Origin: Plazaster borealis
Taxonomy: Eukaryota; Echinodermata; Asteroidea; Forcipulatida; Labidiasteridae
Reading direction: 5' to 3'
NCBI GenBank assembly: GCA_021014325.1
Contig: CM037472.1
Span: forward strand, 744,001 to 808,000
Length of the DNA: 64,000 nucleotides
Shown: positions 1-64,000 of the stretch, piece by piece
How the letters are laid out: the number at the start of each line of letters is the position of its first letter
How positions within the stretch are numbered: the first letter of the stretch is position 1
Made by a program: the position numbers and the translations under genes
The notes under the pieces: model-generated
Seen by the model: only the letters and a program-made list of their open reading frames with translations
The model's database searches: none
What the model was told of the DNA's origin: nothing

Positions 1-590
1 AAAAGAGATTTACACACGGTTGTATCTGCTATTAAAAATTACTTCCTATTATCCACTAGGGCTTTTGAGGCAACTAATATAATGTAAACAAATTGTGGAA
101 CTTAAGTGACTTGTGTTCCTAAAAATGTGTTCTTAATCACCAACATTATTTGTGGCCTGTATTACAATGAATGCCTTGAAAACAAAAATTCATAATTACC
201 ACCCAAAATAAATTGGTGTTTGGTCACATTCTGAAATACCTGTTCTTCTCAAAAAAAATATCATCAAATTAACTTAAAAAGTATACATCCTCACACAATA
301 CATGCAACCTCCTGATTGGGAGGTTCTCTGGGCATAGAACCCAGGCTATAAACCCATTTGGGGGATTTTTAATATATTTTTAGTGTTAAATTGCCTCCTG
401 GTCCCAAGAAGACCGACCGTCCATAGAGAATCAACAAAATAATAATGAACCACAAAATAAACAGAATTATAGTGAGGCATGCATGTATGTAAGATAATTG
501 TTCAAGGCTTGCACTCGCACGTCCACCTCTCTTTTCAGCAGCGATCAACGCCCATGTTTTCTATCTTAACAGTGAGCAAATCATACAACG

Positions 591-965
591 TTAAAGGCAC
601 CGTACACGTTTGGTAATTACTCCACACAAAAAAATAGCATAAAAACTTACTTGGTAACGAACAAGAGAGCTGTTGATAATATAAAACATTGCGAGAAACG
701 ACTCCCTCTGAAGTTACGTAGTTTTTGAGAAAAAAGGTAATATCTCACTGAAATATTTTAATTTGAAAAAGACTTCTGGCCAGTCTTTTTCAGGCATCTG
801 AAAGCACACAAATTTGTGCAACAAGGGTGTTTTTTCTTTCATTATTTTCTTGCAACTTCAATTGAGCCCAAATTTTCACAGGTTTGTTATTTTATGCATA
901 TGTTGGGATACACCAAGTGAGAATACTGGTCTTTGACAATTACCAAACGTGTCCTGTGCCTTTAA
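591..965. mobile_element. TTAA-flanked fold-back MITE, family A, copy 1
   Basis: The element begins TTAAAGGCACCGTACACG and ends with a degenerate inverted version (CGTGTCCTGTGCCTTTAA). It is bounded by TTAA on both sides. Homologous copies lie at 41617-41989 and 61183-61550, with a truncated one at 54767-54941. It has no coding capacity. TTAA target sites are typical of piggyBac-type transposases, so a piggyBac-mobilised MITE is the likely class (inference). Confidence 0.75.
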
Positions 966-2366
966 CCACCTGTATCTTAAGGGGTTGAAATACAAATGGA
1001 AAATGAGAGTATGTATTCCGACAACTCAAACCTGGATAATAAACAAAATCTCTTATCTCAACTTAAATTCATCTTTATTCAGAGACAAAATTCACACAAT
1101 CTAATTAATAAGGAAATATGAGAATGAATTCACTCTTAACGGAGTGAATTCCAGTGCTTCCAGGGATACATCCAGTTTAATGTATTATTATTGTACCCTT
1201 GTCGTTCTTCAAACAGTATGCAACTTTATAATAATAAAATAAGAGGAAACAATTTGGACATAAATATTGTTAAAATGTTTTTTTGTTTTCTATGGCATCG
1301 ACAAATCAAGGAAAAACGAGGAAATCAGCTAATCTGCTGAGAAGTAGCATGCCTGTATAAACATTTATCAGTTAAACTCATTAACACTACTAATAGTACT
1401 ACATGACAAATGACAAACTTGGTAAATAAAAATAAAGAGTACTTCAGTGTTAACCATTATTGCAATATTTAATACAAAAAGTGGGTTATTCAAGAATTGC
1501 TATATCTTCATGCAAAAAATTGATTATCAAGACATCTTGCTTTCAAAAATATATAATTATGCTTTCAAATGGAAAAGTTTAGTACAAAAGATGGTAAAAT
1601 AGAACTGTTTTAAGTCATAATATTCATAACCTTTTTACCAAAATATATGTTGTCGTCTCATATAAAATGTTGTGTATCAAATTGAAAGACACACTAATTT
1701 CAAAATAATTGTTTCAACAAAAAGAAAATGTACACACAAGGAAAATAAACGAGTCTAAGTTAAGATTGAAAAAAAATATAAGAAGAATAACGGTCTAAGT
1801 TTTGGTTAAATCTTTTAAGTGCATGATAGGAAAACTCAATTAGCAATATTCCTATACAACTGAAGAGCGCCCTCTATAGCTCTCGCAGATATCAAACCCA
1901 TCCTAATTCTTGAAACTTTTCTTTATAAGTCTGTATAATGCATACACACTTCTTCTTTGGTCAAATTCACTTTACTCTCTAGCTATTAAATCAAAATATA
2001 AAAGACTTTCATGTTTTTGTCACATAAATTCCATTTTATGGGCTGATAAACAAAATGTAAAAATAAAATTACACGTTTTGCAATTACCCTTCAACAGGTT
2101 CTTGGAACTTCTTAAGATTAATACTCATCAAACCTTTTCATTTTGAAAATAAAACAATGTCTCAGTTTCTAATGAAGAGAAGAAGAAAATCTTGAAATAA
2201 CTTGAAAGTTTAATACTAAGGTTTTACACTACTTGAATAACTGAACTCATATCCACCTGATTGGTCACAGTACTATTCCTACCTAAGCCCATGCTTTACT
2301 CATTGCTGCATTACAATAAACACTTATTATTTACTGCCTTGCAAATAAACATACCCTCAACAAACA

Positions 2367-2541
2367 CGGCCCAATTCCATAGAGCTGCTTAAGCACAAAA
2401 AGTAGCTAAACACAACAAAATTATGCTTACCAGCCAAAATACCATGTCACATGTACAATCTGTGTAACCTGCTTATTTTTGCTTAGCAGACAAATTTCCG
2501 GCACTATTTTCTGCTTAAGCAGCTCTATAAAATTGGGCCCC
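2367..2541. mobile_element. Fold-back MITE, family C, copy 1
   Basis: The terminal inverted repeats read GGCCCAATTCCATAGAGCTG at the left and the complement of CAGCTCTATAAAATTGGGCC at the right. Related copies are at 27449-27629, 34325-34450 and 37977-38152. The element is about 175 bp long and non-coding. Confidence 0.75.
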
Positions 2542-2599
2542 TGTTGGACAGAGTACACCATTCTCTTTAATGTGAAATATAGTTTGCCATGTTTCCTCA

Positions 2600-2746
2600 G
2601 GGGCTGATTTCACAAAGCACTAAGATTCATCTTAAGATGAGTTGTCAGCATTGCAATAGTGATTTGTATTGTGACATCACACTTTGCTTAGCAGTTAAGA
2701 GTGATTAGCAGTTAAGATCAATCTTAGCTCTTTGTGAAATCGAGCC
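2600..2746. mobile_element. Fold-back MITE, family B, copy 1
   Basis: The ends are inverted copies of a GGGCTCGATTTCACAAAG-type terminus, followed inward by CTTAAG-rich inverted sequence, so the whole unit can fold into a hairpin. Other copies are at 46546-46980 (interrupted) and 61867-62008. Confidence 0.75.
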
Positions 2747-2787
2747 GTCTCATATCACTCTTTAATGAGAGTAAAGAAAGACAGCAA

Positions 2788-2793
2788 TTTATT
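2788..2793 (-). terminator. Candidate polyadenylation signal of APMAP
   Basis: AATAAA on the minus strand about 140 bases after the APMAP stop codon. Further TTTATT motifs occur lower in the window (for example near 1076), so the site actually used is not proven. Confidence 0.45.
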
Positions 2794-2932
2794 GTTCATA
2801 TACAGGTTTTGAACCCATAGGTATGCATTTACGGTGTTTGTGTGTTCTACAGGTAGATATGGGTTAACATTCACAATGAAATGGCCAGATTGATATAAAA
2901 GAAACTACACACTTGGAAGACGTGATTAAAGA

Positions 2933-5900
2933 TTACGCTTTTGTAGACTTGGCTGTCTTCTTCACCTTTCTATCTTTCATACCTATTTTCAAAATGTAAT
3001 TCTTATCAGACGAGCCTAAATACAATGCATCGCCTGTATCAAGTACACTGCTAATGGAAGATACCATTTCACCAGTAGGGTCCTGCAAACTCTGTAGTAT
3101 TTTACCCTTCTGATTCAGCTCTAAGATCATTCCATAATTTGGAAGCCACTTGGTGAGGGTGACCGGATCAACAAACTAGGACAAAAAATCAATTAATATC
3201 ATATTAGTCAAACTTACTTTCATATTCTCACAGCCATAAAAACAATTTGTTTGCCAAAACTGTTTTATACTGTTATAAAAACATTCAAAATGAAACATGT
3301 GCCTACTCTAACAAAAAGTAAATAGAAGTAAATGATTTAATATTAATAAATAACAAAGTAATTTTGTATAGCGCCAAAGTCCACCTAAGAGACACTAAAG
3401 GCACTTCACAAGGTTTGAAAGTTTAAAAAGATAAAAGTTTTTATAACCAACCCCATCTCAGTTTAAACTTAATATAAAAGGCATTTTTAAACACTGTTCC
3501 CAATACGACAGACATGAAGATATCAGTTTCATACCTGAGTAGCCTAAATATTTTGATTTCAATAGAAATTATAAACCATATTTGAAAACAATCTTTGGAG
3601 TGTTGCTTCCAAATATCAAAAGAAAAATATGAACAAGTACATGTACAACAGGGGAGGTACAGCTAATTCTGTGCACAGTTAGTTCTGTACAGTTTGTTCT
3701 GTGGACAAAAGTTAGCTCTGTGTAGTTAGCTCTGTGCACAGTTAGCTCTGTGCGCACTTAGTTCTGTGCACAGTAAGCTCTGTGCGCACTTAGCTCTGTA
3801 CACAGTTAGCTTTGTGCACAATTAGCTCTGTGCACAGTTGGCTTTGTGCACAGTTAGCTCTGTACACAGTTAGCTTTGTGCACAGTTAGCTCTGTGCACA
3901 GTTAGTTCTGTGCACAGTTAGTTCTGTGCGCAGTAAGCTTTGTGCACAATTAGCTCTGTGCACAGTTGGCTTTGTGCACAGTTAGCTCTGTACACAGTTG
4001 GCTTTGTGCACAGTCAGTTCTGTGCACAGTCAGTTCTCAAAACAGTTAGTTTTATGCAGTTATTTCCGTGTACGCAACCTGCAGAGTCAAATGGTTTTAA
4101 ATGGGTGGTCAACTCTCTGGAAAATGTTACCAATTATCAAGAAAAATATATGAACATGTATAGGTACATCAGGGAAGGTATAATTGGTTCTATACACACA
4201 GTGCCACCATCCACAACCTGTGCAAATGGTTGGAGACCTCACAGGAAAGTAAGGTTTAAATGAGCCAAGACCAGTGAACTTAGCTGGTAAAGTCCTACTC
4301 TCTATGACCAGAATGTCTCTATGTCTCACCTTAGTAATAAGAGTCGTCAGCCATGGTCTTGCATAAAGAATATCTATGATTGGCAATGGCCCCATCCGAC
4401 CTCCGACATGAGCTAAACCGACCCAGTAGCCTCCACTTGCACTAGGACGGATCTTCATAGGTGCACCTGGTAGGTTTTTAGCAAAGATTGTAAAATCGCC
4501 ACTCAGAGGGCCCTTAAAATAGTACCTGGTAAAAAATAAGAGTTGATAACGGAGTTCAAGCAGTGTTGAGGATTGCTGAATGATAGGGGGCCACTGTATG
4601 TTCAGATGCTGTGATAAAATATCACAGAAATAGAACTCAGAGAATGTCGTGTGTGTGGTTATCTGTTCATATCTACTTTGAGGCAATTCATGCGGGCTGC
4701 CATTTTAGCTGGATGGCAAATGTCAGCTTTCCCATTGGTTGATCTGGTAATTTTGCCATTATGTCACGCGGTATTGATACTATATGTCCACAGCTGACAT
4801 AGACAACAATTGAGCTTGGCATTCTCTCTGTTCTATTTCTTGCTGTGTCTGGTACCCCTCTCATTTCTTGCTTAGGAAAACAACTATGCTAAGCAGAATT
4901 TTCTGCTCTGATGTTAAAGACATTCTTACTTGAGAATACGGAAGCGAGTTGCCTCTGAGATAAGCATGAAGTCTTCTTCAGGTGAGAATTGTATTCCAGT
5001 CGGATAAAACAGCATCTTCAAAGCAATGTTACTCATCTTACTGACTGGGTTAAACCACATTAACCTGAAAATACAGCCACAAATCAGAAATAATGAGAAA
5101 ATAGTCAGTTTCTCTTTGGTACTTTGGTTAGAAAATTAAACAGAAAATTACATCAAGAACAAGAAGCATATTTCACTTAAATATGTAAAGCAAAATTTCA
5201 TTGTAAAAATGTGATCAAAGTTATTGATGTGCCATAATTTTAAATAATATTTATTTGCTAATCTATAAACAGAATCTATTGACCCAATTTAACTGACGGA
5301 AGTCAAATTTCCTGTGTGTTATTTCTGATCTATGCATACATTTAAGCCGACACATTTCGCCGACACCATATCTTTACGTATATTTTGACTCCCAAAATGG
5401 CATACAATGGGCAGAGCGACATCAGTGCAAGGGTCAATAAACAGCAATTGAAAAAACATGATCTTCCATGTAACTTTGATTGCTACTCATTTCTTCTCGA
5501 ATTACTGACAGTCCAAAAGAAGATATTTAATGGCACTTGCTAAGTTACATGTATTAAAAAAGGTTATTGTTATTACAATTCCAAATGCAATTCAAATTCA
5601 AATAGTATTAATTTCCACATTATCATTAATATAAACAAAATACATTGACGTTAATAATCTGGAGGCATAATCAGAAAAGGTAGAGCTTGTCAGGGAAAAG
5701 CTTGTATACAAAAATATAAGAACTAACAAAATACAAGAAATGAACAAAATTACAATGTAAATGTTATTTTGACATTCATCATAAACTTTAGTTTCAAACT
5801 GACTTTCATTATTAAAACACTTCCAAGTATAACTACATACATTCCTTGCATCCAACATCAAAAGCTCAAACAGCGCCCTCATTGAGGTCAAAGGAAACCT

Positions 5901-8900
5901 TGCGATTGGCGGCCTATGCAAGGGCTCTATTCTTACATGCTCTCTACCAAATAAGCAAAACTTAAGATAACAAGTCTTCCACAAGGCGAAACAAATGCTT
6001 TTTTCTTCCAGCAGATAAACAAAAGCCGAGATACATCGCCGGAATGAGAAACAACATCTTACCTTCCACAGCTGTTTGCTTCCCATAAGATATTGTCTTG
6101 CTGACGATGATCCCAATCCTTGCATGAATCAATGAAAAATAAATCTTTATTTCCTCCCGGGGTTTTTATCTTCTCCATGTCACTCCCATACTTGATTGGG
6201 AATTGTTCATATGTACGCTCGCTCGGAACGATGTTGTTGACTTCCCCTGATAATTGAAAACAAGTTCAAAGTCAGTCAAAGGATTGTAACAAATGATGTC
6301 ATCACATGCCATTGTAGAAGCCAACATTGTGTTTCGTTTTAAACCTCTGGATTAGTGCTACTTATGCGAGGGACAACATGCTTCCGAGAAACAGTAATTA
6401 AGTTTACTTTTGTTGTTCCTGACCCACATAAGTTGTTCTTTGTTGGTTTGTCCAGTTGTTTCCCCTCAGTTGATTTACTCCCCATGCCTGCATGCTCCTC
6501 TTCTATTCATTCATTTTTGTGCTCATCTAGTTGCCCTCCTGATCATGTTCTGTTAGTTGTTTTTGTATAATTATTGTGTGCTTTTTGCTTGAATAATTAT
6601 TGTGTTCAATATTATTTTGGTGGTTCGTTGTGTTATCGTTTCTCTTTTGCTGTGCTTTTTGATGTACTTGTATTTGTTGAGGTCAAATAAATAATAATAA
6701 TAAATAATAATAATAATGATTTGAATGCTTTACACACAACCCAAGGATCACACACACTGGCTGAACAACCAACGTGCACCATCGTATAAGTAATTTTTGT
6801 ATTTCATTTATTTTAAACATTTAGACTACAATGAATAAAAGTTGAACAAGCGCTGCCAAGGAAATACAAACATACAAAAACTATCATCAAAAGATGTGTA
6901 CAATCAAGGCTGCGTTCCACTTGCGCAAACAGATCGCAAACGTTCGCGCAAATGTTTGTGCTCATTGGAACAATAGGTTGCGCAGTTCGTGAAGTCAATA
7001 TGGCAGCGCTCTGTAATGAAGATGGCGACACCGCCACCGACACCGCCATTTTTTTTAACTTGGTTTTTGCTGTATTGTAGATATATTTTAGTCCTCCTTT
7101 GTACATCACGACATAAACTAATTAAGTTGTTATTTCAACTCCAAATTATCAATCACTGAAACACATTATAATTATTTTCGTGACAAGAATCTTGCTCTCC
7201 GCCATTTTAAAAACCACCCACCAACACCTCAGAAATACGTTTGCCTATGGTTGCTAACGTTCGCCAACATTGGCGGCGCACAACTCGTTCATCTCAAAAT
7301 TTTTGACAAACGTGCCCAAACGTTGGCACAAGTGGAACGCACCCCAGACCCCTAAAGTGCCACTGCAAACCAAAATAACAGTTTTTAAATCTCGTCATCT
7401 TTGTTTGTCACTATGGTAATTGAATCCCTAACTAACCTTTAGATGATATCTGGAAAAGTCCCATGTAACTATCCATGACGTAGATTTCATTATTAATGAT
7501 ACGGATTCCTAGAGGGCGCCCACAGCTTGGCTCGTTCGCTGGAGTACCTTGTAAATAAACACAGAATGAAAATATGATTTATTAACATTATTATTATATA
7601 CTTCTGGTAAAGAAACCAAGGGACCCTCAAAAGTGCTGTGACCCAAAACACTGTGACCCAAAGACCTGAAGATACCTGTGTAGAGAAGATGATGAAGAAA
7701 TGTCAGTTTTAGATGTGGGAGGAAAACCCCAAATAGGGCAAGCCCATGCAATCAGGTAGGGACTGAAAACTCAATCCACATGAAAGGCTCCAATCCAGGA
7801 ATCGAACCAGGGTCCCAGAGGTGAAAGGCAGGGAAGAAACCACTGAGCCAACCTGAATGCCCAAACAGCATATTCTTGTCTAGGTTCTAGCACACCAGGA
7901 GTGTGGCTTCATCAGCGGAATTCAGGTTCGAATCCCTGCCTGGATGCACCTACACTTGTGTCTTTTAGTTATTAATTTCTGCATAATGAAGACAATATCA
8001 AATCATACAATTGGCACAGTCTGGACAAAATACTCCATTCTCGTAGAGGCAAGTCAGTTAAATTTCTTGGTAAAGGGCACCTTTAGCTCTATGAGGGAAA
8101 TTTAAGTTTCTACTTGGGATCAAAGGCAATACCCAGAGGCATCCATGGTATGGTGACACTTGCTGATCTTGCCTCCTCAGTGTACAAGGCCTGCAAAATA
8201 GTTCTAAAAATGGAAAGGACTTAAAATGCCAAATACCAGAAGAAATACATTTTGATACACTGTTATAGGAAGTTTTATTTTGAGTTGTCAATAAACAACT
8301 ACAAGGGGGAGGGGGGGGGGTTGGTAACCTTACCACATGGTCTGCTTCCGAGTCTGGCAACACTCTGCATTTTGGATTCATTGGTTATTTTTACTATTGC
8401 ACCATTATAGGTCCCTGTGTACAGTTTTCCTGTAATTAAAACAAAAAATAAAAAATGTAATTACAACCCCAAACAAACAAGATTTATTCCCTCTAAATAT
8501 TCATAGTTCTTAAAGGGCACAACAATCTTGTTTTAATGTTCAAATAAAAACATTTTTGATTGTCATTTTCCTTAATACTTATAAATATTATACTTTCCTG
8601 ATATATAATTACAAACAATAACAATATGAACCCTTGTAAAGCCTCAGTATCCATGACAAAATCATCCTCATGATGCAATGAAAAACACATGAACAGAATG
8701 AAAGAAAAACATGTTAACAAACATAGAGTAAACAGTCATACCATAAATCTTACACAGACATTATTCCATACAACAGCACTGTTATTTAGGATTCACGCTG
8801 TCCATTTACCATAATGCAACTGTTATAGTCTATAGCAGAAACCCCTGGGCTAAATGTCATGGCTCTGCTTACTGCGAAATTCTGCGCTAACAGGGTCTGT

Positions 8901-11900
8901 CTCTAATTTCTGCACTAGCTGTGTAAGCAAAGATTGCCAAGTAACATAAAGTATGCACGGACACACACTAAAATTCCTTGCTAATCTGTTTTTTTCTGCT
9001 ACGTAAAGTTCAAATTTTTCGCTCATGATGAGCCGAGCAATGAAATTGTGCCAAAGTCTTGAACTCTTATCTTCAAGATTCAAATTCAAATGATGCAGGA
9101 AAACCAAAATTAACAATCATACAAAAATAACACCAACAAGAGCCTTCTTAAACTATTTGGATATGTTATCCACATTGTATACCAGTACTATAATGAAGCT
9201 TGTCTGACCTTTGACCTGTTGTCTGTTAGAGTTCATTGACCCCTGTATTTATGTAACTCACCTCCATGCTCAGCTAGACATTCAGGACCTCGGATCTTCC
9301 CTTCCAGAATCTTAACGCCTTCTAGAAGCCTTGTGTTTGGTTCAAGGGCGCCCTCTAGAGCTGGTGGACTTGGAAGACTGCATCATTAAAACAAATTGTG
9401 AACATTCTATTTGACTGAGCTTATCCTAAACAACAAGATGCATCAAATTTTGACCTTTGATACACTTATAATATTAAGATCAAAACTGAAAATTGGCAGG
9501 ATTTACTACCGGTATTTCATAAACTATTACTGCTAGCTCAGTTTAGGAACCAACTATGCCATTCCCAAAGTAACCAGCTTGTTCCAAAAGAACACGACTA
9601 GAGATCAAAGTACATTTTAGAACAGTTTAGGTCACATGACCAGTTTTTTCAATATCCCTTGAATAAAGATATAGAAACGAACAGTGCCTCATCCTTCACC
9701 AATTAATGTGCAGGTTATAAACAAGGAAAACTTGCCCGGTGATTAGAAATCAATTTTGGGGATGAACAAAGAAAACCTTACAATAGCAAAATTTGAACCT
9801 GCGACCTCCGAGTTTATGTGCTCTACCAACTTAGCTATCTACATGTAGTCCTATGTTGGCACTTGGCAGTCTGCCTATTTTGACAATATCTTTGTTGATA
9901 GGCGCCAGATTAAAACATTGTAACAGTCAATAATAATGATGTGGATTTATTATGCACACAGTTCCACAAAAAGGTGCTCAAGGGGCAATACATAGAACCA
10001 CAAAAAAAAGTGTTTGGAAAACCAAGTCCAAGTATTCCATATGCAATACATGGGCAGGTCCAAAGCCAACATTAACCTTTTGGAAGAGTACGGCCGTGTC
10101 CGAATTGGCGGCTGCGACTACGGCTACGGCTTGATTGCTGCATCATCATGCGTTGAAGTATAGGACGTCCTTAGCAACATCCTTAAGAACAGTCATAGCC
10201 ATATTTGTAGCCGCCTATAAGGATACGGCCAAACCCGACATTTATAAAGAGTGTCAAATCCAAGAATGTGAAAACACAGAGTGATAAAAGATGATAGTAA
10301 CCACCAAGGTTACATTTGACTGGTTTATTAATTTAGAGAAAGCAAACATTTAATGGCAGCAGGAGCAGCCTTGGCCAAGTTTGCGCAAGGAACAATGGTT
10401 AACTAGTGGTTGTTCAGTGACGTACGTAGGGCATGCGCACAGAAGTTGAAGTGCGAACGACTCAACACATACATTATCAGTTTCTTATAACTGGTTCACT
10501 CTGCACTGTGCTAAGAAAACAGCTATTGGTAACCAGCGATGTGACCATGCCCAGTAGGCTGGTTCCAAATAGTCGACTAGCGTAGTCCAACTATTGTCGA
10601 CTAGACAGAGTTCGGGCTAAGTTAGTCGAACTATGGTCAACGATAGTCCTTGCGCGAACTTGGCCCATGTTATCACATCTCATATTTACCTGAATCCTTT
10701 TGGATTTATTGGTGACTCCTTGTTATAAATAACCACTCCAGCAATAATGGCCAACACAATCAGTATTAGGATAACTAATTTTGACCGTTGCCTGTAAAAA
10801 GAAATAATAAATAAGAGTAGATTGAATTGCTTTGTTATAAGAGGTTCTCATTTAAGGCCTTCAAAACAGCCTCATGATAGAACAGTGTTGTACGACTTGT
10901 GACTTGGACTCGCTCTCTTCCTGACATTTCTGATGACTCAAACTCGACCCATGAAGGTAAATGATCTGCACTCACACTCAATCATCTGGACTCGAGAATT
11001 GGATTCCGCTCGATGTTTGAACCTTGGACTCAACCCAAATGACTTGGCACTTGGACTCAGCCCAAATGACTTGGGACTTGGACTCAACAAAAATGACTGG
11101 AGACTTGGACTCAACCCAAATGACTTGGGACTTACACTCAACCCAAATGACTTGGGACTTACACTCAACCCAAATGACTTGGGACTTACACTCAACCCAA
11201 ATGACTTGGGACTTGGACTCAACCCAAATGACTGGAGACTTGGACTCAACCCAAATGACTTGGGACTTGGACTCAACCCAAATGACTTGGGACTTACACT
11301 CAACCCAAATGACTTGGGACTTGGACTCAACCCAAATGACTTGGCACTTGGACTCAACCCAAATGACGTGGGACTTACACTCAACCCAAATGACTTGGGA
11401 CTTACACTCAACCCAAATGACTTGGGACTTACACTCAACCCAAATGACTTGGCACTTGGACTCAACCCAAATGACTGGAGACTTGGACTCAACCCAAATG
11501 ACTTGGGACTTACACTCAACCCAAATGACTTGGGACTTACACTCAACCCAAATGACTTGGGACTTGGACTCAACCCAAATGACTTGGGACTTACACTCAA
11601 CCCAAATGACTTGGGACTTACACTCAACCCAAATGACTTGGGACTTACACTCAACCCAAATGACTTGGGACATGGACTCAACCCAAATGACGTGGGACTT
11701 GGACTCAACCCAAATGACTGGAGACTTGGACTCAACCCAAATGACTTGGGACTTGGACTCAACCCAAATGACTTGGGACTTGGACTCAACCCAAATGACT
11801 TGTGACTTGGACTCAACCCAAATGACTTGGGACTTAGACTCAACCCAAATGGGACTTGGACTCAACCCAAATGACGTGGGACTTGGACTCAACCCAAGTG

Positions 11901-12724
11901 ACTTGGGACTTGGACTCAACCCAAATGACTTGTGACTTGGACTCAACCCAAATGACTTGGGACTTACACTCAACCCAAATGACTTGGGACATGGACTCAA
12001 CCCAAATGACTTGGGACTTGGACTCAACCCAAATGACTTGGGACTTACACTCAACCCAAATGACTTGGGACTTGGACTCAACCCAAATGACTTGGGACTT
12101 ACACTCAACCCAAATGACTTGGGACTTGGACTCAACCCAAATGACTTGGGACTTACACTCAACCCAAATGACTTGGGACTTACACTCAACCCAAATGACT
12201 TGGGACTTGGACTCAACCCAAATGACTTGGGACTTACACTCAACCCCAATGACTTGGGACTTACACTCAACCCAAATGACTTGGGACTTACACTCAACCC
12301 AAATGACTTGGGACTTGGACTCAACCCAAATGACTTGGCACTTGGACTCAACCCAAATGACTTGGGACTTGGACTCCATCCAAATGACTTGGGACTTGGA
12401 CTCAACCCAAATGACTTGGCACTTGGACTCAACCCAAATGACTTGGCACTTGGACTCAACCCAAATGACTTGGCACTTGGACTCCATCCAAAATAACTTG
12501 GGACATGGACTCAACACTTAGGACTTGGATTTAGACTTGAGGATTGAGGACACAAACTATACAAGAATGAAATACAATTACCATAATGTAGGTGGCTTGA
12601 GCTTAAGCTTCCGTTTAGTTGGCACCTTGTCCTTTTTAGTACCAATATCTTCCACCCTTTTGGATTGTGTTGATGTGTTAACATTCCTCTTCTTGACAGT
12701 CGTGCTCGTTGATAAATCTGACAT
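2933..12724 (-). CDS. APMAP: Adipocyte plasma membrane-associated protein (strictosidine synthase-like)
   Basis: Nine coding exons on the minus strand: 12724-12582, 10791-10690, 9377-9262, 8429-8334, 7547-7437, 6246-6063, 5064-4930, 4525-4330 and 3175-2933. All junctions are GT-AG and keep frame, giving 441 aa (human APMAP is 416). Residues 1-52 are a basic cytoplasmic tail and residues 53-70 a single hydrophobic anchor (KLVILILIVLAIIAG), as in a type II membrane protein. The rest matches the six-bladed beta-propeller of the strictosidine-synthase family. Diagnostic stretches are FYPTGIQFSPEEDF, IRPSASGGYWVGL, DILYARPW and ALYLGSSDKNYI. The human protein is linked to adipocyte differentiation and arylesterase activity. 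The starting ATG is the MSDLSTS methionine. A pyrimidine-tract acceptor just upstream (exon begins near 12758) suggests a separate 5' UTR exon. The first coding intron carries the 27-bp minisatellite. Confidence 0.92.
3655..4060. repeat. 16-bp minisatellite built on palindromic TGTGCACA
   Basis: About 25 degenerate tandem copies of a unit close to AGCTCTGTGCACAGTT. Each copy contains a self-complementary TGTGCACA core. The array lies in the last APMAP intron (3176-4329). The sequence just after it, near 4080-4130, is related to 38215-38265, so the array may belong to a larger dispersed repeat. Confidence 0.85.
6908..7344. mobile_element. Fold-back element with GCTGCGTTCCAC termini
   Basis: The left end GGCTGCGTTCCACTTGCGC is mirrored at the right end by GTGGAACGCACC. 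Internal sequence near both ends (AACGTTCGC and GCGAACGTT-like motifs) is also inverted. The element is about 437 bp, non-coding, and lies in an APMAP intron. I did not find another copy in the window. Confidence 0.6.
7640..7860 (-). mobile_element. tRNA-derived SINE, type 2
   Basis: Read on the minus strand, the head contains TTGGCTCAGTGGTTTCTT, like a Pol III A box, and then a box B-like GGTTCGATTCC. The body includes the shared phrase ATTGCATGGG / TTTTCAGTCCCTACC. Related copies are at 48880-49080 and 63105-63325. Confidence 0.6.
9720..9900 (-). mobile_element. tRNA-derived SINE, type 1
   Basis: On the minus strand the head reads as a tRNA-like domain: AGCTAAGTTGGTAGAGC (A box) followed by GGAGGTCGCAGGTTCAAAT (B box). 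The downstream body is shared with the copy at 50280-50510. It has lost tRNA structure, so it is a SINE head rather than a tRNA gene. Confidence 0.65.
11022..12515. repeat. 27-bp minisatellite, about 55 copies, in the first APMAP intron
   Basis: The unit is close to CTCAACCCAAATGACTTG plus GGACTTGGA. Sub-variants include GGACTTACACTC, GGCACTTGG, CTGGAGACTTGG, GGACATGG and GACGTGGG, interspersed without a simple order. Because 27 is divisible by 3 and the unit lacks stops in most frames, long artificial open frames appear on both strands. A copy near 11845 lacks five bases and shifts those frames. Degenerate edge units extend to about 10900 on the left and 12545 on the right. The array ends about 66 bp from the exon-1 splice donor at 12581. 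Confidence 0.95.
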
Positions 12725-14167
12725 CTTACCACTTAGCTTGTATGATGTAAAAATTGAGCTAAAGAAAAGGGTTGTACTCTGCAATGTGATAGAAATGGAA
12801 TAAAGATTGGAATAAAGTCACAGTACTGGCCTACACGTACATGTAGTAGGTCTACCAGTATATTGAACGGAAAAAAACCTGAAATCAATCTTTTCTACCT
12901 TGAAGAGTCTTGTTCTTCTCTCAGCTAAAAATTTATGTCACAAGAACTTCATAGCCTTTTTCCCGAATAACAAGATTTCTCAAACCCTCATATTATATTT
13001 ATTTATGTTTGTGGCTCAAAATATTTAAACTAAAGAGAGGAAAGTCTAATACACCAACCTTTTGGTTCGTTTTTGAAAGGGCAAGGGCACCAAGGTGTTT
13101 CCTCCTTGGTAAATTTCAAGGGGCACCAAGGCAATGACCAGGGGCAATGGAGGCAATTGCCTCTGTGAAGCATCGGGCCTGAACTGTTCTAGTCAATATT
13201 TCTGCAGCTACCTTCGGTGTACTTGGGATAATTATAACCCGGAGTGACATGATCAAGAGCTATAATTATCACAGCTACCTTTAGTGTACATGTAGGTCAA
13301 AGTAGAGAATTATGGAATATGTGGCGAGAAAATATGAAGACTATCAAGCTGCGTAGTGGTTTGTTGCCATGGTGGTTGTAAAAATGTTGGGTTCAAACTT
13401 TAAAACCATCCCAACTATAGTTGGGACCGGTATCAACTCGGTCCCAACTTGAGTGTTACAGTTGGGACGGCCTAACTAGCTGGGATTGCCTGACGCCCAA
13501 TAGTGATACCATATAGGTAACCGCATTGATCAGTGGGCCTCTCAAGTAATATTCCATCCTCTCAAGTTTCTCTCTGGTTATACGGTAATTATCATGGCAA
13601 AATTTGATAAAAAACATGGATAGGAGTCCATGAAAAAACCCTGAGAAGAATCAATTTGTAATACATGCAACTGAATTAATACGCTTGCTACCTGCCAACA
13701 GTCTAGTGTTACAATGTGCAAAGACCTGCTGGTCCCGATCCCCTCCACAGTGAAAAACCTCAAGATCCAAGCTACAGTTGGGCCATCCCAATGAGGAAAT
13801 CCCAACTGTAACACTCAAGTTAGGACCAGTCCTAGCACTGGCAGGACGTCAGCCTCTGTAAAGGCCTGAAATTTCATCTTTGAGAGGGCTAGACCATTTT
13901 CATTTTGGAAAATCTTAACATTTTTTAAGTCCATGGACCATGGGAAACTTTTAAAGGGCCAAGACCTGGAGCAACAGAGGCCTTGGCCTCCAGGCGTCTG
14001 TGTAGTTCCAGGCCTGCGTTGTATGCAATGGAGAAGTCCACTGGGGCTAGGACCAGTCCCAACTGCAACTAAACTAGGCATATTTTAGGCTATAGATAGT
14101 TCTATAGTTGGGATGGAACAAAAAATGAAAAGCCATGAGGTAAAATTACAAATGCACATCACTGTAT

Positions 14168-14256
14168 AGTTGCGATAATCATAACCCTCCATCCTCCCGA
14201 CGGTCGCAGACCAAAGGCGACTGTCCGGAGGATGGAGGATTACGATTATCGCAACT
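14168..14256. repeat. Long hairpin (40-base arms)
   Basis: The left arm starts AGTTGCGATAATCATAACCC and the right arm is its complement with about four mismatches, ending TTATCGCAACT. The loop is about nine bases. It lies inside a larger region of inverted repeats built from the words AGTTGGGA and TCCCAACT. Confidence 0.8.
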
Positions 14257-16431
14257 AATCTGATCACTGTATATAAGTTTGATAACTTGTGCTGTGCAGA
14301 CATGACAGAAGACTAAGACTGAAGTTATCTAACTCCAAAATGGAGTCATTGCATTTATTTGGAGACTGGGTGGGACAGGAAGGAAGTAGTACCATATACA
14401 AGTTACAATAAGATCTGAATACTTGTTTTATAAGTTATAATTTATACAATTCATGAAATTATGCAAACTTTCAATAAACAAACTCAGTGAAAAAAGTATT
14501 TCCGAAGTTACATTGGCTTGGTTCAATTCATAAAACAATTCAACATTATCAGTCCAACGCAATAAAGCTCTTTTAGTTTAACCACGCTTACCGTTTTTCC
14601 TCAAGCTGTGAATTGCGTTTTTCACTTCCTTGTACACAACAAATAAATGATACAGTTTTTTAGTTCGTTTTTTAGTGTTTGTTGTTACTGTGTAGCGTTG
14701 GTATAGCATAAGCATGTGTGTGTGTATATCCGGGAAGTCAGGTACCACTTCCTCTTTCAATGTCTGGTCAATGTCGTCCACGTTCAACTATTGCACGTCT
14801 TGGAGACTAGGTACCAGACAAAATGTTAAAAGGGGGCGGGGCATGCCCAATTGTACTGGGGTAGAAAGGGGTTGCGTTGCGTCCATTTCATTGGACATAA
14901 TGGTAGATAATCGAAAGGGAATAGTAAGCCTTGCTTGAAGAATAAGTACTTTAAAGTGACTCTGCGAAGGAAATACTGTTAAGAGCTGAAATAATGTTTA
15001 TTTTTATTCATGAATTATGGAATCAAACATTTCCTGAACCTGAGAATGTGTGGATGGGGCCGGCCCTGGTGGATTTCGGATGGATTGTTGGTGGCATGCA
15101 TTGGGTGGATGGGTGGATTATTTGGGAATTTTGTGTGGATCACAGTGGAACACACCCTGTCCTAACTAACAATAATCACACAATCAACAATTAATAAAGA
15201 CACATGAGATTGGTTTTACCCTTCCTCCATGGTTTGACCACTTCGGTCGGCGGTCACCTGATGAAGAAGTAAGATTTATTCTCACCAAATCTTTCAAAGT
15301 ACAGTACACATACACGTACGTCCGTACACATGTACACAACAACAGTGTTTAGCATTGCCCAAAGTTTAACCAATCAAATATCAGTAGGTGACTTTAGACC
15401 CGCCCACTTAAACAATGCATCATACAGTTGAAACTAATATTAAAACTTGTAGTTAGTGATCCTCGTTTCAAGGGCGGGGCCGTCCGATGCAAGAATCCGA
15501 GGCAACAGAGCCTAAAGATGAACTTGAACGTGCAATTGCTGCAACCACTGGCTGCAACTTTTTAGTATTTCTTGATAATAAAACCATCTTTTTATGTTGA
15601 GTAATAGTATTTTTAAATCTTTGATTTTTAATTTACTTCTTTGTTTTTATTATATTTCTTCATTCGGTGCAATTGGGCGCCGTGTAGTCCCCCTTCCCAA
15701 TCCTCCTAGCTGTCTTGAAATCCATTACGTATCTGTGGAAGCCTGTCCCAGTAAAAGGTTGTAATCGGTGACTGTTGACAGACGGAGGTAATGAACATTG
15801 GATTATCAATCCTCTGCTCTCAATATTGGACCATTAGCCTGTCCGGCCCGGGGGATAATCTCTCCGTCCTGCCACTTCTCCCTGGACAGCCGTTTTTAAA
15901 ACAAATATGGGCGTCACCCGACTGGTTTTCTGAGACTGTCAGCTCAATGCTACAAAATGGTGAGATCTTTCTCAATATGGTCAGTAAATGGTCTAACTAT
16001 TATCGAGATTTGACCCTCACCTTTATCTCCCTCTAGGCATATTTGAATGTTTTGTGCTTTTTAGTTTGTTTTTTTTTGCCGGTGTGGCAGGCCTCGCCTT
16101 TTGAATCCATCCACCCACCTTGGATCATTATCATACGTCATCATGATGAGCGAATCCATCAGCAGATCCTCTGCCGCGGGTATCCAGCTGCAACGCGCAC
16201 AAAAGAAATCAATGATGCATGATTACCTGCTGCAAGAATTCAATGTAAAAAAAAGTGCATTAGACCAAATCATCATAACGCTGACACACGCAGGTTCTTA
16301 CCATACAACAAATACAATGAACGAACATTCCATCAAACCGTTAGCCTTCACTGATTTCTACTAGGCCTACTGTGAATAAAGAAGGACAACTGGAAAAATA
16401 AATAAACTCAAAACTAGTGAATTGTGTCATT

Positions 16432-16531
16432 CTGTGGAAGCAGTATTTAGCGGCTCCTTTCGGCTAACCAAACATGTAGATTTCTAAAGGTGCACGCTTC
16501 GATATTCCTGCAGTTGGCCGGTTGTTTGTAA
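16432..16531 (+). other. Candidate non-coding first exon of the gene at 17948
   Basis: A strong splice donor (GTAAAG then GTAAGTCC) at 16532 follows unique sequence. The next suitable acceptor (TTTCCACAG) at 17893 opens the exon that contains the start codon. The 5' limit is not visible. Confidence 0.4.
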
Positions 16532-16759
16532 AGGTAAGTCCTTGTATTTCCGACACATAATTATCGGTGAAGGTGTGTCTACTCTATGGCCTGCAAATTG
16601 CTCTATGCATGGAGGTACAGCACAGGCACAGTACAAAATCTGACCAAACAAAAAACAAATAAAGAAAGAAAATTTAACAAGACGCGAAAATTAGTAACAC
16701 TAACAATTATTTAAAACAAATCGTTTTGTTTTAGTTTTTGCATAAACTTGAATTACAAA

Positions 16760-16911
16760 TAGACCCAGTGCAGTAGTTTTGCGCTGTACAGTGTACTCCT
16801 TTAAATTTTGTTGACATCTTCACTCTTCAGTCAGTCGTACACAGTACGACCGAAGATGTCAAAAAAACAAATTAAAGGAGTACAGTGCGTGCCCAAGTAA
16901 TACTGGGTCTA
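16760..16911. mobile_element. Fold-back MITE with TAGACCCAGT ends
   Basis: The element begins TAGACCCAGTGCAG and ends ATACTGGGTCTA, flanked by TA. Inside, GTACTCCTTTAAATTT and its complement, and GACATCTTC and its complement, make a long stem. A related fragment occurs at 29270-29352. Confidence 0.75.
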
Positions 16912-17947
16912 AATTTAAACAAATTAATATTAGTTTAATGTTGTGTTGATCTTGAAATTGAATTTTGTTAAGACTTAATAAAAATATACAATTACAAAAT
17001 GTTTTTAAAAAAGATTAAAATAAAATATGACAAATTTGTCTCAGTTTCTCACTACTTATTTGAGTATTAATGTTTAAAACAAGATTTTCAAAGCAAACTG
17101 ATTGATCATGTTGATTTTTTGATCATAATATAGTGATCGACAGGGTGTTATCTATTTTGTTTTGTTCTTGACTGTGTTGTGAGTTTTATCTACACTTTGT
17201 TGTCATGCCTGTAATCTGATCATGGTACAGATTACTGGACTTTAGTCATAATTGACTGTCAGGGTAGTTTGAGTTAATTAATAAACTAGATTTTCATATC
17301 TAACTTGTTATCATATTTAACTAGTGCAATGTTTATAATTAATGGTGTGAGTGATGCTCAATACAAAACTATGGTGTGTTTAGCAGATTTGGTAACCAAG
17401 GTAATTAACCAGTATCTGGAAATGGTGTCTAAATTTGCTTGAAGTTTAAAAACAGGGTCCAATTTGTTCGTTACCAACCCTTCTCACTACAAAGGTGTGT
17501 GTGTGTAGTGTCATTTTGATAGGTCTTCTCTGATTAATTGAATGATAGTTTAATGATGATGTCACTTTTTCTTGAAATACAAACCAGTTTGGTTATTTCA
17601 AACAACTCTGTGCTTTAGTTTACAAAAGTGTTACACATTTTGGTGTACTTCAGCAAGATTCAATGTATAAATGTACCCATATTAGCCCATCTACTTGTTG
17701 GAAGGTTTCAAGTTCTAAGAATAACACAACTAGCTCAAACTGTAACATACTTTAAATATTGAAAATTATTACATTAATTAGTCCCCTCCAAAGGATTGTT
17801 TTTTTTTATTGTTTTCGTAAAGTGTTGCAGATTGAGTTCATGGAATAAGAAATGTTTGGAATTCAATCAGATTTATTTTTGCAATTTCCACAGGTCCAGA
17901 GTATGATCTGCTTGATGGGATATTAAATCTGTGAACTTGCCAGCAGT

Positions 17948-20900
17948 ATGGGCGGCTCCCATTCTAGGTCAGAAGACCTGAGAAAGAGGACGTTTATGAA
18001 CTCTGCCCACTTCATTGATTCCCTTCATGAGGTAGGAATCCGTATGATTACACTTAATCTGGTTCCTTGTATTCACAATGACTTTAATAAGTCTAAATCA
18101 CATTTCATTAAAAGGAACCATATCACCTTCCATCCATCCCACTGTCACAGTTGTATACCACATAATTGAGTTAGATGATCAGATTGTAAAAGCAAAGTGC
18201 AGGCCTAATACTTAATTCTTGGGAAAAACACCTCAATGAGGGAAACTTCTACTGCAACATTTCAAGGGGCATCAAGGCAATGACTAGGGGCATGGAGGCA
18301 TCAGGTTTGATAAAGTGTCAGGCCTCCTGAAAGTGTCTGTATTGTGAAGGATCCATTTTTAGGTCAATAATCAAATTTTAAAAAAATGTTTTTAAGAAGG
18401 GATATTGTAAGAGATTTGCATTATTCTTCTTCTTGAGAGAATTTAAGATTCAGTACAAAAATAGACAATGACAATCAAAATACTGTGACTAAACATATGT
18501 GCCCTTGTACTAGATCTTTGGTTAGCAGTTTTAAGCATGCTGTTGTCCAGTATTTGATTGGATCTCAAGTCAGTAAAAAATATTAAAAGATTGTTTTAAT
18601 GGATGAAGTGCAAACTGTTTTGTACTTGAACATTCTTCAACCTTCACTGAAATTGTTCTACAAGTTTCTACATGTATAATAATTATTAGCCTAATATTAA
18701 GATCTCTGTAAATGTCACGTTACATAGGTATAATCCTGCTGTGCAATGTTACTCAATGAAATGGCTGTATCATGCCTCTAAGATTGTTCAGTCCAATCTC
18801 TCAGCACAATAAACTGATACTAAACTGTTGTGCTTAGGCTTCATCCAACACATGTAGATGTCAGTGTTCTCCCTTAACAGTGGTCCGCTGGCCAAATGCC
18901 AGTTAAAACAACTGAGGACCAGTCAAAATTCTCTCCAAGTAGTCTGGCTGGCTGGCTTCAGTTTTGAAAAACATATAGAGATGAGTTTTAAAATAGAGCG
19001 ATTTAATATGAAATATGTACAGGTGAAAAAGCTGGTGGACTAGTGAAATGAAAAGCTAACTGATCCTGCTGGCAAGTCACTGAAAAAAGGCTAACCCTGG
19101 ATGTCATAACACTATGGCTGGAGTTTATTTTTTTAACTTTCAGTGATTGGTGTATCACAGTCTACATTTCCTTTATTCATCAGTTTGCAATGGTAAAAAC
19201 TTTATGATTCAGCAATCTGTTGAATTTTGATCTTGACGTGTCCTCACAGATGCTTCAAGTACAAAGTACAAATATCATACATGATTTCCTTTGAAAAGTT
19301 GACATGTTGCTGACTGATCAATTTGAGAGCGGTCAGCCTTGAACTTTTTTTTTCTTGTAGGAGTGGTGCAACTTGGTTTTGCCTGCAGTGTAGATTACTT
19401 TATTGTGATCCTGCATACAGCTTTGCCTTTAAAATAATGTACCGTTTCATAAGAATGCATTCTACTTTTTTTCTAAAACATAAATGGCTACATTTACACA
19501 AAAATGATGCCATTTACTGATGATTGGTTTTAAAAAATCCCTTTAAATTCATCCGGCTCAGTGATTCAACAATACTTTCCTTTAACGTTTTATAATGATG
19601 ATGTTATGAAGCATATTGTAAAGCTACACACTGTACACACACAAATCAGATGGAAGGATGTAACTGACAAGCTGAAATACTGAAAGGGTACTTGTTATGA
19701 CACAAAAGTCCTGATCTGTAACTCGTACAGGTCACTTAATTTCATCTATACCCTCAGTGGTTCGTGACACAGAGAATGGGTGGTGATCATTCCTTTGGAT
19801 GGCCATTGGACAATGGTTTTCACAAGCAGTCAGTTCCCTTGAGAAGAGTAAGAACAGAATAGCAAAGTAGCCCAGGCACCACTTCAAGGTTCACTCTTCA
19901 AAATACTGTCAGAAACTTAACCAAGTATGAAATACAATTAATTTAGGAGATATGATCTGACTGGGTTTTTATAGAATTTGAGTGTCCAGTATCAATGTGC
20001 AGGGAACCATGAGAGTGAATTGTGCCCACGCTTTTGAATGTATTCCGATCTTTCTCCATATGGTACACTTAACAGCAATTTCTACAGAAGCCCCAGACGT
20101 CATTACTCAACTTCAACTATCCCACAATCATATTCCATGAACCATAATCCAATAAAAATGTATTATTGAATGAATCTGATTGAAGTAAATTTCTGACTTT
20201 ACTTGTGTAGATTTAGGAAAAGTCAACTGCTGAGCGAAACCTCAAGATCATGCATCTTGATGCATGCATATCATGCATTAAGGGTTACTATGCGCATGGT
20301 AACAGTGTTTGTGTGCAAGTATTAACACTGAATTAACTTGTCATTTATATTGTGTCTTTTGATGTAAGGTCCCTGGTTACTTCACAAGAACTCAGGATGT
20401 TACAGATTTCCTTGGGGAGGATTTCCCATCTGAGAGGAGGACAGAGATGTCTTACACAGGTCCTCCATCTCACCTGAGTGTCTCCAGAGATGTCCATCCA
20501 TTCCTAGATCGATTTGGACCTGATTATCAACCATCAGAAAGATACGTGGATCGAAGCCAAGTAAATGAAGATGTGCCGTCAAGTTTATTACCATCTGCAG
20601 AAACGGCGGAAGATTATCGAGATATTGAGGTTCGGGAAACGATGGCTACCCTTAAAGAACAGGTTAAAGAGGCTCTGGCCAAAAAGAGGGACATCCAAGT
20701 AGAGACTGTGACGTCAGGACCCCCTGAGCATACACCCCAAACTGAATTGCCAACAGATGAGAAGAACACCTTAGAATTTTTAGACTCAATTATCAATGAG
20801 AGTATGGATTTGGACCTTGGTGGCGATAGTCCTGAGGTTGAGTCTGATTCAGAAGCTAATTGGATTATGAGAGATAAAAGCAAGACACCTTTACCTGGAC

Positions 20901-21640
20901 TCATGCACAGCACTGTACCAGATTTACAAATAAGCCCATCAGAGCCGGCATCAAAACCTTCTAGTGGGTTCTTCCGCAATAGTATGTACCTTCCAGACAC
21001 TGATCCTACCCACTCAGCAGGTAGGAGTAAACCTCCTCCACCACCAACTAAACCCAAACCAACCAATCGACACTCAAGGCACATTCCAGATGAGACTGTA
21101 TTAGGAAATAACATCGATGTACGATATGTGTCATCTCCACCACCATTGTTACCAATTGGACCAGTTAAATCCATAGACATCCTCAGTGCCATAGACACAA
21201 CAGACAGTAAAAACAGTAGTAATGCCAGTACTGAAGACATGGGAATAGTCGTTGATGATGTCACAAGTGATGAAGGTAGTAGAAATGGTGAGATGGGCAA
21301 CATATATGATACCAAATCGCGTGTGAAGGGTGTCCGTGCTTTAGTTAGTATGTACTCTGAGGAAGGGGATTCCCCAACGGAACTCCATTCAAGTTATGAC
21401 TTCTCGCCCAATGAAAGCTTAGTGGGTTTGCAGTATCCTGAACGAGACTACATGTTTGGTAACAATAACAACAGTAATTCAGCAAGATTCTTTGGTGAGA
21501 AGGACAGTAAGACAGACAGATCTACTACGTATGGAACATTGTCATCTGAAGATTCAGCATTAGGAGATGGTAGGGAGGTAGTGGATGATGCCGTTCTTGG
21601 AGTCATACATTCTGAGCTTGAAAAGCTTAGAATAAATTGA
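17948..21640 (+). CDS. Predicted N-myristoylated, Ser/Pro/Asp-rich protein of unknown function
   Basis: Two coding exons, 17948-18031 (28 codons) and 20369-21640, joined GAG|GTC across a GT-AG intron, give 451 aa. The N-terminus MGGSHSRSEDLRKR fits the N-myristoylation pattern (Gly2, Ser at position 6 of the pre-protein, then basic residues), suggesting membrane attachment. The second exon starts VPGYFTRTQDVTDFLGED. The body is low-complexity and acidic, with a short helical segment near residues 115-135 (ETMATLKEQVKEALAKKRD) and a proline run (KPPPPPTKPKP) that could bind SH3 or WW domains. It ends in another short helix, VIHSELEKLRIN. A non-coding 5' exon probably precedes it (acceptor at 17893, UTR 17894-17947). 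I do not recognise the family. Coding status is supported by the in-frame splice and the long open frame. Confidence 0.8.
18858..19095. repeat. Dispersed repeat shared with 58270-58555
   Basis: Shared wording includes GGCCAAATGCCAGTTAAAAC and AATTCTCTCCAAGTAGTC, followed by AGTGAAAAGCT-type motifs. It is present once in this intron and once, with a tandem expansion, at 58270-58555. Confidence 0.7.
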
Positions 21641-22194
21641 ATTGTAACATTCCATTAAAACATTATTCATTAATAGTAAGTTTTAAGCTAAGTGTAAGTT
21701 TAGCGGGTATTCAGATATTTTATCACAATATTTACTAGTTATTAACAGAAATAAGGAAATATTTTTTTTAAATTGAAGTATTTTATTTTATTCATGAGCA
21801 TGTTTAAAAAAAACTAAAGTCATGATGCACTTTAAAGAGATGGTAAAAAAGTTATATTTGTCACGAACATTTTTCACAGAGTTGATAAAGTTGCAGTCCC
21901 AGCCAAGTTGAACCTAAAGAAAAATTCAATATTGGTTTCATTTTTACAACACTGAAACCACTACACACTGATTATTTATGAGCATTTTTATAACAGTTTG
22001 TAATATTATCATTTTACACCAGCAAAGTGGCATACAGCATTATATTCAATGGCAGTGTCAAAAGTATAGGAAACAAAATGCAGTCCTTTTCCCAAATTGT
22101 TGAAATTAGTTTTTGTAATTTCTATTTAAGCTGTTGTCGATCAGCATGAAAAAGCCTGCCTGGCTCACACAAAGGTGAGGTAAATTCTTAGTAG

Positions 22195-22409
22195 TTAAAG
22201 GGGCCGTGTCGTCATGATCAAAGCAGGCCTGTGGCTCTACATGGAATTATGAACTCTCACCCGGTTACTGCATGCGCACCACCTCCCTGCATATTATTAT
22301 CAAATCTATGAAGAGCGTGCATGCGCGCCGTGTGCAGTAACCGGATGAGAGTTCATAGTTCCATGTACAGACCAGGCTTGATTTGATCATGACGACACAG
22401 CCCCTTTAA
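22195..22409. mobile_element. TTAA-flanked MITE, family D, with about 85-bp inverted arms
   Basis: It begins TTAAAGGGGCCGTGTCGTCA and ends with the complement (TGACGACACAGCCCCTTTAA). The arms extend through ATGGAATTATGAACTCTC and CGGTTACTGCATGCGC. A second, 3'-truncated copy is at 36433-36574. TTAA flanks again suggest a piggyBac-type mobiliser. Confidence 0.8.
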
Positions 22410-25400
22410 ACATGTTATGTCATGTCTGAAATAGACACTTACATACGTATAGTTTTTGGTTTGTATTTTCTAAACATTTTTACCACAGTATTTTGGCCTC
22501 ATTTTTTCTTTTTATGAACTTATCATTCATTTGTTTATATTTCCTATATTCCAATTTGCATTCAAAGCACAGGTCAAGTTTTTTACCTCTTTTGTTTACA
22601 CAAAACTCACAAACGTTTTTGTCAATGAGGTTTAACATTTAATTATTTATAATTTACCTGTTGTTCATATAGAACAAGATTTGTATTTACTGTTTTGATA
22701 CTTTATTTGTGACTAGATGGTGTTGATAGGTTTCAGGTGTGCTAAGTTCTTCCACAAAGTAAAGCAGAAAACAGTAAAAATGTGTTAAGGGAACAAGTTT
22801 TGAAGTCTTTGTATTTGTTACAGTACATTTATACAATCTTCTTTTCTGTATAACAGGCACAAAACAAATTCTTTTGTTTTGAAGTGTAAACAACTGAAAT
22901 CTGGTACTTTAACAAAGTTGTTGTCATAAGAAAAACTTGAAACCTAGTAACTGTAGTGGAGTAACATTTGATCAACCTTGGAATGGGAGGCAACGAAGAG
23001 AATACACCTTCCATTATTGCATACATGTACGCATTTACCTAACACCATGATCAACAGGATCAAGTAAATTCCAGCTTAGCTGATTGTGTACCTTTAGGCT
23101 TCACTTGACCTATCCCATATTTAGTTGGTCATTATTGTAGACTTATCCAATGAGATTATTTTACATTTAAGTAGGTAGAAACAGAGATTTTTCTTTTCAC
23201 TTATTTGGGAATAAGTATCAATAGGAACTGAGCAGATTTCCTGTTTTATTGTACTACATATTCTAACATTCAAAGGCCATTCCGAATTATGAACTGCATC
23301 TAAAGGATGCCCATAGCAGCACCCTTCGCAATTCAGACCAAAGATAATTGAGCGCCAAAGGGGCAAGAACTTGGGCAGATGTGAAATGCTCACTGGATAC
23401 CATTTCAGCAAGCAACAATAGATCAGTGCAGACAATAACCATTGCTATCAATGATATAACAAAACATTTGCTTGCTGAAATGGCGCCCATGTGTATTTCA
23501 TGTTTCAACAATAGATTGAGCATTTTGCACTCTACAATCTTTGATTCGGACATTACTGTATTCATTTGTACTGTATAGTCTGGTGGTCAATCCCTTATGT
23601 TAGACTCTACCTCTGCTAATGAGATCCTCATAAGCTGCTATAACCAGCCGATGTACTCAACTAACCTGTATACCTCATTATAATTAATATTCTATAACCC
23701 GATAAACTGTCTCTTGGAACAAAAGAATTACGTTGCATTTAACTCTACCCACTGATGTTTACTAATCAGCTACAAGTGTAGATTGAATGCACACTTGATG
23801 TCAGTTTGTTGGTTGTGTGTGCAGTTCATTATCTTCACCACAGTGAAATATACTTAATTTTATGGAGCCACGTCATATTGCTATGCCTTGACCTACCATG
23901 GGCATATTGGTGTGTTTAATTTACACAAACTAAAGGGGCTAGGATTTTGCAGGTACATGTAGGATGCGAGCATTTATTCAGTTTTAGTATCCTACTCAAA
24001 TTGTTGATAATTGATGTATTATCATGGCCATGTAACTGTTTTGTCTTTTGCTCTGGTGTGCTACATGTGTATTCCGTACAGTAATTGGGTAATGACCGCT
24101 ACAGTGTGCCAGTATTCATGCTTTGTGTATGTGTTTTTATTTCATTATATTGAAGAAGAAAACGAAAAATGTGGCTGGGAAATTAAACTTCCGTTTGTTA
24201 ATGTGATGTCGTTTGTTGTAAATCTGTTGAATAATGCTGTGCTGGGCTTGCAACAGGTGAATTGTGAAGCAAGGACGAAGTGGCTTGCGTTAGTATCAAT
24301 GATGGGGAAAGGTCAAACGTGTATTCAGAAGTAGACAAATCAGAAATCAGGTCACATCAAATTTGAGGTAATTATTCATTCCAATTGTATTCTTCGTTGG
24401 ATAGTTGTTTTATGCATGGCTGTCATTATTGTCCAGTAGCTGATTCTCTTTCCAAACTGATTCTATAGGCACAGTGTACATTAAATATCAGAAATTTGTA
24501 CAAGGGAAGGTTGTTAAATATTAAACACATCAGTTCATTATTAGATGAAGTGTAAAGGTCTTTTCGCACAGGAAATTTGTACAGGCAACTTGGAGGCAAC
24601 CATTGCAAACTGTATGCTAATTTTTTTTAAAGTGTCTAATCATTCACAACAAAATGATGCAAACTGAGATGTGAATGTTTGTTCTTATTAGAGATTGCCT
24701 GCAACTGTTAAGTTACCTCATGTGACATGATCCTAAGATTCCTTGTCATTATAAACACAGTTAAATAAGCACCACACTTTTTCGGTTGTCTTTGTTCAAT
24801 TCAAGTTGTCTTTTTCATGCCATTTTTTAAATTATAAAATCCCAAACAGAAACCAATGTAGACATTCATAGACTAGCCAATGGAAACAACAGCAATTTTA
24901 TATCACTTTATTATTTTGGGATTCAATTTTTAAAATGTCTAAATGTCAGATCTGATCTAGTTATTGTTACCCAAATATTCATTAGATTTAACATAACTGT
25001 ATCAAATCCCTTATTTCCCACCAAACCAGCCGCTCGTGTTTTTCAAGTACATTGTAGCATGACTCAAGCATTGCTGGCTGTACCCAAACAGTGTGCACGC
25101 TTAAAAGTCTTCTTTATGCTTTGTTTAATGTCCCGATGCATTCTGTATTGTGAAATATTTTGACTATTATACTAGTTATGGAGTATTGATAAATGGTCGT
25201 CTAAATACAATGCAGACTCTTTTTTGCAGATTCAATTGTCTGTTTATGGCTAGATGAATTGGCAAAATTGATGTTTACTTTAAAAGTTTCTCAAATGTTT
25301 ATGAGGTATTTCACAATCAAAGAAATGGTTTACGTTCAGGAATGTTGTTCCGAATTCAATCAGTCGCTTGTTCCAAAGAATTCATTCATACTAAAGTAAC

Positions 25401-26967
25401 TTTGTTCCGAGTATAAAGATAGCTATTTTAGCAGGTGGGTTTGTTTTTTACAGGGAGATTTATAAATCATGTAAAGTGGTAATTGTAAAAAAATTTGAAA
25501 TATGTGAGGCCTCTACTAAAGATTGGGTTAAAGTTGCAGTGATTTGTTTGTGGGGAAGTTAACCTGTAAAGCTCACTGTATTAAATAAATGTAGTGATGG
25601 TGTTTAGAACACACTGGAAATTCTTCTAGACTGAAATGTTTTCACTATTGACAAATCTGCAGTGGAATACTTGGTGGTGATCTACACGAGTATTACAGAA
25701 TTAAAAGATGTTTTTTTATTTTCTGGAAAATGTAAAGACTATGGAAATAAGCTGAAAGCTTGACAGTGATGTTTGTATATCTTGATGCTTGTGAATTCTG
25801 GCTGTGTGTGTGTCTTTAAATGTTATTGATCACCTAGGAGAGAGCTTCAGAAGTTGTTACAGTCTTGTGACTCAGTGTTTATTTACTTCTTTATATAGTC
25901 TTATTATTACACATTTTATATTTTAGTATCATTCTTGTACCATTCCACGGAGTGTGCTTTGTAGATTTACAGGGAATAACATAAAATATATATATTTTCT
26001 TTTCCTCACATTTTCTTTTCCAAACAAAGAGTTTGTGGAAACTTCATATATGTATTAATTTATAACAATTTTATCTTTTATTTCATACTTTATTTTAATA
26101 GTTTTTAAATGCCATTCTCTCTTGATGTTTTTTTTTTTTAATTTTCATAGTGAAATTTTGGGATTTTTATATTTATTGCCAATGTGTCGCGTGTAAAATG
26201 TGGCACAGAATAGAGATGACTTGTTCTTATAAAAACAATTTTAAAATCATCACATTTAACTGCAAGTTTATGTCATGTTAATGTAATCAAATTCATGTAA
26301 ATAAAAACTGCATGTTATTGAAAGTTCAAATGAAACATTTCTGTCTATTTATGCCGTTATTGAATTGTTTAAGAATGGCAGTGTTCTGGTAGCAGGCTGA
26401 GAAATTCCATACATGTTTGGCCATTTTCTCTTTTTGTACAACTACAAAAAAAAAATGCATGTCTGCAGTAAACATAATTATTTTGTTTTTTCCTCAGGAA
26501 TTCCTTAAACAAGCTTGTCAACCTTGTATTATAAGTAACTAGTTCCTTCAACTTTTTGTTATTTTTTTCACTGGAAAAAGTTTACTTCTTTTTTTCATGA
26601 ATCTTTTGAAAAGATTATTTTCATCCGCTCGTACTTATTTTCAGCTACAAAATTCCAGTCTTATTTTCACAGCAAGGATTAAAACTTACTTTAAGTTCGG
26701 AGAAAAGGGGGTTTAACAAATATTCCAGCCTGAATTGCAAGTTACAAAAGGATTAACACGAATAGTTTTTACAGAAAAAACTGCGGAAAGCCTACCATTG
26801 TTCTCTTCAAGCGAGAATGGTTCAATATTTTCTGGAGCACTGCCCTTGGATAAATGCAATTATTCCAACTCAATAGTTCCATGCAATTATGTTCACCCTT
26901 GTGGTTACTTGAAATATTTAACTTCCAATTTGGGTTTGACAAATATGTTCAATCATGGGTTACTTTC

Positions 26968-27041
26968 CCAAGGTTATACCCGTACAGTCGACTCTCGTTA
27001 TAACGAGAGAACGAGAGTCGACTGTACGGGTATAACCTTGG
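26968..27041. repeat. Near-perfect 32-bp-arm palindrome across the left MITE end
   Basis: Left arm CCAAGGTTATACCCGTACAG plus GTCGACTCTCG-type sequence is repeated in inverted form after a loop of about ten bases (ATAACGAGAG). The palindrome includes about 17 bp of sequence outside the transposon, so it is not just the normal terminal repeat. Confidence 0.85.
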
Positions 27042-27224
27042 TATAACCTTGGGAATAATAAGATCGCTGGGACAGGCCAAATTACCTCTTTATAACAGGA
27101 ACGTTGTCATAAGAGGACATCAAAACAAAGTACTCAAAGCAGAAATGAGATTCGGGACTTCAGAATGTACTCTTTGTAAGCAGAACCTCTTTATAACAGT
27201 GCTCTTTATAACAAGGGTTGACTG
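26985..27224. mobile_element. pogo/Tigger-like MITE with TA target duplication
   Basis: The element starts CAGTCGACTCTCGTTATAA and ends TTATAACAAGGGTTGACTG, with TA on both sides. The terminus and the TA duplication fit the Tc1/mariner-pogo (Tigger) group. Several internal CTCTTTATAAC motifs echo the ends. Confidence 0.7.
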
Positions 27225-27448
27225 TACAATGAAATGATAACAAGAAAACCTTCAAGGTAACTTTGTGGATAGTCCCACCCAGATCAAAATAATTGATAAC
27301 TCCGGTAAAAGTCTGAATTCTAATTGCTTTAAAAAAAAGGCTAGGTCAGAACAGAAAGTTCATAATGAACAGATGGATCGACATATGGATTCCTCCACAA
27401 TTCCACGTTCAATTATTAGGAGACATTTGCACTCTTCATGACCTAATT

Positions 27449-27629
27449 TCAAAGAGCTTAACAATTTCCTGCTTAGCAGAAATGAGCAGGATACCACTCA
27501 CAAATTGTACATGTGACATTGTAGTTTTACTGGTAACCTTATTCTGGTAAGTATAAAGTTGTTGTGCTTAGCTACCTTTTGTGCTTAACCGGCTCTATGA
27601 AATCATGGAGCAATTATGAAATTGGGCCC
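27449..27629. mobile_element. Fold-back MITE, family C, degraded copy
   Basis: It contains the family words TTAACAATTTCCTGCTTAGC and GAAATGAGCAGGATACCA, and ends ATGAAATTGGGCCC. The left terminus is degraded. Confidence 0.6.
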
Positions 27630-28035
27630 AGGTAAAAAAAAACCTCTGCCAAGTACAGCAGAAGTGGGGCCATTGATACACTTGATTTTGAGCAGTTATT
27701 GAGTTTTATGAAAGCACGAACAAAAGAAACAACACAGGGAATACAAAATTTGTCAACTTTTTGAGCTGCATGATTGATGACAGTCAAATAGTTCAAGAGA
27801 TTTGCACACCAACAGAGGGCGCACTTCTTAAAGGCCAACCAGAGCTGTGTATATACGGCTCTGAGGCCAACAAACAAAACACGTGTGGTGTGTATAACCT
27901 CCATGGTGTATAACAACCAACCACGTACACCACCACAGCCATAGGATCAGAACACACGGTAAGAGTCATAGACCAGTAATAGTATTACTCGAGTCTTGTA
28001 AAACTACATTCATTGAGGAATTAAAGGCAAGAAAG

Positions 28036-31000
28036 ATGAAAACGATCACCTTAGCTCAACCTAAACTATCTGTTGAAATGAGTAATAAAACGAAGAAGAA
28101 GAAGAAGAAGAAACAAAGGGCCAGGTAAGACCTCATCTCATTCAAAACTGTACCGGTACAAATTTATTTTAAAGAAACTGCTTATCACATTTACCAGTTT
28201 AATACTAATATAGATGAGTATAGTCATGGTATATTATATAAAATATTAATAGTACTATTTATATAATTTGTTAGTATACTAACTTGTACTGAACTGCATG
28301 CATGCTAATCATTTCCTAGCCCAGGTTGGACTCCTCCGTTGCATACAACGCGACGGGGTCCAGGGTATAAAGGTCCTCAGGCATTGCAACAAAATTTATA
28401 ACCATTTTTTATCATATTTTTACCTTTTTGAGGAAGCTGAAACGTGACACACATGTTCCTTGTGTCCTGAACCTTACGCCTGCTCTATTCAGAATTGCCA
28501 ATTTTATCCTTGGATGACATTATTGTGAAAATAAAATGGAAATTGACGCATTCGTTGCGACAACCTCAACTGACATGGAACCAAGTCCACAAAAGAGGGC
28601 GCTGTCTAACCCATAACACTGAACGCTTTTTCTTCGGGGCGGCAACACGCCGGAGTCGCAGCGCCAGTGCACAACTTGGACTTATTTTCGGAAATAATGT
28701 CATTCATGGATGTATTTGGTAGGTTTTGAACTCAGCAAAAGTGTAATTAAAGGCACCAAGAATAAGTGAATGGAGTTTCAGCTTCTCAAATTAGGTAAAA
28801 ATATTTTAAAATGTTACTCAAAATTTTGTTCGCATTGTAAAGGATCTTTATACCCAGGACGTCAGTGCAGTGGCACTGACTGACGTCCTACCAGGGCTAA
28901 TCATTTCCATTCAATCAGTGTACCAATCGGAATCCATACACACAGTTACATACAGTTGAGTTAGTACACTAGTGTAGTAGTACAGTCTAGTGTACGTAGT
29001 ATTGCCATCACTAATGTAATAGTATATAGTTCTTGCTGTCTGAAGCTTTGGTGTGTATGATTCTACGTTTTGCTACCCAACTTTTTAAGTGTTTGTAAAT
29101 GGTAAAGATTTAGTTTAATACTATTATTGGACTAATTACTAATTACGGTTGAGGCAGGACACCCGTCTAAAATTTGACAGGTGTCCTGCCTCAACCACGC
29201 TGTTATCACGGTTGAGGCAAGCACCCGTCTAATCGACAGGTGCCCTACCTAATCTGTAATCGACAGATCCCTCGGGGAAAATACAACCGTGGCGCTAGTA
29301 CGACCGATAATGTCAAAATTTCAAAAAAGGAGTACAGCGCCCCATTTACTGGGTCTAGCTAGTTGCTATAGTCACTAGTGAAAGTCAAACAACTACTGAA
29401 GCATGTGAAGTGTAGTACCATATAGTTTTAGTTTACGTTAGTTCTGATAATCGTTACTGTGTTAAACGCTTTGTAGACTGAAAAGGTCAAAGGAGCACAA
29501 CCTAGACAATAGCTACGACTGTCACAGCTAGCTAAGTTTATGTTTGCTTGTGACGCACATTTTAAGATTTGAAAATATCTGATAATTCTCAAGACCTTTT
29601 CTCACTGCATTTCAGTTGTTCATGACCACAGGTCAAAAAACCCCCACTAAAATTATGCAATCCTTAGTTAGCTGAAGTGTGAGATTTTAAATAATCACTA
29701 CTTTTTGCTCTCTCCAAATTCATTACAGGAATAAAACTGACAAGCCACCAGCAGAAGAAAAGAGCAGCTCTCTGCAAAAGACCGCTCCAGATAGCAGTGG
29801 GAACGTCCCGTACACCATTGGTCAAATTGCCGGTTTACTGTCCACTCAAAAGGATCAATCAAAGCATCCTAGTAAGGATGCATTGTTTTCAATGTTTGGT
29901 TCAGTTGGCTCAACCAGTGGCCCTACCTGCAGGACGAGACCAGCGTTTGTTCCTCTTACTGCTGCTGGGTTGCCCAAGAGACAGAAAACACAAGAGAAAG
30001 ATAAAGAGCTTCCATTACATACAGACAGGTGTGTTGATTACATCACTTCATCAACAGAGACAAAAGCAGGAGTTGATTGTCTAGTTTGAAATGCTACATC
30101 GAGCAGTATGGCCCTTTTCGAATCCACGGCTTCGGCTTCAGATTCGGCTCAGGCTAGCTAGGCCCCTCACTTGTTTTGACTATACACGTGCTATGCGTTC
30201 AGGGATTCAGACGAGAGAATGGAGCCTGAAGCCGAATCCATAGCCAAAGCCGTGGATTCAAAAAGGACCTATGACTCACTCTCAGGCTTAGTGTTTCAGA
30301 GAGGGCAAGGCCATTTTCATTTTGTAAAGGGCTCTTCCTTTGGTAATTTATTAAGAATGGGACATTTTTGTAGGGGCACCGAGGCCTAGACCAGGATAAC
30401 AAGGATGTGGCCTCATTTTCATTTGGGGGACGGCAAAGACATAATTTTTTGGGGCAAGCTGGGGCAAAGATATAATGGGGGGGGGATGGCTACTTGATGT
30501 ATCGAACCATTCATTTATACATTTTGGGGATCTCATTTGGGGTGGGGGTGGGAAAGGGTTCTGTGTAATTCCAGGCCTGATGACTGGAAAGAAATCACTA
30601 CAACAAACGTTTGATGAGATGAATTGGATTTGGCTTTTGAAAAGTTTGCTATTATTCAATCTAAGTTTAAAATCTAATTTCTTGCAGTGCAAATCAACAA
30701 CAGCAGGAAGACCAGGAGGAATGGCAGCAACCTCCAAAGTCAGTCAAAAAAACATCATCATCAGAGAAGCTTACTGAGAAGTCTAATGATGCTGATCAAA
30801 AAGATTCCACACTAAAACGACTTAAACCCAATCTAGAAGATCTTAAGAAAACTGTCTTTGTTGGGAACCTTCCCATTTCATTTGACAAAAAGGTACTTTA
30901 ATGTGTCACTCTTTTCTTTTATATTACACAAAAATATATTGTTTAGGAGTTGGGATGATTGTTATTTACATTGTAATGAAAGATTGTTTGAAGAAATTTG

Positions 31001-34000
31001 AAGGAATCTCCATAAATTTATTATGTTATTGTTACTTCTGACCAAATAACCTACGCATTCCAAAAAAAGGTAAACAAATTGCTATAACTTCTTATGAGCT
31101 TCAAAATATGGAAAGTTTTACAGCAACCCACCGTACTCAAACCGTTCTTAGCTCAATGGTTATTTTTTTATAAGCACACATTGTTTAATTTGTTGTTTTA
31201 ATTTTTTCATCTGTTATTGTGGATTCTAGAAACTACTGAAGTTATTCAGAAAGTTTGGAGAGATTAAGACTATGCGGTTTCGTTCAGTGGTAAGTGAATT
31301 ATGATGACTCTATCTAGTTAGGTCACATGTAGAATAGATGTAGAATCTATCATATTGTACGGCTCAGATATATTGACAGTCACAAGGAAACTGGAAGAGA
31401 AACTGGACGGGTGTTACACAAAACTTCTACAGAAATGCTATGTACACTGGAGTCAACATATGACCAAATACTGAACTGTATGGCAGTGAACTAAAACTAT
31501 CCACTAAAATACAACAGCGTCGTCTGAGACTAGCAGGGCACTCATACAAAAATATCAAACAACCTGTCTCTCAGCTTATCACCTGGTCACCAAAACATGG
31601 AAGGAGAAATAGGGGAAGACAAAATATCAGCTATACAGAAGTAGTTACCAGGGACATCGGGGTGCTTCCAACTGAGCTTCCTAACTTAATGAGGGATAGA
31701 CATGAATGGGGAAATCTCAACAAGATTCTGACCTCGACCTTGGTCCTATTGACCCAATTTACCTGACTCCATCACCCATGAAAAATCTTGGTTGCATCAT
31801 TGGGAGTCAAATTTCCCCCAGGTGTTATTTTGCAACGCGCATTTTAGGCGACACGCATGCGGTTAGACGCAGACCATGACTTTATGTAGCCTACCTTGTT
31901 GGGCTGTTATTGCTCTCGTTTACTAGTCACCATTACAGCCCAGCCTCTATACACGTCAAAAACACTAAGTTTTCAAAGTACGAGCAAGTCATACCACTTT
32001 GATTGCAAATATTGCCCTTTTATAAACATGTAATGGCGACTATGATAAGACCAACGTTAAAAGAGAGTCGTAACAGCCCAACAAGCTGGGCTAGACTTGA
32101 CTAGTCCCTAAGTGGCTAACCATAGGCAGACAGTAGCTGAGTTTGATGTCAGTGCAACGGGTATTGTGCCTATTGTTTCTATTTCCATAGTAACTTCTTT
32201 TGGATGTTTGTTTTCCTTCAGGCTCCGTCTGACCCAGATCTTCCTAAGAGAGTTATTGCTCATACGTGAGTTGTGTTTGCTGCTGTAATTTTACTCTGTA
32301 ACTTTCAATAGAATATTGAATAAGTTTATGTTTTTTTGATACATGAAAAAAGAATTAGCTGTTGCAAACTGCTTACCGACCAAACGGACCTGTGCTTTAA
32401 ATGCAAAAATGGTGAATGGCCTCACGTTTTGATCATAACAGACTACTAATAATAATAAGTTCATAGCACTTTATCTACAGGCAACTGAAAGTGCTTGTTA
32501 TGTTTTTGAATTGTGAAACCCATTTATATAGCACCTTGTAAGGTCAGGGTTTACAAGGTGCTGTGGCTCAATCTTCAGCCAACCACACCTGAAAACATTG
32601 GGGGCAAACCCCTTCCCATAACGATATGTGTACTTTTACATGCATTACACAACGCACAGGACCTATGGCTTTACGTCCCATCCTAAGAGTGAATCAATAA
32701 TGGTTAAGTGTCTTGTTAAGGACACAAGTGTCAAGACTGGGACCCAAACCCACACTCTACTAATCAGAAACACCAGAGTATGAGTCAAGTGCGCTTGACC
32801 GCTCACCCACTTTGAGGAAGGCTAAAGAATGTTATTTTGGTAATTTTAATGTAGTTTAGTAATGTTGAATATTATTCTCACATTCATTTGAACAGAAAGC
32901 AGTTTCATCCAGATCGTAAATCTGTGAATAGTTACATTTTATTCAAGAGTGAAGAAGCCGCCCAGAAAGCACTGAAAAGGTTTGTTCCCTTGAAATAAAA
33001 TTTAACATCCCAAATGGTTACAATTGTAACACTTCATTGGGATTAAGTTTCAGTAGTTAGCCCTTACCATCGTAAATCATTCTATCCTCTTTGTATCCCC
33101 TGTATGTTTAGGGTGAGGAACAATTAAATTATACTCCACTTTAATTAGTTTGAATTATCTCTGGAACAAATTAAGCTCTTCAGCTGTCATTAACCTTGAC
33201 AGTCCTAAATCTCTCTATATCCAATTGCCAAAGCGAAGGATTCAGAAGGACTGGGGCCGGCCGGCCCAAACAACAAGTGATTATCACTGGATCAGGGATA
33301 CCAATCTTATCCAAGTCCAAATAATTTGGTGTTGAGTGACATAGGAGAGGAGGATTTTGGAGGATTCAGGCCACACGCTAGCAACACTGCCTAGGGAGTA
33401 AGGGTTTAAATTAACAGACCCAGGAGGTTGTAATTCTGTCATCTTGCGCCAATTCTTCCATTAACTCCACATCTCATTTGATGGAAGAATCTACAGGTCC
33501 ACATGTTCCATTCATTACTTTTTTTTCTTGTGTGTCTAGGAATGGGAAGCTGGTTGAGAATCACCACATCCGAGTAGATCTCGCTGGTAACAGCAGAGAG
33601 GTAGGAACTTTACATTGGAATGTTTGATATCAGTGACTGGTGATGTCATTTTGCAGGGTTGGATATTCAGGGAGGCGGGGCTAAGGGATTGGGCAATCAA
33701 TGGATTGTTAAATAGTTTTCATTATTGCCTTAAAAAATCGGATTGACCAAAGACCTACCTCATGTATGATGGAATGGATGCAATGGGTAATATTGACAAA
33801 TTTATCCACGCTATTACATAACCCAGCATTAGGGCTAGTGACCTCAAACGGCTGAAAGATTTGACCTTCTTTCACTCAACCAAAAGGTCATATCCTGAAC
33901 TGACATTTTTCAATGTTTCTTATATTAACGGAGTACTGCATCTCTTTATAAGAAAACAAAATTTCTGTTTCATCTTGCCAAAAAATAAACCATTAGCGAA

Positions 34001-35612
34001 ATCTGAGTATATGGTTATGATTATACAGAAATGAAAGGCCTCTAAAGGGTTAAACACGGTCTCTGACCTTGGTCATTATTATAATACTGCATTTGTGTCA
34101 CAGTCCTTTTGTAGAATTTATCTTCCTTTTCGCCTTGCACAGCATGATACCAAACATTCAATATTCCTTGGAAATCTACCGTTTGATGTCAAAGATGATG
34201 TAGTAAGAGAACATTTTGAAGAATGTGGTACTGTTGAGAATGTTCGCATCGTACGAGATGCTAAGACAGGATTGGGGAAAGGATTTGGATACATTCTCTT
34301 TGCTGTAAGTATTCAGATTGAACTTGGCCCAATTTCATAGAGCTGCTTAAGCACAAAAAGTAGCTAAACACAAACTTATGCTTACCAGAATATGGTTACC
34401 AGCCAGAATACCATGTCACATGTACCATCCTTGACTGGTATCCTGCTAATTTTTGTTGTAAACCCTTATAAGGTGCTACATAAATGGGTCTCATAATTCA
34501 AAAACCTGTCTGGAAATAAATAATGATAAGCGCTTTGAGACGCCTGTAGGTAAAGCACTCTATAAAAACTAGTTATTAATATTAAAACACAGGTTGATGA
34601 TTAGGTTATGGCCAGTGCAATTGACTGGTCATTGTGTTGGTAGAGTATGATCAACCATTTGGCCATTTTTACTTCCCCCCCCCTTCAACAACCATCTGCT
34701 CTGCTGCTTCATCTTCCTAACTTCTGGTATTTTGTTCAAATGTTGTTGTTGTTACACTTCTATCATAAATGTGTGATTTGTGTAGTGTTCTATTCTTGAC
34801 ATTGGTATTGATATAACAATGATTACTAATAAGTTCTAAATGATGACTTTATCTTCAATTTTCTGACTGACTAGGACGATGTATCCGTTGAGTTTGCAAT
34901 CAAGCTAGATGGCAGTAGAATGGCAGGACGTGACATACGTGTACAGAGAGCAACCAAACAGAAACAGATATCCTTTATATTTATCCTCCAACAGATTTCA
35001 TCATTTGCAATTATTTCATCTGGAACTTTTGGTAAATTTATCTTTCACTATTTGTTCAAACATTTGTTTTCTTTTGAGACTGCCACCCCAAACATTTGTT
35101 TTCTTTTGAGACTGCCAACAACTTTCTATTTTTATTTAGTTCGTACACAGTTATGTGGTTATTTATTCTCGTTAAAAGAAATCTGAATAAATTTTACTGG
35201 TTACAGAGTGCAATATATTGTAAACAAAACTGGTGGGGCAGGATGGGGAGGAGGGGGGTATTCACTTCACTGTGATTCAAAGAGACAACAGTCTGTGAAA
35301 GAAAAGTTCTAGTCCTTAACTTCAGTGCACAGAGCTATGAATGCAATGAAAAGATTGCAAAAGAAACCTGATGTGAAAGCCAAGCCAGAACGTGGAAAGA
35401 AGAGCCATGACAAGCCAGGTCGGGTCAAGCCAGGTCGGGTCACCAAGCCAGGTCGGGTCAAGCCAGGTCGGGTCAAGCCAATGCAAGGGAAGTTGACTAA
35501 GCCTAAATCAGGTCAACCAAGATCAAGTAAAGGTGGTAGAGGATCCACGAAGAAAGGAAAGGCATCTGGTAGTATCAAGAAGAAGAAGTTTACAAAAAAC
35601 AAGAGAAAATGA
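28036..35612 (+). CDS. RBM34: RNA-binding protein 34 (Nop12-like, two RRMs)
   Basis: Ten coding exons: 28036-28124, 29729-30028, 30688-30892, 31230-31289, 32222-32265, 32896-32979, 33540-33600, 34143-34304, 34875-34967 and 35331-35612. All join in frame, giving 459 aa (human RBM34 is 430). The N-terminus is lysine-rich (KTKKKKKKKQRAR), as expected for a nucleolar protein. RRM1 begins KKTVFVGNLPISFD (RNP2) and has RNP1-like NSYILFKSEEAAQKAL. RRM2 has SIFLGNLPFDVKDD (RNP2) and GKGFGYILF (RNP1). The C-terminus is a basic tail with KPGRV repeats ending KKKKFTKNKRK. Yeast Nop12 acts in 60S ribosome assembly, and RBM34 is nucleolar. The final intron is AT-AC. An AATAAA signal follows at 35791. Confidence 0.94.
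29147..29196. repeat. Perfect hairpin GGTTGAGGCAGGACACC
   Basis: A 17-base arm is followed by 16 bases and then its exact complement, GGTGTCCTGCCTCAACC. A degenerate second copy of the same motif follows near 29208-29250 (GGTTGAGGCAAGCACCCG). It lies in the first RBM34 intron. Confidence 0.85.
30110..30269. mobile_element. Fold-back MITE with GGxCCTTTTxGAATCCACGG ends
   Basis: The left end GGCCCTTTTCGAATCCACGG is inverted at the right end (CCGTGGATTCAAAAAGGACC), and similarity continues inward through GATTCGGCT. A TAT trinucleotide flanks both sides as a possible target duplication. It lies in the second RBM34 intron. Confidence 0.75.
31345..31735 (+). pseudogene. Decayed non-LTR retrotransposon (LINE) 3' ORF fragment
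   Basis: Translation on the plus strand gives LYGSDILTVTRKLEEKLDGC and then, after stops and a frame change, QQRRLRLAGHS, LITWSPKHGRRNRGRQ and LPTELPNLMRDRHEW. This is the typical region after the reverse transcriptase of LINE-like elements (RRLRLAGH followed by a GRRNRGRQ motif). It lies inside the RBM34 intron after exon 4. There is no intact reading frame. Confidence 0.75.
32515..32812 (-). mobile_element. tRNA-derived SINE, type 3
   Basis: On the minus strand the head reads GTGAGCGGTCAAGCGCACTT followed by a GGGTTTGGGTCCC B-box-like motif, resembling a class II (Leu/Ser) tRNA. The body includes ATTGATTCACTCTTAGGATGGG and GTAAACCCTGACC-like words. A better preserved copy is at 51595-51903. 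Confidence 0.65.
34325..34450. mobile_element. Fold-back MITE, family C, 3'-truncated copy
   Basis: It begins GGCCCAATTTCATAGAGCTG and continues CTTAAGCACAAAAAGTAGC, matching the copy at 2367. The right terminus is missing. It lies just 3' of the RRM2 exon of RBM34. Confidence 0.7.
34968..35330 (+). other. U12-type AT-AC intron in RBM34
   Basis: The exon ends ...AAACAG and the intron starts ATATCCTTT, which matches the U12 AT-AC donor consensus exactly. Near its end is TCCTTAAC, the U12 branch-point consensus, about ten bases before a terminal CAC. Skipping 363 bases joins codon CAG (Gln) to AGA (Arg) in phase 0 and continues the RBM34 frame. No GT donor is available at the exon end. Confidence 0.9.
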
Positions 35613-35790
35613 GAAGGAAATTGCCACAATTCTTGAGTAGAAATTTGTAATTTGTGATAGTTGGTGTTATTGTTACTCCTACAAACGACTGTGTGATTAG
35701 AGTTTGGTTCATCTGTAATCATGAAGACTCCAATTTATGTGGAACTACATGTATTTTAAAACTATTTCCTTTTTTTCCCCCAGTAAATTG

Positions 35791-35796
35791 AATAAA
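35791..35796 (+). terminator. Polyadenylation signal of RBM34
   Basis: AATAAA lies about 180 bases after the stop codon and is followed within 40 bases by a TTTGTGTTCGGTTTT GT/U-rich tract. Confidence 0.7.
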
Positions 35797-36432
35797 CTTT
35801 ACATTCAAGATTTGTGTTCGGTTTTCAACATGTTTATGATTAAATCCTGAAATTAAAATTGTTTTAAAGGTTGGTATGTTGTCCAGGAATTCAGCAAAAC
35901 TCTAACACCTCTTGCATACATTATGTCTTCTTATTGCTTGAGAACGTGTCCCATGATTTGCATGATTTCAAGTATTAAATAACGCTATCCTGCCCGCAAA
36001 CAAAAAGACCCATAAATTTAGCAACAAGCGAACTCTCGCATGGATGGAGGCACAAAACCAAGGCACCTAGTATTTACTGTACAGTGGTGTTTGATCATTC
36101 TTTTCAAAACCTTGAACTCGGTGCAGTTATTACACATTATGTTTATCCAAGGAAAGATACAGCGACCATTATTCGAAAGCATTTATCATTTACGATGGCT
36201 GATCGACCTCCACCATCAAACTCTTCTTACTCATTATGCAGAATCTATGTACGAGTTCTGAAAAGTAACTGCATATCACTTGTGAGAAAGTACAATTATA
36301 TTTCTTGTTTCTCCGATGCCTCAAGGGATCAACTTCACTTTGATAGTTTTACTATTTCACTTGCTGCAGTAAATGTGTGTATACCATGATGTCACTTTTG
36401 GATAGGACACTACTTTTTGTAAACACACTTGA

Positions 36433-36574
36433 AGGGGGACTGTCGTCATGATCAAAGCAGGCCTGTGGCTGTACATGGAATTATGAACACTCGCCCAGTT
36501 ATGGCAAGCGCGCCCTCCATAGATATGGTACGGAGGAAGGGCGCACGCATGCAGTAAGTGGGTGAGAGTTCATT
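36433..36574. mobile_element. MITE family D, truncated copy
   Basis: It matches the left arm of the element at 22195 (GTCGTCATGATCAAAGCAGG and ATGGAATTATGAAC) and part of the right arm (GCATGCAGTAAG, GGTGAGAGTTCAT), then stops. Confidence 0.7.
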
Positions 36575-37526
36575 GTGAAAGAAAATTTTACCCTGACCTT
36601 TTATTTGTACACAAATTCGTAAAGCATATGATGGACAAGTGAACCCCCAAAAAACCTCAGATGTTTCCACTTTTTTCAAACATCAAATTATTTTACTGTT
36701 TTACATTTCTCAACAACTGTAGCATTTCAAGTTCAAATATTTCAAGGGAAAAGTTCACACAATGAACAATTTATACCATTAAGTTATGTGTAAATCTGTG
36801 AATATTTATATTTTCACTCTTACCAATGTTAGGCACAGCTTGTAATGAGAATAAAGACCCATAAACAGAAACCACTCTTTGACAGATTCAATTGTTCATT
36901 TGGTCGCTGGTTCAAGTCCTGTCTTGGACTAAATAAAGACCGCCTTTTCCCCACACAAATGTTCTTCATCATCATTTGTACTCGGGGAGAAAAAAATTGA
37001 GGTTGCAAACATTTCCTGAGTCAAGGCAAGATGGTTTATTCGCAGACAATGTATACATGTATAACAAATACTTGATTCTGAATAATAAACGCCCCTACCT
37101 CGTGTCTGTACAACTCCTTATTAGAGAGTCAAAACAATTACACAAATCTCTTATTCTCTTAAACTAAAATGCACACAGTTTGATTTCATTTGTATCTCTG
37201 AAATTGTAATAATTGCTAATTTCTAAAAAACTAATTTCTACTTTTTCACAGGTTCAAATCATTCCCACAAATATATATATCCAATGATCAACAATTGTCC
37301 AAGTTGGTTAATCCATTTGTAAAAAAGAAATCACATTAATTTGAAGCAAACTTTAATTAAGAAACAATGATATATTCCTTTTCGCAATTTGTTCCATGGC
37401 ATTGAAGACCAAATTTCTAGAATAACTGCTAACCCTTCCTATACAAAATAGTGCACCAGGCTCTCAACAACCATCTTATAACACTTCCTTTGTGAATGGA
37501 TTGATAATGGTCGGTTATTTCATTAT

Positions 37527-38175
37527 GTTAACCCTACTACTGTCTGACCATTCAATATCAACTACTGTGAGCCTGCAATGTCATATCATGTGGTAACTGT
37601 ATCTACACAGTCAACCCTCCTACTATCTGACCATTCAGTATCATCCACTCTGGTTTTGAATGATAGAAAAAGTATCCAGCCTGCAGTATGATATCAGGTG
37701 GTGAATGCATCTACACAGTACAAAGTCAACCCTCCTACTGTCTGACCATTCAGTATCATCCACTCTGGTTTTGAACGATAGATAAATTATGCCAGCCTGC
37801 AGTGTGATATCATGTGATGAATGCATCTACACAGTACACAGTCAACCCTCCTACTATCTGACCATTCAGTATCATCCACTCAGGTTCTGAATGATAGATA
37901 AATTAAGCTAGCCTGCAGTGTGATATCATGTGATGAATGCATCTACACAGTACACAGTCAACCCAACTACTATCTGGGCCCAATTTCCTAGAGCTGCTTA
38001 AGCAGAAAATATTGCTTAACAATTTCCTGCAAAGCAGAGATGAGCAGGATACCAGTCACAAATTGTACATGTGACATGGTAGTTTGGCTGGTAACCTTAT
38101 TCTGGTAAGCAAAATTTTATTGTGCTTAAGCAGCTCTATGAAATTGGGCCCCGACCATTCAGTATCATGTTTACA
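37527..38175. repeat. 116-bp tandem repeat interrupted by a MITE
   Basis: The phrase TCAACCCTCCTACTATCTGA recurs at 37611, 37726, 37842 and 37958, a spacing of 115-116 bp. A more diverged unit lies to the left. Units share CCATTCAGTATCATCCACTC and ATGCATCTACACAGTACA. The last unit is split at CTATCTG by the MITE at 37977-38152 and resumes at GACCATTCAGTATCAT. Confidence 0.85.
37977..38152. mobile_element. Fold-back MITE, family C, complete copy
   Basis: It begins GGCCCAATTTCCTAGAGCTG and ends CAGCTCTATGAAATTGGGCC. The insertion sits inside one unit of the 116-bp tandem array, so both insertion edges can be read directly. Confidence 0.85.
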
Positions 38176-41033
38176 CAGTTAGTTCAATGTGCAGTTGTGC
38201 TACCATACACAAACCATAAAGTTGAATGGTTTCAAATGGCCGGTCAACTCACTGGAAAATGTTAACAAGAGTAGGAGGGTTTTAATTAACAAAATTTTCA
38301 GTAAATCTATAGGGACTGTTTTCAATAAAAGCCAAATATTTAAGCTTTACTCATATTTACAGTTCAGCAAATACAAGCAAATCACATTTGTACTACACAG
38401 CTGAATAAAAATGCGGACGTGTTGAATATTCAAACGATAAATTCATCATTTCTGTTATAAATACGTCTTTTCTTTAAACTCATCTTAACTATATGGAGCT
38501 CTTGAACATATTGTCATCTCAAACAAAACGTATTAAAAATGTTTGACTATATGCTACATATAAGAGCTGTAACCATCACTTCACGTCAACTACACTAATG
38601 TACATTACATGCAAATCTGTTCAAATAAAACAACTAGAATTTATTTGGCAGTTGTTTAAAATCTCTGTATCAACAGTATTAATGCATGTAATATTTCCCA
38701 TCAAACTACCTTGTCGTAATTCTTAAATAAAAATGATATGTACAATTTGGTGAAGTATTTCATATGTTTATTTTACTACCTGTAAATACTTTGATAAAAA
38801 CTCTGCACTATCCCTTCTTCAGACTTTCTAGTTTTTACTTCGACCTGGTTTTGCCGAAAAGGTTCTTAAAAAAAGCAACAGACAAGATTTCAGGAAATCA
38901 TAACATTTTTAAAGTAGAAGAAAAAGGAGCGTCTCAGACAATGGAATGACTTAATAATAACAAACAGTTAATGCCCCGAACATGCACGTTTCAAACTCTA
39001 AAAAACAAAGCCCACAAAGCATCACTAAAAGTTATTGCTAAGTTAACTATCAGAAAACATTGACTTTATCTAAATGACTTTGACCAAAAGCTTCCAAATC
39101 ATGCCAGTTTGCCACAATTCATACACTAACTATACATGGAACTAAACATTTAACCTGACTTAATATACTTATTCAGTGTAAACATAACACAATACTATTT
39201 ACTACTGAGATGGTGCTGGATTAAATGTAGTCAGGAAACAAGACACGAGCCACTCACTCTATTAAAATGCAGCGTAATGAGTGTTGAGTGGTGAACAGAC
39301 TACTTTTAAAGTCACATTGGGTTTGTTGTTAAAGTATGTGACTTCGTCATCATTTATGCAAAAATAAATGTAGGAGATATGGAATAATGACTAGTAAAGT
39401 GGAAACACCTTCTTAAATTTCAATAAAAAATCATGAAATATAAAGCTGTTGATGGAGATGGCCATGTTTGTGTAAGCTCAGGTAATTTTTGAAAGGTATT
39501 ACGACTGAATACTCAGCCTCGCTATCATCACTAAATGCTGATTAGCTCCCAAAAGTGACCGCTCAGCGTACACATATTTTAAACATTTAGTGAGTGGTTG
39601 TATGGTGCTTTTAGGCCACTTATACACACATGTGATGTCAAAATGCAAGTATTTTGACACGATTCCATTTCAAATGAATGACGTTTTTACACGGTCACCC
39701 TAAACTGCATACAGTTAAACATGTCAAGATCAAGGAAGAATGAGAGGGGACCAGTTGCTCTGTGACTTGCAGCTTCTTTTGCAGGCTATCACACTTGAGG
39801 CGTGTGTGGAGTGGATCGACCACAGGCCTCATTAAAATGTGCCATTAATAGCACATTTTATTTAATCAATACAAGGGGTTCTGAGTGAGCAGCAGGCCTG
39901 CTGATGCAACGAGATCAGTCACCCCTGGGAGTGAGGTTGCTAAATACTACCATCAAAAAATCAAACCACTTCTAGCCCTTTCCTTTAATCAAAAAATCTT
40001 TCCAGAACCCCCCCCCCAGATATATGTCCACTGTAATTCTGATCATCTGATAATCATGTATAAATATTATTCCAAAGATGTCTTTGTAATTATTGCAGTT
40101 TTGTTCAACTCATTCTGCCACAATGTTCTAACATCAATGGGTGAGCACAAAGATGCTATTACTCCGTCGATAGGGAGGTTTTGGGTGAGATACCACTTGG
40201 TAAAGAATAATATTTGTATTTGTTTACCCTACATCGATGTGTGATTTAGCACTCTATACACAGTGAGTCCAATGGAAAGCATAGCTTATCCTGGATCAAT
40301 AAATACATAAATGAATCACTTCACGTCAGATGAATGGTTAATGGAACAACTTTGGAGCACCCTAAAATAAATTCTGACAGAAATAGCCACCGGGACATTC
40401 CATTGTGTAGCTTGCACAGGTATAAACCTACCGTGCTACACTTCGTTTCACTCGTACAAAGAGGAACACAAGGTACTGGCAATTCATGCTCGTAATATCC
40501 CTTTTTCTGGGGGTTATGGTGTAATCCCTGATTCCAGACCTTTGTCTCGTTGTACAAATGTGGCATGCAAGAATGGACAGGCTGCCACCATTGTTTATCA
40601 CTGTATTCGGTTCAATGTGAAGCAAGTCCGAGCGTTCCTTGATTCCAGCATACCATGGCAGATGGAGGTTCTGCGAATCACGGTGAGTGCCTACTCAATT
40701 ATCTCACACAACAACATCAAATCCTAGTGCTAATTATGAGCATCTGTGTTGTCTTTGTGGCAACAACATTTTCAAAAGAAAAAGATTACTCAAGAAGCTC
40801 AAAAAAGTTATGAAAAACAATATCGAGGGTGGGCACAGAAATGTTTCAGAATACCGACCCAAAGAGGTCAAAATGTTGATGTCCTGTTCAGATTATTTGA
40901 GTTGATACAATGCTTTTGCACTGACAACGAAATAATCCTTCGCCTATTCAGCACTTGAATTCTTCAACACAAAACCTAGCCTTTAGTCGTACATCTCTAG
41001 CATCCATAAAGATTAAAAAACAGACATCTCCGT

Positions 41034-44000
41034 CTAGGTGCTTTCAACGGACTTCTTTTCAGGTGGTTTCTGATTGGCTAAGGCTGCTGCAGCTGTCAAA
41101 AGAGAAAAGTGATAAATTCAATCAGAAAGGTTTATTGAAAGAAACTATAGCCATGGCATGTCCACATAAGCAGTAGCTGGATGACCACGTTAACATGAAT
41201 TGAAGCATAGACTGCCATTAGCAACACCCTTAGCAACAGCCTATTATTATTGGTCTTCACATTCCAAGGAGGAATATTCCGTCAGACAAAATGTCAAATT
41301 CAAGGTCGTTTTTATTGAATACCATTGAAAGTCGGGAATGAACCAAAACGTCCCTGTACAAAAATGTAAAGACCTGTTTTTCTCAGAATGATATTTTAGA
41401 TGTTGACAAATTTTGCACTGGAAGGGTATCGTATGCAATGGCAATTTACACCATTTTCACTGAGGTGAGAGACTTTTAATTGAGGACTCTATCTATTGGA
41501 AAATGAGTACAGCACAAAATTGCATTTGACATTTCCCTTCCTCTTTAACATCAAGAAAAAAACGAAGACATGTCGAGTGAGTGGTCTCAATATTAAACTC
41601 ACTATGAATTCCCTCTTTAAAGGTATCGTACACGTTTGGTAATGACTCAAAACAAATATTAGCATAAAAACTTACTTGATAACAAGCAACGGAGAGCTGT
41701 TGATGGTATAAAACATTGTAGAAAACGAATTCCTCTTAAGTAATGTAGTTTTTGAGAAAGAGGTAATTTCTCACTAAAATAACAAAAACTTCTTTCTAGA
41801 AGTTTTTATTCCTATCTGTAAGCACACAAACTTGTACAACAAGGGTGTTTTTTCTTTCATCATTTTCTTGCAACTTTCTTGCAATTGAGCCCAAATTTTC
41901 ACAGGCTTGTTATTTTATGCATATGTTGGGATACACCAAGTGAGAACACTGGTCTTTGACAATTTCCAGACGTGTTTTAGTGCCTTTAAAGTTAGGGTCA
42001 TAAATTGTTGTTAATCAACATAATGCTGATATATCGGCAAAATTATCCAGAAAAATACAATAAAAGTAATATGTGGAAAGTTTCAGCTGAATACAGTGTC
42101 TACTAGTTGAGAAAAAAGCTGAAAACTGTCATGGTAACTTTATCAATAGCGTCGAATCCACCCACGTTTAGTGAGGCGACAGCGGGTACCAACCGCATCT
42201 CTGGCTACAGCATTCGCGAACGGACACCACGGGAAATCTGTGAAACGATTCACTCTCAGATTCAAATGTCTTTGGGTCAAAAATTATCCAAAACATTACT
42301 TTGAAGGGATTCTTTTCTAAAAATAATTCATACTATCAACAGCTGCAGTGCTTCTTACCAAGTCGGTTTTTATGGCCATTAATTTGTGGAGTATTTACCA
42401 ATCTATGACCCTACCTTTAAAATGAGAAGGTGATAATTCTTGGTACGGTGGATTATATAACTCACCTTCTCGTTCTTTCCGACGGAATTTTTTCCTTCGT
42501 CTATCGATGGTTGCTACCTCTGTCTTGAGTTGCATGTAGATCTTACGAAGATCATTCAACTGCCTCTGGATTAGAGATATTCTCTCTTCAGGATCATTGA
42601 TGTGACTCACATCTACATAAAAAATCCAAAAAAATCAATCAATCAATTATACACAAGAGCCTTTGAAGAAACTTACTGCTGAGCTCAAAACAGACCACTC
42701 ACAGTGGTAAGGACTTAAAACAAAAGAGGAAAGCGATGTCAAGAGGAATTCAAAATAAGTATAACTATTAAAAAGATTATAATTTGTTTTTACCCTTACA
42801 CTGTATACTCAGTACTTTCCCGAGATCTGTGAACAAAATCCGCAGACAAATCACTCGGGTGGTGTAAGGGTAAAAACAAATTATATTCTTTATCCCCGAT
42901 GCAAAACTAACATCTATTAATAAGATATAGGATTTGAGGCATTGCATGGTGAGGTATCAATATATTTGGTTTGCGGTAACACCATGTGTGTATCTACTTG
43001 CCAGGTAGAGTTTGTTCTTAGAGAACTGTCTTGCTTAATTCTACTACCGCGGAGTAGATTGTTCGGGTGTTCGGAGACTTCTCAGTTCTGAAAAGAACTG
43101 TCCTGTTTATTAACTATTACCTGGGCGGAAGGTATAGAATTAGGCTGGGACTACTACTTTAGCTTATAGGATCGATGCAAAACTAACATCTATTAATAAG
43201 ATATAGGATTTGAGGCATTGCATGGTGAGGTATCAATATATTTGGTTTGCGGTAACACCATGTGTGTATCTACTTGCCAGGTAGAGTTTGTTCTTAGAGA
43301 ACTGTCTTGCTTAATTCTACTACCGCGGAGTAGATTGTTCGGGTGTTCAGAGACTTCTCAGTTCTGAAAAGAACTGTCCTGTTTATTAACTATTACCTGG
43401 GCGGAAGGTATAGAATTAGGCTGGGACTACTACTTTAGCTTATAGGATCGATGCAAAACTAACATCTATTAATAAGATATAGGATTTGAGGCATTGCATG
43501 GTGAGGTATCAATATATTTGGTTTGCGGTAACACCATGTGTGTATCTACTTGCCAGGTAGAGTTTGTTCTTAGAGAACTGTCTTGCTTAATTCTACTACC
43601 GCGGAGTAGATTGTTCGGGTGTTCGGAGACTTCTCAGTTCTGAAAAGAACTGTCCTGTTTATTAACTATTACCTGGGCGGAAGGTATAGAATTAGGCTGG
43701 GACTACTACTTTAGCTTATAGGATCGTAATTAACAATAGCCCTGTGCCCGCCCACCACTCAACCAATCAGAGCATCGATTGACTCACACTGGATCCTCTG
43801 AACCCCTATAAATAAGCCCACTCATCTCTTACCTCTTCAGTCTCCTGACGATGACTAGAGCAAGCTAGTCGAAACGTTGAGACCAAGAACTGACTCCGCG
43901 GTAGTACAGTTAATTACGATCCTATAAGCTAAAGTAGTAGTCCCAGCCTAATTCTATACCTTCCGCCCAGGTAATAGTTAATAAACAGGACAGTTCTTTT

Positions 44001-47000
44001 CAGAACTGAGAAGTCTCCCGAACACCCGAACAATCTACTCCGCGGTAGTAGAATTAAGCAAGACAGTTCTCTAAGAACAAACTCTACCTGGCAAGTAGAT
44101 ACACACATGGTGTTACCGCAAACCAAATATATTAATAAGATGTTACGAAAAAGGGATTTCAAACAAGAAAACTTTTGATTTGATTTAGATTGTTTGTAAA
44201 TGCTGTATGAAGCAAAAACATTTATCAGATTTAAGCAACGTCTCAGAGATCAACCCGTGGAAGTTTCGTCCTTTTTTCATCATGCATGAATAAAGAGATT
44301 TGCCTATAAACTCATTTTTCTTCTGGAATGAAAGTTTGAACACCACTCACCTATTAGAAAATTCCACTTGCGTTGCATGGGAGGTCCTTCTACCCTGTGA
44401 TGGCTACTATTACTGACTCTAGGAAGTGTTTCTGACGTCTTCTTATCACTTTCTCGTTTCTCGGTTTTATGGCTAGAATGATGGTGTTTAAGATCAGACA
44501 AAGTTTCATCGGTATCACTGCTACTATTACGAGGTGGTTCCCTCGTTGATGACCGTCTCCTCTCGGCTACAGAAGATGCAACTGACGTTTGACGTCTGTT
44601 TCTCTTACGAGATCGTTTGTGAGATGATTCCGACTCGGATGTGTTTCTTCTCCGTTTCTTTGGAGATGGGGTTTCAGCTGAGACATCATGTTTAACAGTT
44701 CTCATATCAGTGCTTGTGGTTGGGGTGTGCATGTGGATATCTGCACTGCTATTAGAGGAACTGGCATCATGATGAGGCGATTGCCGCCTCTGAGCTTGAC
44801 TTGATTCACCGATACTTGATACCTCAATCATTCCATCGCTGTCTGATTTCCCACTAACATGTTCATCATCTGCTTCATGCTGTGAGCCTTTGACTGCTTC
44901 ATTACTCGCTGGAGATGAAGGTTGTGCTGGAGAGTTTTCTGGTGATGTTGGCGGGGTCGATAACAATGATCGGTTCTTGAAGGAAAATGATTTCCCAAGA
45001 ACTGAACTGCTACTTGGTTCTGCGGATACTGGTCTAGAGCTCTCAAAAGACTCAGTCTCCATTTTTCCATCTTTAGCACTTTTCTCCTGTTTAGTTTCCG
45101 AGTCGATGCCTGCTTTCTTATCATGCTTAGAATCGGCTTCTTTCCTTTTTTTCTCCTCTGGTTCACTGGTTGTATCATCCTTAGCACTTTCTTCTTTACC
45201 CTTTGGCTTGCCTTCCAAACTCTTGCGACTTGCTCGTTTTCTTCCCTTTCTCTTCTTGGTGTCCTCTTCTACCTCTTGTTTCAAATTGACCGTTTCTTCC
45301 TTAACTTCCTTCTCCTTCTTTTCTTTCTCTTGCTCCTTGATTTTCTCCTTTGCCGCTTCCGCTTTTGCTTGTGATGACTTCTTATTAGTTTCTTTCTTCC
45401 CTTTTGTTTCTTTCTTGGCATCTCCTGAGCTCTGTCGAGACTGATCTTTCTTGGCATCTCCTGAGCTCTGACGAGACTGATCTTTCTTGGCATCTCCTGA
45501 GCTCTGACGAGACTGATCTTTCTTGGCGTCTCCTGAGCTCTGTCGAGACTGATCTTTCTTGGCATCTCCTGAGCTCTGTCGAGACTGATCTTTCTTGACA
45601 TCTCCTGAGCTCTGTCGAGACTGATCTTTCTTGGCGTCTCCTGAGCTCTGTCGAGACTGATCTTTCTTGACATCTCCTGAGCTCTGTCGCGATTGATCTT
45701 TCTTGGCATCTCCTGAACTCTGACGCGATTGATCTTTCTTGGCATCTCCTGAGCTCTGTCGCGATTGATCTTTCTTGGCATCTCCTGAGCTCTGTCGAGA
45801 CTGATCTTTCTTGGCTTTGCTCTCTTTCTTGGATTTACTTTTTGTTTCCTTCTTCTTCTCCTTCTTTTCTTTCTTCTTTGGGGTTTCTACTGGTTGTGCT
45901 ACGGGTTCCTCTTGCGTAATCAGACCATCTTGTTTCTTCTCCGATGGTTGTTTAATTTCTTCTGCCTCCAAGATCTTATCTTTCTTTTTTGTCTCCTCTT
46001 CTTGTGCCTCTTCATCCTTCTCCACTGGAATATCTTTTAAATCTTCAACATCTTTTGGAGGTTCTACAACATCTTCTTTGACGACTAAAGCCTCTGCTTC
46101 CTTGGAAACTTTTAAAGCCAGATTCTCATCTGTCAGTTTCTCTAAGATGAGTTCAGGTTGAGCTTCTGTACTCCTGGGGTCCTCCACAGTCTTGTCCTCT
46201 ACTGCAGGACTTTCTTTGTCATCTTTAATTTCTGGAAGATTGGAAACACTGTCTTGAGAACTATTGTCTTCAACATCTTCACTTTCACTGTCAGACCCTA
46301 TATTAACAAAAATGATGAGAAGAACAGTAATCAATCAAACGTATGAATAACTCACTTACTCATGTGCTCCATAATTTATTTAGACACAACAAAACCAAGA
46401 TGACGGAATAATCAAACTTGATTAACCCTTTAGAGGCCACAAATGGCGTGTACCAAAATGCCCATAACGAACTTAAGATTTGACCCATGTCAACTCAGCC
46501 AATTAGGTCAAAGGTCAATTAGGTCCTTAAATTTCTAATGTTTCCAGGGGTTGATTTCACAAAGCACAATGATTCTCTTGAGATGAGTTGTCAGTGTTAC
46601 CATAGCGATTTGTATTGTGACATCACACTTTGCTTAGCAACTAAGATTGATTTGCACTTAACAATAATCTCAACTCTTTGACAAAGAACTAAGATTCATC
46701 TTAAGACGAGTTGTCAAGTTTGCCACGGTGATTTGTATTGTAACATCACAATTGGCTTAATCCTTTAGAGACCATAGCGGCCACAAGCGGCCTGTCCCAA
46801 AATGCCCTTAACGGCCGCAAGCTTCGACTTATTTCAGCTCAAACAAGAGGGTCAAAGAAAAGATATCGACAAGATTAGCAATGTCTGGGTGTATGGTGAT
46901 GATTATACAGAAATGAATGGTCTCTAAAGGGTTAACAAAGATTGATAAACAGTTAAGATTAATCTTAATTCTTTGTAAACTATCAACAGTTCTAAAACAA

Positions 47001-50000
47001 AACAAACCTTCTGATAATTGTTTTACTGGAAATTACATGTCAAAAAATTCACGATATTCCCATGTCTGAGCATAAGTTGATGGCTATACAGAAATAAATG
47101 GTCTCTGATGGGTTAAAACCTGCGACATTCCCCCGCCCCCAACAAACCAAGTTTGTCCATTGGTTAAATGTTGGAATGATGACATTAACTCAGTCCCACT
47201 CACCTCTTGTAATACTCTCAGAGTGTCCGGAACTCCTCCTTGGTCTTGGTTTGGCTGTTGATCAAAAGGATTTATATTTAACTACTTAGCTTCATGTAAT
47301 AATGTTAATAATAAACTATCTGGCAATTTTCAATTTTCCTAAAAAAATAAAAGAGGTCTAAAATTCTAGAAACTAAATGGCAAAAACAGTTCAAATGACA
47401 TCGACAAATCAATATATTATTTTCCAATAAACAAAATCAACAATTGAGCTTTAGTACACAATGTTTCACTCTGCCACAACAGTGGCATTTTGAGGCACAC
47501 ACACATGCTGATGTAGAGAGTAGAGCCATTGCCCAAAGTGCTTCAATGAGAGTTGTAAACTGGAGAAGCCACCAGCTGTGCTCAATTGCAATGGAATTTC
47601 GGCCACTGTTGGAAGAGATAAGGTTCTCAACCTTGGTCAGTTTCTGCAGTGGCAATCTGTGGCACTGATGGACCACACATACGAATACAATGGCAGGAAA
47701 GTGTGGCATGGGTTACTTCACCATTGTGTGCATAGCGTATGAAAGATTCTAGGGCATCTTGGAGTATGGACCTATAGGAGGGTTAATATACTGCCATAAG
47801 GGATGAATGCAAAATTAAACAGGCGGTAACTCCAAGCTAGCCTGAAGGTTTTTGAGGTTTTTTTTTAGGTTATCCAGGGATCAACCTCAAGTTACCGCTT
47901 ACATGTAACTCTGCAATTCTCCATAACAGCTCAATTCAACAAGAGATTTGCCCAAAGACCATAAACCCAGCACCAAGTATTTGTATTTCATCTCACCTGG
48001 AAGACCAGAAGCAAAGGGTGAATCGGATAAACTTTTCCTGTCTGATCTCATGACACGTGTTGCATAAGATCGACTTGGAATTGGTGATTTACTGGAACTG
48101 CTCTGATCCTGTGGCGACGTCGACCTCCCTGGAGTGGATGGAGTTACTACAACAGCAGATACACTAGCCACTGGAGATGGTGTAGGTGTCTTAGTTATGG
48201 AAGGTCTTCCACGTTTCCCAGATATCTTCCCCGGGGTCTTCTCTTTTTCTGCTTTCTCTTCCGCTAGTTTCTTGAGCTCCCTTTCCTTTTCAGCTTCTTT
48301 TTCAATCTTTTTGCGTTTGGATTCCATTTCAGCTTTTTCTCGCTCTTCTTTCTCCTTCCTTTCTTTTTCCTCCTTGAGCTCCCGGTCTCGTTTCTCTTTC
48401 TCTTTCTTTTCCTTTTCTTTCCTCTCTTTTTCCTTCTGCTCCTTCTCCCTAGCCTTCTCCAATTCCTGTTTTGCTTTTTCCTTTTCCCTCTTTTCCCGTT
48501 CTTTTTCTTCCTTTTCCTTCTCCTTGCGTTCCCTTTCTGCTTCCATCTCTTTTTCCTTCCTTTCTTTTTCCCGGTCTTTCTGCTGTCTCTCTCGTTTCTT
48601 CTCGGCCCATCCAAGGATACGGTCAGCTGTAATGACCTCATCAAAGCGGACATTCCATCCCATGTAATGAATGGTATACACCACTTGACCATCCTCTACT
48701 TCATAATCAACAATCTGTAAACATAAACCAAACAATGTCAACATTTCTCCGTCAAGTTAATTACCCGATTCAAAAGGAAACATTCAAATGAAGCGTTAAT
48801 ATTTTGTTCAGTTTGGGTAAGATAGTTTGAGATGATTCATAACTTTTATCCAATTTATCCATTTTATCAAATACTTTTATTTATTTGATTACACATCCAA
48901 CAGCACAATGAACATTTAGATGTGTGAGGAAAACCCCAATGAGGGAAAACCCACGCAATCAGGTAGGGACTGAAAACCCAATCCACATGCAAGCCTTCAG
49001 TCTGAGGTGGGATTCGAACCGGGGTGTCCACAGAGGTGAAAGGCAGGGAAAGAAACCACTGAGCCAACCAATACACTAACAAGTACTTTACAATCAGGTT
49101 CAATAATCTTTACCTTGGCCTCATATATCTTCTGTGTTCTGCCTCGGCCGTATTGAACTTTTATCTTCTCACCGATGTCAAAGTCAGCTTGGATGGACGG
49201 ATCATGCTCTTGTCTGATAAAAAAAAAAATGATTTCCATATTAGGTGAGCTTAATGATGATGGAGTGTCGTGGCGAGGGTTCTTACTTCTAGTACATCGA
49301 ACTCAAGCTCTGGCGTTCAGTGTCAGAGTGTGGGTTCAGGTCCTGGTCAATCGATTTAATTAGAGATGGTTAAATGATAGTCAACCATCGCAGCCAACAG
49401 CTAAACTGCAGCCAGATTACATCAAAGTGTACATAAAAATTACACACAACTTTAAAATGACAATATAAACATTTACCAATAACAGTCAACTATAAATAGG
49501 AGACACAGCAAGAAAAACTACGCTTACTATTGCACTTTAAACAATTATCCGTTCTAAACAATTTCTTTTGACATTGTAATCGTAATTCAAGGTCTGGGAA
49601 GTAAAATTTAAACACCGAGTAAAAAAAAAGGAATTAAATAATGCTAGCAATTAAGAAAAAGACAGAAAGAAAGAAATTAATAAAACAAGGAAAGACAAGG
49701 AGCTAAATAAATTTCTGACTTACTTTTGTTCTGGTTGCTCAGTTCCTGAATCTTCCTCTTCTTCTTTATCTGCTTTACTCCCAGGACCTTCCAAGGTACG
49801 AGGATCTCTCCTTCTCCTTGCCTCTTTCTCTTTCTCCTTCTGACGTTTTTGTCTCTGATGTTCTAACTCCTTTTCTTTTTCTTCCTTCTCTTTTCTCTCT
49901 CGTTCCTTCTTCTCTCTTAACGCTTTATCACCACGTTCTTTTTCCTTCTCAGCTTTTTCCTTCTTTTCTCTCTCCAAGCGTTCCTTTTCCTGCTTTGCTT

Positions 50001-53000
50001 TCTCTTTCTTCTCCTCTTCAGCCTTCTCCTTTTTCTCTTTCTCTAGTCGTTCTTTTTCTCGTTTTTCTCGTTGTTTCTTCTCCTCTTCCCTTCGTTCCTT
50101 CTCTTTTGCTTTGGAGTCTTTCTTATCTGGAGTTTCCTTCTCAGTTTTGGTCTCTGTTTTCTTGTTGCCCTGCAATCCAATGCGATTGAATAGTCAAAGC
50201 CAAATTCTAATTTAAATATTCAAATTCAATCAACTGACCTCACCAATCATGAAAGTCACACGACCTGCATCTAACAGGGTCTAAACAAGCACAAGACTTG
50301 GCCAAGTTTATCATCATTATTATTTTTAGCAACCAATAACAGATAAAATTGTTTGATTAAAATTCTAATTAAAACTGCTAAAAACAGTAGTAATTTGGGG
50401 TTCAACAACGAAAACAAGACTAAAGCAGGATTTGAACCAGCGACCTCCGGATTAATGTGCCGGCGCTCTACCAACTGATCTATCTAGCCCTATGTTGGCG
50501 GTCTCCCTATTTGTTACCTTCTTCTTCATCCTTGGTGAGATCTCTTCCTCACTTTCAGACTCTTCCATCTTACGAAGCTCCTTGGGAGATGGAGACTTCT
50601 CTACTTTGGAGGGAATGTTCATTGGCCAACGCTCACTGTATGAAGACCTCCGACGTGTTCTGGGTAAGGAACGTGTGATACCAGGGCCAAGCTTGCGATT
50701 ATACTCTTCAAATGCATACAGGTACCTGTCAATTTAAATCAGAAATGTAGAAATGGTTTAAAAATTAGTATTCAATATTTGATGTTCTTTTAAGACATTT
50801 TATAGGCTTCCATTATTAAGTGTTGTTAAGTTTTATTAAAAAGACTTTCACGGTATTGGCCCCGGCACTGTGGACACACATGGCTACAGTCTGTCCATGC
50901 TCTCTCATTTTGGATGTCAAATTTGCATGTAAAGATATTGTGCACGTCTCACCACTTTTACAGCAAACTTTACTAGACTGCATCTCCACCATGCAAAGTT
51001 TCAAATCCAACTCATGTACATGGTGTAACTGCAAACCTTACTAGATTGTATCTCCCCCATGCAAGGTTTCGAATCCTACTCATGCACATGGTGTTACTGC
51101 AAACTTTACTAGATTGTATCCCCACAATGCAGAGCTTCAAATCCGACTTACTTGTTGTATGCAGCTTTGATGTTATAAGGCTGCGCTGTGGTAACAGTAG
51201 GAATACCCATCTTAGTCGAGACGTGGCGCCATTTCTGTTTATCGGTTACTTTGCGACATCCTCCAATATCTTGAACCAACTTGTAGAGTTTGTACAGATT
51301 CAAGTCACGGAAACCAAGCACTGGCGGCTTGTTGATTGGAGTACCTGCCAAAGAAATTGATTATTAAAACCTTCTTCTCTCTGGTAGATTGTGGAGCCCA
51401 CTGTTTCATCTTCCAAAACCATTTACACACTTCACTGATCATGTATGCTGGTGTGCACTTACTTGCTTGTTTGTTTGTGAATAATAATAATAGTGGCTTC
51501 TTATATAGCGCTCATATCCGTCACTCAGTGACGCTCAAGGCGCTTCAACATTCAGTATTTTCCTGCAAGGTATTGTGGAGCTACAATTGAATTATGAAAA
51601 CAGTTCCTTTACATAGCACCATGTAATGGTTTACAGGGTGCTGTGGCGCAACATGCAGCCAATCAAACCAGGAGCACCGGGGCGAACCCCTTCTCTTTTC
51701 GTTAAGTGCACTGGGTTCTTTTACGTGCGTTACACAACACACGGGACCAATGGCTTTACGTCCCATCCGAAGGACGCAGCAATAATGGTTAAGTGTCTTG
51801 CTAAAGGACACAAGTGTCACGACCGGGACTCGAACCAACACTCTGCTGAACAGAAACACAAGAGCTTGAGTCCGGTGCTCTTATCCGCTCGGCCACGACA
51901 CGCCACGTTAAGATTATATTCCCGTCTAGGGAACTCCACAAACTTGTTTATCCCAAATGCAAGAATGACATCTTATCTTTTTACCTCTTTCTTCCATGAA
52001 TTTATGAAGTGAAGCAAGCCAGGCATCTTTCTCTTCATCATATTCATCATCTGTGTCATCTTCACTCTCCTCCTCCTCCTCCTCAGCGTCTGCTTTATCC
52101 GCATCGTTCTTGTTCTTCTTGTTTCCACTGTTCCCACGATTCTTCTTGAGCATATCAGGATCCCAGTTGCTAGGGAGTTGTCCCATCTCAACAAAGTTGA
52201 CAGCTTTTTCAACCGCTGGAAGGACAATAGATTTTAGTTTTATTTGACTACCAAATAAAAGATATCCATTTTGTTAAAACTCAAGTAACGGAAAAATTTT
52301 TTTATTTTAAATCCATCATTTTGTGACACTACATCCAGTCTGGACATGCAATTTGTTTTTTTATATTACAGAAGATGACCACTACTTTCACACTAAATTT
52401 TTGTTGTTTTATGCATTCAACTATATGGAAGTTTAGAGCACATAGACAATGACAACATTTGTAATTGTCAAAGACCAGTAGACCAGTATCCGCACTTTGT
52501 TTGACCCAACATGTACATGAAATAATAACCCTGTGCAAGTTTAAGCCTGCTCAAATGACGACATATGCATAACAGGCCTTGAACTTCGCTCTTGAAGGGG
52601 CACAGCAATTTTCCTCTAGTAAGGGGCACTTCTATGAGGAAAATGCAAACTTGTATCGGAACTTTGCAAAGGGCACCACGGCAATTGCTGTGGGTGCTGT
52701 GGGTTAAATCCAGGTCTGTCATAAGGTCTATGCACAATATAAGAGTGGGCATTGACAAGCGCAATAACAAGTAAAGACAAATTAATAATAACTGGTAATG
52801 TACAACTTTGAATATTGATATAAAAAGGTGAGGAGAAACTGACCTATTTTTAAGCTGGAGAGATCTCCTTTGTAATTATGATCTTTAGAGGCAAAAGCTC
52901 GCCGACTCTGCTTGTCAATGCTGTAGCTGTTTGAATAAATCACAACATGATGTTAACATCTCGTCTATTGGTCAATATTTCTTATCAGTCATACATCGAT

Positions 53001-56000
53001 GTAGGTGAATGATAAATTGATGTCAACTTGTTCATATTATTATATTATAACTAATCCTAACGATACGTATTTGTGAGTCCAACTAAAAAATAAGTTTCAG
53101 GCGGCAAGCAACGAGAAATGTCAATGAGTTCCACGCTGTAAATCTGTATATTAAATGGCATATGATTGACAGAATATTAACGACAATTATTACCGTAGAT
53201 GCAAATGTGTCAAAACCCGCCTACTGTTATTTATTTGGCAGTTAATACAAGAAAACATCATGACAGTCAGAGTAAGATTTAAAACTGTTATAATGATACA
53301 AGGAAATTCACCATTGGAAGCACCCTCAAAAATACTGTCAATTAATTAGATTTTCCTGCCTCACTAGGTTACTGAAAACATGAATAAAACAGCAGTTTGA
53401 AAACAAAAAAAGAGGAAATTTCCAGGAACAAAACATTGTTTTGTTTTTTTAGTTTTCAATGTCACAGTTGAGAAACCCAAAACAAGGAAATCATGTGACC
53501 AGCTGAAACGTTGCATACCTGATCAAAACAGAACAATAATTGAATCATCAAGCACTTTCGATTCACAGTTTCCTTATCAGCTAAAATCAATTCATGATTG
53601 ATGTATCATTCCTTTAACTTTTAAGAGAAGAAATAATTGAGAATGTGTCTTACTATCGATTGTCTTTAAATGACCTTGCCACAACATGATCCTTTGACTT
53701 TGGCTGAATATCTTTAGCTGTCGTTGGATCTACAACCTGAAAGATCAATTTAAAAAAAATGTATTAAACATTGTTCATATCTCATTCAGGCCTGGAGGGG
53801 GCAAGACCATTTTCATTTTGCAAAGGGCACTTCCATTGGAAAATCTTAAAGTCTATGGGAAACTTTTGAAGGGGCACCAAGGCCAAGACCAGGGCAACAG
53901 AGATCATGACCTCCGTGTAATTCCAGGCCTGCTGCTTTCTTAGAAGGAATGAGTAAAGTTGGGAACAAGCACTGATATAAACTTTCTCTGGGTTGAATTT
54001 ACATTATTGAAACAGTTCAATCAATTTATTATTTATTTATTTGCAATTTATTTACCTGCACACAGCAGTAAAATAGTCAAAATACAAAGCAATTAAGAAA
54101 AGCGATAAATCAAAGACAGAAAGTTTAATGTAAAACAATGGAACTGGTGTTGTGATAATCAGTAATGAAATTTAGTAATGTAATCTGAACCAGAACTAGT
54201 ACATGGTAAAAAGAGAAAAGTTAAACAAGTAAAATACCTTACTAAGCATTACTTAGCAGGGGTATAGTAAAATAAATATCAACAATAAATATAGATTTAT
54301 TTGTGTATAAAGGAATTCACCTTATCCACTGAAATAAAACCAAACAGGCAACACATTTCAGTAAATATATAAAACCATTTAAATTTATAAATAAATAAAT
54401 CTAATTAAATACTGCAATGTAAAAGCCTCATTGTCGCCAATGAAATGATTCATCTTTTTACATACCAAAGCAGGAAACCAGGCGTTTTTGCGTTTGTCGT
54501 TGGTTTCCACAACGATGACCTTTCCAATGCTATCATCTCGGTCATCTTTCTTAGATTTCTTGCTCGTTGATAAGTCGTCATCACTATCGTCATCATCATC
54601 ATCTTCATCCTCATCTTCATCATCACCATCGCCACTGAAATAAAACAGTCCAAGAAAAAAAAGTCATTTTTGTAGTTTCAAAAGTACCATTGTTCTTTAT
54701 ACTACAGTATAAAGCCAAAATAAAGAATTAAACAAAAAACCAAACCAAAAAAAAATAAACCTATTTGAAAAGCACACAACTTGTACAACACAAGGGTTTT
54801 TTTTCATTTTTTTTTTACCTTCAACTTCACCTTCCAAAGCCCAAATTTTCACAGGCTTGTTATTTTATGCATATGTTGGGATACACCAAGTGAGAATATT
54901 GGTCTTTGACAATTGCCAAATGACTGTTCAGTGCCTTTAAACAAAATTTAAGTAAACTTTGCAGTTTAAAAAAAATGTTGACACTACTACTGGTAGAATG
55001 AAACTAAGAATGTCCCTTCCCCCCCCCCAAAGTCTCTTGAATTATATGAACCAATTCTCATACAAAAAAATGGCATTCAGAAAATGCTGTGCGAAAACTG
55101 TTAATGGCCTGATGTTTTGACCCTAGTAAAATGTTTCCCTTAATCCTTTGAGAAAGACTCTGCTAGGGTCGAAACATGAGGCATTTATACCATAGGTTAT
55201 TTTGGTTGGTAAGCAGTTTGTCACAACTATTTCCTATTTTTCAGGAATTTTGTTTTTAAAACAAATACAAAATTTGATGGAATTTTTAATGTTGTGAACC
55301 TCTTACCGTGAGCGTGTGCTTAGTCGGCGTTTGCGCTTGTTTTTATTCTCACGCATGACTGGAGTACCAAAGTTTTCAGGATCAGTCAGGGGTAAATGAT
55401 CCAAGGTCTGGTAAGAAAATGAAATGAACAAAAGTGAATCTTCTGAAAAACTTAGTTCACAATCTTCTTCTTACATCAAGTAACTGTTTATCTGTTTCCT
55501 TGTTTTGAAAAGTTGAATAAAGTGTGGATGAAATATGAAATAAAAGAAAGAGGAAATGCAATTTGAGGATTGCTCTCTTGGTTCAGCCTGTAGGGTGACA
55601 AGAGACATTTACACTAATGACAATGTCACCATTTCATCATAACACAAACAATTCCCTTCAGAATAAAAAGCACAACAATATTTCAGTGAAAATACATCAA
55701 AATATTTCAGTTTGAATTGATGGTTACAATTAAACAAATGATACATGAAATTAAATTACAGAAAGAATGCGTAATTCAGAAAACACTCAATATCACTGAC
55801 ATGTTATTCAGTAAAGTAAATCACTAAACAATATACAACCCGCTGGAAAAATTAGGGAAACTTTGTTTGAAAAGAAAGTACATGTATATGGAATTAACAT
55901 TGCAATATGAATGAATAAATAATTCTGGAAAAACAAACTTAGTCAATAAAAACAAATCACTGTACAATATACAAAACACTTTCTACACTCATTTTAAATA

Positions 56001-57787
56001 GTTGTTGCCCAATATTTAGATTTTCCTACCTCACTCTCGTTGAAGTGCCTTTCTCCTTGAAGACACAAAGAAGTTCTTCTTAATGTTTTTTCATCTCCAT
56101 CGTCAAAAACTAAAAGAAAAATGATTGCAGGTTTCAAATCTCTTGTGTTATAATTTCATGTCAATTTTGCTTGTTGTTTTGATGTTGCAATGTTAGATTG
56201 TTTTCTACAGTATAGAAATAAATGCATCGTTAAATTGAAAACTTCTTAACAGTCAACCGGGGTCACTTACCAACAGTGTATGTACTGGCATCGGTTAACT
56301 TCATAATAGTCCCTTTCGTCCAATTCTCCGTCTCTAAATGTTTGGCTTCAACAGCCGATCCAACCTAAAGAGTAATAAATGAATCAGATAAAACATAAGT
56401 AACCATACTGCTCTTGAATAATGCTTTCAGGCATGATGCTTTCGTTCTCTAAAGGGCAAGGGCACCAAGGTGTTTTCTCCTTGGTAAAGGGAACCTCTAT
56501 GAGGAAAATAAATGTCTATTGGAACATTTCAAGAGGCACCAGGGCAATGACCAGGGGGCAACGGAGGCAATTGCCTCTGGGTTCCTCTGTGAAGTATCAG
56601 GCCCATGACTTCAACAATAAAATTCAAACCAATAATAAATTTCATGTACAAGGTTTAGCCTTAAATGGACAACAATTCATTTAAATTAAGGAACAAATAT
56701 TTTCAATAAACTGCACAAAAGCTGAAGAACTTGTCCAGAAAGTGATCATCTTTTCCAAACTTTTCCAAACAATGGCAGTTAAACATTTGATTGTGACTTA
56801 CTTTCAGGTTTCCCTTAACCAACTCATCTGCAATAACTCCATTCGTCCCATCACTGAAGTGGACCTATGATAAAAAAGTAAAGCGGATAGTTAATCTAAA
56901 CTTTACCACCCATCCAAAAGGTTTCATATGTTCACTTACTGTGACCACCATATTCACATATAAGGGTGTATAAAACAAGAAATTTATCCCAAATATTTAT
57001 AAATAATTGTCACGGCTTCCTTGTCCCTAACATCCACTGGGCATCTTGATCAATCAGTTATCAACCCTAAATCAATGTTGATTAACTCTTTGGATCTCTT
57101 AAAGTACAGCCAGCCTGCGGACCTTATAAACCTACTGCTTCACCGCTTTATGATTTTGGCCGCATCGGCCATGAGTCTAGGGTCAGCCTCTCCCAGTATA
57201 GCTCATAGCAGCTGCCCTAGGTAGGATACCACTCAAGACACAGATGACTCAGCAATAAAAATGTGTCTTCACAAACTTGTCTCAGAGCTATGCTGCTCTA
57301 ATCTACAACAAAATGATCATGATCAGGGCTTGAAATTTACACTGGACTGCAGGCCCGAGGCAAGTGATTTATAGCATCGGGCCAGTAAACGCATAACTAG
57401 ACATGTCCGGCTGTCTTGTGTTTTTGTTCAGTTTGATAAATATCTTTTAATTCTGTTGAGTATCAAAGAATTCTCACCCATAAACAAATAAGATAAGTCA
57501 GTGCTTGCTCAAAATAAAACAGTTCAAATGTTATACTGTGTAGGTACTCAATTCAATTCTGGTCTTGTAAAAACAATTATGGTTCAGAACCTATTTTGAG
57601 CTACAAATCCTGCACTCATGTGGATTTTCCCCAAACATTTGAGCCATGGTGATGATGAAGAATCTTAACTCACCTTGCATTTAACAAATTTCTTGACAAT
57701 TTTCACTTTAGCTTCACAGAAAGCACCTCTATACTTTGCACTAACATCAGTTCCTACTGATAGGTATGCTGGCTCTTCCCCACTGGC
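41034..57787 (-). CDS. ARID4B: AT-rich interactive domain protein 4 (ARID4A/B, RBBP1 family), first exon not found
   Basis: Minus-strand exons: 57787-57674, 56864-56802, 56364-56271, 56109-56030, 55407-55307, 54634-54466, 53736-53654, 52926-52844, 52215-51985, 51344-51152, 50725-50518, 50169-49724, 49213-49114, 48714-47997, 46297-44351, 42612-42466 and 41092-41034. All GT-AG junctions keep frame, giving about 1611 residues; human ARID4A/B are about 1250-1310. Order: Tudor ([20 protein letters not shown]), second Tudor/RBB1NT ([39 protein letters not shown]), acidic run, ARID ([35 protein letters not shown]), Lys/Glu-rich coiled region, chromo-barrel ([32 protein letters not shown]), 12-residue repeats, and C-terminal coiled coil ([35 protein letters not shown]). 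Mammalian ARID4 proteins bind RB and the SIN3-HDAC complex on chromatin. The start Met exon lies upstream of 57787 and was not identified. The 19-codon last exon is the least certain. ARID4A versus ARID4B is not resolved beyond closer similarity to ARID4B. Confidence 0.93.
41617..41989. mobile_element. TTAA-flanked MITE, family A, copy 2
   Basis: It begins TTAAAGGTATCGTACACG and ends GTGTTTTAGTGCCTTTAA. Internal words such as TTGGGATACACCAAGTGAGA match copies 1 and 4. It lies in the last ARID4 intron. Confidence 0.8.
42779..42884. mobile_element. Short fold-back element, 23-bp perfect inverted ends
   Basis: ATAATTTGTTTTTACCCTTA(CAC) at 42779-42801 is exactly complementary to 42862-42884. About 60 bp of unrelated sequence lies between. 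It directly precedes the 276-bp tandem units. Confidence 0.75.
43747..43814 (+). promoter_or_regulatory. Compact Pol II promoter in the element spacer
   Basis: In order: GC-box-like CCCGCCC (43747), CCAAT (43763) and TATAAATA (43807). Transcription would start roughly at 43835-43845, immediately before the hammerhead-like motif, and read into the inverted unit. Confidence 0.55.
43845..43880 (+). ncRNA. Hammerhead-ribozyme-like core
   Basis: CTGACGA (the CUGANGA box, 43845-43851) is followed by a perfect six-base-pair stem, GACTAG / CTAGTC, with loop AGCAAG, and then GAAAC (43871-43875). This is the conserved core order of type I hammerheads described in Penelope-like elements. One extra base (T at 43852) separates the first box from the stem. 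I could not confirm a closing stem III or the cleavage triplet, so activity is unproven. Confidence 0.45.
45417..45812 (-). repeat. 36-bp coding repeat (12 residues x 11) in ARID4
   Basis: Eleven in-frame copies of [12 protein letters not shown] (two with V in place of the last A). Codon differences between copies are mostly silent (TCGAGA/TCGCGA/ACGAGA variants). Each unit has an RQSS motif that is a plausible basophilic-kinase target. Confidence 0.95.
46546..46980. mobile_element. Family B MITE copies with a nested second element
   Basis: A family B copy (GGGGTTGATTTCACAAAGCA) runs to about 46680. A second copy starts at ACTAAGATTCATCTTAAGAC, breaks off at about 46755 and resumes at about 46937 (AACAGTTAAGATTAATCTTA). 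The intervening 180 bp begin TAATCCTTTAGAGACCAT and end ATGGTCTCTAAAGGGTTA, an inverted-repeat element also seen as fragments near 34043, 46423 and 47096. Confidence 0.7.
48880..49080 (-). mobile_element. tRNA-derived SINE, type 2
   Basis: The minus-strand head TTGGCTCAGTGGTTTCTTTC and box B GGTTCGAATCCCACC are followed by the shared body (TTTTCAGTCCCTACCTGATT). It lies in the ARID4 intron between the two chromo-barrel exons. Confidence 0.7.
49265..49365 (+). mobile_element. tRNA-head fragment of SINE type 3
   Basis: GTGTCGTGGCGAGGG at the start and GTGGGTTCAGGTCCTGGTC at the end match the head of the type 3 SINE at 51595-51903 in the opposite orientation. The tRNA body is distorted. Confidence 0.5.
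50280..50510 (-). mobile_element. tRNA-derived SINE, type 1, well preserved head
   Basis: The minus strand reads GCTAGATAGATCAGTTGGTA (A box) and GGAGGTCGCTGGTTCAAATC (B box), then GCTTTAGTCTTGTTTTCGTT and an A/T-rich tail. It ends 8 bp from an ARID4 splice donor at 50517. It shares its body with 9720-9900. Confidence 0.75.
50971..51150. repeat. 68-bp tandem repeat abutting an ARID4 splice donor
   Basis: TACTAGAxTGxATCtCC recurs at 50971, 51039 and 51107. The third unit ends at the splice donor of the ARID exon: AATCCGACTTAC there corresponds to AATCCAACTCAT in the first unit and AATCCTACTCAT in the second. Confidence 0.8.
51595..51903 (-). mobile_element. tRNA-derived SINE, type 3, well preserved
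   Basis: The minus-strand head reads GTGTCGTGGCCGAGCGGATA, then AGAGCACCGGACTCAAGCTC and GTTGGTTCGAGTCCCGG, close to a tRNA-Leu/Ser with a long variable arm. The body (TAAAGCCATTGGTCCCGTGT, TGTAAACCATTACATGGTGC) matches 32515-32812. Lack of clean folding and the long conserved tail make it a SINE. Confidence 0.75.
52560..52725. repeat. Dispersed repeat with AAGGGGCACxxxxGCAAT words
   Basis: One of several diverged copies sharing GGGCACTTCYxYxGAGGAAA, TTTGCAAAGGGCACCACGGC and AGGTCTG. Others are at about 13070-13190, 13850-14070, 18225-18345, 30290-30575, 53795-53935 and 56425-56605. No coding capacity or clear ends were found. Confidence 0.6.
54767..54941. mobile_element. MITE family A, truncated copy 3
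   Basis: Matches the right half of the other copies (AAATTTTCACAGGCTTGTTA, TTGGGATACACCAAGTGAGA) and ends GTGCCTTTAA. The left half is missing. It lies in an ARID4 intron. Confidence 0.75.
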
Positions 57788-60710
57788 CTGAATGAATAAA
57801 AAGAAACAAAATATGAATACAAATCAACGTATTACAGATATTTGGAATCAAAGTTATAAACCACTACTTTGTATCCTTTCCATTTTCCAGGTTTGGAATC
57901 CATTTTCCATTTTCCAGGTAATCAAAATCATATATTGAGAAAATGTTTGAGTTAGACATGAAATAATACAAAATGTGATACTAGAATGTTGAAGAACAAG
58001 GAACGGTAATTTATCACTTGTTAAGATAAAAATTGCAAAATTCTGAAAACTCATGTAGAATTATAGATGGATTTCTCTGGAATTCCATTCTTGAAGTGAC
58101 AACATTGGACACTTTTTCCAATTGCCACAAATAAAATAAAAATCTACCAGTCAACAGGAGAGTTTTTTCAGCACCACCACAGAAAAAAAACCCTGCTTGC
58201 TGCTGGCAAGAATGTATTATATTTCAAAATTTCAATTATGTATCATTGATTTTTAACACAAAAGACATTGTTCTCCCTTAACAATGGTCTGCTGGCCAAA
58301 ATGCCAGTTAAAACACCCAAGGACCAGTCAGAATTCTCTCCAAGTAGTCCGTCTGGCTAGTTCAGTGTTGAAAAGCATCCCTATTTAATATGAAATATGG
58401 ACAAGTGAAAAAGCCGGTGGACTAGTGAAAAAGCTAGTGGACAAGTGAAAAAGCTAGTGGACAAGTGAAAAAGCTGGTGGACTAGTGAAATGTCAAGCTG
58501 ACTGTGCCTGCTGGCCAGTCACTAAAAAAGTTTAAGGGCAAACCCTGAAAGAGACTAACTACTTTACTGCAGCTCATTCTACACTTCAGCAAATAAATTG
58601 CAAAACTTGACTTGGTATTTGGTACGTGTAATAAAATAGGTTCATCTGTAAGTGTAATGATGTATTACAATTGAAATCTTCTATTGATTCATTATTTACA
58701 TTTAAACACTTGAAATTCACACCTAATTTTTTAAGGCTGTGTGATGATATTTAAAGAACTTGTGACTGGACATGAACGTGTGCAATACCAGCACAGGAAA
58801 GTGAAATAATGCAACATTCCTTGCACTGCATTTTTTTTTGTGGGGGGAGGGATGCAATTTCAGTCTTTAGAATAAGATTGATGAGGCACAATCTCAAGAT
58901 TTTAAAGTGATGTTTTTTGCATCCCCAATTGGAACACTCATCCTCCAAATTGTTCCCAACTCCTAAGCCGCTTGCCATATTGGAATCACCAAGACACCAG
59001 TGCATGAAAGTTCCGTTTTGGAAGCTCTGTGAAATGCACGGAGGATTTAACCTGAAAAAAAAACATAACGTATTTGATAATTTCTCTGGCCCTTCCTCTA
59101 TTTGATTCAAGCGATTATTCTTTAAAGTGAAAACCACCAAAAGGTTTGGGGAGGATTGTGTGTTCTTACATATTGCACTTATTTTCATAATGGCAATTTA
59201 AGTAAGTCATTCTGGATACTGGGTGTCTTCAAATTTGACAAGCCATCATGGATGATGGAGGTAGGATTCAGACGGAGGTATTTCTGTGGAGGATTGGCAT
59301 GATGGATGGTGGCAGCATGGTGGCAGTGACTTGGTAATGGTTGAGATGCGAGAGTTGATCATTATGGAAGACATGGAAATAGCAAAACTAAATTTCAGAC
59401 TCTGTACTTTAGTATAATTTGCATCTTTTACTGACATTGGATTGGATGGTAGGTACCCATTGTTGTTGGCGGGTAAACCGTCGTACTCATTCAATTGAAA
59501 ATACATGTCAGATTTTGCATTTGGCTCTTATCTTACTACAAATTACATTCATTCTCAACTTACTCTTTCTGGATATGGCAATATCAAGAATTGGGCGAGG
59601 GGTGAAAAATGCAACCTTAGTATCAATATGTGAACTAGATCTGAGGAAATGCTGGCAACCTGCCCGGCTGTAAAAACGGAAAGTTGTCGGCGTTTTATCA
59701 GATATCGCCGTGTGTCTGCTGAAGAAAGCGCGTTAGTTGAATTGCTTGAATTTGTAGCAGATAAAAAAAGAATAAATCACCACAAAAATATACATTACCA
59801 TTGTTTAATTCATTCGGTTCCACTTCAGCATACGAAGACTTCATTTATCTCTACAACCTATAAGTTTAATCAGTAAATTCACTTGAAATTATGTCGCAAA
59901 AGATGGAATCATTTTGTCAACTTCTTCTTTCCGTAATCAGTCTGTTTGAAAGAGACATAAGTTTAGCATCAGTTTGTGCGTACGTGATGTGTATGCATTA
60001 ACGTACAGCGTCTAGTACATGGTGAATCATGTCACAACAACATATCATGGGGGGTCCCTTGCTCTCATTGGTCGCTTATCACGTGGGACGAAACGTTTGA
60101 GGTCAACCTTAGTCTGGCTTCATTCTTCAATGTTGTGTATAACACCTTCAAGGCATAGGTTGCAAGACATTGCAAAAGGTAATTCCCCGGCAGCTGGTTC
60201 CCTGAAAAACCAGTTGAAATGTAGTCTGGTGCTTATCACCACGTTTGCAATTTGCGAATATAAATCTAAGGCAAATCTTTGTGATTAAGTCACGGTGCAG
60301 ACGAACTGAGCTAATTTGGGAAATCATAAACAAATGGCAGCAAGTGCCAGTAACACCGGTTGACCGGTTTTTGAAGGTTAGAAAATCTGCCTTTTGCGTC
60401 GTCTGCTAAATATTGGGCTCTTCTGCAAATATCTTTTGGCAGTATTTGTTCATGAATTGCTCGTTATTTGTATTAAACATTCTATTTAGTATACAATGCT
60501 CGTCTTTTTTTATTTATTGTAATAATGTATTCATTTGTTTAATCATGGAGGTAGGATTGGCTAATTCTACCTCCATGGTTTAATTATATATTTTTTATTT
60601 TCTATAGTATCAATTACAAAAACATTTGTCTTTTTAATGTTTTTCAGCAATAGAACGGCCATGATTGTGAAATATCTTCATTTGCAGTAAGATGAACGAA
60701 AGCTGCAGTA
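57788..60710. other. Region between the first visible ARID4 exon and the right-hand gene
   Basis: The missing ARID4 start exon should lie here or just beyond, but I found no ATG-plus-donor exon that I can defend. It contains a dispersed repeat (58270-58555) and CpG-richer sequence around 59640-60130. An inverted CCAAT (ATTGG, 60067) and an E-box (CACGTG, 60080) suggest a shared or adjacent promoter (inference). Confidence 0.45.
58270..58555. repeat. Dispersed repeat with a 20-bp tandem expansion
   Basis: Shares its flanks with 18858-19095. At 58401-58490 a 20-bp unit close to ACAAGTGAAAAAGCTAGTGG is repeated about 4.5 times. The related copy at 18858 has only one unit. Confidence 0.8.
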
Positions 60711-63700
60711 ATGACAGAACATTCAGTTTCAACTGATAAGGTAAATTTGATTCAAATCAAATTTGTAATAATACTTTTTTGTTAGCCTAATTGAAGTTGT
60801 AACTTGTATTTTTGTAGTGTTCCAATTGGTTATTTTGGGATTTGCTTCATTCATGGCTGTTGCCTGAAAAAGAAATGAACTGAAATTTTAAAAACGGAGT
60901 TTCCAGTTTTTATAATTATTCTATTGTCGTCATACATGTCATAGCATGCTTTCATAATGTTAAATATGTCTTAAAACTCACAGACACCTGGATAAAACTG
61001 GTTTTCATTGACTTTGTTTTATTGTTTTTTACCCCCAGTTCATAACTATAAAGTTTTGTATTAATAATATTGCCTTTCTATATCCAATGGTGGCAAATGA
61101 TTCCTAGTTTGAGTGTTAATTTTCATAAGTTAAAAAAAAGAAGCATGTTTGGTCAATAATCATGACAACTATAGTCTATGGATTAAAGGCATCGTACACG
61201 TTTGGAAATTGTCCAAGTTCTCACTTGGTGTATCCCAACATATGCATAAAATAACAAACCTGTGAAAATTTGGGCTCAATTGGTCATCGAAGTTGCAAGA
61301 AAATGATGAAAGAAAAAACACCCTTGTTGTACAAATTTGTGTGCTTTTAGATAGAATAATAAAAACTTCTTGCAAGAAGTTTTTATTATTTTAGTGAAAA
61401 ATTACCTCTTTCTCAAAAACTACGTTACTTCAGAGGGAGTCGTTTCTCACAATGTTTTATACTATCAACAGCTCTCTGTTGCCCGTTACAAGTCAGTTTT
61501 TATGCTTATATATATTTTGAGTAATTACCAAACGTGTACGATGCCTTTAATGCTATCAGTCACAATGAAACATGTTGTATTCTTTAAAACTTTGTTTATT
61601 TAGTGAGATACTATTGTCTATTGATGTGGTTGTTATTGTTATTTTATTTGTAAAGAATTTAAAGACAAGAGAAGAAATTACAAGACAATCTATCAGTAAC
61701 ATTTCTGATGCAATCTCTACGGTGGTAAGCCATAGTACCAACGATGAATTCAGGAACACATGTTTCTCACTCCTGGAGGTATGTGATACTTTTTAAAGTC
61801 ATTCCTCAAGGGTTTTACATCCTATTTTAAAAAAGTTTTTATTTTGATTTGATTTTAAAGAGTCCAGGGCTCGATTTCACAAAGACTTAAGATTCATCTT
61901 AAGTGCAAATCAATCTTAATTGCTATGCAAAGTGTGATGTCACAATACAAATTACTATGGTCAATACTGACAACTTATGTTAAGTTTTAGTGCTTTGTGA
62001 AATCGACCGCAGCAATTGAGGCATAAATAGTAAGAAAAAATAGTTTAACAACTTTGACAATTTCTTCAAAGCGAAGTGAATAAGATTATGAGTAAATGAA
62101 AGTTTGAAAGATTGTGTTGAGCTGGAAAGAAAAAGATAAACTTGGTTGTTTAATTCATTATTTTGTTTGATCATAAGGTACCTAATTCATCTAGTCTAGC
62201 AGCAGCAGTTTCCTCCAAACTCACATCTATTTCAACTCGTCACCTGCATCATGAAGTCTCATTGCCATCTGAGACAACAACACAAGAGGTACAATCAGGA
62301 TCAGTCAATAGAGGGCGCTCTTTTAGTTTCACTGTTAATAGTTGCTTGGTAATGAAAAAAAAAGTTATTTCCAATCCACACAGACCCTTGTAGTTTTTGT
62401 GAAGATTGCTTGTGTGTGTTTAAAAAAAAAAGATTTTTTCATTGAATCTGTTTAATGTCTAAAGTTTTTAGTATTTTAATCACATGAAACATAAATTTAT
62501 GTTTGTTGATTTGATTGGGATTTGCACTGATTTAAATGGGTTTATATTAATTTAGCCAAGTAAGGTTGCTGAGATGTTGGAAATTGGAAACATTTTACAG
62601 GACAATAAATAATGGACAGGGCAATGAACAATGACATACATTTTTCAAATTAAATATTCAGATAAAATAAAATAGTTGATTCATTTAATTTATTATCAGC
62701 GATTATGTGTTTTACCTTTCAGACATGAGGCATCAAAATGATAATTAGAATTGTGACTTTCTTAATTTTTGTTTCTATTGGTGAACTGATAAGCAGAAGC
62801 CTCCTGTAGTGCCATGGAGTCAGAAGAATTCACAGCAGTCTGCCACGATGTCCAGTCTGCAGGAAGATCAAGAAATATCGGACCTCCAACCTACAGATTC
62901 CAATGATGACTTTGATGTAAGTTTATTGCAAGAAAGACAACAAAATTCTACATACTTTCACTTTATAAATTTCAACATAGTAGAGCAACTTTATTTGTAT
63001 TGGCCGGACAGCTTTACTCAGTGTGTCTACCCTTATAGATTGAGAATAAAGTAAGAAACACTCCTGAGATCTTAAAAGTCAGCTGGACATCAGAATGATT
63101 TATTTATTTATTTATTTATTTCATGACACATCCAACAGCGCAATTGCCAATAACAGGATGGTGATTAGGAAACAAGAAGAAATGTTCAGTTTTAGATAAG
63201 GGAAAACCCCACGCAATCAGGTAGGGATTGAAAACCCAATCTACATGCAAGGCTCCGGTCTGAGCAATTTAAACTGGAATCCTGGTGAAAGGCAGGGAAA
63301 GAAACTACTGAGCCAGCATAATAATCCCAAAATATATTTGTTTTGTTCCCATCCACATTTGAGTTTAGGAAACAGAAGCCTTTTTCAGTTAAAAAAGGAA
63401 GAACATTGATTAATTTAAATACATCAAAAGTACATCACAGTGGAGAAAAGCTATTCAAAAAGAAGAATTATATAATCTGAGCTTTAAACTGAAAATGATT
63501 ACTGTATTCTTGACAAACTGTTAGAGTTTGTCTTTGAGCGTCATGAATTGAACTGGAAGGAAGAAGTGGTTCCAACTTTCACATCCTTGTTGTGTAAGCT
63601 GAGACTTTTCGTTTTGTTTAGTCAAATAGGATAATTGAGTGATTTATACATTATAAAATAGTGTCTACCTTGGCTCACTGGCGGGGAAAGCCTGTTTCAA

Positions 63701-64000
63701 TGACAGGGATCAAACTTGCAAAGGGATTTCCTTTGGGAAAGGAAGGGACAGTAAACTAAAAATTATGTACTAAATTGAGTTTCTTATAGGACAGAATGTC
63801 TGTTCAGAGCCTTAGTTCTCTGATTGACTGATGAAATATTTAAGTCAAGTTGATGGTTTTTGTTTTAATTCTATAGTTGGATTTTAATGATGAGGACTTC
63901 TTTGATGAGGTCAAGGAAACTGTAATATCTGAAACAGTACATCAAATCCCTCCACAACATGAAAGTAATGTAGCAACATCGTCAAGCATCAAACATCCCA
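60711..64000 (+). CDS. N-terminal part of an acidic, Ser-rich protein (partial, runs off the window)
   Basis: Five phase-0 coding exons: 60711-60740 (MTEHSVSTDK), 61656-61778, 62178-62288, 62797-62916 and 63877-64000+. Each has a good GT-AG pair, and the frame stays open for 169 codons to the window edge. Exon 2 encodes a predicted helix (TREEITRQSISNISDAISTV ... NTCFSLLE). Exons 4-5 encode Asp/Glu-Phe motifs (TDSNDDFD, LDFNDEDFFDEV). Such acidic-aromatic motifs and the helical piece are loosely reminiscent of the disordered N-terminus of BLM-type RecQ helicases, but this is a weak impression, not an assignment. An earlier ATG at 60692 opens a short frame that stops within 15 codons, so the second ATG is preferred. 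Confidence 0.65.
61183..61550. mobile_element. TTAA-flanked MITE, family A, copy 4
   Basis: It begins TTAAAGGCATCGTACACG and ends CGTGTACGATGCCTTTAA, with matched inverted ends. Its centre is a separate hairpin, TAATAAAAACTTCTTGCAAG and complement (about 61358-61389). It lies in the first intron of the right-hand gene and is the best preserved copy. Confidence 0.85.
61867..62008. mobile_element. Fold-back MITE, family B, copy
   Basis: It begins GGGCTCGATTTCACAAAGAC and ends CTTTGTGAAATCGACC. It contains the shared TGTGATGTCACAATACAAAT core. Confidence 0.75.
63105..63325 (-). mobile_element. tRNA-derived SINE, type 2, with (TTTA)n end
   Basis: The minus strand has CTGGCTCAGTAGTTTCTTTC and a degraded B box, followed by the shared TTTTCAATCCCTACCTGATT. 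A TTTA microsatellite (63098-63122) marks the 3' tail. Confidence 0.65.

Follow-up and report, generated by a model that had tools for sequence, protein, structure and literature searches.

The last intron of a starfish RBM34 gene is very probably a U12-type AT-AC intron

The window, by which we mean the whole 64-kb stretch of DNA that was analysed, carries on its plus strand, between 28036 and 35612, a 10-exon gene for RBM34, whose joined exons give an open frame of 459 codons and a stop. Protein homologues were numerous (1349 found, the best 120 listed). The top match among those 120 was the Asterias rubens RNA-binding protein 34-like (P0001; 80% identical along its full length, E 4.4e-218), and among the matches listed the next ranks were taken by proteins of Acanthaster planci and Patiria miniata. 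Judged by this one protein, the DNA probably comes from a starfish close to Asterias. The Pfam domain RRM_1 was recognized in two stretches of the protein, and its closest PDB chain was Nucleolar protein 12 (11aa_H). The two RRMs and the RBM34 name carried by the best matches place the gene as RBM34, the Nop12 orthologue. A table in a review lists RBM34 together with Nop12 among the structural factors of 60S assembly (PMC9307984). The features of the 3′ part of the gene are as follows.

28036..35612, plus strand: RBM34 coding region, 459 aa, 10 exons
34875..34967, plus strand: exon 9, end of RRM2, ending ...AAACAG (...QKQ)
34968..35330, plus strand: intron 9 (the last), AT-AC, 363 nt, phase 0
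34968..34976, plus strand: U12-type 5′ splice site ATATCCTTT, 9/9 to RTATCCTTT
35312..35320, plus strand: U12-type branch site GTCCTTAAC, 8/9 to TTCCTTRAC
35329..35330, plus strand: terminal AC, 3′ splice site of intron 9
35331..35612, plus strand: exon 10, coding part with the stop, 93-residue basic tail, beginning AGAGCTATG
35791, plus strand: poly(A) signal AATAAA

The 93-residue C-terminal tail contains 36 K/R and 3 D/E. Within exon 10 a coding minisatellite occupies 35411-35480 (4.5 copies of the 15-nt unit CAAGCCAGGTCGGGT, with 33 nt perfectly duplicated) and encodes the KPGRV repeats of the basic tail; the A. rubens tail has a related yet different PGRG/KPGR array, and the Acanthaster and Patiria proteins have less of it. 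Exon 8 (34143-34304) consists of 162 nt, or 54 codons, and is flanked by phase 0 introns on both sides. The 54 residues missing from the Acanthaster isoform X2 (P0004) relative to X1 (P0002) correspond exactly to this exon, so that skipping of an RRM2 exon is annotated in Acanthaster.

Introns 1-8 of the gene are all GT-AG, and intron 9 is AT-AC. Read directly, intron 9 starts with ATATCCTTTATA and ends with ...TCCTTAACTTCAGTGCAC. The ATATCCTT(T) that marks a U12-type 5′ splice site at +1 is present at 34968. In the branch site the single mismatch is a G in place of the first T, and the classical TCCTTAAC lying within it is matched at 8/8 positions (35313-35320). From the putative branch A at 35319 to the last intron base at 35330 there are 11 nt, which falls inside the range of about 11-13 nt characteristic of U12-type introns and inside the published optimum of 11-13 nt (PMC6717393). 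The intron ends in AC at a coding junction that fits the RBM34 family, and the AG dinucleotides at 35331-35332 and 35333-35334, which follow the terminal AC directly, would both shift the frame. The first-pass annotation had named the gene, described this segment as its last intron and given its boundaries correctly to the base; its phase 0, AT-AC termini, U12-type 5′ site and branch site were likewise confirmed.

The remaining introns of the gene served as internal controls. Introns 1-8 had 4-6 mismatches to the U12-type 5′ site and 2-4 mismatches at their best branch-like site; intron 7 comes closest to the branch motif, with TTCCTTTTC. The pyrimidine share in the 20 nt preceding the terminal dinucleotide did not discriminate between them, amounting to 65% in intron 9 vs 65-85% in the others (65% in each of introns 2, 3 and 5). 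Inside intron 9, at 35057-35117, there is a perfect 29-nt tandem duplication with a period of 32, perhaps recent. In exon 9 the sequence GTATCCGTT at 34881-34889, within the stretch coding for DVSVEF, matches the U12 GT-type 5′ site at 8/9 positions; located 87 nt upstream of the real 5′ site, it is a possible decoy and probably a coding coincidence.

The weight of these motifs was set against chance expectation. With up to one mismatch allowed, each motif taken singly occurs in the window at chance level (39 vs 43.5 expected for the 5′ motif and 40 vs 40.1 expected for the branch motif). The exact 5′ motif was found at 2 of 127,984 positions, the intron 9 site being one of the two, and the 40 positions with a branch site of at most one mismatch, out of the same 127,984, include that of intron 9. 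We defined a joint signature as an exact RTATCCTTT followed within 1 kb by a branch site with at most one mismatch, the branch A lying 11-13 nt before AC or AG. It occurs once in the window, both strands considered; of 1500 dinucleotide shuffles, 128 contained it one or more times (mean 0.089). A looser version was present in 13 of 100 shuffles, and when each motif may carry one mismatch the raw count of qualifying donors in the window is 7. In 64 kb the two motifs by themselves are therefore no overwhelming evidence, and they carry weight because they lie exactly on the coding junction picked out by homology. A candidate for a second U12-type intron was rejected: a perfect 5′ motif GTATCCTTT is present at 57871, with a branch-like TCCCTTAAC at 58274, yet within 3 kb no branch-like site is followed by an AG at a distance of 9-15 nt from its A.

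Two further features of the window lie outside the gene. The Rfam scan of the 64-kb window gave a tRNA as its only hit, at 50416-50490 on the minus strand (44.9 bits), which ARAGORN reads as tRNA-Asn with the anticodon ATT. This anticodon is unusual for a eukaryotic tRNA-Asn, and the tRNA-like sequence is therefore perhaps a tRNA-derived repeat. A perfect 32-nt inverted repeat with arms 10 nt apart (26968-27041), adjacent to CTCTTTATAACA direct repeats, is perhaps a remnant of a mobile element.

Splicing out intron 9 yields ...RATKQKQ|RAMNAMKRLQ, which aligns without gaps to ...RATKQKQ|RAVNAVKRLQ of A. rubens, ...RATKQKQ|SAVNAMKRLQ of Patiria and ...RATKKKQ|SAVNAMKRLQ of both Acanthaster isoforms, in agreement with the earlier proposal that exact removal of the segment keeps the frame and joins RRM2 to the basic tail. 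The junction alignment comprised 12 of the 120 listed homologues, including these four starfish proteins (P0001-P0004); the tail is divergent in the remaining eight, of which one is a sea urchin protein and seven belong to other phyla. The length of intron 9 is divisible by three, so preservation of the frame is by itself a weak argument; the intron contains in-frame stops, the first being TGA at 35184-35186, and its removal is therefore required to reach the tail. The 120 listed homologues were screened for truncation at this junction, a possible sign of a non-canonical intron; in the 119 whose RNP1 motif could be recognised, at least 76 residues extend from RNP1 to the end, a result uninformative on intron class. 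Two proteins of Ptychodera flava (P0006 and P0007) differ after KKEK, at the homologous junction, by an apparent one-base shift. An indel is the likely cause, a difference in acceptor being possible; as the two proteins differ elsewhere too, an indel between two gene copies explains the shift as well as splicing does, and it was not counted as evidence.

Only two ways of cutting, the AT-AC pair and a TA-CA pair, yield exactly the protein modelled for the window itself. We applied also a less circular test, in which a starfish-type junction was any that combines residues found in the window or in any of the four starfish proteins. From 185,010 donor/acceptor pairs with any dinucleotides just two gave such a junction, AT-AC 34968-35330 and again TA-CA, the latter being the identical product slid by one base. 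When 3857 candidates with GT-AG, GC-AG, AT-AC or AT-AG ends were scored against the A. rubens protein, the intron 34968-35330 came top with 483, vs 454 for the best GT-AG or GC-AG intron and 151 for intron retention. The second-best was AT-AG 34970-35332, with 475 vs 483 (287 vs 288 on the Patiria protein); its product has I in place of R as the single difference, and it is without the U12 5′ motif at its start.

An ordinary U2-type GT-AG or GC-AG intron with other coordinates could in principle connect RRM2 to the tail, as in-frame pairs of both kinds are present in the region, the top-scoring one being GC-AG 35007-35312. A starfish-type junction, however, arose from none of the 1,092 GT-AG and none of the 472 GC-AG pairs, and the 12 best listed pairs insert, delete or replace junction residues (454 at the top vs 483), so that we consider such an intron highly improbable. 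Very little probability is likewise left to removal of the AT-AC intron by the major (U2) spliceosome. Its precedent is intron 21 of SCN4A, which has AT-AC ends and yet needs the major spliceosome, and AT-AC ends alone are not decisive for class, both points being made in PMC2831892. The sodium channel U2-type AT-AC introns described there share these ends with RBM34 intron 9 and have G at +5, whereas intron 9 has C at this position together with a U12 branch site in place at the right distance; its 5′ site is an exact RTATCCTTT and has 4 mismatches to the 6 positions of GTRAGT.

The least probable alternative, to which we give hardly any credence, is a U12-type intron that uses mainly a downstream AG and would thus be AT-AG, ending at 35332 or 35334. 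Counted from the branch A, the two AGs right after the AC lie at 13 and 15 nt, and minor introns with AT-AN ends exist (PMC8280824). Splicing of the donor at 34968 to either AG would nevertheless change the frame, so that the tails would have 12 and 1 residues, and the in-frame tail is kept in all four starfish proteins. The two AG acceptors could be used as a minor by-product.

We regard a U12-type (minor-class) AT-AC intron as very probably the correct description of RBM34 intron 9 and the best explanation of the sequence. Against this class stand its phase 0, the one mismatch in the branch site and the occurrence of the motif pair in 128 of 1500 shuffles; what the homologous proteins back is the junction, and not the class of intron that their species have there. 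Phase 0 is disfavoured or under-represented among minor introns (PMC10639083, PMC7367187). The label "textbook" given to the intron by the first-pass annotation is accordingly fair, with reservations as to the branch site (8/9) and the phase. For a minor intron to stand first or last in its gene is nothing unusual, since this is so for 122 of 722 minor introns in mouse (PMC6717393). The density of minor introns in Asterias rubens is comparable to that of vertebrates (PMC10639083). A close likeness is offered by the human SMYD2 U12-type AT-AC intron, which shares its first ten bases, ATATCCTTTA, with intron 9 and has a U12 branch site near its 3′ end and a terminal GCAC (PMC7367187); it belongs to another gene, is in phase 1 instead of phase 0 and has the branch region TTTCCTTGAC.

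The minor spliceosome is built of U11, U12, U4atac, U6atac and U5. In the splicing pathway that we propose from what is established for this machinery, U11 would recognize ATATCCTTT and U12 would pair with TCCTTAAC, U6atac would then take over from U11 and the lariat would form at A35319, and the exons would be ligated at CAG|AGA through the AC located 11 nt downstream of the branch A, connecting RRM2 to the basic C-terminal tail. Expression of RBM34 would then be expected to depend on U11/U12/U4atac/U6atac, as judged from the sequence of the intron. In human cells the minor introns with AT-AN ends form a subset that depends on CENATAC and has a relatively high basal level of retention (PMC8280824). 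RBM34 intron 9 has the AT-AN ends that define these A-type minor introns, for which human cells are the system where the dependence on CENATAC was shown.

If intron 9 were retained, translation would add 72 residues, mostly hydrophobic and with 5 K/R, before running into the stop at 35184-35186. As intron 9 is the last one, the retained form would have no downstream exon junction, and junction-dependent decay would not be expected. Minor introns have been proposed to act as switches through limiting U6atac (PMC3728624). That splicing of intron 9 acts as a switch on the form of the protein rather than on survival of the message seems to us unlikely. Were it true, the retained form would comprise both RRMs and a 72-residue hydrophobic tail (5 K/R) replacing the 93-residue basic tail (36 K/R), and the activity of the minor spliceosome would be coupled to a 60S-assembly factor.

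In full-text searches of the literature we found no published tie between RBM34 and a minor intron or the minor spliceosome. RBM34 is absent from the main text of the minor-intron papers PMC7367187, PMC6717393, PMC10639083, PMC2831892, PMC8280824 and PMC3728624, and where RBM34 and 'U12-type' co-occur in an article, the two are mentioned separately. A minor intron in a starfish gene is expected, and the sole news is which gene carries it; RBM34 intron 9 looks like a clear further example of a well-known intron class and not a new phenomenon. Its value lies in being a well-defined AT-AC minor intron of an echinoderm gene for ribosome assembly, a useful locus on which to test minor splicing in starfish, and in the warning that gene predictors limited to GT-AG and GC-AG introns would lose the C-terminal tail of RBM34 or predict it wrongly.
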